64,000 bases of DNA, from positions 11,270,303-11,334,302 of the forward strand of contig NC_087075.1 of assembly GCF_026151205.1 (NCBI RefSeq), in the 5' to 3' direction. The stretch comes from Bolinopsis microptera. Lineage: Eukaryota > Ctenophora > Tentaculata > Lobata > Bolinopsidae. The notes below the pieces were generated by a model. That model made no database searches and was not told the origin of the DNA. It was given only the letters and a program-made list of their open reading frames with translations. Positions 1 through 64,000 of this stretch are shown piece after piece; positions within the stretch are counted from its first letter, which is position 1, and each line of letters opens with the position of its first letter. A program made the position numbers and the translations under genes.

Positions 1-1161
1 GTAGTGAACTGTGATACAAATAAAACAGAGGCAATAATCTTGAAAACTGCAGCCTATAATGAAGAACAGAAACCTGCAGAATTATGTATTAATGGGAAAA
101 GCATCAACTACGTTCAAAGTACGAAGGTCCTTGGGGTAATAGTAGATGAGGACCTCAATTTCAAGAAACATGCGTCTCAAAAACTTAAAGAATGCAAAAG
201 AAAGTGGGGATTAATAACAAAATCAACTAACCGCAACTACGGTCTAAACGTTTACAGCCTTACTCTCCTCCTTAAGACAATGGTCCTCACTAAACTGTTC
301 TACGCAGCACCTATTTGGCTTCACAAGTGTCTCAATCAATTTAAAAGCTTCTGGAATAAAATAATTCTAAAAATATCTGGATCAGTCCTGAACCCACAAA
401 GGGAATTAACCGAACTTGCTCTCCGCCTACCACCACTGGATGTGCAACTCGAAGCTCTCTCGGTTAAATTCATGTGCAAAATACTCACACAAGGTGACAA
501 TCTTTCAGCTACCCTCTACCAAGTTGATGAAAGCAGAATACCAAGCTTTCATGTCTTAACAATGTCACTGAAAAAGTACTTCCTTTGGAAAGAAAATAAG
601 TCACACGGAACCAGAATGATAGACCTAACACAGCAACATTTTAAGGATCTGGCCTATTACACTCAGGCAGACATAACGAGCTACAAAAATAAGATCTGGA
701 TTGACAGCATCGAAACAAATCTGCAATGCAGAACTGTCAGTAACAACAAGGAGACCAAGATACTCGGTGTGATCGCAAAGATCAAAAACGGTGGGCTGCT
801 CCTAGACAAAAACAACTTTTTATTCGGGCACAACACGAGTAAAAATCTGGACAGCCGAATAATGGACTACATTCACGGCAGCTCACCACTCTTTGCGAAT
901 ATCCTAAAGATCATGGGTGGTGGCAGTGGTGAGGCCTGTCGTTTCTGTAACAGCTTCATTGATTCTCCCGTACACCAGCTCCTATTGTGTCTGGAGGTGC
1001 AAGACACCAGTTACCTGCAACTGAAAGAAGAACTGGGTGGGGCAGACTCACATTCCTATCTAGATGAAGTGTTAACAAAAAGCAGCACACAAAAAGCATT
1101 CATTAGGAGAGTCGAATTTCTTTGGGGACAAAATGATGCTCTCCAGGATTTATCCGACTAA
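1..1161 (+). CDS. Non-LTR retrotransposon ORF2 C-terminal part (partial)
   Basis: The reading frame is open from the left edge to a TAA at 1159-1161 and is cut by the window start. The protein has the pattern that follows the catalytic palm in LINE reverse transcriptases: a 'K-LGV-VDEDL-FKKH' stretch (about residues 41-56) and a long helical thumb and connection region. A CCHC-like knuckle of the form CxxC-x8-H-x4-C lies near the C-terminus (residues about 312-329). The YxDD active site would lie upstream, outside the window. The frame is undamaged, so this copy is fairly young. The 3' untranslated tail that follows is repeated in inverted orientation at 62 kb, which supports the LINE assignment. 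The exact clade (I/Jockey-like suggested by the TAA-rich end) is uncertain. Confidence 0.8.
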   Translation, partial: VVNCDTNKTEAIILKTAAYNEEQKPAELCINGKSINYVQSTKVLGVIVDEDLNFKKHASQKLKECKRKWGLITKSTNRNYGLNVYSLTLLLKTMVLTKLFYAAPIWLHKCLNQFKSFWNKIILKISGSVLNPQRELTELALRLPPLDVQLEALSVKFMCKILTQGDNLSATLYQVDESRIPSFHVLTMSLKKYFLWKENKSHGTRMIDLTQQHFKDLAYYTQADITSYKNKIWIDSIETNLQCRTVSNNKETKILGVIAKIKNGGLLLDKNNFLFGHNTSKNLDSRIMDYIHGSSPLFANILKIMGGGSGEACRFCNSFIDSPVHQLLLCLEVQDTSYLQLKEELGGADSHSYLDEVLTKSSTQKAFIRRVEFLWGQNDALQDLSD

Positions 1162-1655
1162 AAAGATCATGAAATAAAGACTCTGCAAACATCTCAGAGA
1201 AATATTACCACCATAAAGAACAAAGAGGGAGTATCCTGGACCCCGAAATCCACCACTTTTCTGTACTTTCAGAGGTACCAATGTGGCAGGAAACCAGGGC
1301 TCATGCTGCCGCTGAGCTAAAGCAGTAGAGGGGATGGCGGCTTCTCTAGGATCTAACACGTCCTGAAGCAGACCAACACTATGTCCCAACGCACTGGTGT
1401 TGGGATGTCTGCCCCCGGTGCCTGTCCGGGTCAATAAAGCAGTCAAGCATCATGTATGTTATGTTGAGCATTCTCAACCAACAAATGTGGGAACTCCCAC
1501 GAAAAGACCAAAACAGATCTAAAGAGACACTTAACAACATTGGAAAAATAGACTTCAATTTGTTTATATAATTTAAAAAGCGTATATTATTGCCCACGTT
1601 AAGGGGCCTGTTAATAATTTAATAAATTATTAGCTATTTTAGATTTAATAATAAA
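1162..1655 (+). mobile_element. 3' untranslated tail of the LINE, ending in TAA repeats
   Basis: About 490 bp after the LINE stop codon is nearly identical, in inverted orientation, to 61983-62493. The two copies match from just after the stop codon to the (TAA)n tail at about 1642-1655. Shared landmarks include an 'AATAAAGCAGTCAAGCATC' stretch near 1433 and the palindromic run CCCAACGCACTGGTGTTGGG near 1384. The match defines the LINE's 3' end. Confidence 0.85.
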
Positions 1656-2691
1656 ATGGCTTATCTCTATTATGTTTAGCCAAAGAAACCACCATTATCC
1701 AAACTAACAATAGTAGATACAGAGTAATCACAGCTGTCTCGACTCCATTTGATCTGAGGGGTAATTACATTCGTAAAGCACTTTTACATCTTTATCGTGA
1801 ATTTTCGTGGTAACACAATAATGCCACAATTCGGTAATTTGATTTAGAACTAAAAGTAGCTAAACTAATTCAATCTGTCCATTCTTAGAGTGGCTACAGA
1901 TTACAACTTTGAGCATGAGTTTACCTCAAGTCGTGTGTAACGTTGCAAACTTTTATAAGCAATAACCTACCTATCTTCTAGCATCGATGTATCTAATCCT
2001 GCACAAGATTCCGGTTGTTCCCAACAAGTGTCAGTATCAGTCTCTAAAACCATTCTCTATCACCTAGATAAGTGTACTTATTATTGTGTGCAGTATGTAC
2101 TCAAAGATTCAACGAGGGTTACAATTCAACTATAACAAAAAACACCTTCACGACATTAAATTAGATTGGACATTATTAATCGATAATATGGTTGAAAACT
2201 GGATATACGTATTTTGACCCATAACATAACATAACATAACATAACATTATAAATAATGCCTCTCTGGGCATCTCAAAAAGAAATTCATAGAAAATGAACA
2301 CTTTACGTTTGAAACCATATAATTACAAACTTTTTTAAAAAAATTCAACTAAATACCTTTGATATTAACCTTCTTCCTCTTAGCTACCAATGGATTCTCT
2401 TTCATATAACTTACATAACTATTCCTATTAGACACAGACACATCTATCCTATCAAAGATGTCATATGAAAGTTCCCAGTGATGAAAGTTCCCAGTGACTC
2501 CCTCACTGCTCACTAGTATTTCCTATAGGAAGAATTTATTTGTCATCAGACTGCTGTGCAGAAATAAGAACAGTACTTGGAATTCTTTTCAGTAGCTCTT
2601 TTAATAGCCGTATATATATATGTAAAACACACCATTCCCTCTGAAGGAAACAAATTTTAGGAAAACAAGTTTAAATTTTGGTATTTATTAA
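1656..2691. other. Intergenic, no gene seen
   Basis: AT-rich DNA without a convincing reading frame. It holds a short tandem run of the 5-mer ATAAC (about 2220-2247) and a direct duplication of 'GAAAGTTCCCAGTGA' near 2466-2499. Confidence 0.6.
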
Positions 2692-2913
2692 GCAGTTGAG
2701 GCTTCTCAGTTCCTAAAACATCTCGCTGAAAAGATCAGCCTTAAGAAAGGCCAACGGTATTGTGATGTGATGGCATTTGTCAGACGCAGACTGCGCTTTG
2801 ATCTACTCAGAACCTGTATAATATCTATCAGGGGATACAGAGGTACCAGAACTCTTCCACCCACGGCAATACGTGATTTAGACCTTAACCTGATCAACAC
2901 TCCTAAACCCTAA
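2692..2913 (+). pseudogene. Retroelement protein C-terminal relic
   Basis: A 73-residue plus-strand frame ends at TAA 2911-2913 and has no start codon. It contains 'KHLAEKISLKKGQRYCDV' followed by 'FVRRRLRFDLLRTCIISIRG'. From memory, this motif pair (a K/R-rich 'G--Y--V---LR--L-F-LLR---+-+RG' block) is found at the C-terminus of polymerase proteins of many invertebrate retroelements; no search was run. No reverse transcriptase lies directly upstream, so it is a detached end fragment. Confidence 0.5.
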
Positions 2914-3462
2914 AAGGTCATGATGGGGGTCTAAACTGCTTTTTGTTGTGATGTGAATTTGTTATATATATTATTGCAAAGGGTTTTTATTTTTACCTCA
3001 GTTTTTAAAATTTGTACCATTTTTAAAGAATTTTTATATAGGGTCATTGCTATATTATGTGTATATTGTTAGAAATGTCAAATACTGTGTAATATAACAT
3101 GTAGGCCTTTATTAAGTAAAACAAAATTTAAATTTTATTGCCATATTACAATGAATAATAATATCATAATAAACATAGTTAAACTTAAACATCCGATAAT
3201 AAACTCATGAATATTGGATATGCTAACAAAATGTAAAATACGCTTTTTACTATATACTAGTGAACTACTCGAAAAATCGTCTCAATCATACATTTTTTCA
3301 GCACAATTAAAAATTTAAATGAAAATTCTAAAGCAGAAGTGAACGTTATGAAAAAAAATTTAAATAGAAAAATATTTCCTCAACTGACTTGTTTTCTAAA
3401 TGTTTAAATTTCATGAATAAATAGTCCATAATGTTTTGTTTCACGTTGTAGCCCTGCCGCGC

Positions 3463-4160
3463 ACGAGTAGTCTATGTAATAAGCGCCATGAGCTGGCACA
3501 GAATTTTTTGTCTCTGATTTTGATAAATTTGGTACCAAAAGTTGCCTCTAAGTGTGACTAATGAAAATTCACCGTGTATCACGATAACGTCGAGCTGTAT
3601 GTGGGCCTTTTGTGCATCACAACAGTGTACAAAGGACGAAAAATGGGTAATTTATTGCTTAAAATGCCTATAACTCCTAACATATTGAATATTTTGAAAT
3701 AATTCATACAGGATCGTAATGAGCTTAGTCGGACGCAACTTTTAGTACCAAAATTATAATATTTGTGATTTGAAGAACAAAAATTTTCAAAAATTTGTTC
3801 AAAATTTCACACAAGGGGGTACCCTTGTGTTCAGATTAAAAATTTTTGAAAATAATTTTCCTTTAAATCTTAAAATATTAGTACTAAAAGTTTCGTCTCG
3901 ATGAGCTGATTACGATGCCATAATATTTATGTGATAATAACTGAAAATGTGAAAGTTATAGGCCAAAAACTAAAAATCTGCGCGAAAAAAGCACGCGCGG
4001 CGAACAAGCGCCGTGTAGCATTTTCAGCGAAAATTGCTACACGGTGGTTTTATTTCATTCACATTTTTAGACAACTTTTGGTACCAAATTTATCGAAATC
4101 GGAGAAAAAAAGTTCTGTGCTCGCGCTTGGCGCTTATTACACTGACTAGAGTGCGTGGCT
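3463..4160. repeat. Foldback (long inverted repeat) element, diverged
   Basis: The left half (about 3463-3805) matches the reverse complement of the right half (about 3818-4160). Landmarks occur in both arms in mirror order: 'GTAATAAGCGCCA', 'GATAAATTTGGTACCAAAAG', 'CACCGTGTA', 'GCCTATAACT' and 'ACTTTTAGTAC'. The axis lies in the short perfect hairpin ACACAAGGG/CCCTTGTGT at about 3811-3832. The arms differ by many substitutions and small indels, so the element is old. The two short frames inside the right arm are chance open frames. No target duplication could be fixed. Confidence 0.75.
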
Positions 4161-6936
4161 TCGTCATTCGTGGCTTTGATCATCACAAAACCATTTTGTG
4201 CAGTGACAGGGGATTACGACGTGTTACAAATAATTCCATGTTATATTGGAATAACGACATTTTTGTTGCACATGTTCTGAGACCAGAGATGAAACAGTAC
4301 TAGACTTAAAACGGCTGGCGAAAGGAACCAGTTGCCTGTTATAGCTATTAGCTTTATTATTAGTACCCGAAATACCGTTTCTAAAGCACTACCCCAAGCC
4401 TAATATCATCTGCAAGCACAAACATGTATAAATTGTTTAAAGATTTTCACACCATATCAATAACAATCAAAACATATCATATCATAAAAATAACGCCGCG
4501 CGTTGGTTGCAGGTTGACTTTGTAGGTTTACGACCTACCAGGACTTGACGAATGTTACTCGTCTAAATGTCTTCGAAGTTGCGCGCGCCACTTTCTTCTC
4601 GAAATGTTGGCCCGATGGCAAGTGCTACGAAGTAGCGCGCGCCGGGCCAGACCATTAACAATGGTCAAACCAGGACGTGCGCCGAGTTGGACTCGTCGAC
4701 GGTCCTATGTAATATTGAATATATGGAACAGATATTTTACGAGTATCGCCCGTTAAACGAGATTGTGCTCTGCTTCGCAGAGCAACGATTTGTAAGGGTT
4801 GACATTTTGATCTAACCAGGGCCCTTTCGCTTGCAGTAGCGCTCGACCGCCGCTTGTCAAACAAGCGCGTCACGCAGTACGAGTATACACATGCCTTTGT
4901 GAAGTTGACATCGCCAATCAAACAAAAACGAGAAACGGGCTCACGTCACTGCAAGCGCAAGGGCTCTGGATAGAGCAATATGTAGTTTATGCAAAGTTAA
5001 TAACATAAATATTCCTACGCCTATAAAATTCACCAAAGTGCAGTTGCAGCTTTAGGTTGCGCGGCTCCGCTTTATCATTATCTAATAATTGGTGATTTGA
5101 TGAACGCAACCAAATCGAATAAAAAGCTACAAATCAAAAAGTTTAACAGTGCAATAATTTACAAATTTTGTACTAAATTTGCTAGTGATTTACTAAAATC
5201 CATACCTAGTAATTTAAACTGGTTTCACTGTTATCGTTGATTCACGATGTCAATCCTTCGCAGCTCGGTGAGGCATTAATTGACGATGTCAATTCATGGC
5301 AGCTCGGCGCGGCACAGTAACGCATCGCGCTACAAGGTGAGGCACAGTGGTGCATCTCGCCGATCTACCGAAGTGGTTGCGAGAAGCATTATTTGATGCG
5401 CGCGCGACCCAGTAGTGCATTGCGCTACAACTGTTATCGCTGCGAATCGTAAATTTAAGATTGCAACGCTTCTCGCTGTACACAATTTCAAATCTTTTGG
5501 CAGGACTACGACTCTTCCACCTTTGATTGCGGGTACATGATCATTCGTCAGGGACTACCATTTAGGCTGTAAAGCTTCTTGCGATCACTAAAGAGTGATG
5601 GCACATGATAGGCCTAAATCTGCTATCTAAATACTGGTCTACATTTTGTCAGGTAGCTCCATTGTTGTATGTAGCTCCATTGTTGTATGTTGGTTAGTAG
5701 TCATTTGATAGTGCTATAGGAGAGCTGCTTAGAATTTAAATTTTGTAATGAAATGCACTCCATTTGGGGCAAGTCCTTGACCGTGCGAAAGGATCCTGTA
5801 ACATCAGATATAGTGAAATTACCAAGGCCAGATCTACTTACTCATGACAAAAATTTATATGTAATTTCTTAAAATCTAATGCCAGGTAACAGACCGAAGC
5901 TGCGTTAAAACTTACTCTATGATATGCTTGTGTTACTGTAGTATGTAGTTGTATCTCGCTTTCTTATGTCATCTAATCACACATTTAACTGTATCAGCAG
6001 CTCTAGTCCCAGGGCACACCATACAATTCAAGAATGTATATCCACAGGTCTGTACTCCTCAACAAAGATTGTAGCCCCACGTTAATTCATTTGCAACTGT
6101 CTGAACCCTCGAAGATGGTGCCATGCCTGAAAATCAAATGATGAATTAATACATTGAATCCAGCACTAATCAACCAACTAGGCCACGTGCTTATGTCCGA
6201 ATATAACATAGAAAATGACCTATTACATGTATTCCCTATTCACTTAACGTGTGTTTTTACGATTCTAGTTTCTGCAACTCTATTCAAAAAGTCCTGAATT
6301 TAACATTTTTTCGATAATTCGCCACTTATGTTCTGGATCTTTGAAATAGCTGACTATTTTAACTCCGGAATATGCCCTGACTTATGATTCTAATCTGGTC
6401 TGCAGGCGCAGGTGGAAGGTTCACTGCATCCTGTCATAGGTAAATCTTGGAGTTTACTGGAGCTAGAGTAACATGTTGACTATTAATGCTGCTAGAAGAG
6501 TAATACGAACACCTAGTCAATCTTACGCAAGGAATGTTATCCTATGCTAGTAATGGTTGAGTTGACACTGTATTTTATTTGTAAGATTATATCTAAATTA
6601 AACCCCAAACTTTCGAAGGATTAACGACCAATGATTTTGCAAAACGTTTGTGTTGTTAAATTGCTTTCTGTGTTTGTAAATTTATCTGCAACTTATTTAT
6701 AACCCTTGTATTTACGCCTTCAGTTTACAAATCAGTGAAACACAAATATAGTATATGTTTGCTATGTACATGCAATATTGTAATCTAGATAAATGTTAGC
6801 GATTCTAGGATTATAATACTCATTAATGCATCCATCAATGACCGCCATAGGGCTGTTGGATATCAGATGTTAATTTAGGTAATCTATCCTTATTTATGAC
6901 AGATCCTTAAAACACATGTTTTAGTAGTTGCCGGCT
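4161..6936. other. Intergenic, no gene seen
   Basis: The part from 4480 to 5500 is richer in GCGC words than its surroundings and carries short, imperfect tandem copies. A 33-bp word at 5242-5274 is repeated at 5282-5314, and an 18-bp word 'GTAGCTCCATTGTTGTAT' occurs twice at about 5651-5686. The rest, up to the CELF-like start, is AT-rich and presumably holds that gene's promoter or leader; no core element could be recognised. Confidence 0.5.
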
Positions 6937-8070
6937 ATGTCTTCTCTAATAGCTAAGTATCATGGCTCTGCAGACTCTCCTAATGTTGATCTTTCCATGA
7001 AGCTCTTCGTTGGGCAGGTTCCTAAGAATATGGAAGAGAACGAACTTCAGCCCTATTTTCAGAAGTATGGTCCAATATCGAGTGTTAAGGTCTGCCGTGA
7101 TCGAGATTCAAAGAACCATAAAGGTTGTGCCTTCGTGACTTTTGAGAATCTAGATCATGCTGACGAAGCTTTACATGAAATGCATGATAGAGTAGCACTG
7201 CCTGGTGCAAAGAAAGAAATGCAGATTAAACCAGTTCACATTGAAGACGAAAAGAAATTTGAGAAAAGATTATTTGTAGGAATGATTTCCAAATCATTGA
7301 CCACCCCAGAATTGGAGGACATGTTTTCAAAGTTTGGAGAAATTTCGGACTGCAATATTTTGAACTCTCAGGACAAAACCAGTCGTGGATGTGGGTTTAT
7401 CAAGTTCGAAAAAGCTAGTAGCTGTCTGCTTGCTATTAAAGAGGTACATCACAGCCAGACTATGGATGGTTGTAACTCTCCCATAGTTGTGAAGCACGCT
7501 GATAGTCCAGCAGACAAGATGAAACGTCAGGCAGGACCAGGATATGAGGAGAGGCCAAGTAAAAGACCCTTCATGCCTCAAGGTCCAGGACCATACTCCC
7601 AACCTCCTCCACCGCCTCACTTCAACCACCCTCCACCACCACCAGCTCAACAGAACTCCACTGCAATGGCCCTAATCAATGCCTTCACTCCGCTTCTAGC
7701 CACAGTTGCTGAGCAAAACAGTCCTGGCACAACCAAAATGCTTGTCAAATCGATTGAAATTGCACTGAATGCTCTGCAACATGAGAACAGTCCATCCGCC
7801 CACACAGCTCTTGTTTCAATTGCAAGTAACCTCTCTGTCGCTGTAGCCAACAACCTCTCTCGTGCCCAACCTCCAAGCACTTACAACAGTGCAGCTTACA
7901 ACGCGAGCGCCGGAGACTACAACCAGAACAATACTCAAGAGTATCAGCAGTACAACTACCAGTACCAAAGTCAAGGAAGTGGTTACTCCGGCACTGGATC
8001 TTACTATAACAACCAGCAGCCCAATGGTAATCACCACCAACATTACAACTACTCCAGTAGACCTAACTGA
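6937..8070 (+). CDS. CELF/Bruno-like RNA-binding protein with two RRMs
   Basis: The start is ATG 6937; the frame is open three codons further upstream but without another ATG. The 377-residue protein has two RRMs. RRM1 is at about residues 22-100 (RNP2 'LFVGQVP', RNP1 'KGCAFVTF') and RRM2 at about 108-188 (RNP2 'LFVGMIS', RNP1 'RGCGFIKF'). The linker and the 'QTMDGCNSPIVVKHAD' stretch that closes RRM2 are diagnostic of the CELF family. Such proteins bind GU-rich RNA and control splicing, mRNA decay and translation. The usual third RRM is missing. In its place is a proline-rich stretch, an alanine/serine region and a Q/N/Y/G-rich low-complexity tail (residues about 325-377). The gene is a single exon, unlike typical CELF genes, so it may be a retrocopy or a lineage-specific two-RRM paralogue. 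A consensus donor GAG|GTAAGC starts 4 nt after the stop codon. Confidence 0.85.
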   Translation: MSSLIAKYHGSADSPNVDLSMKLFVGQVPKNMEENELQPYFQKYGPISSVKVCRDRDSKNHKGCAFVTFENLDHADEALHEMHDRVALPGAKKEMQIKPVHIEDEKKFEKRLFVGMISKSLTTPELEDMFSKFGEISDCNILNSQDKTSRGCGFIKFEKASSCLLAIKEVHHSQTMDGCNSPIVVKHADSPADKMKRQAGPGYEERPSKRPFMPQGPGPYSQPPPPPHFNHPPPPPAQQNSTAMALINAFTPLLATVAEQNSPGTTKMLVKSIEIALNALQHENSPSAHTALVSIASNLSVAVANNLSRAQPPSTYNSAAYNASAGDYNQNNTQEYQQYNYQYQSQGSGYSGTGSYYNNQQPNGNHHQHYNYSSRPN

Positions 8071-8420
8071 TGAGGTAAGCAAGTTCAGTTTGTTTTAAAT
8101 GTGTACTGTCATTAAAGTATATCTAAAACTCGTGCTTTGTCAACCTGTTGAAAACGTTGAAATTTGTCATTGTTTTGAAAGTTAAAAGTGTCAGAGAGAA
8201 TTCAACCGTAAAAAAGGAATTCAACCATGCCATACAAAAGAGAATTCAACCGTACAAACTATCAACCGCCATTTTTGTTCAGGGTAATGTTATTCCTGAT
8301 GTTATCGCTCCATGATTGTACTGTGACAAGACATGACCCCGTTGTGCACCGTTGTGCCGTGTTCTGTTCGACGTGTGATGACGTCATCGTTCCTGTTGGG
8401 CGCACAAACTGTTCGTGCCG
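8071..8420. other. 3' flank of the CELF-like gene
   Basis: No gene seen. 'AGAGAATTCAACCGTA' occurs twice and a close variant once between 8193 and 8258. A perfect CRE palindrome TGACGTCA lies at 8379-8386. Confidence 0.4.
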
Positions 8421-8428
8421 CTAGGATG

Positions 8429-8550
8429 GGGGGAGGTTATTGCCTATTTTGGCTAATTTTGGATTTCCCCTTAGTGGATTTTCAAACATGGTCATAATTA
8501 GGGTGGCCATAATTAGCCAAATTTAGCCGAAATTGGCCATACCTTCCCCC
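8429..8550. mobile_element. 122-bp hAT-like MITE with 8-bp target duplication
   Basis: The flanks carry a perfect 8-bp direct repeat CTAGGATG (8421-8428 and 8551-8558). The ends are imperfect inverted repeats: GGGGGAGGTTATTGCC on the left and the complement of GGGGGAAGGTATGGCC on the right. The inside is built of 'TTTGGCTAATTT'-type words in both orientations. Short length, no coding capacity, G-rich ends and an 8-bp duplication fit a non-autonomous hAT-type element. The duplication is intact. Confidence 0.8.
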
Positions 8551-8558
8551 CTAGGATG

Positions 8559-9504
8559 TGTAGTCGTGTTCATATCCTGGCTAAGGCAATATTGATTTGT
8601 TATTTAAGAACTAACTTATTGGATAACACATCCCCCACTGACTGGTATATGTTAATAAATGTGTTTCACTGCTAATGCACGGCTGTCTTTGGTTATAGTT
8701 ACCCTTTATTATTTGAAGCACAGTTTATTTAATCTTTTATCACGCCGTAGTGAATGTTCTGTTTTGCAGAGGCACACAATTTTAATTTATTCCGAAAGGA
8801 TTGTTATTGTTGACTGCCCAAATGTTGTATCTGGTGTTTCAATTTAGAGTATTGTTGGTCCGAAACATTGTGTTAAAATTAAAATGCCTTGTTGGAAAAG
8901 AGATGTTTTTCCTTCTCGAATCTTCCCCCAAAGTTTTGTTCTATGTCTCGTAAATCCCATGAATCTGTCCAGTTAATTCTCAAACAAGTTGTAAACAGTA
9001 AAAAAAAGGTCACAAATTATTTGTACGATTTCATTATATTAATTAATATCTTAATTAATTATTGTTCATTGTAGTCAACGGGCACAAAGAAGCACTACTA
9101 GCAATTGTGTCCTTTACCCTCCTACATAATTTGAACATTTTTGTGGCTAACTCATTGAACAACATCCGAATTAAAATGTGTCTAGTATTAAAAGATTCAG
9201 TAAGTAATTTTTCATGTACGCTGTACACTGTAGTTAGTAATATATAAATCAAATCAAACTTTTTCGATCAGCCGCGCGCTGAACCAGTGTTGCACTAGGT
9301 AAAAATTGTGTATATTTTGTTCATTTTTGAGTGTAAATTAATTCATTAATTTATCACAAATTATTTTATTATAATATAACCACTTATGTGAAATGGTTAT
9401 TTTGACTTTAAATATTTGAACTAAATATGAATTGATTGTGGGTATAAAATAAAATTTGTTTTACTAAAAAAAAAATTTGTTTTACTATTTAATTTTAAGA
9501 TACC
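8559..9504. other. Intergenic between MITE and KIAA1143 homologue
   Basis: AT-rich, no gene supported. A short direct repeat 'AAATTTGTTTTACTA' occurs twice just before the KIAA1143-like start (about 9451-9487). Confidence 0.4.
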
Positions 9505-10508
9505 ATGCCGAAACTAACAGTGGAGTATAAAAAACAAGCAGTCCCAGCGTTTATTGCAAGATTTAAAGCAGAAACTGGCTATCAAGAGCATGATATAAAG
9601 GATAAACATGGAGATTTGGACGACGACGGCAAAGTAAGTTTTTGATTTTTTCCTTGTTGATGTGTTACTGATTTGCCTATCTGCGGTATTAGTTTAAATT
9701 TTTCGAGACTAAGGGTAGTTCCTATTCAGCGGTACTGCACCAATGTTTCATTGAGAGATCATCATTCTCACAGTTTTGTGCTATGATAGTTGAAGATATT
9801 TACTTGAATTCCACAGGAATTGAAAGATCGAGACGATGAGCGACCACAAGTAGTTCAACTGTCACAGAATGATATGACAGCTGAGGAAGCGAAACAGCAC
9901 TGGGACAAGGAAGAGGCATCTGGAAAGAAGACTGACGATCTCAGTGAAGGTGAGATTTCAATATTTGATAATTTCATTACCTTAGTATGCATCGATCTCG
10001 AGTGTATCCAAGATCTTCGATGCGGAAGTGTGGAAAATACGGGAAATAAAATTTGCTTCATTTAAGTGCTTACAAGCATAACTCTCACAACTGACACCAT
10101 CAAATTAAACCACGATAACATCAATTGTTATTGTGGGTCGACTGTATGGAAAATCGAGAACATGCAATTATTTATCCACTGTCTTAACTTTTTCAGTGGA
10201 CTCAAGGTTGTTTTACACTTCACTTGATTTCAGGAATGTTAGTTTTTACATCGTTCTTTTGTGCTACGTATCTAACGATATTTTTTGTAGGAAAGGAACA
10301 AGAAGAAGAAATCGAGGAGCCGTGGGACGGAAAATTTAAATTCAGGAAATCAACGAAACGTCCAAGTACTGAATTAGACTTCAATGTCAGTAAAAAGAAG
10401 AAATCTGCCGACAGAAAGAAGGAGAAGAAGGAGAAAAAGAAGGGTGTTAAAAACAAAATGCTACTGTCATTTGGTGATGATGAGGAAGAAGAAGAGGAAG
10501 AAACTTGA
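9505..10508 (+). CDS. KIAA1143 homologue (DUF4604 family), 3 exons
   Basis: Exons 9505-9633, 9817-9949 and 10291-10508 join in frame (donors AAA|GTAAGT and AAG|GTGAGA, acceptors ACAG and GTAG) into 159 residues. The N-terminus 'LTVEYKKQAVPAFIARFKAE' with 'GY' matches the KIAA1143 signature 'YV+P-EPAFLARFKE+VGY'. It is followed by 'ERPQVVQLSQNDMTAEE' (human: 'EQPQVVVLKKGDLSVEE'), a lysine-rich nuclear-type stretch and the C-terminal 'LLSFGDDEE' motif seen as 'LLSFDNEDE' in human. The molecular function of the family is not established; the charged, disordered composition suggests a nuclear protein. The gene is complete and undamaged. Confidence 0.87.
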
Positions 10509-11141
10509 GGACGGATGAATGGACTTTAGAATTAATGTCTTCGACAATTCTTTCAAGAATACTTTAAAGAAAGATAAAAATGAAATTGAAAAGTCGTCAG
10601 ACGGTGAAATAAATGATGGAGAAATGATCAATTGAGCAAACTAAAGTTTCTTGTGGAATCTACTGCCGTTATTGAGAGCTTGCAGATCCGAAATTGAATA
10701 CTTGCTACCAAGCTGAATGTTCGATTTATTAGCTTCAAGTTAGGTGTGTGCATATATTTTGTAATGGTATCAGTGATCAGCATTTTTATGACAGCACGCG
10801 ATGTTAAATAGTTGTAGTTTCAGCATCTTTTTCGTTTATAAGATTCATTCCTTTTGAGCAAATCGGAACTCTGACTAAATGGGATTAAAATCAATGATGT
10901 AAAATAAATATACTTAATTGTATGCTCCTTATTTTATGCTGTTTCATTGCGCCTCATGCATGGTATATGGTAATTCAGAAACCGCTGAATAATTTCACAG
11001 ATGTTAACAATTGTAAGACAAATTTGCTCCTGAAAATTGCTCGGAATCATAAAATACATTTGAAGTAAAATCCATCCGTAGGGGTCCCACATGAAATGAA
11101 CCTTAAATAAAGAACAAGCCCCCGGATCTCAGCTACAACTA
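10509..11141. other. 3' flank of KIAA1143 homologue
   Basis: No further gene. 'AATAAA' at about 10903 in an AT-rich context is a plausible polyadenylation signal. Confidence 0.4.
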
Positions 11142-11169
11142 TGACGTCACCTATCTAAAGATGACGTCA
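11142..11169. promoter_or_regulatory. Pair of CRE palindromes before PLEKHA8
   Basis: Two perfect TGACGTCA sites lie at 11142-11149 and 11162-11169, 20 bp apart and 4 bp before the PLEKHA8 ATG. TGACGTCA is the CREB/ATF consensus. Two perfect copies so close are unlikely by chance and suggest a TSS-proximal control element, though their position so near the ATG means they may lie in the leader. Confidence 0.5.
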
Positions 11170-11173
11170 GAAC

Positions 11174-13971
11174 ATGGTGTCACAGGAAGGATATCAGGGT
11201 TACGTCTGGAAGTGGACTAATTACTTTGGGGGTTGGCAACAAAGGTTAGTGAGTTTCTCTCTTTTATTATTTAATATTTATAATACAATTTGCTTGAAAT
11301 GTCCGAAATGTGCAGTGGTTGTGAAGTGTTTTTATCTTCCAATGTGACCCTAGTAACCCCCTTCCGTTTTAATATGTATATTTATTCAGACATATTTAGC
11401 AATACCTTCCTTTCACACTTTTTGTATTATCAATCAAATGTCTTATGCTAATTATTTAAGCTAATTATGAACATTCAAAATTATCAGGTGGTTTGTACTG
11501 AAAGGTGGCTCGCTGACCTACTACAAGGATGCTAACACGACAGACACAGGTTGTAGAGGTAGCTTCAAACTAGAGGCCTGCAACATTGTAGTGCATCCTG
11601 TAGATCCCCTGAGGTGAGGCTATGTAGGTTTAGAGGTTTTGCTTTTTACAATCGAGTGAATGCTAAGCAAGTTACTGATGCAATTCTAGCTTGATTGTTA
11701 TCAGTAATTAGTGAGCGCTAAACAAATAGACATGACTGAGATCACTTAATTTATTTCTCACCATCTCCGGCCATCTGCAAATTATATACTTCAATATCAC
11801 ATCCATTATTAATGACTAATGAGGATAAATTTTCAGGTTTGACCTGACAACATCATCCCAAAGAATCTACCTGAAAACCAACACAAAACCCTGCCGTCAA
11901 CGCTGGATAATACAGCTCGGCACAACAAAAGCAAACATATCAGAAGAAATGCCAGATGTAGCAACAGTAACACTGTCCTCGTTTAACGAACATAAAACAG
12001 AACTGAAAACTGTAAGGTTACTACTCTCCGAACAGATCGATGAGATCTACAACATTTGTAATTCTGAGGAAATCGACAAGGATATGTTGAAACAAAGCCA
12101 AGCCATGGTAAACGAACTGTGTGAAGAGTTCATGAAAACACTGGACTCGTGCACCAACAACATGATCGGAGATCACAGAGACTGCTCGACTCCGTTAGTT
12201 AACCGTTCCGCTTCTCAAAGCTTCAGCGAGCCCAACCAGCTACTTTCTCTGGGTTCATACGTTCCTCCTAGTAGACAGAATTCCGGGATGTCCAACGCGA
12301 GCTCTGAGAATTTAGGGCCTGATGTTTTGTTGGATCGGAGTAGTCCGGATAGATCTTCAAGTCGGACCTCCGGAGATTTCCACGCGGCGGGTATTAAACG
12401 CGCGGAAAAGTTGCCCAGCACTTACTTTCTTAGTATTGCGGACAGGTTCGAGGATTTGTATTTGAAGGCGGACGCTATCCCTACTGTAGCTTTTCTTGGT
12501 AAGATTATCAATTTCTTGCAATTATTAAATGGAAAATAGCATTTTCACTTAGAAACAGATTCTTGGTAATATGATGGTCGGTTTATATGTCGTCTATGTG
12601 AGTAATGAGTATGTGTGAAAATCCTAATAAAACCCTCTCCTCAGATGCGTGTGCTGCTATTCCCAAACTACTGATAACAGTGGGGGGTAAAGCTGTGATA
12701 ACCCTTTCTATAGACATCTCCAACAATATCAGCAAGATACAGACAAAACAGAAACTACATCCCAGTAAATCAGAGACTCTCCAGTCTATGATACATCTGG
12801 AAATAGGTATGCAGAGAAGGGCGGGGGGGGGGGGGGGGGGGTGAGGAATAATTAGTTGATGTTGTTTGATATTCTTGTTGTAGGATACAGGGCCAGCTGC
12901 AGTAACATTCCATACAATAGGAACAATAATATCCTTAAACTTTCTATCTAGCTAAGAAAAGTCCTGCACAAGATGGGTCATGGGATCACTTATTCCACAA
13001 TTAGATTGTAACCTAACATCTCTCCTGGTAGGAACCCAGACAACGCACGCTAAGCACAGTGCTACAACAGCCCTGCTCTGGCTACAGAGGGAGCTGGCGT
13101 TTGTTAAGGAGCTACTGATAGCCATTGCTGAGACTCAAGGAGTGTCTGATATGTCCGCAAAGTGAGTAGATCTTTTGAATTTGAGTACAAAACAACCGTC
13201 GAGACCGAGGAAGTTCGATTTTTAACAAAATATATTGAAATCTTCTGAGCATTTTTGGCTAATTTTCTAATGTCTTGAAATACAAAAATGTAACATGTCT
13301 CAATCTAAAAGCTAGAACTTATAACCACATACGATGTCAAGTTTTCAAAGTCAAATTCCATTACAACATTGACCTCTCAAATTCCATTGTAACAGATTTC
13401 CCTCCAGGTTTATAGAATGCTACGAGAGAACACTGAGGGCACACCACAACATGATGTCACGGAGTGTTTATACTGTAGCTGCTAAAGCTATTCCTTACAG
13501 AGAGGATATGTTGCGGGCACTAGGTCAGTACCTTTTAGATAATATCTTCCACATTTATATTTGTGTTTCCAATGAGCTTTCCACAGCTTTGTGCTTCACA
13601 CTTCTCCGCTTAAGGAAACTTGACGGAAAATTTAATTTTGGTTCACTCTACAGAGCGTATAGGTGCTATGTACAAACTACAATGTCATGTCTTGTAATAA
13701 CATTAGTTTCTACTGTATATAGTGTGTACTTATATGTAACAGTGGTATTTATTTCAATACCTTAAGACATCCTTCGTCAAGTGTTGCAGAAAGATGTAAA
13801 AAAACAAATTAAATTTATTTTAACTTAAACACTTTAATTTTTCCAGGACACGACGGTTTGGCTCACACAGACACAGCGGTTTTCACCGACCTACACACGT
13901 ACGGTAACGCAATAGGGACTGTTGTCAAATACATCGAAACATTTTATATTAACAACAAACTCCTCGCCTGA
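11174..13971 (+). CDS. PLEKHA8: PLEKHA8 / FAPP2: PH domain plus glycolipid-transfer domain
   Basis: Seven exons (11174-11244, 11488-11613, 11837-12498, 12645-12806, 13032-13161, 13408-13523, 13847-13971) join in frame to 463 residues; human PLEKHA8 is about 519. The PH domain is at residues about 4-95 ('GYVWKWTNYFGGWQQRWFVL', later 'RQRWIIQLG'). A disordered serine-rich linker follows, then a GLTP domain at about 255-463. The GLTP sugar-headgroup site is intact: the D-xxx-N-xx-K triad in 'DISNNISK', the tryptophan in 'ALLWLQREL' and the histidine in 'LRAHHNMM'. FAPP2 reads PI4P at the trans-Golgi through its PH domain and carries glucosylceramide between Golgi compartments. All splice junctions fit GT-AG. 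Intron 4 starts near a run of about 18 G's (12823-12841). Confidence 0.93.
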
Positions 13972-15003
13972 TCTTGAGATGATAGGGCACGTGATAGCTT
14001 TCAGCCAATCAAGGTAGATGTGAGTCATGTGACTAGCAAGGGCCCGGGTTCCCTGATAAGAAGGATCAAAAAGTGGAAATAATTCTACCTCTATATTTTA
14101 ATTTGCCTGAATGATGGCTCACTTTCTTTATTCGATAACTTTCTTATAAAACATTTCTGTTTAAAACGAATGAATCACTGTACAAATTATTTTTCATGTT
14201 TGCATGTATTTAAAGGCCGCGCCTTATATCACACTATTTTCATCGTTTTTTATTAAGTTTATTTGCTTTTACGAAATATATTTCTTTGAATGATTCTCTT
14301 TGGTAAAACATGTACATTTTTTGTGAATTGCATTTATGTAAAAATTGTGAACTGAACATTGTGCATAAAATCTCGAATTGAAAGTATATTACAGTTTTAT
14401 CAGATCTTCTGTAATGTAAATGATAATTTAGATTTTAGTTTGACAATTTAATGTTAATTCACTTGTAATTGTAAATTGTAAACGTAGTTTTTCGTTATCA
14501 GTTAACACTTGTTATCTAACTTTCGTTAAATTGACGGTAGTTATTTGTATTAAATGGGGAAGTTTGTGAATGTTTGTTACCCATCTGTAATTAAACGTCA
14601 TGCTATTTCAAGAAAATGGGTGTGTGAATTGAGTAATACTATAGCTTGGAAAAAAGAAAGATTAAAAAAACTACCATTGAAGAAGAGGTAAATAATTGAT
14701 TGTGTCTTGACCTGTGCTTGAATTGTTTGCATCGATAATTGTAATAGATTAAGTTTACTTCTAGTGCTCTTTCAGATAATCACTTAAAGTTTCAAATGAG
14801 TTTTGTGTTATCAAGCCCATGAGTTTTACTGCGTAAAACTAAAGATATTCTTGAATTGCTTAAAATTAGAAGCATTACATGGAAGCTGATAAAAACCTTC
14901 TTGTTCGATTATTATATTGATTATTGAACGATAATAGTACTATTTTAATCACTAATTAGTTGATTAACTAATCACTAACTGATCCTTTACTCTCATAGCC
15001 GAA
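13972..15003. other. Intergenic between PLEKHA8 and RPL29
   Basis: AT-rich and mostly featureless. One 46-codon frame (ATG 14554, K-rich end, followed by an AAGAG|GTAAAT donor-like site) could be an exon but has no recognisable relative. The last 20 bp before RPL29 resemble a splice acceptor (CTCATAG), so a 5' leader exon may lie in this stretch. Confidence 0.4.
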
Positions 15004-15180
15004 ATGGCCAAGTCCAAGAATCATACCAATCATAACCAGAACAAGAAGGCCCATCGTAACGGGATCAAGAAACCAAATGTACCCAAGAAGATTGCTCTGA
15101 AGGGAATGGACTCTAAATTCGTCAGAAATCTACGATTCTCTAAGAAACACAACACAGAGAAGAAGAAGGTTAGGCAGTAA
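15004..15180 (+). CDS. RPL29: 60S ribosomal protein L29 (eL29)
   Basis: A 58-residue, very basic protein begins '[20 protein letters not shown]' and ends '[12 protein letters not shown]'. The N-terminal 40 residues match eL29 almost exactly, including 'GIKKP' and the '[13 protein letters not shown]' block. It is a component of the large ribosomal subunit. The length is typical of the short invertebrate form. An acceptor-like CATAG lies 8 bp before the ATG, pointing to a spliced (or trans-spliced) leader. RPS2 follows on the same strand only 319 bp downstream. Confidence 0.95.
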
Positions 15181-15499
15181 AGAGAAGAAAGAAGAAGAAG
15201 AAGATTGGTTGATTCGATTGAAGATGGATTGATATGATCTCTTTTTATTTATTTTGACTTTAGTGTTTCTCTGCGATCAGCGATGCTCTCATTCTATCCA
15301 TACGATATTACACATTATAAAATGTATTACACATATCCTTCGAGTGACTTCGTTTTCCCTAAATTTTAATCCAAAATGCAACCGCTTACAATATTCCCTA
15401 CACTGAACTTATCGATTAAATAAATCTAACACTTAATTAATTAATTAATTGCTTAATTAAACTAATTAAACTAACCCTGTCCTGTTAGCTAGCAACCAA
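15181..15499. other. RPL29-RPS2 spacer
   Basis: The 319-bp spacer holds an 'AATAAA' (about 15419) suited to RPL29 polyadenylation, a TTAATTAA-type repeat (15436-15475) and an acceptor-like 'CCTGTTAGCTAG' 8 bp before the RPS2 ATG. This leaves very little room for a separate RPS2 promoter. Confidence 0.5.
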
Positions 15500-16994
<1,495 letters not shown>

Positions 16995-19066
16995 TCATCT
17001 CAGATTCTTGATTTTTAGTTTTTATTTTACATAACGTATAAATCTTGTTTCATTGTGTCAGTTAATTGCATCTTTTTCTACTAGCAGACATTGGACATTT
17101 ACCTGTAGAGATTATCCGTGGTTATAATAAATGTGGCCCTTTTCGTGCGCGCGCAGCGCGTGCTATTCGAATTTACAGTATAGGCTACTCTATGCTAAAT
17201 ACTTCAAAGTTTATTATCTCTGGACAGTAAATTAGAGGATGGCAAAATTATTTTTGGGACTCGGACGATCGATTTGGATGGCTAAAAGGCACTTTTCAAA
17301 ATGATTAGGACAAATTAGATACTACGTAGATGGCTTCGGTGGAAAATTAAACTACCATTCATATAGTTACAGACTTATTTGAGACCCTAAGCTTGGTCCA
17401 TCAGACTGACCAAGAAATTAGTGTGAGCCGACTAACTTCTTTATTTCATAGGTCTGATCTTCTATCTTCCCGAAGCTGTGCCATTAAAAGCTCGGAAGTG
17501 CAATAGAATTACCCAGCTTAAACCGGCTGTGATAAAATTAGTATAGAATTTGATATCAGTTTTATACCTAGAGAAATCTATGCCTTACCCAGCCTTCTGA
17601 GACTAACAGGTGTGACTGTCAAAGGGTGACCTGTCGAAATAGGATCTGACTCTTCTTGAAAAGAGCTTTTAACAGTAGCGGCCCCTCCGAAAAGGTTGTC
17701 CAGTCCTTGATTATTATTTTATAGGAATAAGGCGAGATAAAGAGAAATCTCCACACGAATTATCCCAAAATATCCTTAGAATTTCTCGCCATTTTATGTC
17801 AGACCATGGCTAATGGCTTTGGGCTTAGTATTGAAGAATGTACACTAAGTAACCTAGGTCCCGGATGTATGTTCACTAAGGGAAGAATACTGATCTAATA
17901 TAAAGTGAGCTTGTTCGGACGAAGTTGGTAGCCGGAGAAAATTACAGAAATGACCCAGTTTTCAAGTCACGTTTTACCGTGAGTACACCCAGGTTATTGC
18001 AAAGGAAACCATTACCAGGAATATTTGATAATACTGTAGATTTGCTCAACCAGTTGGTGGCAAAAATTGTGGCCCGAAAAGTGAAAATATCTCAATTGGT
18101 TGAATTTAGGCACAGGCCTTGAAAACTTATTTTCTCCACTTTCGAACCATTCTCTGCATTCCGCAAACTATTAATAAATACCTCAGTGCTCAGCCTAAGT
18201 CAAGCTTGAAATTTTAACTCTATTAGCTATTAACCAATATCGACCTTAAACAAAATTGTTTAAACAAAGTTGTTCCACGACACTGCGAACGTTCACCGCA
18301 TCCAGATCTTGTCGGTTAGAAACATTAAATCACAATTTCGCTACAAAATACTTATATCCCCATGGTATTAAAATATGCGGTTAATTGTCGATCATAAAAC
18401 TGGGTAACATTTTCGTAATATATTTTAAGGTTTAATGTAGTTCAGTGGATACAAGAAGCGAGGGATGTGTATCTAAGAACAGTGATTTCACAACATACAC
18501 CGAAGTCTTCTAATATATAGCTCCCGAATCTGTCTGCGTTTCTACTTAGGAACACTTAATGCTAACTTCTCGTGAAACAAGGATATATGGGAATAATATG
18601 ATGAAAACCACAATTGCGCGTAAAAACACGAACGTGTTTTGCGCCGTTACCCTACAAAGACATGCGTTTGTCGTTCAGATTTTATTTGGCGCGAAGAATT
18701 GCTGCCCTGTTCCACTTTTTAGCGCCAATAATCTTGGTAACTAAAAATGGTTTATGTATTTTGATGTATCACATCAAAGAAAGCGCTATATAGCTGAGGT
18801 CATGTACATCTTGTATTGATGCTTTCAAAGAGTTGAGATTCATTGAAAATGTTTTGTTGGCTTTTCTGAGAGGCAGAAAACAGTAGTTTGATGTTAAAAC
18901 TCATTTCATAAGTTCTGAAATAACCGGCCTATCATTAATAAATTAACCCAGAAAACCCTTCAAAGTCATAATTAAAACAATAAAAAGCAGTAAAAACTGG
19001 TGGGGTGTCGACAAAAGTGCCTTAAATAACGGAACAAATAAAAAAGTCAAGTCCACTGAAAAGTTT
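16995..19066. other. Intergenic between RPS2 and the UTP3 3' end (convergent)
   Basis: No supported gene. A GC-rich hairpin-prone word 'GTGCGCGCGCAGCGCGTGC' lies near 17144-17162. The 65-codon frame at 17925-18122 has no ATG-led start of known type and no recognised motif. This region must contain both 3' untranslated regions. Confidence 0.45.
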
Positions 19067-22000
19067 TCAACGCAACTTAACACTCTTGGTAAGATTCGAC
19101 TTGATTCCACTCTTTTCGCCCTCATACGTTCCCTTGTGGTCACGGAGATCAGGTACTTGGGAGCGCCTCTTTTTCAGGGCTTTATCGTACTTTTTACGGT
19201 GTTTCACTCTGGGATTTCTCTGTTCTTTCTTCCTGTGTGGTGTTAGACCCTGGGAAAGGAGGAACATTAGTTATGGTGATTCTTGGATTTATTTGTTTGT
19301 TGATTTTAAACTTGTGTTAAGGTTTGAAAAGTAATGGTTCTTGAGACGGTGGGTCTAAGGGAAACTAGTCAGGTATTTTGTGATGCAAAAATACTAGCCT
19401 AATCTTTCTATTCACATCTAAATTTGTGAGCTGATCGTTTTTATAGAGGATAAAAATATACCTTGTTCTTCATTATTTTGAATGTGATTCCTCTCTTTTC
19501 TTCATCTTCTTCGTTCATCGTTGTTGGGTCTTCTGACAACACTTCAATACCTGTAGGGAAAATTGTCATTCAATGAAATCTTACATTGCGATCGTCTTTA
19601 AAAAAAGTTAACAAAGGTAAAAAAGACCGTTGAATTATAGATTAACTTGCCTTTTGACTTCTTCTTCTTTTTACGTTTCTTTTCTTCGGAGAGTTTCAAA
19701 GTTTTTTCGTACAGATCTTCCTCGTTGTCCTCACTAAATACGAAAATCATTTATTCATTAATCGGTTAATTAACTCATTTGCGGATGGGGGGGTACCAAT
19801 GGCATAGAATGGAGACAAATGGCATAAAATTCATCAAATGGCATAGAAATTTCATGGCATAAATGGAAATTTTGTTTGGCCAATTCTCCATTTATGCCAA
19901 TTTATGCCATGAATTTAGGTCTTCATATTTGACCTTTAGGATGACTTTAAATTCGCAAATTATTATTAGTACTTAAATAAGAGACATGTTTCATGCTTTA
20001 TAATGCTTGGAATGATCGTTAAAGATTCATATGACAAATAAATAAAATAGAAATGTATTATATCAAACATATACCAAACATTTGACTTTTCAAGAAAAGC
20101 AAATTGTGAGACGTTCAAAATGTACCCAATACAAACATTGACCGCCACACAGCGATTTTGAATGTCATCAAGGAACCTGGAACAATTCATGTGATGTATT
20201 TGTCTTCGACGAGTAGCCAAACATTAGGAGATCCGTTGATTAGGCTATACTTCTGGCAGTAGTACTTCATCGGGCATGACTAATAAGAAATAAATCTAAC
20301 CACTCCTGTTGCAAAGTCCTGCTGAGATTAGAAGACTTTAAGAGTTTCTGTACTGCCAGCTTTCAAAACTGTTGAACATCCGCATTCAGGTTGATTGTAT
20401 ATGCGAACATCAGAAGACACTCCAAACGCGTCCCCCTTGAATCTTGAAAGACGAGATTTTGTTGATAAAGTGCTTCTTCCTCCATTGAGCGTGAGTGTCT
20501 CAAAATACCGGAAGGAAAGTGTTCCATATTTATCTGTTGATATCGTTTCTCCAACATCACAATCATCAACTCCAGGTTCTACCTCATAAGCTAAGTCGTC
20601 CTCATCCTCGAGGCATCCAGCTTCATCATCTACAGCTTCCCAAGAAAGTACTTGGCCATGGACGATTGGCTTCCCACACTGTTCTTCTGGATCTGCGACT
20701 GCGGCGAACACAGGGAAATTGTTTCTTTTCCCTTCTCGAATGCAGTCCCTCGATGCCCTGTCCAGCGTTTTTGCCAACTTCCCTAGGCTTATCATACCAC
20801 CAGTCCATTTCACTCGTTCTGCTTTCTGGCCTGTAGATTTAACCTTTTTGAGGTGAACTGTAGGATGCAAAACTGTACTTCCACGACCCACGTGCATGTG
20901 CAATTGCAGATGTGTTTTCATGTAATGAAGACACATCTGCAACTGTACACATTCTTTCTCTCCATTCCATGGGCCATAGTTATCGCATCCATATTTCTTG
21001 AGCGACTAGATGAAAAAGAAACCCGAATAAATTCTAGATTATACTAGATTAACGTTATTATAGAAAACTAATAAAGGAGTGCTATGTTGCTATGCAGCAG
21101 TGAATATGGAGATATTTAAGCAATATATTATGGTCATCATCATTTTGTATAATAGGAAGCAAGTATTTCAGGTCATTTGGTGAACTATTATGTAATACTA
21201 AAATGCTAGAGTTAAGAGAAAGGATCTCAGTGTTGTCTGGTTAGACTTAGCGAATGCTTACGGGGCTGTTCCACATTTACTTATTGTGAAAGCACTCCGC
21301 TTCTATCATATCCCCGAGAAAGTTATCAACATCGTAATCAAATACTTCTCGGAAGTTTACGGAAGATTCTCCTCTAAAACAGTGACATCAGAGTGGCAGC
21401 AGTTCGAGATAGGAATATTCATGGGCTGTGTCATCTCGGTGATCTTATTTGTGCTATGCATGAACCTTTCTGACGAGTACTTGAAGATGAAGGTACCCAG
21501 GAGTGTCGAGTACATTAAGGATGGAACAGCTATACCACCCCTTAAGCTGTTTATGGATGATAGCTGCCTTACCACGGCTAAAATGGTAGATATGCAAACC
21601 CTGCTTGATGTTTATCAGGAGTTCGTTGTGTGGTCAAGGTTCAAGCTTAAGTCGTCTAAATCTAGGGCACTAGTCTACCAGAAGGGAGTGACAGTGGAGT
21701 GGGTTGTAGAGAGTTCAGAAGGTAGCCAGGCGAGGTTGCAGCTTAGCGGGGAGGTGATCCCGAATGTATCTGAGAAACCAATCAAGTTTCTAGGGAGGTG
21801 GATTCGGGCAGAAGGAAAGGACAAAGCTATAATCGAGAAAACACACGAGGATCTTATTACATACCTCAGTAGACTCGATCTTAGCTCCCTCACCGGCCTG
21901 CAGAAATGTTGGGGTATCAGTATATGGTCCTTCCAAAGATGAAGTGGCCACTTGCCATTTATGATATCCCGATCAGCACTGTTTCTCGCTGGGAGCAAAC

Positions 22001-25000
22001 AACTAACAGTTATCTCAGAAAATGGCTAGGAGTGGGACACACGCTTAGTAGCTTTTGCCTGTTTAGTCATTCATCCAGTGTTGCTCTCCCCATCGACAGC
22101 CTAACCGACACTTGGAAAGTAGAAAAGTGCCGTCTCTTGCAGTCATATCAAACATCTCAGGATGCTTTGATCAGAGCGGTGCAACCCCAGGTGCGGTCTG
22201 GGAGAGTTTGGAAGGCAGATGCTCAGCTTCACGAAGCTGAAAGAGACTTGGTGTGTGAGTCAGTGCGAGGTATGGTGCAACCTCTTAGTAGAGCGGGAAT
22301 TGGTTTCGGTGATTGGAAGAAGCCCTGGGAGAAGATGTCAGAAAAGGAGCAGCAGAGGGAGGTGTTGGATAGGGTTAAGGAGAACATCAGGAAGGAAAGA
22401 GAGGTGCTCAGGTGCAGTTGGGTACGTTGGAGATGCAGTCCAGGTGGGGTAATTGGAGAGAGCTGGTGACAAGGACTGACATGAGCTGGCACACGCTCTT
22501 CAAGTATGGGGACTCATTAATCGGTTTTCTGCTTAGTGCTGTGTATGGCACGCTTGTTACACCAGCTTTAGCATCCAAGTGAGGCGAGGATGAGGATGGG
22601 ATGTGCAAGCTGTGTGGTGACAAGTTGGGAACTGTGCCGCATATCCTGTGGCACTAAGTCAAGGGAGATACCGATGGCGCCACGATAAGGTGCTTAAACA
22701 AATAGCGGACCAAGTTAAATTCCATTGTGAGCGGAGAGTCAACAAGAGGAAGAGTTCTTGAGTCACTCGGAAAGCCATTGAGTTTGTTCCAGCAAGAGGG
22801 AGGTTTAAGGAGGTGAAGAGGTCGAAAGTCATTGAGTTTGGGATTCTGAGTGGGGCCACTGATTGGATAGTATTAGCAGACCTGGATAAGCAGCTGAAAT
22901 TCCCGTCGGATATAGCAACGACCAGATTAAGACCAGATTTGGTTCTTTTCTCGAAAGCTTCCAAGAGAGTAATCTGGTGGGAGCTTACAGTACCGTCGGA
23001 AGAGAGAATAGCTGCATCCCATGAGCTGAAGCTTGATCGGTATAGCAGTCTACAAGCGGAAATACAAGCTAAAGGGTGGTCAAGTTTCAGCTTTGCTGTT
23101 GAGGTTGGTGCTAGAGGTGTGGTTGCAGCAAGTTTGGAGTGTGCATCAAGGACGATTGGTCTGACTGGGAGAGCCCTCAAGAAGTTGGTCAGTGATTGTG
23201 GGAAGGATGCAGCCCATTGTTCAAGATGGATTTATCTGCTGTCTAGGAAAAAAGAGTGGGAGATGAGAGCTGTTTGAGCTTTATGACTTCACCTAACAGC
23301 CAGAGGTGCCATAAGCTAACTCGTCGTAAATCGCGAGCTCTAGCAGGTATCCTCGGGTGATTGTCAGATAAGATGGTGGTCCAAGAGAGACTGCTGGGGC
23401 ACCTGACAGAAAACCGTATCGCAATGAAAGCCCCGAAACGGTGTCAGGTTTGTGACTGAAGATTCTGATCAAGCTCAGGGTTGAGTCTACACAGTGTCGC
23501 CACTTGCCGATGCCAGTTGATGCGAGAAGACACTGATGTAAGTGGGAAGTTATGTCTAAGAAACAGCGTGTGGTTCGGGTGCCGGTTGAACGCATGTAAA
23601 AGGGAGGGTATATCCGTATTTCGCTGCTAGTGATGCAGTCCTTGGCCCGGTAGCTAAGGCTTCCCCGTTTCTCGCTCATTTGTGCTCCGATGGGCTTGTG
23701 ACCTCTGCGGGGGTCAAGTGCAGGATGAGGGACATGGCCGACCAGGAGAAGGTTGTTTTTGGGAGATAGAGTAGGGTTGGTTTGGTGTTGTGCCTTCGCA
23801 GTTTAACTGTATCTTTACCCCTACAGGTTCATCGAGATATCAATGAATATTATTTTTAAGAGGCTACCCATTCGAAACATGTTTACAGATCATTATCAAT
23901 CTTATGAAAATGTTTAAATTTCAAAACCTTCAACATGAACACGGTCCCGACACGATACATCTGTTATACACATCATTAACAAATAATATTTTAATCGAGT
24001 TGGTAATGTTACAGTTTTCCACTGTTAATTTGGATATCCGATTGACTGGGAGCATTCAGTCGACTGTCCTCTCTGTTATACGGTGTGTAGCGTGTACTAT
24101 GCCATACTGCCCGGTCACTTGTCCACTATCAACCAAATTCTCATATCATATTGATATACATTGAACGTCATTATAATCAGTAATGCCCATTGCTAGGGAT
24201 ATTTTGAGGAATTTAATGGGTGAAAATAGATGTTGTACTAGTACAATAAATAGAGATAAAGGTGGACAGTACTAGTGGGGTGCAGACAATTCGTTATTAA
24301 ATTCTCAGTCTAAAGTTTTAAAATTTCATATTTCGAATGGCATAGAATGGAGACAAATGGCATAAAATTCATCAAATGGCATAGAAATTTCATGGCATAA
24401 ATGGAAATTTTGTTTGGCCAATTCTCCATTATGCCATTTATGCCATTGGTACCCCCCCTTGCGGATCGATGAATTAGTTGAACAATCAAATAAATAATAA
24501 ATTAATAAATTACAAAAATCGGTAGACAAGATAATATGTACACCAAGATAATATCTACACTTCCTATTAACCTTTTGGTGTTGTCTGAAGATATTTTCCT
24601 CTTCCTCTGTTTATCCTCCTCCTCATCACTCTGCTTCTCATTTAACAGGTGTTCTATTTCTTTCTCCAGGGTAAAATCTAGGTAGTAAAGTTATTATTAT
24701 GTTGCATTTGGGAAACACACAACTACACAATATAAGGTTTAGGTTATAATTAAACTTGGTTATAGTTTATGAGTGGAGACCCGCTATAATTATTAAAACG
24801 AACTTTCTAGCACAACTATTTCTTTACCTCACTGAATAACAGTGAGCGGACAAATGTTAATTAGTCGTAATTTAATCGCCGTTAATTATTGAATATAATA
24901 TATCATTAATCATTATCATCGCTCATTACACAATATATAAACAAATGGGATTAGAATTTGTTACCTGTTTTAGCACAAGTTTTGAACATTTTCCTGAGGT

Positions 25001-28000
25001 CCACAATTCGTTGAATAACTGGATGATTCTTGACATCAGTTTTGTCTGAAGACTGCAACATGAGGTAGAACCTGGAAAGATAACAGATAACAGATAACAG
25101 ATGGATAAGATAACAGCTGGCGTAACTTTGTGTTCAGAGAAAGGTTTCACGTACATTACTTGTCCAATGTCTATGAATTTGGATGGAACCACTTTTATCA
25201 ATAAATATTTATCACCACTTTCCATCAGCCAGTTAAAATTATCGACTGAGAAAATATGTGAAATCACAAAAAACTTTAAACTTTAAACTTTAAAAGTACA
25301 CAAATATCTCAAACCCAATATTAAGACAGTAGAGAAGGTTTAGTTTGTATTTAGCCTCAATGTAGTCGTGTCCTGTGTGTGAAAATGTGCCTTGCTGTCT
25401 GCCTGGAAAATGAAATGTTAAACTAACAACTAACATATTATAAACTTTAATATGAAAAACAATATTCCTTAAAGACATACGGAATTGAAACAATGCACTT
25501 CCTATACGTTATCCATCAATTAATAATTGAAGGATAACGTATAGGAAGTGCATTTTTTATTCGAATAATTGACAATTATTCGAATAAAAAATGTGAATAT
25601 TAGCGAAATGTCATGGTATAATACAAACCTAACTGAAGTAAGGGATAAAGGGGCTCTACAAACCTAACTGAAGTAAGGGATAAAGGGGCTGTCTAGCCTC
25701 ACAAACCTAACTGAAGTAAGGGATAAAGGGGCTCTACAAACCTAACTGAAGTAAGGGATAAAGGGGCTCTCTAGCCTCACAAACCTAACTGAAGTAAGGG
25801 ATAAAGGGGCTCCCTTTAATACAAACATAACTGAAGTAAGGGATAAAGGGGCTGTCTAGCCTCACAAACCTAACTGAAGTAAGGGATAAAGGGGCTGTCT
25901 AGCCTCACAAACCTAACTGAAGTAAGGGATAAAGGGGCTCTACAAACCTAACTGAAGTAAGGGATAAAGGGGCTCTCTAGCCTCACAAACCTAACTGAAG
26001 TAGGGGATAAATGGGCTCTCTAGCCTCGCTACAAACCTAACTGAAGTAAGGGATAAAGGGGCTCTCTAGCCTCGCTACAAACCTAACTGAAGTAAGGGAT
26101 AAAGGGGCTCTCTAGCCTCGCTACAAACCTAACTGAAGTAAGGGATAAAGGGGCTGTCTAGCCTCACAAACCTAACTGAAGTAAGGGATAAAGGGGCTCT
26201 CTATAATACAAACCTAACTGAAGTAAGGGATAAAGGGGCTCTACAAACCTAACTGAAGTAAGGGATAAAGGGGCTCTCTAGCCTCACAAACCTAACTGAA
26301 GTAAGGGATAAAGGGGCACTCTAGCCTCGCTACAAACCTAACTGAAGTAAGGGATAAAGGGGCTCTCTATAATACAAACCTAACTGAAGTAAGGGATAAA
26401 GGGGCTCTACAAACCTAACTGAAGTAAGGGATAAAGGGGCTCTCTAGCCTCACAAACCTAACTGAAGTAAGGGATAAAGGGGCACTCTAGCCTCGCTACA
26501 AACCTAACTGAAGTAAGGGATAAAGGGGCTCTCTAGCCTCGCTACAAACCTAACTGAAGTAAGGGATAAAGGGGCTCTCTAGCCTCGCTACAAACCTAAC
26601 TGAAGTAAGGGATAAAGGGGCTGTCTAGCCTCACAAACCTAACTGAAGTAAGGGATAAAGGGGCTCTCTATAATACAAACCTAACTGAAGTAAGGGATAA
26701 AGGGGCTCTACAAACCTAACTGAAGTAAGGGATAAAGGGGCTCTCTATAATACAAACCTAACTGAAGTAAGGGATAAAGGGGCTCTCTAGCCTCGCTACA
26801 AACCTAACTGAAGTAAGGGATAAAGGGGCTCTCTAGCCTCGCTCAACTTCTCTCTAAACTCCTCCAACATTTCTGGTAGTTCCGGACAGTTCTGATTGGC
26901 AATTAGATGATTAGTGATATCTTGGTTATTATTGAATGGGGGAACATGTCGTAGTAAAGATATTAAAAACAAAATTATGCTTATTTATTTTTATTTAGCC
27001 TTGGTCATATAGGTTACATGAACCTGAATGTTAATAAAATCAGAAAAATTAGAAAGATTATCAAAGTAACCTGGTGTAGAAAGATAAGTTTGTCATCTTT
27101 AGACATATTTTCAAAGTCTGTTCTGACAATAGTTTTCTTTTCGGTTGTCTCTTTGGAGTCTGATATAAATCTGAAAATTGTGTAACAATATTAAGAAAAG
27201 CGTTTTTGATTTAAACGATCACGTGAAGCACCATTCTTTCGTAAGATCAAAATATACGACTTCTAAATTCTGAAATTTGAGCTCTAACTTAGATGGACAT
27301 GGTCAGTATTAGGACAATATTTAGAGCAACTATATTATACAAACAAGATCCCATACCTCTGTGAATCAAAGTGGTCGTCAGTTAGATGGCTCATTAATCT
27401 CTTCTGTAAAACCATCGCCTCCCTCTCTTCCTCCTCCTCCAGCTAGAATACAGATTATTTTTAAATCTAGAGGCACAGAGATAATCTACAGGTCTGGAGA
27501 TGAAACCATCATAATTGCTATTAATTTTATGGGTACTATAATGTTTCAATTAGTTAGTGGCTCAATGAACGTAATACCACACAAAGAAGAACGAGAAAAA
27601 GGCACACGGAGTCTAAGGAAGAAATCTAAGGAATGTAACATACCTCTTCCTCTGCAGCACTGGACAAGTCTGACTCCTCTTCCTCCTCATTGTAGTAGGT
27701 AGATCTCTTCTTTCCCCACGCCTGGTCCTTCTCTCTGCAGGGATTATCAGTAAGAAATAAAACTAATTAAGTTAATCAAGATCACATAATTTTATTTTTG
27801 CTTCATTAACTTATTGTTTCATTAACTAACTTATTCACTTATTGCTTCACTACTGCATTGTTGTCATACGTTGTTACCTTGTGGGGATCAAAAGCATGCC
27901 GATTTGAACTCTACAAACTCTTGATTAAAAGAGATTTCACTATTTACACCTCAAATTTATAAGAATCACGTGATCTAATACCTGAGTTCGTCTTCTATCT

Positions 28001-31000
28001 CCTCAAAACCTCGCTCCCTCATCTCCTCTCCCGACTCTTCACTCTCATCTGTAATGTTAATACTAAATGGTAGAAGTTTTAACTCGTAAATTAGAGAAAT
28101 CTGTTATGAATAAAATTAACAATACACTGTGCCTAAGATAACAAAGTCATACCCTCTAGACAAGTCACAACAACGTAAAGATAACCTAAACTGGTGTAAT
28201 ACTAGAAGAGCCGTTGTATATCACTCACTTTGAACCTTTAACAAGTCCACACGGATAGGTTAGCTTTCTTCAGACATGAAAACAATAAAAAAGCTCAATC
28301 TGATTTAAATAGCACACTTTCAGTCTAAATTAATTACGTAATTAAGTAATTAGTTAATTAGTCACGTGACTTACCTTCCTCGTCAGAATCAGGTAGTTGT
28401 AACAGGTCTTCTGTTTCAAGGTCCTCGTCACCTTCACTCTCACTGTCACCGTCAAACCTGGACAATGAGATCGTTAAGTTATCAGTTGTTAGTCATTACT
28501 AATTAGTCATTAATCTATTAGACAGTCATGGTGAGATTTGATTTCAAAAATTTATCATTATGCCAGTTACTCCTGTCAGTTTGCTACAGATGAAAGGTAC
28601 CGGTAATTAGAAGTAATCAAGTCTTCATCGCAATCTAAGATATAATTTTACGACATCCTAAGTGATCCCCCACTATCATCAATAACTTTCCCGATTACTT
28701 TTAATTCTACTGCAAGGGTCTCCGTTACGACAATATTATTTTTACCACTCCAGTATTGTCACTAAAACATACTACCACACACACTACATATCATAAACAT
28801 CGCTTAAACATCATCATCCGCTGCAATATATCACGGTTTCTACACCATAATACTCTGACCCATGAAATATAAGTAAACTGGTAAAGGTATCCAAAATAGC
28901 AGGTGTTAATATAACAACCTCTTTTTGTTTACTACACTGAAATAATAATACACTGTAAAATATAACTTTAATGGCAGGTGTCAACTGACTTTGTTTCTGT
29001 TTAGTTCTTCTTTTAAAATCGCACATCCTCATAACAATTTTAGCCATCTGCGCAGCAATGATGGATCGTTCAAATTTCAACCATTTTAGACTCCACTCGA
29101 CTCCCCCATCCGTAAGCCAACCACTTTACACATAGCCAATGTTAATTAATCAGACGTCTCAAACTTCCTCCCCCTCTTTACACCTTGGTAATACTGTGGA
29201 TGACCCAAGTAAGAACAATATGAATACAGTTAAATGGAATAATATGTAACATGATACAGTTCAGAGGACTCCTTTACCATTAAATTCAAATAATATCCAC
29301 CATGTACTAGTATGGCGGGAAGCCCTGTTGTACAGTATAAATAACACCATGTATCGTTATAATAATACACATTTCTCTTCGGGAGGTAGCAAGAAAGAAT
29401 GCAATAAATAACCAATAACCATGTACTTTGTATCAAATCATTGAGACCCAGTGCCTCACGGCTCACCCCTCACTATACAATATGGATATTTGTGGAGCAT
29501 TAGATAATACATTTACAGCACCTCCGGTAACAGCTGAGATTCCAAAGAAGTCTCAGTTCACCTAGATGTATCCTCAAGAAACAGTACTGTACTAATATTA
29601 CTAATATTACTAAACATTGCATCACTGTCCTAATATTACTAATATATTACTAAACAGTAAACGTTGCATTACTGTCTTAATATTACTGTCCTAATATTGG
29701 AGTACAACATTCATTGCAGCTAATCCTCTCCATTCCACGACGAAAGAGATGTAAGTGAGAAACATAAAACATTTGGGGAGCTTCACTTGACCTTACAGCT
29801 ATACTAATTACTATACTAATACAGTCTGACTCTTCTGTATTGAAGTGCTTTCCACTAAGGTAAATTCTCAACGACATTCCTCCAGAACCTAGCCAGTGGC
29901 CAATTCAGCTACAGTGCGACAACAGCATAACTGAGAATCGTCTCCATTCCACGACGAAAGAGATGTAACTCAGTGAGCACCACTTTTACAAAAGTTAACG
30001 CCGAATTTCTCACACCTTTCTAAGCAAGCATTTTGCACAACTTCGCTAATGTAATCAAGAAGATCTACTGAACTGAGAGAGAAGACGCCCTACCTCCATA
30101 TAAGGGCATCACGTGATGTGACGCCCTACCTCCTTACAACTTTATAAGGGCATCACGTGATGTACCTCCCCAGATTGTATTACATGGAACACACTAGAGC
30201 AGGGAACCTGGCGAGAGTCTACCACGGAATGGAACACCAATCAACTATAATATACAACTCATACGTATATAATGCTTATGTACGAGTGGACATTTTAAAG
30301 GTGAAATCTACACTAATTGGAACCGAAGAGAAGTATTTAACGCTTCCTTGTCATTAGAGTCAGTACTTTAATGTTTTATACATTAATTGTACTATTTTGC
30401 CACTTTATAGCATTGATCTTGGAACCTAATGTTGATTGTTTGGTTGTAACTCCATGGCTACGTTCAGTTGTCATGGTCTACAATATATGGAGACAACGTG
30501 TGATAGCTCGAAAAGCTTCATCATACTTCACATACTTCACATACTTCACATACAACGCTCATTAACGGTGTATTCTGTTATTTGATTCTGTTCTACGTAT
30601 ATAATCTACTACTTTACACGGTAGTCGGAAGAGAAATAAGATGACATTACTGTATGAATCCCACTGTTGAGATAACCAAAAACACAAACCCTGCGAGCCA
30701 AATTAAACGAACTAGTGTTCCAGTTGCTAGAACGCCCTGAACAGAAATTTGGCCCTCTCTACATTGCGTTGCATGCGATGACCGTCTCCTGACACAGCTA
30801 AAGACATTACCCCAGATAATGTAGGGCAATTCAATTATCCCTTATTAGGAAGTAAAGGTGATTATGGTAGCCTATCAATTAGTAATTTATTAGAAGGACA
30901 ATTAATCCAATCAGCTGTGTCCTACGAAGATTAGATTATCCAGGTACTTTGTATTTCATGTAGACACTGTAAAGCGTTATATATTATGTAGTGTAATGCA

Positions 31001-34000
31001 GTATGATAATCTAAAGAATGGAATATCTAACACCTGTCACCTGATGCCCTTATATGGTCACGACCGATTAGTACCATCTCCTAATTCAGTATATCCACCA
31101 AGAATAAAGAATGCGATGGAATCCAGAGAAAGTGTAGTAAGATGCTCTAGTCTCTACACGGGCAGCACACAGTACTACCATGTAAACTCTTTCAACATAT
31201 CTGGCACCTCTCCAAGTTTACCTACACCAGCAGCACTTGATACTTTTAAAGTACCTGTTTTGAGGCACCTTCTTCAGCACATCATTGTGCTTACCTTGTG
31301 CTTACATTGTGCTTACCTTGTGGTGTGCTTAATGCTTACATTCTAAGAGTTACAAAACACCTCTTCTGTGATCTATCGTACAGACATATCAACATATCTG
31401 GCAACTGTCCAAGTAACATTTATCTGCACTCTCTGCAGCACATCATATTGCACAGCATACACCTCCGTCGTAAACATAATACCATTCAACAGCAGTGTTA
31501 ACATCATACATTTTGTAAACCTAGTTAACAAGTGAACGGTAATTCCGTGAGAAAAGCTCACATTAAAAAATGTATTTAAAAGTTAAAAAATACTTTGATT
31601 TAATACGAATGTGGAGAGTATGATGGCATGAGTACCACCAAATACGCTACAGCATGTGCAGATACACTAATATCCGGTGGTCCTGTGAGAATAGGAAACG
31701 TCTGAATTGGCCGTAAACAGAAAAGTGGACGCGGTTCGTAATATAATTAGATGTGTAATGATGACAAAAGCTATGAAGGTTATGGACACTAAAGTTTGCA
31801 ACATTGCAATTTTTGGTTGTTGAAGGTATCTCAATATGAACTGAAGTTGGGTGGCTTCTTTTGTGCCTATTGTGCAATTGAAATGATTCTACCGTTTTTA
31901 TTTACTGTTATTTTATTTACTTTTATTTTATCCGTTTAACTTTTATCAAGTTCCATCGTCTTCGGCAAAACATGACACTATCTCTCGAAGCAGAAGGAGT
32001 TACACACTACCATCACTTACTGCCTTATTCTTTGTAACCAGACTTACTTCCCTACACTGCCTCACCATATATGGAATAATGAGCCGACAGATTCTGGAGC
32101 AATGTCTTTGCGCTAGCTGGCCGAGGCATGGCTACGTGTTATGATATTTTCAAGATATCGCGGTATACGTTAATAGATGCCGATGAAACTGGATACCAAT
32201 ATATTCTGTTTTCAGTTCCAATATCTACGGGTTCAGAGCGAGCAGGAGCGTATATTTTACGGACGATATCTTCATATGCATAACATTACCATTCATTCAT
32301 CGCTTTGCATGCTACGTGAACGATGGTTTGATTTAAACGTGAGTCATTTATTGGGTAATCTTATTCTCGGAATTGTTATCATTAAATAACGGGCAGTTTC
32401 TTTGTAATATATGCACAAAACCATGATTATTATCTACAATTGCTATAACTATTTAACAAACAAGAGCGCTCTGTTCATTGTCTCGAGAAATGGTAGGGAC
32501 TAGTGGACTAGCCAGACTAGCGATAGTTAAGATTAAATTCTTACACTGATAAATATCACTAATCACACTGTTGTGACAAAGGAATAAACTTGCTTTTTTT
32601 AGGTGAGGTTAAAGTCGACATGTTAAATGTAACTTATTACATTTTAATTCATGTTATACATTTTTCGTGATGTATGTATAATATGTTTGAAAGTATTTCG
32701 AACGCTCGCTAATCATTGTTATGCAACTTCGGAAATTACATTATATATTTAAGTTAATACTACTAGAAGGAAATGAAAATCCTCTAAGTTGCTGTGAAAC
32801 TGTATTTATGGTTAAGGAATGTTAGAACTTGGACCATCGCCAAATTTGCCATGTAAGGCTGTGTGAAGGATCAAAAATATTTAACTTCTGTGTATGTTTT
32901 ATGTTTTATACTAGTTATAGTGTCATTCTACTATTCTCTCGTTGCGAATCTATTATATGGTCGACATCTGCAATATATCATATTGACAGCCATTGACAGA
33001 GTCTCATCGCTGCAAATGCCAACCAACTGTCAAATTGTAATTGAATTGTCTTAATATGAATCTCAAATCGAACTGTTATATATAAATACAGCCTAGTACT
33101 GAAAGTATCGGCAACAGACAATACATTGTGGAATGTGGTATGCAGTGCAAATCATCCATTGTTTAATTCGTACAATGCAGATGAAACGAACTACCACGAT
33201 ACGAAAAAGACAACAATTCCTTTTATTATTTCTATAAAAATCCATCTGAACTTAAGCGCTAAAGGCTATTATGATTTTAAAACCGTCGTGAATCGTGGTT
33301 CGGCAAGGCTACAAGTTGTTAGATTCTTTCTTAGATTCTGATTCAGAGTCGAATTTCTGGAAGGTTCTTTATCATTTTAATGCTTATGTCTCTAGCACGG
33401 CTTTTCAGGTGTTTAGTGTTTACCAGCTGCAGCAAGGACATTACATTGTTACCGAACGTGATTATATTGTTGAATGTGGTTCATTCATAATTATACCATT
33501 CATACAACAGTAAAATGTACTTTCAGGATATCAAGACTGCTCGAAAGAGAAGAGTTGCAGACAGAGAATGAAGTTGATAATTATAATTATTATGATAATT
33601 ATAGTGATAACTGACAGTGATGTGACGCAGATTAGTACAGGTCGGTAACTTGGTGTGTGTGGAAATCACATCTACCTTACTCCTTACTAAGGGGTTGTTT
33701 ACATATCACGTGATCATCGAGGAAGGAGGTAGGGGGTTTCTAAATGAGTAGCGAGTACGATTGTGTAATTTTAACACAATAGCTAAGTATAAAACTGATT
33801 ACGGAGGGGAAGGGGGTTAGAAATATGGGTAACAAAACTAATAAATATTACACTATTTTTCTTCCGGCATATTATGAATGAACCCCAACATTATATTAAT
33901 ATCTAGCACAGATAAAGAATGTAGATGATTCTACTTTTCTACTTTTAAAAAGAATTATTTCAGGAAAATAAGTAGGTCGTTCTTTTAGTGAAACTACTTA

Positions 34001-37000
34001 TATAATAAAATGAAAATGCAGGTACATAACTGAATCCGCATTTTATTATACTTAAAGCAGTATTTAGGTATTCATGTGTTCAGGTGTTCATTTTTCTCGG
34101 GAACTGCCCAAACGCACGGTTTAGTTAGTCCACAAAAGAAGTAGTCTACCGGAAATCAGGAAAATGGAGAATACCACAACAAATCAAAATATCTAGAATA
34201 TTGTCGAAACAATTCAGAATATTAGTGATATGCAGGTAAATTACAATAGATATTATCAAGAAGCTAATCGTACTGCACTTACATAATAAATATCACATCA
34301 ATGGCAACAGATCATTAACTACTGTCTGTATTACGCGTCATTCAATTAATGGTAATTGTATTATGCTATTGCAATGGAATAATGCCAGTCATCTAGCTGT
34401 ATGTAAGGCGTAAGTGTATACAATACACATTGTTGTCTACATCAGCTTTAATTATGACAACGGTTTGTTTCTTGTTAATTTTATTTGTAATATGTTCAAT
34501 GTTCATCGACGATAAGTTGTTAATATGTTTTAGTTGATAATGTTATCTAATTCTTTGAGACGTTTCCGGTGCTCAATAATTGATAATAGAAGTCACCATC
34601 TAGATCTAGCAACTTGAAGACATTGAAGTATCAACTTGATTTCTTTATGAACATAATTAACCTTTGCAATTATAGTTCCAATAGTCGCTTCAAGCGTGCA
34701 TGGTGACGGTGTCAAAGTAAGCTTTGTTGCTTACAGCTGTCTAGAAGGGATGTTAACATAGATTCAAGTTGTATGGGTGTAGGACACAAAGGCGGTAGAC
34801 GCAAGAACGGAGGACGCAAAAACGGAGGACACGAGGGAGTTACTTTCCCAAAAGGGTGGACTCAAGGGCAAGGGCGAATCACATGATTCATTTTAGCATC
34901 GACACGAATGCGTTACCAAATACCAGATAAGTTTAAACCAAATCTGCTGCTGAGTTGGCTAAGATATTTAAGGAAAATCTCTCAATTTTTGGCTCGTGTT
35001 AATCTGGGTGATTATTTATCATATCACTATGTTTCGTTTCGAATTTATATGTGAGTAGAACGAATTCTTCGTGCTAAGCTTTACGTCAACCTGACTGTTG
35101 AGAACATCAAAAAACCCGTTTGTCCATGTTAAAGTGATTCATGTGATTCCCCCTCCTGTCCACCTTTTTAAGAAAGTACCGCCCTCGCACCCTACGCCCT
35201 CGTGTCCGGTTCCCGTTCGGACATATGACATCAATTATTGAAGATGATTGGTAAAGATCAGACTAAGACTAGTAATTACTAAGACTTGTTCTAACTTTCC
35301 AAAACACCTGTTACTCACAATTTACTGAGTGTACCATAACAACAGTATACTGTTACCAGGTAACAAAACATACGGTAATTACACTACTGAGTACTGAATA
35401 TCCCTCCGCAGAGTATGTCTCATGAACCTCCTATCACTGCCCCAGGAACTTCACCTACAGATCCTCTCCCACCTCCCTCCCTCCTCTCTCCCTCACCTCT
35501 CTCGTGTCTGTAAAACCACGTACTGCCTCTGTAACGACCCTACTTTATGGTCGTGGTTCTGTGTGAGAGATCACGGGGTCAGACCACGTGACTGTTACCT
35601 AGCTAAACAGTTTTACCGAGCCTTCCTGCATCACAACAGTGTGATCAGCTTCAGGAGAGGGAGGGAGGAGATGGTAGATGATGGCTCTTTCAGCCTGGAC
35701 ACACTACCGGAGCTGGAACAGACACAGTTGTTTCTAAAGATATCCACCCCAGCACTGGTTGGAGCTGAGATATTCGAGTTGTATATGGATGATGATGGGA
35801 GAGTTATTGGGAGTTATCGGATCGGGTCTCGGTCAGGGTTGTCAGTAGTGCAGATATCTGAGAAGCTACACTTTTATGATGTGTTGTTTTATGTTCGGTG
35901 CGGTGAAAATCATGAGGTTTTGTCAGTAAATGGAACTGTTGCGGAGTATAATAGGTTTAGAGAGCATGATTTTGTGTGAAGGAGTGTATGTCACCTGATG
36001 CCCTAATATGGTCAATTAATCATAATTTTCTGTGACCGGAAGGAAGCTGAATGTCACAGAAAGTGAATTGAGAGATGTAAAAAAGGATTCATTTTCGAGT
36101 GAATTGGAGCTTTTTATAATTTTCAGATCAGACTGCGAGCAAAGACGACACCATGTTCAAAGAATGTTTGATTAACACAAGTTGTCTCCCTTATCCGAAT
36201 CCTCATAAATTCTAATATTGAGTTTATTTTTTATTTTATTTTCATTCGTGTTGAAATTAACTGCAAAGATTCCAAAGATTAACCCAGGTGCAAACTGCAA
36301 ACAATACGCAAATCGTATCGTTTTGAAATCGCCAGAAGAGGTCAATTTAAAACTTGTCAAATTTTAAACAAATAAATGAAATCAGAATCATAAAAGTTAT
36401 GATGCGCTTAATAATTTCAATATCGTGTAAATTAGAATAGGGGTTTTGAGAAAGTTAAGATGGCTGTGCGGCCATACATTAGTATCATCAGGAGATAATT
36501 AGTACCCAAGTTAAGAAAGCTAAACCTGTACAGATGTCTTGGCAACTGCCCAGTGTTCATTCAGAATCATAAAACTACTCTGTATCATGTAAATCCTGTA
36601 TTGGGCAGCATTGTAAACTTGTTTTACTAACTTATTACATAATATTGTATTACATGTATATTGTACTTTGAAATGTAAAATTATAATTTAAAATTTACGA
36701 AATAAAGAAGTACATAATACTAATTAATAACGTTACAGACGGACACAATATTAGAAAATAAAGTATACCATAAATTTTAAAGGTGCATATAATTACGGGA
36801 GTAGTGGGGCTACATTCCTAAACTTCATACTTTCGACTATCGTAATTTTGCGGTGCAATTACTGAGTCTGCTATAGACAGTCTTCACAGATCGGGTGGTA
36901 AATTGACGAGGATATTGCCCGAGAAATCACTCGTTTCTAAAAGATTAATGTTTGTCGCTCACGTAGCATGTAACGCGATGAATGAATTGTAATTTATGAA

Positions 37001-40000
37001 TATGAAGATATCATCTGTAAAATATACGCTCCTGCTCGCTCTGAACCCGTAGATATTGGAACTGAAAACAGAATATATTGGTATCCAGTTTCATCGGCAT
37101 CTATAATTAAGGTATACCACGATATCTTCAAAATATCATAACACATAGCCGTGCCTCGGCCAGCTAGCGCAAAGACATTGCTCCAGAATCTGTCGGCTCA
37201 TTATTCCATATATGGAGAGGCAGTGTAGGGAAGTAAGTCTGGTTACAAAGAATAAGGCAGTAAGTGATGGTAGCGTGTAACTGATCCTTCTGGCTTTCAG
37301 ATAAAGTGCAGTGATTCTCATTGAGAGACGATGGATCTGGCGAATGGCGATAAATCAAAATCTTTCTAAATTTCCTGCACATGAAGTATAGCATTTATCT
37401 CAACTACAGGTCCTGGAAGCGGAAGTATCAGTCCCCAAAGTAAGAAGAAAACTTGGTGACACCTCAGCCAAAAAGTCCTGAGATTCGTATTGAGAGACGA
37501 TGGACCTGGCGATAAACTCAGACGAATGATGCACAGATGTACTAATATCTCAACCTAACGAGTCACAGTAGATGAAGAAAGACAGTATTAATAGTAATTG
37601 TGTGTTTGCAGTTTTAAGCACTTATCCAATCTCGGAACCTTCAGTAATAGTCGTTCAAGTGTACTTGGATATGTTTTATACATGTTGTGAACGCGGGAGG
37701 GATCAAAAGAGTGGTAATTCAACGGAAGGTTCGCCTACAGATATTCAGTACTCGGATACTTGTTAATGCTATTCAGTCACTGTACTCTTTCTACTCCGAT
37801 TACCAATGTGTTAGTTAGGTTTTAACATTGTGTGATATTTTATATTATTCAGTGTTCTTTATCACAGAACTTCTTACTTCTGTCCGTTAGAACACGCGAG
37901 GCGTTTTGTAACTCCCCCAATGTGAGCATTAAGCACAGCACAATATAAGCACAATGTAAGCACAATTAAGCATAATGATGTGCTAAAGAAGATGCCTCAA
38001 AGCAGGTACGTTAAAAGTATCAAGTGCTGCTGGTGTAGGTAAAGTTGGAGATGTGCCAGATATGTTGAGAGAGTTAACATGATAGCCTTGCTATTGTATA
38101 TTGGCTGTGCAGAATAGAGCGTCTTACCGTATCTGGTCAAGATTCGATCGCATTCTTTATTCTTGGTGGATATACTGAATTAGGAGATGGTACTAATCAG
38201 TCGTGACCATATAAGGGCATCAGGTGACAGGTGTTAGATATTCCATTCTTAAGATTATCATACTATATTACACTACATAATATATCACGCATTACAGTGT
38301 CTACTGTCTACATGAAGTACAAAGTACCTGGATAATCTAATCTTCGTAGGATACAGCTGATTGGATTAATTGTCCTTCTAATAAATTACTAATTGATAGT
38401 CTACAATAATTATCTTTAATTGTACTTCCTAATAAGGGGTAATTACATTGCTGTCCATTATCTGGGGTAATGTCTTTAGTTCTGAAGTGGGTTTTTGGAA
38501 ACATGTGTTTTCTCGTTAAAAAAAGAGGTTTCATACTTTTGTAGTGCTTATGTCAGATATGGTATGATCATAGCGCCGTTGATTCCGAGAATGATAAAGA
38601 GACAGTGCAGGAAGCATGAACCTGGGAACTTTGTCAAAGATGACAAGCGTAAATAAAGAACTATTTCATTTATCGGACTAGTAATCCGCGTTTAGATTTG
38701 TCAGTTCGCCCATTAAAATTATACACTCTGACAGTCTGACTGTTTGGATTAAAATTAAATTGTAAACACTCTGACAGTCTGACTGTTTGGATTAAAATTA
38801 AATTGTAAACACTCTGACAGTCTGACTCGACTGTTTGGATTTGTCACCAATGTCAACACGTTACAAATGAACAGATTTAAACAGACGAGCAACAGATGCA
38901 GTATTTAGGAGAGATGTTAACGTAAAGCCAACACGAAAGATTATCTGAAGTCACCTGTTGCCTTAGCAACTTGAAATTAAAAAGGGTTGTAAAACTTCGA
39001 GTAATTATCACGCTCCGTCCAAAGAATTGAGATTTAAAGTACATAATAATATCTCCACTCTCCAGATAAATTAGGTTTTTAGTCTCCGTGCACTAAGGAG
39101 TGTGAGTTCTTTCCTTATAAGCAATGTTTGAAACGGAGATGAAACAATTTCAAAAGATTCAAATTGCGAATTTGATATTGATGATGGCCATGGAATTTGA
39201 CCTGATTACAATCAACACCAATTCAATAGCATTGTAATGGGTTGATGGATCTGTAACATCTCGCTCTTCATTAACTCGGTGAGGAGTATTTTTCAGGATA
39301 TAAAATATAAAACGATGTCTGTAAGTCACTCCAATAAAGTGGATAAATACATTACCAAATTATGTTATATTATTCAAATGTAATAATTATAATGTTTTTA
39401 GAGGATTTCTCGACCATCTTAGATATTTCCCAATGCATTCAGTATCCTATTTCTATTGATTTCTCAGGCGTTAGCTCAGAAAGCAAATCCTGTAATATGT
39501 TGATCCAAAACTGTATAAACACCACAAAGGGGCTTAAGAAACACATCAGATCATGATGATATTATAACTCCACATCCTTTGATGCAAGTGGTATTCAAGA
39601 ACAATGCTCACATTCCAGTACAATAGCCTGCTGAGACACGTAATTTAAAACACATCGCTCGTAGAGATTAACTATTCGAAGAGCTTGAGGAGTAGTACTA
39701 GGAAAAATGGAAGAGCCTGCCAATGCCTCCCTCGAGACATCGTCTTATCTCAGAGACATTATCTCGAGACATCATCTTATCTCAGAATTCAGTCCGCACC
39801 AAGAAGGATACAAAGAGAATCATACGACGCTAATTTACTCAAAATCATTATTTAGAATCTTCGGTACTGACTAACGAACAAGAAATTCCTTTGATGTTAT
39901 TAGGTATAACGTGTTATTAGGTATCACGTAGCCTTAGCACTTAGTATTACCCACGAGGTATTGAATAAACTATTCTAATGATGATAAACATTCCAAAGCA

Positions 40001-41619
40001 GAATGTGTAATATCAAGTTGGTTGATGTACACAGTTACACACGAACTTACTTTTCAGAGAAAACCACTAACCTTCCAAGTAAATGGTTACCCCATTACAT
40101 ACGAGTACAAATTACCTTTATGGGGGTATATTTATTCAATATCTTTATCATCTGGTCTACACTCGAAACAAGCTCCATTTAGAAAGTCCACTACACACAT
40201 AACAGCCATTCTACGACTACTTAAAGTCCACACTTAAAGTCCTCGGTAACCTTTGTACTCGTACAGATGTCACTCGTTCAGTAAACTCTCTATAGCATCT
40301 CTCGATTGTTAGAGTTTCATCACTCTTCATATCCTACATTATAGGCGTTATAAAGGAGAGAGAAGCCTAGCAAGAAGCGCAGCTTTAGAAGAATCACCCG
40401 CCGTGAAGATATCTTACGAGAGGTATGATACAGTTCATTCTTTATCATACATCAACATTAAACATGAAATTAAGCTCAAAGCAAGGACTAAAAACCCAAA
40501 ATCCAACCGATTTAAAACGTCTGTCAGAATAAGGCTTCCTGATGTACCCAACCCATTTAATGCATCTCAGATCTTGTAGTTGTCTTCACAGCTGGAGAGA
40601 GAGAGAGTTTGGAGAGAGAGAGAGTTTGATGAATCCTCGCACATACCGACCATGTCAGCTGTCATAGGAAGCACACTAAAGTTCTCAAATTACACTTTTT
40701 AAATACGAGAGAAGTGTTTGAATATTATATTCAGAATATTACATCTTTATATATATTCAGTAGTCGGCGTTCAGACCACATAATATTCATGTTATGCGGG
40801 GTATTTATTTGTGTGTCATCTATTGCAGGGGTATCTGATAAACAGTAAACACTTTGTCTTTAAATAAGCGTATCATTGTGTCTTTGCTTTAGGTTGCAAG
40901 CAGAACATCGCATTAAATCCTGCAGACGGCGGTGCTCTAACATGTCACTTTTAAAATAAGTTTAAGTTAGCTGGATTTTACGATGATAAACGCTTTGTGG
41001 GCAAGTAGAGGCTGGTAAGATAGACTAAACAACACTGTGGCGAGGTTGATATGCTTCAAGATGAGGCAAAAAGCTTTCAGGTCATCGAATATCGTGTTTT
41101 CAAGATGAAGTGGGTTTGAACATAAAACATTGGTTTTTATCGCTTTGAATTGATGCAAAGTACCAATCATGAAAGTTATTTTAAACTGTAAAGTTGAGGG
41201 CATTTACAAAATTTAAGTTGACCTGATATTTGGATAAGCCCTGGATAATCATAATCTATTTATAAGTTTTCTAGAATATACCATTTTATTTTGCAATTTT
41301 AATTTAACTACCACTTTATTGGAAAGTTGGAAGTAAAGACTGAAACATTTATATTTTTACCATTTTGAAAAAGCATAATAACATTCACCCTGGTCTTCAG
41401 GTCTTGGTCATGTATTTGGTCAAAAGTTTGAAAATATTTAGCGGATAACAAAAAAGAGATCCACATTGACTCCTACCTGATAGTGTCCCTAGAGAGCAGG
41501 TGGTCGTCAATATCATCTCTCATCATATCCTCCTCTCTAACGACAGCATTACTCTCATCTACCACAGCTGGTGTTACTGGCCCTCCTGGGGCTGGACGTC
41601 TACTTTTCTTCTTTGCCAT
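19067..41619 (-). CDS. UTP3: UTP3/SAS10, SSU processome protein, 13 exons
   Basis: Minus-strand exons are 41619-41477, 28457-28375, 28048-27982, 27734-27644, 27442-27357, 27170-27071, 26891-26804, 25402-25315, 25071-24965, 24677-24572, 19733-19651, 19550-19462 and 19249-19067. Total length is 1314 nt, giving 437 residues with every phase matching. The N-terminus 'DDIDDHLLSRDTIRFD' matches the Sas10 'VD-FH--RD-I' start. The central Sas10/Utp3 domain covers 'NCPELPEMLEEFREKL...YPLLQLG' and 'YIEAKYKLNLLYCLNI' with 'NHPVIQRIVDLRKMF'. The C-terminal Sas10 domain is 'NKGLTPHRKKEQRNPRVKHR' and ends 'SGIKSNLTKSVKLR'. The protein acts in the nucleolar small-subunit processome on 18S rRNA precursors. 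Exon 11 ends with a non-canonical GC donor (AAAAG|GCAAGT). Intron 1 is 13 kb. Several introns are swollen by repeats, yet the coding frame is intact. Confidence 0.92.
20328..20942 (-). other. Open frame of unknown nature inside the composite element
   Basis: A 204-codon minus-strand frame is the longest uninterrupted frame in the composite outside the reverse transcriptase relic. It contains an acidic patch ('CLEDEDDLAYEVEPG') and several cysteines but no family is recognised. Its N-terminal end overlaps a perfect hairpin (about 20904-20940) of the word CAGATGTG and its complement, so the predicted start is unlikely to be a gene start. It could be a captured host exon or chance. Confidence 0.25.
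21232..23277 (+). pseudogene. Decayed LINE with reverse transcriptase and restriction-like endonuclease
   Basis: Reading across frames gives a reverse transcriptase: 'VVWLDLANAYGAVPH' (motif with the first aspartate, from 21232), 'MGCVISVILFVLCMN' and the catalytic box 'LKLFMDD' (about 21540-21560). A thumb follows ('YLRKWLGVG'). Near the C-terminus is a PD-(D/E)XK-type endonuclease signature 'RPDLVLF' with 'WWELTVPSEERI' (about 22927-23010) and 'VEVGARG'. The coding run switches frame near 21910 and again near 22400. It has in-frame stops near 22579 and 22655, so it cannot make a protein. From memory, the architecture is that of endonuclease-at-the-end LINEs known in fish, molluscs and cnidarians. 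Confidence 0.8.
25492..25592. repeat. Twin perfect hairpins
   Basis: Two adjoining perfect inverted repeats lie between UTP3 exon 8 and the tandem array. The first has 23-bp arms (25492-25514 and 25532-25554) around a loop that is itself partly palindromic. The second has 19-bp arms (25552-25570 and 25574-25592) with a 3-nt loop. They may be a small palindromic transposon or two nested ones. Confidence 0.75.
25622..26850. repeat. Tandem array of an exon end plus splice donor (UTP3 intron 7)
   Basis: About 29 copies of a 33-46 bp unit share the core CTAACTGAAGTAAGGGATAA. The copy at 26798-26843 is the last 40 nt of UTP3 exon 7 (codons for S-E-A-R-E-P-L-Y-P-L-L-Q-L plus G) together with the first 6 intron bases (donor GTTTGT). 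The other 28 or so copies lie downstream in intron 7. Unit variants differ in the joint between cores: a long form with 'CTAGCCTCGCTA', a medium form 'CTAGCCTCA', a short form 'CTCTA' and a 'CTCTATAATA' form. The variants recur in the same order in blocks, which points to higher-order duplication. Confidence 0.9.
28458..30796. other. UTP3 intron 1, proximal part
   Basis: No exon recognised. A 28-bp word around 'CTCCATTCCACGACGAAAG' occurs at about 29727 and 29940. TAATATTAC words are clustered at 29590-29700. A two-copy repeat of 'ACGCCCTACCTCC...AAGGGCATCACGTGATGT' lies at 30085-30160, and a 10-bp tandem repeat CTTCACATAC at about 30522-30553. Confidence 0.5.
30797..32340. repeat. Left arm of a large inverted duplication
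   Basis: Two blocks, 30797-31350 and 31985-32340, match the reverse complement of the right arm at about 37930-38483 and 36955-37300. They are collinear in mirror order, with scattered differences. Landmarks are 'CTAAAGACATTACCCCAG' at the outer edge and 'GGTTCAGAGCGAGCAGGAGC' near the inner edge. The middle parts of the arms (31350-31985) are poorly conserved. Confidence 0.8.
32341..34772. other. UTP3 intron 1, inside the inverted duplication
   Basis: AT-rich DNA with several 60-72 codon chance frames and no recognised gene or transposon. Confidence 0.4.
34773..35221. mobile_element. Short transposon-like element with imperfect inverted ends
   Basis: The left end (34773-34890, GGGTGTAGGACACAAAGGCG inward to GGGCGAATCACATGATTCA) matches the reverse complement of the right end (about 35130-35221, ending CCCTCGTGTCCGGTTCCCG). 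Subterminal words GGACAC and AGGGCG are repeated. A third, solo copy of the same end occurs at 54320-54416. No coding capacity. Confidence 0.6.
35422..35979 (+). CDS. F-box protein nested in UTP3 intron 1
   Basis: A 185-residue frame starts at ATG 35422. The N-terminus is a good F-box: 'LPQELHLQILSHLPPSSL' followed by 'LSRVCKTTYCLCNDPTLWSW' (residues about 4-46), the Skp1-binding module of SCF ubiquitin ligases. The remaining 140 residues are unclassified, with no WD40, LRR or Kelch repeats. They contain a stretch 'PALVGAEIFELYMDDDGRVI' and probably form the substrate-binding part. An acceptor-like CCGCAG lies 10 bp upstream of the ATG, so a leader exon is possible. The gene is antisense to UTP3. 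Its GC and codon use are clearly higher than the AT-rich intron around it, supporting a real gene. Confidence 0.75.
   Translation: MNLLSLPQELHLQILSHLPPSSLPHLSRVCKTTYCLCNDPTLWSWFCVRDHGVRPRDCYLAKQFYRAFLHHNSVISFRRGREEMVDDGSFSLDTLPELEQTQLFLKISTPALVGAEIFELYMDDDGRVIGSYRIGSRSGLSVVQISEKLHFYDVLFYVRCGENHEVLSVNGTVAEYNRFREHDFV
36002..36954. other. 3' flank of the F-box gene
   Basis: AT-rich, no gene. 'AATAAAG' at about 36702 is a possible polyadenylation signal. Confidence 0.35.
36955..38483. repeat. Right arm of the large inverted duplication
   Basis: Mirror copy of 30797-32340. The inner block 36955-37300 and outer block 37930-38483 correspond to the inner and outer blocks of the left arm. The two arms enclose the F-box gene and the short transposon at 34.8 kb. 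Short frames in this arm (for example the minus-strand one at 37164-37394) are interrupted in the left arm and are not supported as genes. Confidence 0.8.
38723..38840. repeat. 43-bp tandem repeat, about 3 copies
   Basis: The unit begins ACACTCTGACAGTCTGACTG and ends in an AT-rich stretch. Two full copies and one partial copy are present; the third carries a 5-bp insertion (CTCGA). Confidence 0.85.
38841..41476. other. UTP3 intron 1, distal part
   Basis: No exon recognised. Minor repeats are 'TCGAGACATC(G/A)TCTTATCTCAGA' twice at about 39732-39786 and a 'GAGAGAGAGAGTTTG' duplication at about 40600-40628. Confidence 0.4.
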
Positions 41620-42013
41620 GCCTTGTGGTTATGTTTTAAGATTAGAGGTGGCTTTTAGAGCATTTTCTTGCAATTTACAAGTTGAGTTTCGAATTTATTA
41701 TTTTATAGTGATTGAAAGAGATTTGAAGTTTGGAGATAAGTATGCCTTTTACTGAGCACTAGAGAGCTAATTTTATAAACAGATACTTTAAATAACTTAG
41801 ACACTCAAACACTGTTATTATAAAATTGAATTATAAATAAATCATAAGTTATAAAGTATGATGATGGGCTACATCCAGAAGTAAAGTTCAAAAATTCAAG
41901 TTGCGTATAATCTTTATCATCTAATTAAAGTAACATGCGCAGCATTCCTTATCTTGTGTAATATGCACGTGCGCTGCTTAAAGCGTTTCAATGATCAAGT
42001 TAACTTCATTTAA

Positions 42014-43365
42014 GGGGGCATACCCCAAAACAGTGGTTTGTGCCGTCCAAACCAAATGACCTCATAGGCAGTTCAGTGACCTTCTAGCGCACCGTTTCCA
42101 CACCAAAAAAAATTATTTTGAGAATACCCATTTTTGTAATCGAGCATTTCCTGGTTAAGAGTGCAATTTTCGGAAAAAATTATTTTGTGGTTGAGACGCT
42201 ATAAGTTAATCATTTCTTGCGGTATCGGGTTGAAATTTTGCTCGCCGTTTATTCACATCTATGTCAAGGTGTGTGTAAAATCTTGATATCGTATCTAAAA
42301 AGGCTGGTGTGTTATGAATTTTTAAAGTCAAAAAGCTAAAATTGTCCTTTTCAGGCTTATTTTAACAAAAAGTCAGTCAGGGAAGATCGGATTATTTGAT
42401 GCTTGACATCAAATTGTTCTCTGAATTCTGGCGCAGTTTTTGATGCCCTCAAAAATGTTTTTACTCATTCACCTTCTGATCTATTGGACCTCAAAGCCAA
42501 ACAACAAATTTAGGCACATTTTTCGTTTTTAATATTTACTGATTTTTCTAAAATTTTGATAGGAATGTGCTAGTGACTTTTTGAAGGGTGCAAAATAACC
42601 GCAACTAGCACATTTATATATGAGTTATGAACAACAAAACACCCTAAAATGCTTCCCTTTGAAGTTATGGGAGAAAATGTGATTTTTTGGCTTTGCAGAT
42701 AAAAAATCACATTTTCTCCCATAACTTCAAAGGGAAGCATTCTAGGGTGTTTTGTTGTTCATAACTCATGTATATAAATGTGCTAGTTGCGGTTATTTTG
42801 CACCCTTCAAAAAGTCACTAGCACATTCCTATCAAAATTTTAGAAAAATCAGTAAATATTAAAAACGAAAAATGTGCCTAAATTTGTTGTTTGGCTTTGA
42901 GGTCCAATAGATCAGAAGGTGAATGAGTAAAAACATTTTTGAGGGCATCAAAAACTGCGCCAGAATTCAGAGAACAATTTGATGTCAAGCATCAAATAAT
43001 CCGATCTTCCCTGACTGACTTTTTGGTAAAATAAGCCTGAAAAGGACAATTTTAGCTTTTTGACTTTAAAAATTCATAACACACCAGCCTTTTTAGATAC
43101 GATATCAAGATTTTACACACACCTTGACATAGATGTGAATAAACGGCGAGCAAAATTTCAACCCGATACCGCAAGAAATGATTAACTTATAGCGTCTTAA
43201 CCACAAAATAATTTTTTCCGAAAATTGCACTCTTAACCAGGAAATGCTCGATTACAAAAATGGGAATTCTCAAAATAATTTTTTTCAGTGTGGAAACGGT
43301 GCGCTAGAAGGTCCCTGAACTGCCTATGAGGTCATTAGGTCTGGACAGATTTGGGGTATGCCCCC
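42014..43365. mobile_element. 1.35-kb near-palindromic foldback element at TTAA sites
   Basis: Both edges have TTAA (42010-42013 and 43366-43369), followed by inverted ends GGGGGCATACCCCAAA. The whole element is two arms of about 670 bp that are nearly identical in reverse complement. The axis is at about 42694, with a loop of about 12-14 nt (around TGGCTTTGCAG). Differences are concentrated in the outermost 40 bp. No reading frame of note. TTAA duplications are typical of piggyBac-like elements, so this may be a non-autonomous foldback derivative of that group; the ends do not match the classic CCC-start. Confidence 0.85.
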
Positions 43366-43369
43366 TTAA

Positions 43370-44320
43370 AGTTACTTACAGTTGATTCGATCAATTGTCT
43401 AAAATATTTGGAGAATCCCAAAAAACTACAAAAACTATGCTATTAATGATAAGCAACATGCATGTGCAGTCGTTCAAACTAACTAAGCAATGATTGTCCT
43501 CTTTTTGTCAAAAACCTCATGAAATTTAGCCTTATCCATAAAACTGTGAAATGACCAGTGTGCCATGATTAATAAGAAATCTGCTGAAGGATCATGGCAC
43601 TCTGTCATATCAAATAACTTTCAAAAGCGTTTATAATTAAAACCATCAAATGTGATAATCTTAAATAGTTAAACTGAGTAGTATAGAAAATATAGTTTCG
43701 CAAGTTACAGTTATTACTGGTAATTACTGGTAATTACTGGCAATTATACCACACTAATTACAGTAATTACCACACTCGTGATAAAGCTTTGAATCCATCT
43801 AGCTGCTTCTCAACCATATAAAATCAATACTTTAATGTCAGTAAGAAGGTATTTCTAGATAATAAGAGGTTGTAAAACTGTATACATCAGCTGATTTTAG
43901 ACAGTATAGATCAAATAAGGGGCACGTGGTTATAATAAATACTGCAATACTCTCTAAGAAAATAAAAGTAATAAAACTCCATGGGTCTGGCTGTCTATAA
44001 AATGAATTAGCTACTTAAATAATTAAAGCGTGTTCAGTGTTCACTAATTGATTAATTACCCAGTGCAGTCAACAGGTCGAGACCGAGATATCACATATCC
44101 CATTTGAAGGAAACGTGGATAATGCGTTTACAAATTCCGTTCAAATCAAAGAACGATTCATTCTAAGTTTCCATGGATATGTATTTAACAATGATTGCCG
44201 AAAACAAATTTGCAGTCAAAATAAGATCTAGTACTAACAAAATGAGCACCACAGCACTATAATAAACAACCTGTAAACACTGAACACTTAATTAACTAAT
44301 TATCCCTAGTTAATTGCCCC
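43370..44320. other. 3' flank of the zinc-finger gene
   Basis: AT-rich, no gene. 'TACTGGTAAT' is repeated in tandem near 43715-43735. Confidence 0.4.
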
Positions 44321-47300
44321 TCATGTCAGAGACCAAACTGTCATCCTACCATCAAAAGTACTAATAGGTTTAATCTGACTACCGTTACCATGGTTACGAT
44401 ACGCTATCTCATCCATGTGATTCCTCTCCAGATGATTATACACATTCACATAATTCTTAAAAATCCTCTGACAATACGTGCACTTGTGAGCCAGAGTCTT
44501 AGCTCCGGAGGTGTTAGAGTTGTTGTTGTTCCGTGACGTCACCTCATTCTGCCAGGTGGAGTGCTGTTCCGAGGTGGGGTGCTCCACCACGCTGCTGGTA
44601 GATGCTGGTCGGTAATGTTCTCCTCCGTTGGGTTGGTTCCGGTAGTGTTGCTGAGTGTAGGGAGACGGATGATCAAACCTCATCCGCTTGTTGGAAGTGT
44701 ACCCGTTATTATAGTGGGGCAGGGTTTGGGAGAAGGCCCGGTGAGGGGCCCGGTTCCCGCTGTTCACTCTGCTCCCCTGGGTAAATTGCTGGTTGTTGTT
44801 GTTGTTGTTGTTGTTGTTAGCTCCGGGACCGTGGTTTCTCCGCATGTTCTCGTTTTGGTGGGGTCTGTACGGCGGGTTTTGTTTGTAAGCAGGAGGAGGG
44901 TAAGCTCCAGACCGGCTTACAGGGGGACTGATGCTGTTCCTGGAGCTGTTACTTTGTCTGGAGCTGTTATGGAGGTGAGGACGGGAGTTAATAAAGTCCC
45001 TGTACTGGAGGGATCCTGGTGACCTCAGGGTAGGTCTGGAACCATGTCCGTTGAGGATAGGGTGTCGGGATGGCGCTGTTTTGGGGGTTGGGAGGAGTGG
45101 GCCGGGGGCTGAACCGGGGCCTCGTAGAAACTGGGCGATTAGACCAGCTGTTTTAGCTGCTGCTTCTGGGCTTGTGATTTGAGCTGCCTTCTTGATACTG
45201 CCTGATGAAACAGAACTCTCACTCTCATTTCTTGTTCGATCAGGAGTCTTCTTGATATCTAAACGGATGTCAGTTTCAGGGTTGTTAAGAGGAGCAGGAC
45301 GAGGTAGCAAGGGATCAGTATCCTTCTGTGGTGGCTTATTTCGGCTACAATCCATCTCGTGGCTCTTGTGAAGCAGTTCGTTTAGTAAGAACCTTGCTTT
45401 GTTTATCTCATGAGAGCTGCTAGAGCTGGTAGAGCTGGTGGAATCTTGTGGTAGAGGTTCCGGTTTGGGTTTGACAACAGCTTCGTGTGCAGTTGGAGGT
45501 GTTGGTGTGGTGGGCGGGTGCATTGTTGGTACAGTAGTTGTGGGGTCTTTTTGCTGAGTAGTATTTAGATTCACATTGCTCTGACCCGCACTCGTATTTA
45601 CGCTTGTCTCAACATTTTCACTGCCATCCAACTTAAACGGAACCCCAACAGACTTGTGATAAGACCTAATGTGACTCCATGCAGACTTGTAGTTCTGATA
45701 AGTTGTAGAACAAAAGGGGCAACCCCAATGATGTGACACTGAGTTTTGAGACACAACCTCCCCACCCTCTTTCTGAGAATCATTCTCAGAATGGTTGTTG
45801 CTGTCGTAGCTACTCAGATCAAGGTCCTTGAGGTGAGGAGCTTCTCTGCACATCAGGAAGTATCCTTCAGTCCTCATGTGCTCTTGAAGCTGTTCTATGA
45901 TCTTGTAAGGAGCGCCACACATGAGGCAGATGAACATGTCGTATTTACCATTTTCTTTGATTGTGTGCTCAAGGAAGTGTAGGTTAATGTGGTCGTTTAG
46001 AGATAAGACTTCAGAACATAGCAGACATTCCACTAGCAGCTCCTCAAATACTCGCTCAAAACCTTGTGTTTTAGGATGAAAACACTTTTGGAGTTTCAAG
46101 TGAGCTTTCATGCTTTTCTTTGAGCAGAAATCATAGTGGCAACTGAAACAGCGGTACCAATGTTTCCTCACATGATACTTGAAGCTCTCCTTGTCTGCGA
46201 ACAACTTGTTGCAAGCATGACACTTCCTCTGGTTGAAGCAAACCAGGGGCTTCCCACAAGAACTCAAATCTCCAGAGGCATCCGGAGTAGAAGCTCTAGT
46301 GTTGCACTCATGACCAGCCTTCTGGTGTTTTGTTTTGTAGTCCAATCCACAGTCCATGCACCGGTAACTGCCCGGTTTTTCGTAATCCTCTTCGTGAAGC
46401 CAGCGTTCGGAATACGAGCCGAATTTTACACAACATACCATGCAGGAGAATTCCTCTGAATTTGTGCAACTTGTGTTCTTATCAACCCTAACTTTTATGT
46501 TTATATTGTTGTCATTCTGCTCTAGATGCTCGTAAGCCTCGTGAAAGTTCAGCTTCTCAATTGTACCAAAGCTCATGCTGCAAACCTTACAGTTCACCGA
46601 AGGAGCTTCAACCCTGATGGGTGACTTCAACTGGTTTGAATCCTGCTGCGGTGCCACAAATGAAGAAACACTATCACTGCACTCTATTCCGTGAACAGTT
46701 CTCTCATGCTGGACCTTCGGGGGAGTGGACATAAACTTAGCCTCACATTTGGAACATGAAATGGTCTGATTCCCTGTTGCATGACCGACTTTGTCTACGT
46801 GGTAGATAAGCTCTTCAGCAGTTTGGAAGCTAAGGAGACAGTTTGTAAACACACACGGAATCTTGAAGATGTTTTTCTTGTGTTTGTACTCGTGATTACG
46901 TTTGGATTTTAGGGAGAGGAAGGAGGATCTGCAGTAGGTGCAGTGGAAGTCAGCTGTAGCAGAGTGAGCTCCGTTGGGGACCTGGCTCCTCCCGTTGTTA
47001 GTAGCTGATGCAGTTAACTGCAGTTCGTTCTCGAAGTCAGTTTTATGAGCAGTGTAGTAGTGGACAACATAGCCCTTCTGGTTTGGGAACTCCTCGTGGC
47101 AGATCTCGCAGAAGTGCTTCAGGGCCTGGTTGTGGATTTCATAGTGCCGTCTCTTAGATTTAGGAGTTATAACTCTCAAGCAAATCTCACATTTCTCATG
47201 ACTTGGATCGGTTATAATCTGGGTGGGGTCATTAAAACCAACACGTGGAACATGAACCTTCATGTGTGTGTGAAGGGTTCCTATCTTATCAAACGTGTTA

Positions 47301-50300
47301 CCACAGACAGTGCACTTGAATATCAGAGAGTTTTCCCCCTCAGCGGAGATGTCCAGGTGACTGATAACAGCGGTGGAACTGTGCTCCAAGACGTGGAACT
47401 TGTAGTGGAGGTAACAGTGAGCAACAGAATGGACCTTCTCCTGACATATCACACACTCAAACAAAGGGTTGAACATGGACTTCCAGTCAACGGTCACGTC
47501 TCTGAAGGTATAGTTGGGGTGGGTGGACATGTGCGCACAGATGGTGCTCCAGGCCAGGAACTGTTTCTTGCAGATGTTACAAGTTTTAACCTCCTCCACT
47601 GGAGCGTCTCCGTTGGTGAACATGGAGCTGGCGGTGGTGTCAGCTTCGTTAACAGAAGTACTGAGCGGCTGTGATGATTCATCCATTAGACCATCTAATT
47701 TGTCGTCATCAACGTAGAAGATAGCATCTGCAGGGATAATGTCGGTGTTGTTGTGCAGAGGTAGAGGAACTGAAACTTCCATGCAATCAGTCGTCTCACT
47801 AGGGGTCGAATAATCATTACTTAGCAGACTCTCTTCCTTTTCCACTACTTGTTCCTCTTCCTCTTCTTCCTCTTCTACTTCTTCTTCTTCTTCTGAAACC
47901 GATAAAGTTTCAGCAGGGTCATTTGTGTGTGACTTGATATGTCCAATGTACTGAGAGCGTTTCGTGAAGAGCTCATCACAAATATCACATTCAAACACTT
48001 TCTTGATGATGGTCTTTTTAGCAACCTTCCTACTTTTCAGTACTGACAATGGAATATCATCGTTAGCCCTTTCTTCCCTCACAAAGTCTGAGCTATCTTT
48101 CCTCATTTCCATACTCTGATTCTTCTCTGGAGGATCATGTTTCTCAAGGATTCCAATAAGACTTCCTTTTTCAGGTTTTTCTGTTCCTTTTATTTTGCCC
48201 TCAGCATGTTGCTGCATGTGGAACGCAAGAATTCTTTTGCTTCCAAAACGGATGTCACAAGTCTTACATTTGAAGAGCTTTGCAGCGGTTTTCCTGGCCC
48301 GGATTATTCCTGATGGTTCGTGAGAAGGAGGGGATTTCAGTACACCACGTGGTTTTACTGGCGTGGGTACAGTTTTTAATACAGATTCTGTAGGTTTCGC
48401 CTCCTCTATAGGTGTTTCTTTGTGAACATCTTCATCGCGGCTTTTCTTCAAGTTTGAAGAAATTTCTAATACTTTCTTCAGTGACGAAAGAGAATTTTTC
48501 TTTGGCTCGATAGTTTTTGTACTGCTTAAATCGAAATGGGCGGCAGCATTATGGGCTTTCAAACCAAGCTCCTGAGCAAACGTTTTATCACACTCATTAC
48601 ACTTGAACAACTTCACGGCTGATTTCCTGGCTTTCCCGACCTTAACACGAGCCTTTTCTTCATTCTGGTGGACCATGTTGATGTGAGACTTCAGGAGAAA
48701 TTCAGATATAAAACCCAAATCACATTTGATACACTTGAAGTTCAGAGGTGGGCTCTTGATAGGCTCCTTGGTTGGTGTCTTAGCTTCAACTTCGGCAGCC
48801 GGGACAATACCATCAGGTATAGGCTTGTTCTTACAAAAACGGAAATGAGCACACAATGCCCTGTAAGATTTAAACTTTTTAGTACATCTAGCACAGATCT
48901 TTGAACCAGGGACAGGTTCAGTAGCTTCAACTGGTTTCTCTTTAACAGGACTGGACAGCGCAGTGGCTTTCAAGATGGTTGACAGCGGTATTCTGACCTT
49001 GACTGGTGAGTAGTCTTTAACAGGAGATTCATCGGATGTTTGGCTAACCTCTTCGACCTCTGGTGGAAGTACGTATGGGGGTGGAATTGTTTTGTACACG
49101 AAATGGAATCCCATGTGAGAGTACAGCTCTAAATCACTTTCGCATGTTTTTGAGCACTTGAGGCAGTGAAACTCTTCATTTCTCGCTTCAAAAGGAAAAT
49201 CGTTGAAGTGTTCAGCATGTCTGGGAATACTGAGTATCCGCCGAGACTGCTTAGTGATTGGATGGTTTTCCTTCATTAGATGCTCCTGAAAGTCGTTGGC
49301 ATCCAAGAATTTCTTCCCGCAAATTTCACAACAACACTTTGCTTTGTCAAGCAAGAAGTGGGAATCTCGATGGGTTTGAGCTTCATCGAGACAAACAAAG
49401 TTCTCTTTGCACGTATCACACTCATGTAGAGCCTGGTGTAATACCATCTTATCAGAAGAAGTAAATTTTATATCACAGTACTTGCATTTGTGGTGAACCA
49501 CCTCCATCTCATCGTCATTCTCATGAGCAGTCACGTGTGCAATGAACGTAGACTTGGTGCTAAACTCAGAACAGCACATTTTACATGTGAACACCTCGTC
49601 TTTTGGCGCTCGTTTCAGCTTTCTCTTTCTGTTGATCTGCGCACTTTCCTGACCCTTCTCGCCCTTCTTCTTAAAGTGAACTGGGAGGTGGTTGTTAAGT
49701 GATTCTAAAGAGTTGTACTGTCTCCCACACACGGAGCACCAGAGTACTTGAGGGTCCAGGGTGCAGTAAGAGTGCTCCACTGGTACATACTTCGACTTAG
49801 TGTCATGCTTCATCAGGCACACCATACTAGGGTGGAATGTGATAGCATCAGGTCCGTTGAGCACTGAATTGGGCACTGTTCCTCTCACCACATTGCTGAT
49901 GTCAGCGTACATGTGATCTATTGGAATGAAGCCAAGTTTCTCATTCCCCTCACTGATACCAATAACAGAGTCTAGCACATAGTCCTGTGGGTCGGTGTAG
50001 TCAGGGTTACGGTGGGGTCGTCCTTCTACCCACTGCTTCACATTCAGAACCTCACGTGTCTTCTCCGTAGGTTGTGTATTTGAACATGGTCTCTTTCTAA
50101 ATACTTTGCCTTTCATGAGAGGGGTCCGGGCTGGTTTCTTGTTCATGTACAGACAGTGGGAGAGCAGCAAATGCATTTTTAAGTCAGTGGAATTAGTGTA
50201 GGTCTTCTCGCAGACCCTGCATCTGACTGGTTTGGAGGTGGAAGATGTTCGGGATGTTCGGGATGTCCTCTCCACAACCTCTAGACCAGCTTTACTTTTC

Positions 50301-51231
50301 AGAGCAGGGATCACTTTGAGGTTGGTCCCGTGGCAGGGGAACCCGTTGAGCTTCCGGCAGGCCACTGTGACGTCACGTTCACATTGGTACTCACACAACC
50401 AGTATTGCATGTGTTGACCTGAAACATTTGGTTACTTATTTTAGGTTACTTACGTTTGGTTACTAACATTTGGTTACTAACGTTTGGTAAATATTCATGT
50501 CTAGTCAGCTAAAATCAGTTTAGTGTAACATAGACCATTTCACGGTTGAAAACTGTCAACCAGCAAAGAAACTGGTCATGAAAGAAAAGTTGAACAATTG
50601 CAATTGTACTTAGTTAAACACGACTATCGTGGTGTTAAAACCAACAAAGAAATAATCAAAAGTTATAAAATAAATCTAAATTCCCTAATTTGACTGACCA
50701 GTCTGATGATTGTAATTGAGAGTAATTACCGGACCGGCCATGCTCATAACTCCTCTCAGACTCTCCTGATGAACATTACTCGGCAGGTGGCAAACCTTCA
50801 CAGACCTGTTAAAAGTGTGTTAAAAGCGTGTTAAAAGCGTGGGATTCAAATGTGTCGGATGAGATAATTTTTATAATATAAAAATGTATTTTTGGGCTGC
50901 CTACTATCTACACCACTTAGTTTAAATTATAGAATAGAGTGAATTTGGCCAGCAATGGAAAAATACAGCTCTAACTTTTAATCGATACAGATTCGAAAAT
51001 ATTTCAAGATTAATAATTTAAACAGATTTACCGTTTCAGATGATCCAAAAGGACGGAGAAAGAAGACTCGGAAAAGAGAGGAGATAGCGGGGTAACAGGG
51101 TCTTCTCCCCCCGTAAGTTGTATCTCATCTGTATCATGTGTGTACAAGGAGGTGGAGCAACTGTTACAGGTTAGGGGCTCTAGTTTTACCTGAAATAAGG
51201 AACCGTTACATGTTAGGGGCTGTAGTTTTAC
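44321..51231 (-). CDS. Giant C2H2 zinc-finger protein with N-terminal RRM-like domain
   Basis: A 6.1-kb last exon (50418-44321) encodes about 2,030 residues. Two upstream exons join it in frame: 51189-51032 (or from 51231 with an alternative acceptor) and 50805-50699 (donor ACTG|GTCAGT). The first upstream exon(s) and start codon are not identified; without them the first ATG would be 50410. Across the 50699/50418 junction the protein reads as an RRM: 'SVKVCHLPSNVHQESLRGVM', then 'GPVITLNYNHQTG', then 'QHMQYWLCEYQCERDVTVAC', 'RKLNGFPCHGTNLKVI'. About 28 irregular C2H2 or degenerate fingers follow, spread over about 1,500 residues without TGEKP linkers. There is an acidic E-run (about 47850-47895) and a disordered C-terminus with polyasparagine (about 44789-44818). 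A final finger is 'HKCTYCQRIFKNYVNVYNHL'. Presumably a nuclear nucleic-acid-binding protein; no orthologue is named. Confidence 0.75.
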
Positions 51232-51975
51232 CTGAAATAATACAGGGTGGCCCATGTTAGTCTACCCATCCTTATCTCTTAAAATTGTTACAGGTCGCTG
51301 AGATCTTGCTAATTATTTTAAAAACAAAAAGTGGCATAACTTATGTTCTGATAAATATTTTTTCTTCTAAATTTCACAGAATGTTAATAACAAGTAGATG
51401 AACCTTTGTGGCAAGTTTTGTGTGATTGAGAGCTTCACTGAGCTTATTTGACCAATTAAGCCCCTGAGCGAGCTAGCTTGAATTTCTCACCCAGAACTGT
51501 TTACATTGGTTAATAGAAACCACCAAAAAAAATCCTGGGTAAAAAAATTAAAAAACCACCGATTTATTTATGTTTTACCAATTCTATTCACCACGATGCA
51601 TCGCACATTCCATTCTCTACACTGCTGTACAGTGTACATCCTATATTTTAACTGCAGATAAGGACTATCACAGATGATCCTTCCTGCTTGTTTATATCGT
51701 TCTGCTCACTTGCCTTAACAAATTTAAAATTATAGCTGGATGATTAGCCTACAATTTTATCGATTTTACAAACGGTGGTTTGAAATAGGTTTACAGCAGG
51801 TCAGCCGATTCCCATGAGATGAGTAAATAAACTTGAAAAGAAAACAAACGATAACGTAGATTTCCGGTCGATAATCCATAATCTTATGAATTCTCATGGG
51901 AATTTTACGATAGCAGGGATAGATTTCCCCCTTAAAAGTCGCAACAATTTATTAACCATTAACGATCATCTCATC

Positions 51976-53076
51976 ATGCCTCTACTAACTCTCCAGCAAC
52001 GGATATTTATTGTTTCTGAATCCAAGGATACCCCCTTCGCAGCTCTTATCCAACTGTTCATAGCGAAATTCCCTGGAATCACTCCCCCTACTAGGAAAGC
52101 AGTCTACAACCTTAAGAAGAAATTTACAGAACATGGAGTTGTCACCAACCGACAAAAGGATGCATCTGGTCCACCATCTACGGGAGTGACCTTTGAGAAC
52201 ACTGTGGCTGTAGTAGGATCTGTGGCAGACCACCCCAGGCAATCGACCAGAAGACGTTCGGCCAATCTTGGCATACCTAGGACGACTTTGCAACGCATTC
52301 TGAGGACTGAACTGAAACTGTACCCTTATCGCTGGACAGTTCACCACACTCTGCAGCTTCAGGATCCACCAGTTAGAGTACGCTTTGCTGACTGGTTGCT
52401 TCTGAAAGATTCCACAAACGAGGACTTTATCGGAAACATCTGGTGGACCGACGAAGCCAAGTTCTGCCTCCACGGTTCCGTCAACAGCCACAACGCAATA
52501 CACTGGGGCAGCCAGAGACCTGACAGCGTGCAGCAGAGACCTACTCAGAACTCTCCAAAGCTGAACGTCTGGTGTGCGGTCTCTTCTCACGGAATCATCG
52601 GACCATACTTCTTCAAGGATGCAGCTGGTGCCACTGTAACTGTGAACGGAGATCGCTACCTACAGATGTTGCAGAGCTTCTTCATACCAGAACTCTTCAA
52701 CTTCTGTGCACACCACGACCTGGATCCGTCTCTCATGAGCTTTATGCAGGACGGGGCGAGAGTGCACATCCCCAACCGCATTATTGATTACCTTGGTGAC
52801 CAGTTTGGGAGCATGACGATCGGAGAGAAACTTGCTCAACACTGGCCAGCCCGCTCTCCTGACCTCACTCCTTGCGACTTCTTCCTGTGGGGATGGTTGA
52901 AGGATAAGGTCTACGAGAGTCTACCCATCCCCAACCTTGCTGCTTTAGAAGTTGTCATTCGTGACAACTTGCGGAACATCCCCATCACTCACTGCCAGAA
53001 CTCCTGTTTATCAGTAGCCAAGAGGATGGACGTCCTGAAGAGCCGAGGCGGTGGTCACATTGAGCACCTTCTCTAA
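51976..53076 (+). CDS. Mariner-family DDE transposase, DD41D-type spacing
   Basis: The likely start is ATG 51976 (366 residues, 'MPLLTLQQRIFIVSE'); the frame is open 30 codons further upstream to ATG 51886. The N-terminal half has two helix-turn-helix stretches, around 'TRKAVYNLKKKFTEHG' and 'IPRTTLQRILRTE'. The catalytic DDE/D domain shows 'IWWTDEAKF' (first D), 'FMQDGARVH' (second D) and 'WPARSPDLTPCDFFLWGWLK' (third D). By count there are 41 residues between the second D and the D of 'CDFF'. This is longer than the 34 of Mos1 and fits the DD41D group. All three acidic residues are present and there are no stops, so the protein may be functional. The enzyme would bind the inverted ends and cut and join at TA. 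Confidence 0.9.
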   Translation: MPLLTLQQRIFIVSESKDTPFAALIQLFIAKFPGITPPTRKAVYNLKKKFTEHGVVTNRQKDASGPPSTGVTFENTVAVVGSVADHPRQSTRRRSANLGIPRTTLQRILRTELKLYPYRWTVHHTLQLQDPPVRVRFADWLLLKDSTNEDFIGNIWWTDEAKFCLHGSVNSHNAIHWGSQRPDSVQQRPTQNSPKLNVWCAVSSHGIIGPYFFKDAAGATVTVNGDRYLQMLQSFFIPELFNFCAHHDLDPSLMSFMQDGARVHIPNRIIDYLGDQFGSMTIGEKLAQHWPARSPDLTPCDFFLWGWLKDKVYESLPIPNLAALEVVIRDNLRNIPITHCQNSCLSVAKRMDVLKSRGGGHIEHLL

Positions 53077-53174
53077 ACGGTGATTTTAATCGCCAACACA
53101 AACGGTGATTTTAATCGCCAACACAAACGGTGATTTTAATCGCCAACACAAACGGTGATTTTAATCGCCAACAC
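53075..53174. repeat. 25-bp tandem repeat, 4 copies, after the transposase
   Basis: The unit AACGGTGATTTTAATCGCCA plus ACACA is repeated four times with no mismatch, starting at the transposase stop codon. The perfect copies suggest recent expansion. Confidence 0.9.
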
Positions 53175-53749
53175 GGCGGGCAATGGATGAACCTTCTCGT
53201 GGTGCCTGCCGAGAAACGCAATTCAATTGATTTCAGTATCGATAAAATTGTAGGCTAATCATCCAGCTATAATTTTAAATTTGTTAAGGCAAGTGAGCAG
53301 AACGATATAAACAAGCAGGAAGGATCATCTGTGATAGTCCTTATCTGCAGTTAAAATATAGGATGTACACTGTACAGCAGTGTAGAGAATGGAATGTGCG
53401 ATGCATCGTGGTGAATAGAATTGGTAAAACATAAATAAATCGGTGGTTTTTTAATTTTTTTACCCAGGATTTTTTTTGGTGGTTTCTATTAACCAATGTA
53501 AACAGTTCTGGGTGAGAAATTAACGCTAGCGCACTCAGGAGCTTATTTTGCCAGACAAGCTCAGACTCACACAAAACTTAGCACGAAGTTGTGTCTAATT
53601 ATGATTGACATTCTCTAAAAATTTGAAGCAAAAATATTAATCAGAACGTAAGTTATGGCGCTTTTCCATTCTGAAATAAAATAATTAGCAAGATCTCAGC
53701 GACCTGTAACAATTTTAAGAGATAAGGATGGGTAGACTATCATGGGCCG

Positions 53750-54468
53750 GTTTGAATTTCTTAATTCATTTAAAAGTCTTTCATAATATAATAATATTAG
53801 TTTAATTAAAAGTCGTTAATACTACGACTCATAAAAAACCAATGATTATCCAGGGTAAGATATTTCTAACTGCCAAAATTACATTAGCCATTTATAAGAC
53901 CAGAGTACAGAGTATAACAGACGACCGTTATTATAAATTACAGACTGGAGATAAGTTGGGTTTGTTTCCAGATACTAAATCTTTACGGGTAAATTATTGG
54001 TCATCATTTCATTTCGTCAGAACTCTGTTAGAGAATATTTTATGGTGATACCAGGAACCCGATAGGCAAATTTGCTGTTGAGAAGCCTTCGCAATATTGT
54101 TCAAGTGTGAAATTGATATGATCTTTGAGTAGCAGAATAGCACAGCCTTAATTCCGTCATACCATATGCATAGGGAGCATATAATTAAGAATACGCCCTG
54201 CCGCTCAGCCAACTCAGCAGCAGATTTGGGATCGTGCTTAGACCAATTAAACACTGCCTAGATGTTCATGTGAAAAACTTGGTCTTCAGAATATCGCAGG
54301 ACGGTTTTTGGTTCCGAATTCGTGTTGATGCTAAAATAAATCATGTGATTCGCCCTGGTGTCCACCCTTTTGGGATGTTAACTCCCTGTGTCCTACGCCC
54401 TAGTGTCCTATACCCGATTTAAACCTTCAACAACTTTAACTCTTTGTTTGGTTTAAAAACTCTATACT
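53750..54468. other. Flank between mariner and receptor copy 1, with a solo transposon end
   Basis: 54320-54416 is a solo copy of the inverted end of the element at 34.8 kb (words 'AATCATGTGATTCGCCCT', 'GTCCACCCTTTTGGGA', 'TAGTGTCCTA'). The rest shows no gene. It should contain the 5' exons or promoter of the minus-strand zinc-finger gene, but none could be identified. Confidence 0.5.
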
Positions 54469-55445
54469 ATGTCGACGTACAGTAATAGAACAGTTTATGG
54501 CATTGCAAATGTTAATGCAAGATACGCTTGGGCAGGATACTTTCTGTTTGTCATAGCTTCATCTTTGATAGGAGACACGGTCTTTCTCATAGCATCTGTA
54601 AAGTACAAGGCCTTCAAGCTTCATAGAGTTATAGTCGTCATCATTCAGCACATAGCAGTCTGTGACCTGATGGTATCTTTAATGGACATATTACCGAGGC
54701 TAGTTTCTCTGATTGCTGATGAATGGGTGTTTGGTGACTTCCTGTGCTACCTGAACCCTTGTGCAAAATACTATTTCAATTCGGCTAGCTTGCTTCTCAT
54801 CTGTACTATGACTATCTGCAAGCTGCTACTACTAAAATCGCCCCTCCATTTTGGGACAACAACAGTTGCCATGTTGGCTTGCAGCTTTGACCTCACCTAT
54901 CACAGCACTTCTAGTTGACTGGAAAGATATCTCTTTGTCGTACAGAGATTATGCATGTGAATTTTATTTCTCTTTGGAAATTTGGCGTTGGCTTAAACCC
55001 GTTCTTGGAACACCGCTTATAGTTTCTCCCACTTGTGTGGTTGTGGCCACCACTGTTTGTTTGTTGGTGATAGCTCGGAAAGTTGCCCGTCGATACAGAG
55101 AAAGCTTGAAATGGCAAGGAATCACTACAACAGCACTAACAGCAATAATATACTGCATCTCTATCCTGCCAACGGCTACGTACGGTGCTCGAGTGTTTTT
55201 GGACAGATTCAAATTGGGAAGTGTTTTCTATACCCACCTCTTATATATCTATAGACTCGGAGTCTTTAAACACTATCAGTAACTTTTATATCTATAGTCT
55301 GACCGTGTCTAGCTTTAGAGCATTTGTTTGGTCGAGAATGCATCTATGTGCTATCAGTTCTTCACTAACATTGGAGCGTCTACTAGCCATGGTAGACGCT
55401 CCAATGGATAAATTCAACATATTATTGCTGATAACTTTTCTGTCT
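54469..55445 (+). pseudogene. Rhodopsin-like GPCR, copy 1, frameshifted
   Basis: The frame starts at ATG 54469 with an N-glycosylation site ('NRT'). Membrane helix 1 is 'AGYFLFVIASSLIGDTV', followed by helices 2 and 3 ('HIAVCDLMVSLMDILPRL', 'YYFNSASLLLICTMTICKLL'). About 30 nt are missing near 54863, against copy 2's 'PKRAHLLCIA', and the frame shifts. Helices 5 and 6 continue in a second frame ('CVVVATTVCLLVIARKVARR', 'TTTALTAIIYCISILPTATY'). A further shift near 55250 moves helix 7 ('LNTISNFYIYSLTVSSF') to a third frame. With two frameshifts it is a pseudogene. The DRY box is replaced by 'TIC' and NPxxY is not recognisable. The ligand class is unknown. Confidence 0.8.
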
Positions 55446-56053
55446 TATTTGCTATATTATCATGATTAAATATTTGTGGTTAATTATTCGAAAATTTTCA
55501 TTATGAATGAACTCATAAACTTTTGTAGTAAATGATTTATCTATTTTTAAAATACAAGTTTTAAAATGCCGCTTTCCTTCTAATAAAATTTTATGAAATG
55601 AAAAAGTATCAAACTTATTCATAGGTCAAGTCCAGCTGAAGTCAGTGTAGGAATATCTAAACATGATGTAAATTTTGAGGTATACTCAACAAAACGAGAA
55701 TTGAGAATATGAGCGGCTGTAAACCTGGTCAAAAACCAATAAACATGCAAGTGAAGGTAATATGCCGAGTGTTATGTATTAAGTATTATGATACTGTTGA
55801 TCGACTTCTTTGCAGTAAAAGCTTCATCAGAACTCAAATGATCAGTAATATCGAAGTGTTGAAAGAATTAAAACTGATTATGACATTCAACGTTTTCTAT
55901 GCGGCCAATGAACAATTGGAAATTATCCAACCTCATCATGTACGTTCTTATACCTAGAAAAAACATATTTTTAGATGTTATGGCTTACTTTCCATTTTAC
56001 TGTCGTTCAATTGTTGAATCAAAATCGTCCACTTGAAATTTCGCAAACAACAC
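55446..56053. other. Spacer between receptor copies
   Basis: AT-rich. The 82-codon frame at 55709-55957 has no recognisable motif and is not supported. Confidence 0.4.
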
Positions 56054-57060
56054 ATGTTAAAACTACGTGATCATGAGCTTAGCAACAGAACAGTTTATGG
56101 AATTGAAAGTTTTGCTGTAAGAAATGCTTGGGCAGGATACTTTCTGTTTGTCATAGCCTCATCTTTGATAGGAGACACGGTCATTCTCATAGCATCTGTA
56201 AAATACAAGGCTTTCAAGCTTCATAGAGTTATAGTCGTCATCATTCAGCACATAGCACTTTGTGACCTGATGGTTTCTGTTACAGTTATCCTACCGAGGC
56301 TAGTTTCTCTGATTGCTGGTGAATGGGTGTTTGGTGACTTCCTGTGCTACCTGAATTGTCATTCGACATACTATTTTAACTCGGCAAGCGCTCTCCTTAT
56401 CTCTGCTATGACTACCAGTAAGCTAATACTTCTGTTATATCCACTCCGAATTGGAACAACAACACCGAAGAGAGCTCATCTACTCTGTATTGCATGCTGG
56501 TTGGCAGCTTCGTCAATAAATATATCGAATTTACTTGTAAATTGGAGAGATGTATTATTTTCTTATAGAAGGTATATAATTGTGATTTCGCTTTCTCATC
56601 GGACATTTGGCTCTGGCTGCAACCCTTAATTGCACTGTTTATACTGTTTGTTCCACCTTGTGTGGTCATAACCACCACAGTTTGGTTGTTAGCCATAGCT
56701 CAGAAGGTTGTTCGTCGAGGTCGAGGAAGTCTTAAGTGGCAGGGGATCATGGCAACAGCTATAACAGCAATATGCTACTGTATCTCCATCCTACCAACGG
56801 CAGTCTACCGTCTTGGCATGCCAATCATGAAAGTCGAGGATAAGAGCAAAAGTATTTTCCATAACCAATTCTACAGAGTGGCAGTGACGGTCCTGACCCT
56901 GAACACCATCAGCAACTTCTACGTCTATAGCCTGACTGTGTCTAGCTTTAGAGCATTTGTTTGGTCGAGAATGCAAATTTGCTATCAGTTTTTTACCGAA
57001 ATTGGAACATCAACTAGTTATGGTGAGAATATTGCTAACGACATACAGCTCAATATTTGA
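56054..57060 (+). pseudogene. Rhodopsin-like GPCR, copy 2, one frameshift
   Basis: Tandem paralogue of copy 1, about 1.6 kb downstream and very similar at protein level through helices 1-3. The likely start is ATG 56054. Helices 1-4 are in one frame ('AHLLCIACWLAASSINISNL'). At 56565-56580, in extracellular loop 2 ('SYRR' / 'YNCDFAFSSDIW'), the frame changes: 11 nt stand where copy 1 has 9. It then runs cleanly through helices 5-7 ('LIALFILFVPPCVVITTTVW', 'TAITAICYCISILPTAVY', 'LNTISNFYVYSLTVSSFRA') to TGA 57060. A single frameshift could also be a sequencing error, in which case this would be a complete receptor of about 335 residues. A TTSK motif replaces the DRY box. Confidence 0.75.
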
Positions 57061-57420
57061 AGATTTTAGGATATAACTTTTACACAATTGCACATGTATC
57101 AACTTGGTTTATATCAGAATTCTACTCATCAGAAGGAAGAAGACCTGAGACAGAAGCAAACATGCGAACCTTTGATCAGAGTACTCAACAAGCCAACATT
57201 GGAACGACTACTAGTCACGGTTAGAAAATTTCTAACAAGATACATTACAATATTTAAGGATTTTAGAATAACTTTCAGATTATTTATATATGCATCAACT
57301 TATGTACACAGAGTTTTATAATCAGCATTCTACTTGAATCAGGAGAAAGAAGAACTGAAGCAGAAGCAAACACGCGAGATTTTGATGAAGGTACTCAACA
57401 AACCACAGATCACGTCGTCC
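57061..57420 (+). repeat. Duplicated receptor 3' segments
   Basis: The segment after copy 2 contains two further partial copies of the receptor's 3' end. 'AACATTGGAAC...ACTAG' at about 56998 recurs at 57199 (and at 55367 in copy 1). A block 'GACAGAAGCAAACATGCGA' at about 57151 recurs with changes at about 57358. This points to local unequal duplication of about 200 bp. Confidence 0.6.
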
Positions 57421-57899
57421 TGTCCCAGACCTTTGTGCCCCAGCATGTTGAGCCCTAGGACGTTCTGCTTCAGTGCATTGTGCACCATGGACCCAAGTGA
57501 CTTTAATTTTATGCACTTCATTTTTTGCAATCATGTTTTTTCAATAAGGCCTAATGAGATAATAATTATAATCTGTCCTGCATAGAAATGAATCGATGAA
57601 GCTTTTTCCGGACAAATGAACTCCTAGGTATTTAATGTATGATAGCAAATTTTTTAACAGGAATTACCGAAACAGTACAATCATTTCAACATTAATTACT
57701 AGGAACAATTAGTTTCACAGAGCCTGTAAAGGGTTTTATGTATGTATTTTTGTAAATAATTTGTTTTATTTTTAATGAAAATTTCATACTGCCATTTTAA
57801 TACTTATAATATAATTCGTAGTAGCCCACCTGAATGATAAGGATGTATATTTTCGAAAAAACAATCATTGACAATAATAATTGACAAATGAGATCTTAC

Positions 57900-58058
57900 C
57901 TCGAATGGCTCTAGTTTGAAATCCTTGTCTTGATATCTGATTGGAGGGTACACACAGTGCGTAGCTTTCTTGTAAAACTTTGAAAGCTCATCACAACGGC
58001 AAATCTCGTTGATATCGAATTTTTCTTTTTTTAAATCTGCATCTTCTTGGATAATCAT
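57900..58058 (-). CDS. Possible isolated exon, unknown protein
   Basis: Minus-strand ATG 58058 is preceded by an acceptor-like CACAG. It opens a 53-codon stretch ('MIIQEDADLKKEKFDINEIC' through 'KKATHCVYPPIRYQDKDFKL' to 'EPFE') that ends exactly at a strong donor, GAG|GTAAGA. The composition looks protein-like and the borders fit a first coding exon. No partner exon was found in the receptor-filled region downstream, so the gene may be decayed, or its next exon may lie farther left. No family recognised. Confidence 0.3.
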
Positions 58059-58472
58059 CTTTCATTTCGCTGTGAGTACCCTAGAAATTATTGAGTGTAT
58101 CATTGACACGTCTTGAAAGCATGGATTTGCAAAATCAATTGTGTGATTATACTTCTGCAAGGAAATGTTGCAAATTCTCAGATGATAGCAAATTAAATCT
58201 CAGAAAGAAGAACGACAACAATAATAAAGATTATAATTAGTTACATTATTTGTATTTTGATTATTACATACATGATAATATATATTTGAATTTAGACTTG
58301 AAATAAAACAAAGGTTGCATATTCAAATACGTCAATGTATTGTATAAAATCAATAGAAGGTGAAAATACTATAAATAGTTAAATCAATTCAATTTAACAC
58401 GCCATTGTGAGTGTTTGAATTAGGCTTGACTGAAACACTGTGAAACAAAGAGGGACAACATTTTCTGATCGA
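58059..58472. other. 3' flank of WDR70
   Basis: AT-rich, no gene. Confidence 0.4.
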
Positions 58473-60490
58473 TCATTTCTGGTAAAAATACATAGGTTTC
58501 TTAGGAACAGGTTCCTCACTCAGCGTATCCTCAGTTACCTCTTGGTAGATATTTTTACTTTCTGGACCATAAGCCGGAGCAATCCAATACGGATCCTTCT
58601 CACAAATATCTGCGTATTTGAGCAAGACCTCTCTTGGATCTTCTTCTTCAGCTGGGGGACCGTGGGTATCCAATGCTATCTCTTTTGATTTAAACGCAGC
58701 TAAACTGCAACCTTTTGTCTTATGAGCATCCAAACCATATAGAGGTTTGTCTGGAGCAGCTGATCGAACAGGATCTTTCCTTGATTTGTCTTTTCTCCGT
58801 TTGGCATAAAGGAATCTCTGCTCTCTGTACATTGGCAGACTGTATGGGTTGATAACTTGCTGTTGGAGTCCAGTGGGAATTTCATCGTTTTTAACCTGCC
58901 TTCGGCGGGGCTTTGCTGCACATAAAAGTGCCCCACGTGAGCTAAGTCCTGGACTGTAGTACATCTTGACAATACCGTTGCTGCAGCCCACTATGATTTG
59001 ATTCAACTTGGGATGCCACAATATTTTTGAAACACTCGATTCCCCAACAGAGAACCTGTAAACTTCGTCGAACGTGTTGGTGTCTAAAAATACAAGTTCC
59101 CCTGATCCCCGCTTGACTGAGGTACCCGTCATTACAACTTTCTCATCAGGACTGAACCAGCAGTCCGTTCCCACGAAAACATTGTCTAAATTATTTGCGG
59201 TATTCACAGGACTTTTCATATTTCGCAAGTCCCATAACTTAACTGTATCATCACCTGCGCCGCCTCTTGTTAAAAGTCGGTTTCCATCAATAGAAAATTT
59301 GATGCAACTTGTTTCTGTGGTTTTTACATGCGCAGTTTTATTTGAAAGTTTTGGTCGAATGAATGGTCCTTTAGTTGGATATAACGATAAGGCACCATCA
59401 ATTGTAGCAACTGCAATCATTGAGGAATCTTTACTAAACACAGCATGGGTTGGACTGACTTTCTTACCATCTGAACCCCTGAGTTTAATAACCGTTTTCT
59501 GATTTTTAGTGACATTTATATCCCAAAATCTAACTGTACAATCTGAGGAGGATGTCATGAAGATGTTTCTATCCTTGGGATGCCAAACAGCATTATAAAG
59601 AGATGATACATGACCATTAGTTCTCCCCATATCAACAATGTATTGATCACCCTTTCTGCATTCATAAACTTGACTTCCATCTCTGTCCAGAACTTGAGCC
59701 TGGGGGCCACCACCAGACATTAGAAGCAAATCTCCAGTTATACTATACTCAATGCTTCTGATATGATAATTTTCCATGGGCTGAATTGTTCTGAAAGATT
59801 GGAATCTGGAGTCCATAGCATTGAAATCCCAAAACTTCACATCAAAGTCCTGACTCCCAGTAACCAATCTTGCACCAGCAGGGTCTAATGCCAGTCCTGA
59901 TACAGCTTTGGAAGCATGGTTAAGTTTGATTTCATGAGATATTGGTAACAGCTCTTTTCCTATGGTATTAGCAGAATCATCATCATTATCTGAAAAATCG
60001 TCATCGGAATCAGATTCTTTTTCTTCACTGCTTCAATACTCGAATTTTCTGGCGCTGTCTCTTTGGCTGCTGTTTGCCCTGATTCAGTAATTTTTGCTGC
60101 AGGATTGGTTTTTTCAACTGTCGATACCTTTTTTTCTTTACTAGGAGTGGGCTTTTTCTTTGCCACTTTTCCAAATCCTGAAAAACCCATTATTTCAGAC
60201 ATTTTTGTATAATCATCGTCCTCTTCATCATCAACAACCTGATTGAAAACACTTATCTTCGTTTTTTCAACCTTCTTATTGAAATCGTTCATCATTTGAT
60301 CAACATCAAATTTCTTGGCTTGTTTAGATGATGGCTTGCTATCATGTCCACTATTTGTAATTGAAACAGGACTACTGTCTGACCCTTTAATGTCCTTTAT
60401 TACTCCAAACCCGGAAGAATTGCTTGATGATGAAGTTTTGTCAGGAAGCGAATTTGATAAGGATATTTTACCAAAACTGATTTTCTTCAT
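58473..60490 (-). CDS. WDR70: WDR70, WD40-repeat protein, intronless with one frameshift
   Basis: Two abutting frames make one protein of about 670 residues. The first (60490 to about 60020) holds an S/T/K-rich N-terminus with the family signature 'IMGFSGFGK'. The second (about 60025-58473) holds an acidic stretch, then 'SHEIKLNHASKAVSGLALDP' and 'GARLVTGSQDFDVKFWDF'. WD repeats follow to 'LWHPKLNQIIVGCSNGIVKM', then the C-terminal 'PREVLLKYADICEKDPYWIA'. These blocks align with human WDR70 throughout. The frames are offset by one base at a T5 run (60018-60022; A5 on the coding strand). One added A restores the frame, so a homopolymer error or a single-base lesion is likely. WDR70 works with CUL4-DDB1 and histone H2B ubiquitination in DNA-break processing. 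Confidence 0.88.
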
Positions 60491-61968
60491 TTTATGAAGC
60501 TGAGAGCATTAATGTACCTGAGATAAGTTAATTTATCAGTAGGCTGGGTAAAATTGTTACAGGCTATGTGATTGACTGCAGTGGATACAAGGATACATTT
60601 AGGTGGTAATTATTTTATTGAATACACAATAGTGGTGATCCTGAAATAATTTCAGTTAAAAAAAATCCAATTATTTGCAAATATTATAGGAATAATTTAG
60701 AAATGTTATGCTAGTGTAAAAATAAATCGAATTTGTAAGCAGATATTTGACTTTGAATTGTGGTCATATAGCATTATGCAGCAGATCACTTATCCCATTT
60801 AATTTATAGTTCTACACGAGATGACAAAAATTCAAAAGCATGCAGTTTCGTAATTTTATGATGAGTCTGAACTATTTCATATGAGCCCCTGCCTAATCTT
60901 TCCTTTATTTAACTGACGAGAATATGTAAGAATATACTGAATAGCATACTTGTTTACACAGGGCACTAAAGCACTGGGTCACTAATCCATCACATGGCAC
61001 TGTCATAGAAGCAGCACTTTGCAATTGGTCGTTTCCATCAACATTCAACATGACATAGATTGCTGATATGAATGGATTGGCTCTATTTTTATATATATTA
61101 TATATAATATATATATATTTCATGGCTGGACTTCTACACAATAAAAGAAAGCGGTTGTGATTAGATCTTCGAAAGTCTTTGCATCGTTTATTTACATCAA
61201 TTCTGAGAAATTATATCATTAAAGTAACTACAACAAATACGAATCATATACAATTGAGAATAAATACAAACTAAAAGCAGTGGGAAAATCTGATGAACTG
61301 AAATTTAAAAAAGAAACTGAAAGCCGTTAAAAATGTACTCTTATCTTATCTCTTATCTAAATACTGATAACTGATTCTCGGAAAATCACTTAAAATCACA
61401 ACGAAAACCTGTAAAATTTATACTTAAGTAAAAAATGTAATATGCACGTCTCTGGAATAATGGTATAACTAAATAAATGTATGTTAGGTATATTTTGATG
61501 TCGAAGCGTGTAATAAATGTTAGAATTTATTTATACATAAACAAGGTATAATATTCAGTATATTCTTACATACCCCATCCAGACTAATGACAAAATTCCA
61601 AAACTGCAAGCTTTTGCGTTATTTTAATTATCTCGTGTAGCTCAGTGATCTGCTCCAGTGTGATTTATTTGTTTTTCTGGCTTTGAATTTGGAATGGTTA
61701 GTTGTCACAGCTGGCAAATTTTTTTAGCTGATTGAATAATTGCTAATTTTAATTTCTGTACATGTTCTTTGGTACTATCACTGGATTCTAACACCAATGT
61801 TTTATTCAATAGTTCATAGAAGGAAATACACAAAGATTCAAAGACGCCCATTATTCAATCATGGAAGTAAAGGTTAGTTCAAGGATTTATGTGATTTACC
61901 TTTTTATTATATTGTAGTTATTTTGCCGTTAAATTGTCAACAATCTCGAGAAGTATTTGTGAGTTTGC
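60491..61968. other. Upstream region of WDR70, no gene seen
   Basis: AT-rich. An AT-dinucleotide-rich run lies at about 61088-61121. A WDR70 leader or promoter presumably lies in the first few hundred bases. Confidence 0.45.
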
Positions 61969-61982
61969 TTTTAAACTGTCCA

Positions 61983-62493
61983 TTATTATTATTAAATCTA
62001 AAATAGCTAATAATTTAATAAATTATTAACAGGCCCCTTAACGCGGGCAATAATATACGCTTTATAAATTATATAAACAAATTGCAGTCTATTTTTCCAA
62101 TGTTGTTAAGTGTCTCTTTAGATCTGTTTTGGTGTTTTGTGGGAGTTCCCACATTTGTTGGTTGAGAATGCTCAACATAACATACATGATGCTTGACTGC
62201 TTTATTGACCCGGACAGGCACCGGGGGCAGACATCCCAACACCAGTGCGTTGGGACATAGTGTTGGTCTGCTTCAGGACGTGTTAGATCCTAGAGAAGCC
62301 GCCATCCCCTCTACTGCTTTAGCTCAGCGGCAGCATGAGCCCTGGTTTCCTGCCACATTGGTACCTCTGAAAGTACAGAAAAGTGGTGGATTTCGGGGTC
62401 CAGGATCCTCCCTCTTTAGTCTTTAATCTTTACGGTGGTATTATTTCTCTGAGATGTTTGCAGAGTCTTTATTTTATGATCTTTCTAGTCTAG
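61983..62493 (-). mobile_element. 5'-truncated LINE copy with 14-bp target duplication
   Basis: This is the reverse complement of the LINE tail at 1162-1655, ending in (TAA)n at 61983-61997. A perfect 14-bp direct repeat TTTTAAACTGTCCA flanks it (61969-61982 and 62494-62507). Truncation falls about at the end of the LINE's coding region. It is a textbook target-primed insertion, recent enough to keep its duplication. The open frame at 62193-62426 lies in the untranslated tail and is not a gene. Confidence 0.92.
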
Positions 62494-62554
62494 TTTTAAA
62501 CTGTCCAAAAAATACCGGTTACTATTATCTTCACTCTAATCATTTTTGTTCGCA

Positions 62555-63633
62555 GTGCACAAATAACAATGAATATGACGTCGCAATAGTTGGGGGAGGC
62601 ATATCTGGGCTATATTGCACCCTGAAGTTATTGGAAAAGTCTGAGAGTCTTGAGGAGCTAGATATCAAGAAAATGATAATCTTGGAGAGATCTGTCAGAT
62701 GGGTTGGTCGACTGGATACCGACATCATCACATTAAAGGCAACCGATGGAGAAACTGAAGTCGTCAAAGAAGAAGAAGGTGCCATGCGCTTCACTTATCC
62801 GAACAAGGAAGATCCAAAAAGCAAGTCTAACATGCCGCTTCTGGCAGCCCTCATCAAGACCTTCAGATGGAAGACCATGTATTTTCCTTTTTCATGACAC
62901 CCCAGGATCAGTCAGGTGGACAAGGTTCTTCACTGCATGGTATGCTATGCAGAACCCCTCCGTGTTGAGGGACATGTTCAGTCTAGAAGGGGATGAGGAG
63001 TTTAAATCTCTGGATGAAATTGTTAAAGATATCTACCATAAACTCCTGGATCACAACAAAGGTAAACTTTTAGTCCAATTCCCAAAGATATGTGAGGTCA
63101 TATGGAAACAAATGGACACCAAGCTTCTTCGAGAATATGAAAACCAAGATATACTGGGACTTCTTTAGGAACGAATTTACTTGGAAAGTGGGGATGCAAG
63201 AGACTCCTCTTAATCAGTTCTCGATGCAAGCTCTTAATGACAACAATGAACTATTCAGAAGGATGTCTCGATATGATGGTGGAAATGGTGGGTTACCTAG
63301 GTGAAGGGAATGCAGGGTGCATCATTCAACTTCTAATCTCGTTTGACCTCATCTGGGACAAAATCTACCAATTAAAGAATGGGTGGTCTTCCCTGGTCGA
63401 AAAGATGGTCGAAAAGGTAGATCGGAAAGATGAAGTAGTCATTGGTGTTTCAATGATTAGTGAAGAAACAGAATATTTCAAGCTAACTCTTAACCCGCAA
63501 AGGGCTACAAAGACAAAGAACAAGGACGTGAGAACAATATCGACGAAGCATGTGGTTATGGCTGTGCCACCAGAATCAGTTGAAGATATTACTTTCACTT
63601 TCAATGATACAACTCAGTGGCGTAACTTTGCCT
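62555..63633 (+). pseudogene. Flavin amine oxidase (L-amino-acid-oxidase-like), broken
   Basis: After an acceptor-like TTCGCAG (62554), the frame reads 'NNEYDVAIVGGGISGLYCTL', a Rossmann GxGxxG FAD-binding start. 'IILER' then 'VGRLDTD' follows, corresponding to the E and GGRLDT of the family with one G lost. Later blocks occur in other frames: 'PSVLRDMFSLEGDEEFKSLD', 'WDFFRNEFTWKVGMQE', 'YQLKNGWSSLVEKMVEKV' (family 'L-+GYS-L') and 'HVVMAVPPESVEDITF'. At least three frame changes (near 62885, 63150 and 63295) are needed, so it is a pseudogene or an error-rich stretch. It ends near a C-run at 63643-63656. The truncated LINE sits 60 bp upstream. Confidence 0.7.
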
Positions 63634-63705
63634 GTTGGTGACCCCCCCCCCCCCCGCTCAGTGACGAAAAATGACTTACTTGTACTTGTACTTGATTAGG
63701 TCTCC

Positions 63706-64000
63706 TCAATCATTCGAGTGGCCTGCACCAATGAACTCCCGTTTGTGACGTATCATCTCCCTCCAAAGTTTGCGGTCACTAGCCATCTCGCTCGCTCCTT
63801 CTAGGTCTATGTCAGTGTTTCCTGTAAACGCTGCAGCATCTTCCAGCAAACATTTCCTCCAGTTCTTTCTTGGACGGCCCCTAGATCTTCTCCCATGCGC
63901 AGGGGTCCAGTTAAGCAGGTACTTAGGAAGCCTAGTGTCTGGCATTCTGGTGACATGGCCAAACCAACGCAGGCGGTTTGCTCCTATGAACGTCTCTACT
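63706..64000 (-). mobile_element. 3' end of an RTE-type LINE (partial)
   Basis: A minus-strand frame, open to the right edge and stopping at 63706, reads 'NRLRWFGHVTRMPDTRLPKY' then 'GRRSRGRPRKNWRKCLLEDA' and 'DRKLWREMIRHK'. This 'RRRRGRP+-W------D', 'DR--WR' ending is the common C-terminus of RTE/CR1-type LINE polymerases. The main body lies beyond the window. Confidence 0.8.

Follow-up and report, generated by a model that had tools for sequence, protein, structure and literature searches.

The genome of the ctenophore Bolinopsis microptera carries, directly behind a coding exon of the UTP3/SAS10 gene, a tandem array in which the end of that exon and its own splice donor are repeated. The exon end and 28 intronic copies together give 29 occurrences of a common core, in good agreement with the roughly 29-fold amplification that had been claimed from the sequence alone. 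In our view the array is probably a young and near-neutral minisatellite: it would be spliced at its first donor with some leakage into poison isoforms, and would be tolerated without selection. All positions below refer to the window, that is, the whole stretch of 64,000 nucleotides that was analysed, unless another contig is named.

The UTP3/SAS10 gene was modelled on the minus strand over 19067..28457 by means of its open frame, UTP3 homology and Pfam. The model begins behind a first upstream exon that it does not include, and the name exon 7 follows the numbering of the sequence-only reading. Nine exons, running from 28457 to 24572, keep a single frame open throughout when spliced, and three C-terminal exons (19733-19067) are terminated by a stop codon. 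The spliced model matches UTP3 (Something about silencing protein 10) of PDB entry 7mq8, which we take to be the human protein, with an E value of 7.3e-31. Additionally, Pfam Sas10_Utp3 is recognized on its N-terminal part (E 3e-14) and the Sas10 C-terminal domain on its C-terminal part (E 1.6e-31). Exon 7 (26804..26891, minus strand) is 88 nt long, is entered in phase 0 and left in phase 1, and is followed by an intron with a total length of 1401 nt. The next exon, exon 8 (25315..25402, minus strand), was placed by the spliced model and the UTP3 alignment and also measures 88 nt, so its skipping would shift the frame. The alignment to 7mq8 crosses the 26804/25402 junction without a gap and continues into exon 8, which, together with the open frame, places the donor after 26804 with about the certainty that sequence by itself can give; the exon end at 26804 proposed earlier is thereby upheld.

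Two further observations concern this gene and its family. An exon-by-exon search of the assembly with Pfam Sas10_Utp3 returned a sole match, at C11:6846239-6846391, which is probably another member of the family, and no match at the UTP3 locus itself, whose exons divide the domain. Moreover, the last large UTP3 intron (window 21000-24300) contains long open frames on both strands, which look like a candidate decayed mobile element.

The array directly adjoins the 3' end of the coding exon. Its first copy, the source, consists of the final 40 nt of exon 7 and the initial 6 nt of the intron (26798..26843, minus strand), and these 46 nt (26843-26798) show full identity to the next 46 nt (26797-26752). 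The core shared by all copies, CCCCTTTATCCCTTACTTCAGTTAGGTTTGT, is 31 nt long and occurs 29 times on the minus strand, from 26828 to 25623, the exon's own end included; 27 of these cores are exact, one has one mismatch and one has two. As delimited by core search and Tandem Repeats Finder, the 28 intronic copies occupy 25623..26797 (minus strand), that is, 1175 nt of the 1401-nt intron, and are connected by four types of linker. Type A, AGCGAGGCTAGAGAG, is the exon's own sequence and is found in eight copies, two of which have one change. Type B, ATTATAGAGAG, is present in five copies, one of them differing at two letters, while nine copies have type C, GAGGCTAGA[C/G]AG, and six have type D, AGAG. 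Copies are consequently spaced at 46, 43, 42 or 35 nt. The sequence-only reading had described the unit as 40 nt of exon plus 6 nt of intron; this is exact for the first 46-nt repeat, but only eight intronic copies out of 28 retain the full unit, six of them exactly and two with a single change, the other 20 being shortened to 42 nt (5), 43 nt (9) or 35 nt (6). The donor letters GTTTGT, on the other hand, are kept in 28/28 intronic copies, with T instead of G at position -1 in one of them. Tandem Repeats Finder also revealed a higher-order period of 467 bp over the array, indicating that units were multiplied together as blocks.

Past the last copy, the original intron resumes in an array-free remainder (25403..25622, minus strand) that opens with ATTATACC, a flank retained in the type-B units. 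Two adjoining hairpin-type inverted repeats, one with 35-nt arms (94%) and one with 21-nt arms (100%), were detected by an inverted-repeat search at 25488..25593, some 30 nt behind the array, and no second copy of them was found in the assembly. Hairpins were considered as drivers of expansion and rejected as such: 140 kb of random sequence contain 10 of them, and among 12 loci with other arrays, five have any (7 hairpins in all) and seven have none.

Several features of the sequence show that the array is derived from the exon, as had been claimed before: the exon end is homologous to UTP3, the flanks of the junction reappear in the linkers, and the core is confined to this locus. When up to 3 mismatches were allowed, the core gave 29 matches in the 264.7-Mb assembly outside its gaps and withheld stretches, all within the UTP3 array, and the reversed core, used as a control under the same threshold, gave 0 matches. 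Type A holds exon letters that are absent from type B, and type B holds the intron letters ATTATA that are absent from type A. Neither type can thus be obtained from the other by deletion alone, so the source spanned the junction; judged by these flanks, it comprised about 40 nt of exon and about 12 nt of intron. With 3 substitutions in 28 x 31 (868) core letters, the array is either young or well homogenised. The lack of indels in the core is uninformative on age, as the core is by definition the part common to the copies.

Identity between the exon end and the array copies does not by itself give a direction, and a pre-existing repeat array might have supplied the end of the exon. This reverse origin, however, has to account for an exon end that codes EAREPLYPLLQL and aligns gaplessly to EVKDELEPLLEL of 7mq8 UTP3, as well as for a core that was not found elsewhere in the assembly, and we consider it scarcely credible. 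Tandem arrays are, moreover, frequently collapsed or expanded in assemblies, and either the array or its copy number might be a product of mis-assembly. Against this, the linker types and their order vary among the copies in a structured way and the same sort of array is present at unrelated loci (see below), making an artefact very unlikely.

Following derivation from the exon, the array would have originated as a minisatellite through a tandem duplication across the exon 7/intron junction of UTP3 that placed a copy downstream of the original. Trimming of the duplicated stretch would have produced the four junction types, and blocks comprising several units would then have been multiplied. 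As all added copies lie behind the original donor, the gene works as long as the first donor is used. This exon-proximal 5' splice site, GTTTGT (TAG/GTTTGT, with the slash marking the junction; 26798..26803, minus strand), has 6 of 9 matches to CAGGTAAGT. The nine modelled UTP3 donors range from 4 to 8 of 9 matches, so the amplified donor is ordinary for UTP3. Splicing at the first donor yields a continuous frame that matches UTP3. Via any later donor, an in-frame TAG (26796..26798, minus strand) would be reached at once, since the sequence at 26804-26796 reads G/GT TTG TAG, in accordance with the stop right after the first junction that had been noted earlier. In the proposed mechanism, the spliceosome would use the first donor and the 28 near-identical donors behind it would be removed with the intron. 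Now and then donor 2 or 3 would be chosen, and the transcript would then include a unit with its immediate TAG, giving rise to some nonsense RNA. First-donor use is what we infer from the reading frame, and low leakage and near-neutrality are proposed along with it. It should be added that of two equal donors the intron-proximal one is often favoured, which is opposite to the first-donor reading. An RNA structure that hides the donors found no support over the first 311 nt from the exon into the array: the fold had a z-score of +1.5, and 93 of 100 shuffles matched or exceeded its stability.

Arrays of this sort are present elsewhere in the genome. A genome-wide search for three CAGGTAAGT words at 15-45 nt spacing gave 154 + 296 matches. 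As only the exact word was searched for and the G-type arrays were taken from the best 100 of 262 matches, the resulting number is a lower bound: at least 14 further separate arrays contain CAGGTAAGT. Six of these start at apparent coding-exon ends and two adjoin apparent acceptors. The arrays other than that of UTP3 have units of their own. Homology supports three of the six donor-anchored arrays, namely those in an importin-7 gene (L002), a homeobox gene (L008) and a WD40 gene (L003). The importin-7 gene, its pieces joined by eye, matches importin 7 of 6n88 with an E value of 3.5e-23, and the alignment spans the junction with a one-residue gap. In the homeobox gene (G000:C10:4504500-4509500, bases 2318-3070), a 35-nt unit is repeated 21.5 times. 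This repeat, made up of exon end and donor, is located inside the homeodomain coding sequence, and the exon behind the array completes the homeodomain (joined exons, E 4.4e-23). For L003, joined pieces scored 35.7 bits for WD40 against a cut-off of 27, and the exon alone gave E values of 1.2e-5 and 0.0015; the best name, MABP1/WDR62 (E 5.8e-11), scored far below its own cut-off.

Of the remaining donor-anchored arrays, L001 starts at an apparent coding exon with an open frame of about 170 codons, on which Pfam gave no match at E 0.01. L007, with about 57 units, and L009 (G000:C10:17035500-17040500, oriented bases 1673-2977, minus strand) are less sure, both being recognized by an open frame and splice signals only. 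Pfam gave no match on the short exons of L007 and L009, nor on the upstream frame of L007. At L009 both ends of the apparent exon are repeated: 3 copies of a 33-nt unit cover the acceptor, and about 42 copies of a 27-nt unit cover the donor. Those 27-nt units that were displayed are in frame and contain no stop, and some units are longer. Further on in this locus a TBC domain is found (E 6.8e-13, joined pieces). In 5 of the 6 donor-anchored loci, use of a later donor would be followed by a stop after no more than about a dozen codons, as is usual for intron sequence.

An apparent acceptor is adjoined by a 37-nt repeat of 10 copies in L005 (G000:C8:7266300-7271500, bases 2492-2861), the unit of which resembles a donor, a pyrimidine tract and an acceptor in series, and a TAF2 domain is encoded in a further exon of this locus (E 4.6e-37). 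L024 likewise has its array at an apparent acceptor. Pfam gave no match on the exons directly behind the L005 and L024 arrays. No exon was seen at the arrays L004, L006, L025, L027 and L028. In L026/L029 (G000:C12:14341400-14348900, minus strand), an array of 41-nt units, many of which contain CAGGTAAGT, extends over more than 7 kb, and the stretch retrieved does not reach its exon-side end, if any. Within the window itself, a 42-nt duplication on the minus strand (51159-51240) covers an apparent acceptor together with the start of the exon (TTATTTCAG/GTAAAACT..., present twice). It is in frame and open, its two acceptors would give products 14 residues apart, and it resembles the beginnings of a junction array.

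The frequency of arrays at donor words was compared with the background in two ways. By instances, 450 of 2,463 CAGGTAAGT words (18.3%) satisfied the triple criterion, although a few long arrays dominate this number, compared with 4,818 of 139,888 random words (3.4%) and 50 of 4,656 words of the same composition (1.1%), with a background sample of 140 kb of random sequence from five contigs. Counted as separate arrays, the figures are 657 of 130,991 random word clusters (0.50%) versus at least 14 of roughly 2,000 CAGGTAAGT clusters, the latter total being an estimate. A control with the reversed pattern gave 0 triple matches but is unfair, as real donors are common words (CAGGTAAGT occurs 2,463 times, its reverse 1,212 times). 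There is thus no clear enrichment: as separate arrays, those at donor words occur at about the background rate. This is a minisatellite-rich genome, in which some arrays happen to fall on junctions.

Variation within donors was compared with that at other positions in eight arrays found by an intact CAGGTAAGT (L001, L002, L003, L007, L008, L009, L025 and L026, with L025 and L026 lacking an established donor anchor). Consensus-like units only were scored, which left just 3 units for L002. Distinct variant states numbered 7 per 72 donor columns versus 26 per 201 other columns. Raw substitutions amounted to 26/1,962 (1.3%) in donor letters and 165/5,605 (2.9%) in other letters, the donor rate being lower in five arrays, equal in one and higher in two. 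The lower raw rate points towards constraint. Arrays found via an intact CAGGTAAGT are, however, biased towards a low donor substitution rate, and this ascertainment could produce the same difference. Overall, a special role for the UTP3 array finds no clear support in the donor-variant, RNA-fold and array-frequency tests.

By its position at an exon end and the donor in each unit, the UTP3 array can be assigned to the splice-donor minisatellites of the kind described for human IFI6 and ABCA7. The VNTR in intron 18 of ABCA7 has 25-bp units with the donor GT as their first two letters; when the donor of the next unit is used, one unit stays in the transcript and the frame is shifted (PMC5954066). 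Transcripts that retain one unit make up 2 +/- 1%, independent of array length, whereas the next exon is skipped more often the longer the array, at 12-45% depending on the tissue (PMC5954066). In 90% of BA10 brain cases the alternative transcripts, taken together, outweigh the canonical one, and nonsense isoforms go up when decay is blocked (PMC5954066). As reported there, ABCA7 shows that a donor-repeat array can matter and is not harmless despite rare unit retention. Both genes have a tandem array directly behind an exon with units bearing the true splice donor. The ABCA7 array as described starts with the intron, whereas full UTP3 units carry 40 nt of coding exon, and length variation and RNA were measured for ABCA7 while the UTP3 array is known here from the sequence of one assembly. 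In the human IFI6 (6-16) minisatellite, two downstream units serve as donors and three mRNA species result (PMC4526556, citing Turri et al. 1995). Like UTP3, IFI6 as described has several splice donors within one minisatellite, but its alternative donors make isoforms whereas the later UTP3 donors each meet a stop.

Intron gain by tandem duplication has been described (PMC4974935). In the AGGT model, such duplication creates extra splice sites. Additional splice sites have likewise appeared in UTP3 but, compared with that description, the copies enlarge an existing intron and no new intron is seen. Introners, which are dispersed intron-forming elements, also consist of repeated sequence carrying splice signals. 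They place the same element at many loci, whereas the UTP3 core is confined to one. Neither the UTP3 case nor a genome-wide class of such arrays was named in the titles and abstract beginnings returned by searches of open-licence papers.

Two other roles in splicing have to be weighed against a tolerated minisatellite. The array might act as a dosage device, in which near-identical donors compete for U1 and a share of transcripts, varying with copy number, is diverted either to a later donor, with stop and decay, or to skipping of the 88-nt next exon. The TAG after every later donor, the frame shift on exon skipping, and the conservation of GT in 28/28 and of G at -1 in 27/28 intronic copies would all fit such a device, as would the lower raw substitution rate of donor letters in the eight other arrays. 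However, donors of a young array persist without selection, the lower rate is what ascertainment by an intact donor word would be expected to give, and donor and other columns do not differ clearly in their distinct variant states. The comparison with ABCA7 cuts both ways, since in the published account exon skipping depends on the length of the donor repeat but unit retention is rare and does not (PMC5954066). Taken together, we regard a dosage function as rather unlikely. Alternatively, stepwise splicing at each pyrimidine-rich TTAG/GTTTGT joint could make the array a recursive-splicing or splice-timing device, and an acceptor-like CCCCTTTATCCCTTACTTCAG indeed precedes the donor in the copies. 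The resemblance of the unit to a recursive-splicing site, suggested by the sequence-only reading, nevertheless finds poor support. By eye, an additional CAG is located 4 nt before AG/GT and precludes a clean zero-length exon, and the only branch-site-like CTTAC lies about 6 nt from this CAG, with none at a usable distance. By general criteria, ordinary introns need more length than a pitch of 35-46 nt provides, and the host intron has just 1401 nt while known recursive sites are located in very long introns. Such a device is accordingly most improbable.

It is conceivable, though improbable on the present data, that this genome habitually makes its own splice decoys, of which UTP3, importin-7, the homeobox gene, the WD40 gene and the acceptor array of the TAF2 locus would be examples, and that array length tunes output via nonsense isoforms or exon skipping. 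If that were true, these loci would amount to saturation experiments set up by nature: the donor next to the exon would have to win against tens of near-identical competitors (28 in UTP3; L007 has about 57 units). Our results also suggest that a minisatellite-rich genome can produce donor-repeat arrays like the disease-linked one of human ABCA7 time and again, with a frequency of about background, and such an origin is a useful null model. Work on how a 5' splice site is chosen among identical copies usually relies on artificial constructs containing two or three of them. UTP3 offers 29 natural donors, with comparable arrays at other apparent exon ends, and as the copies are near-identical in sequence, it is mainly their position that differs. 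Recurrence within one genome and the prospect of so clean a test of splice-site choice both raise the interest of the UTP3 array.
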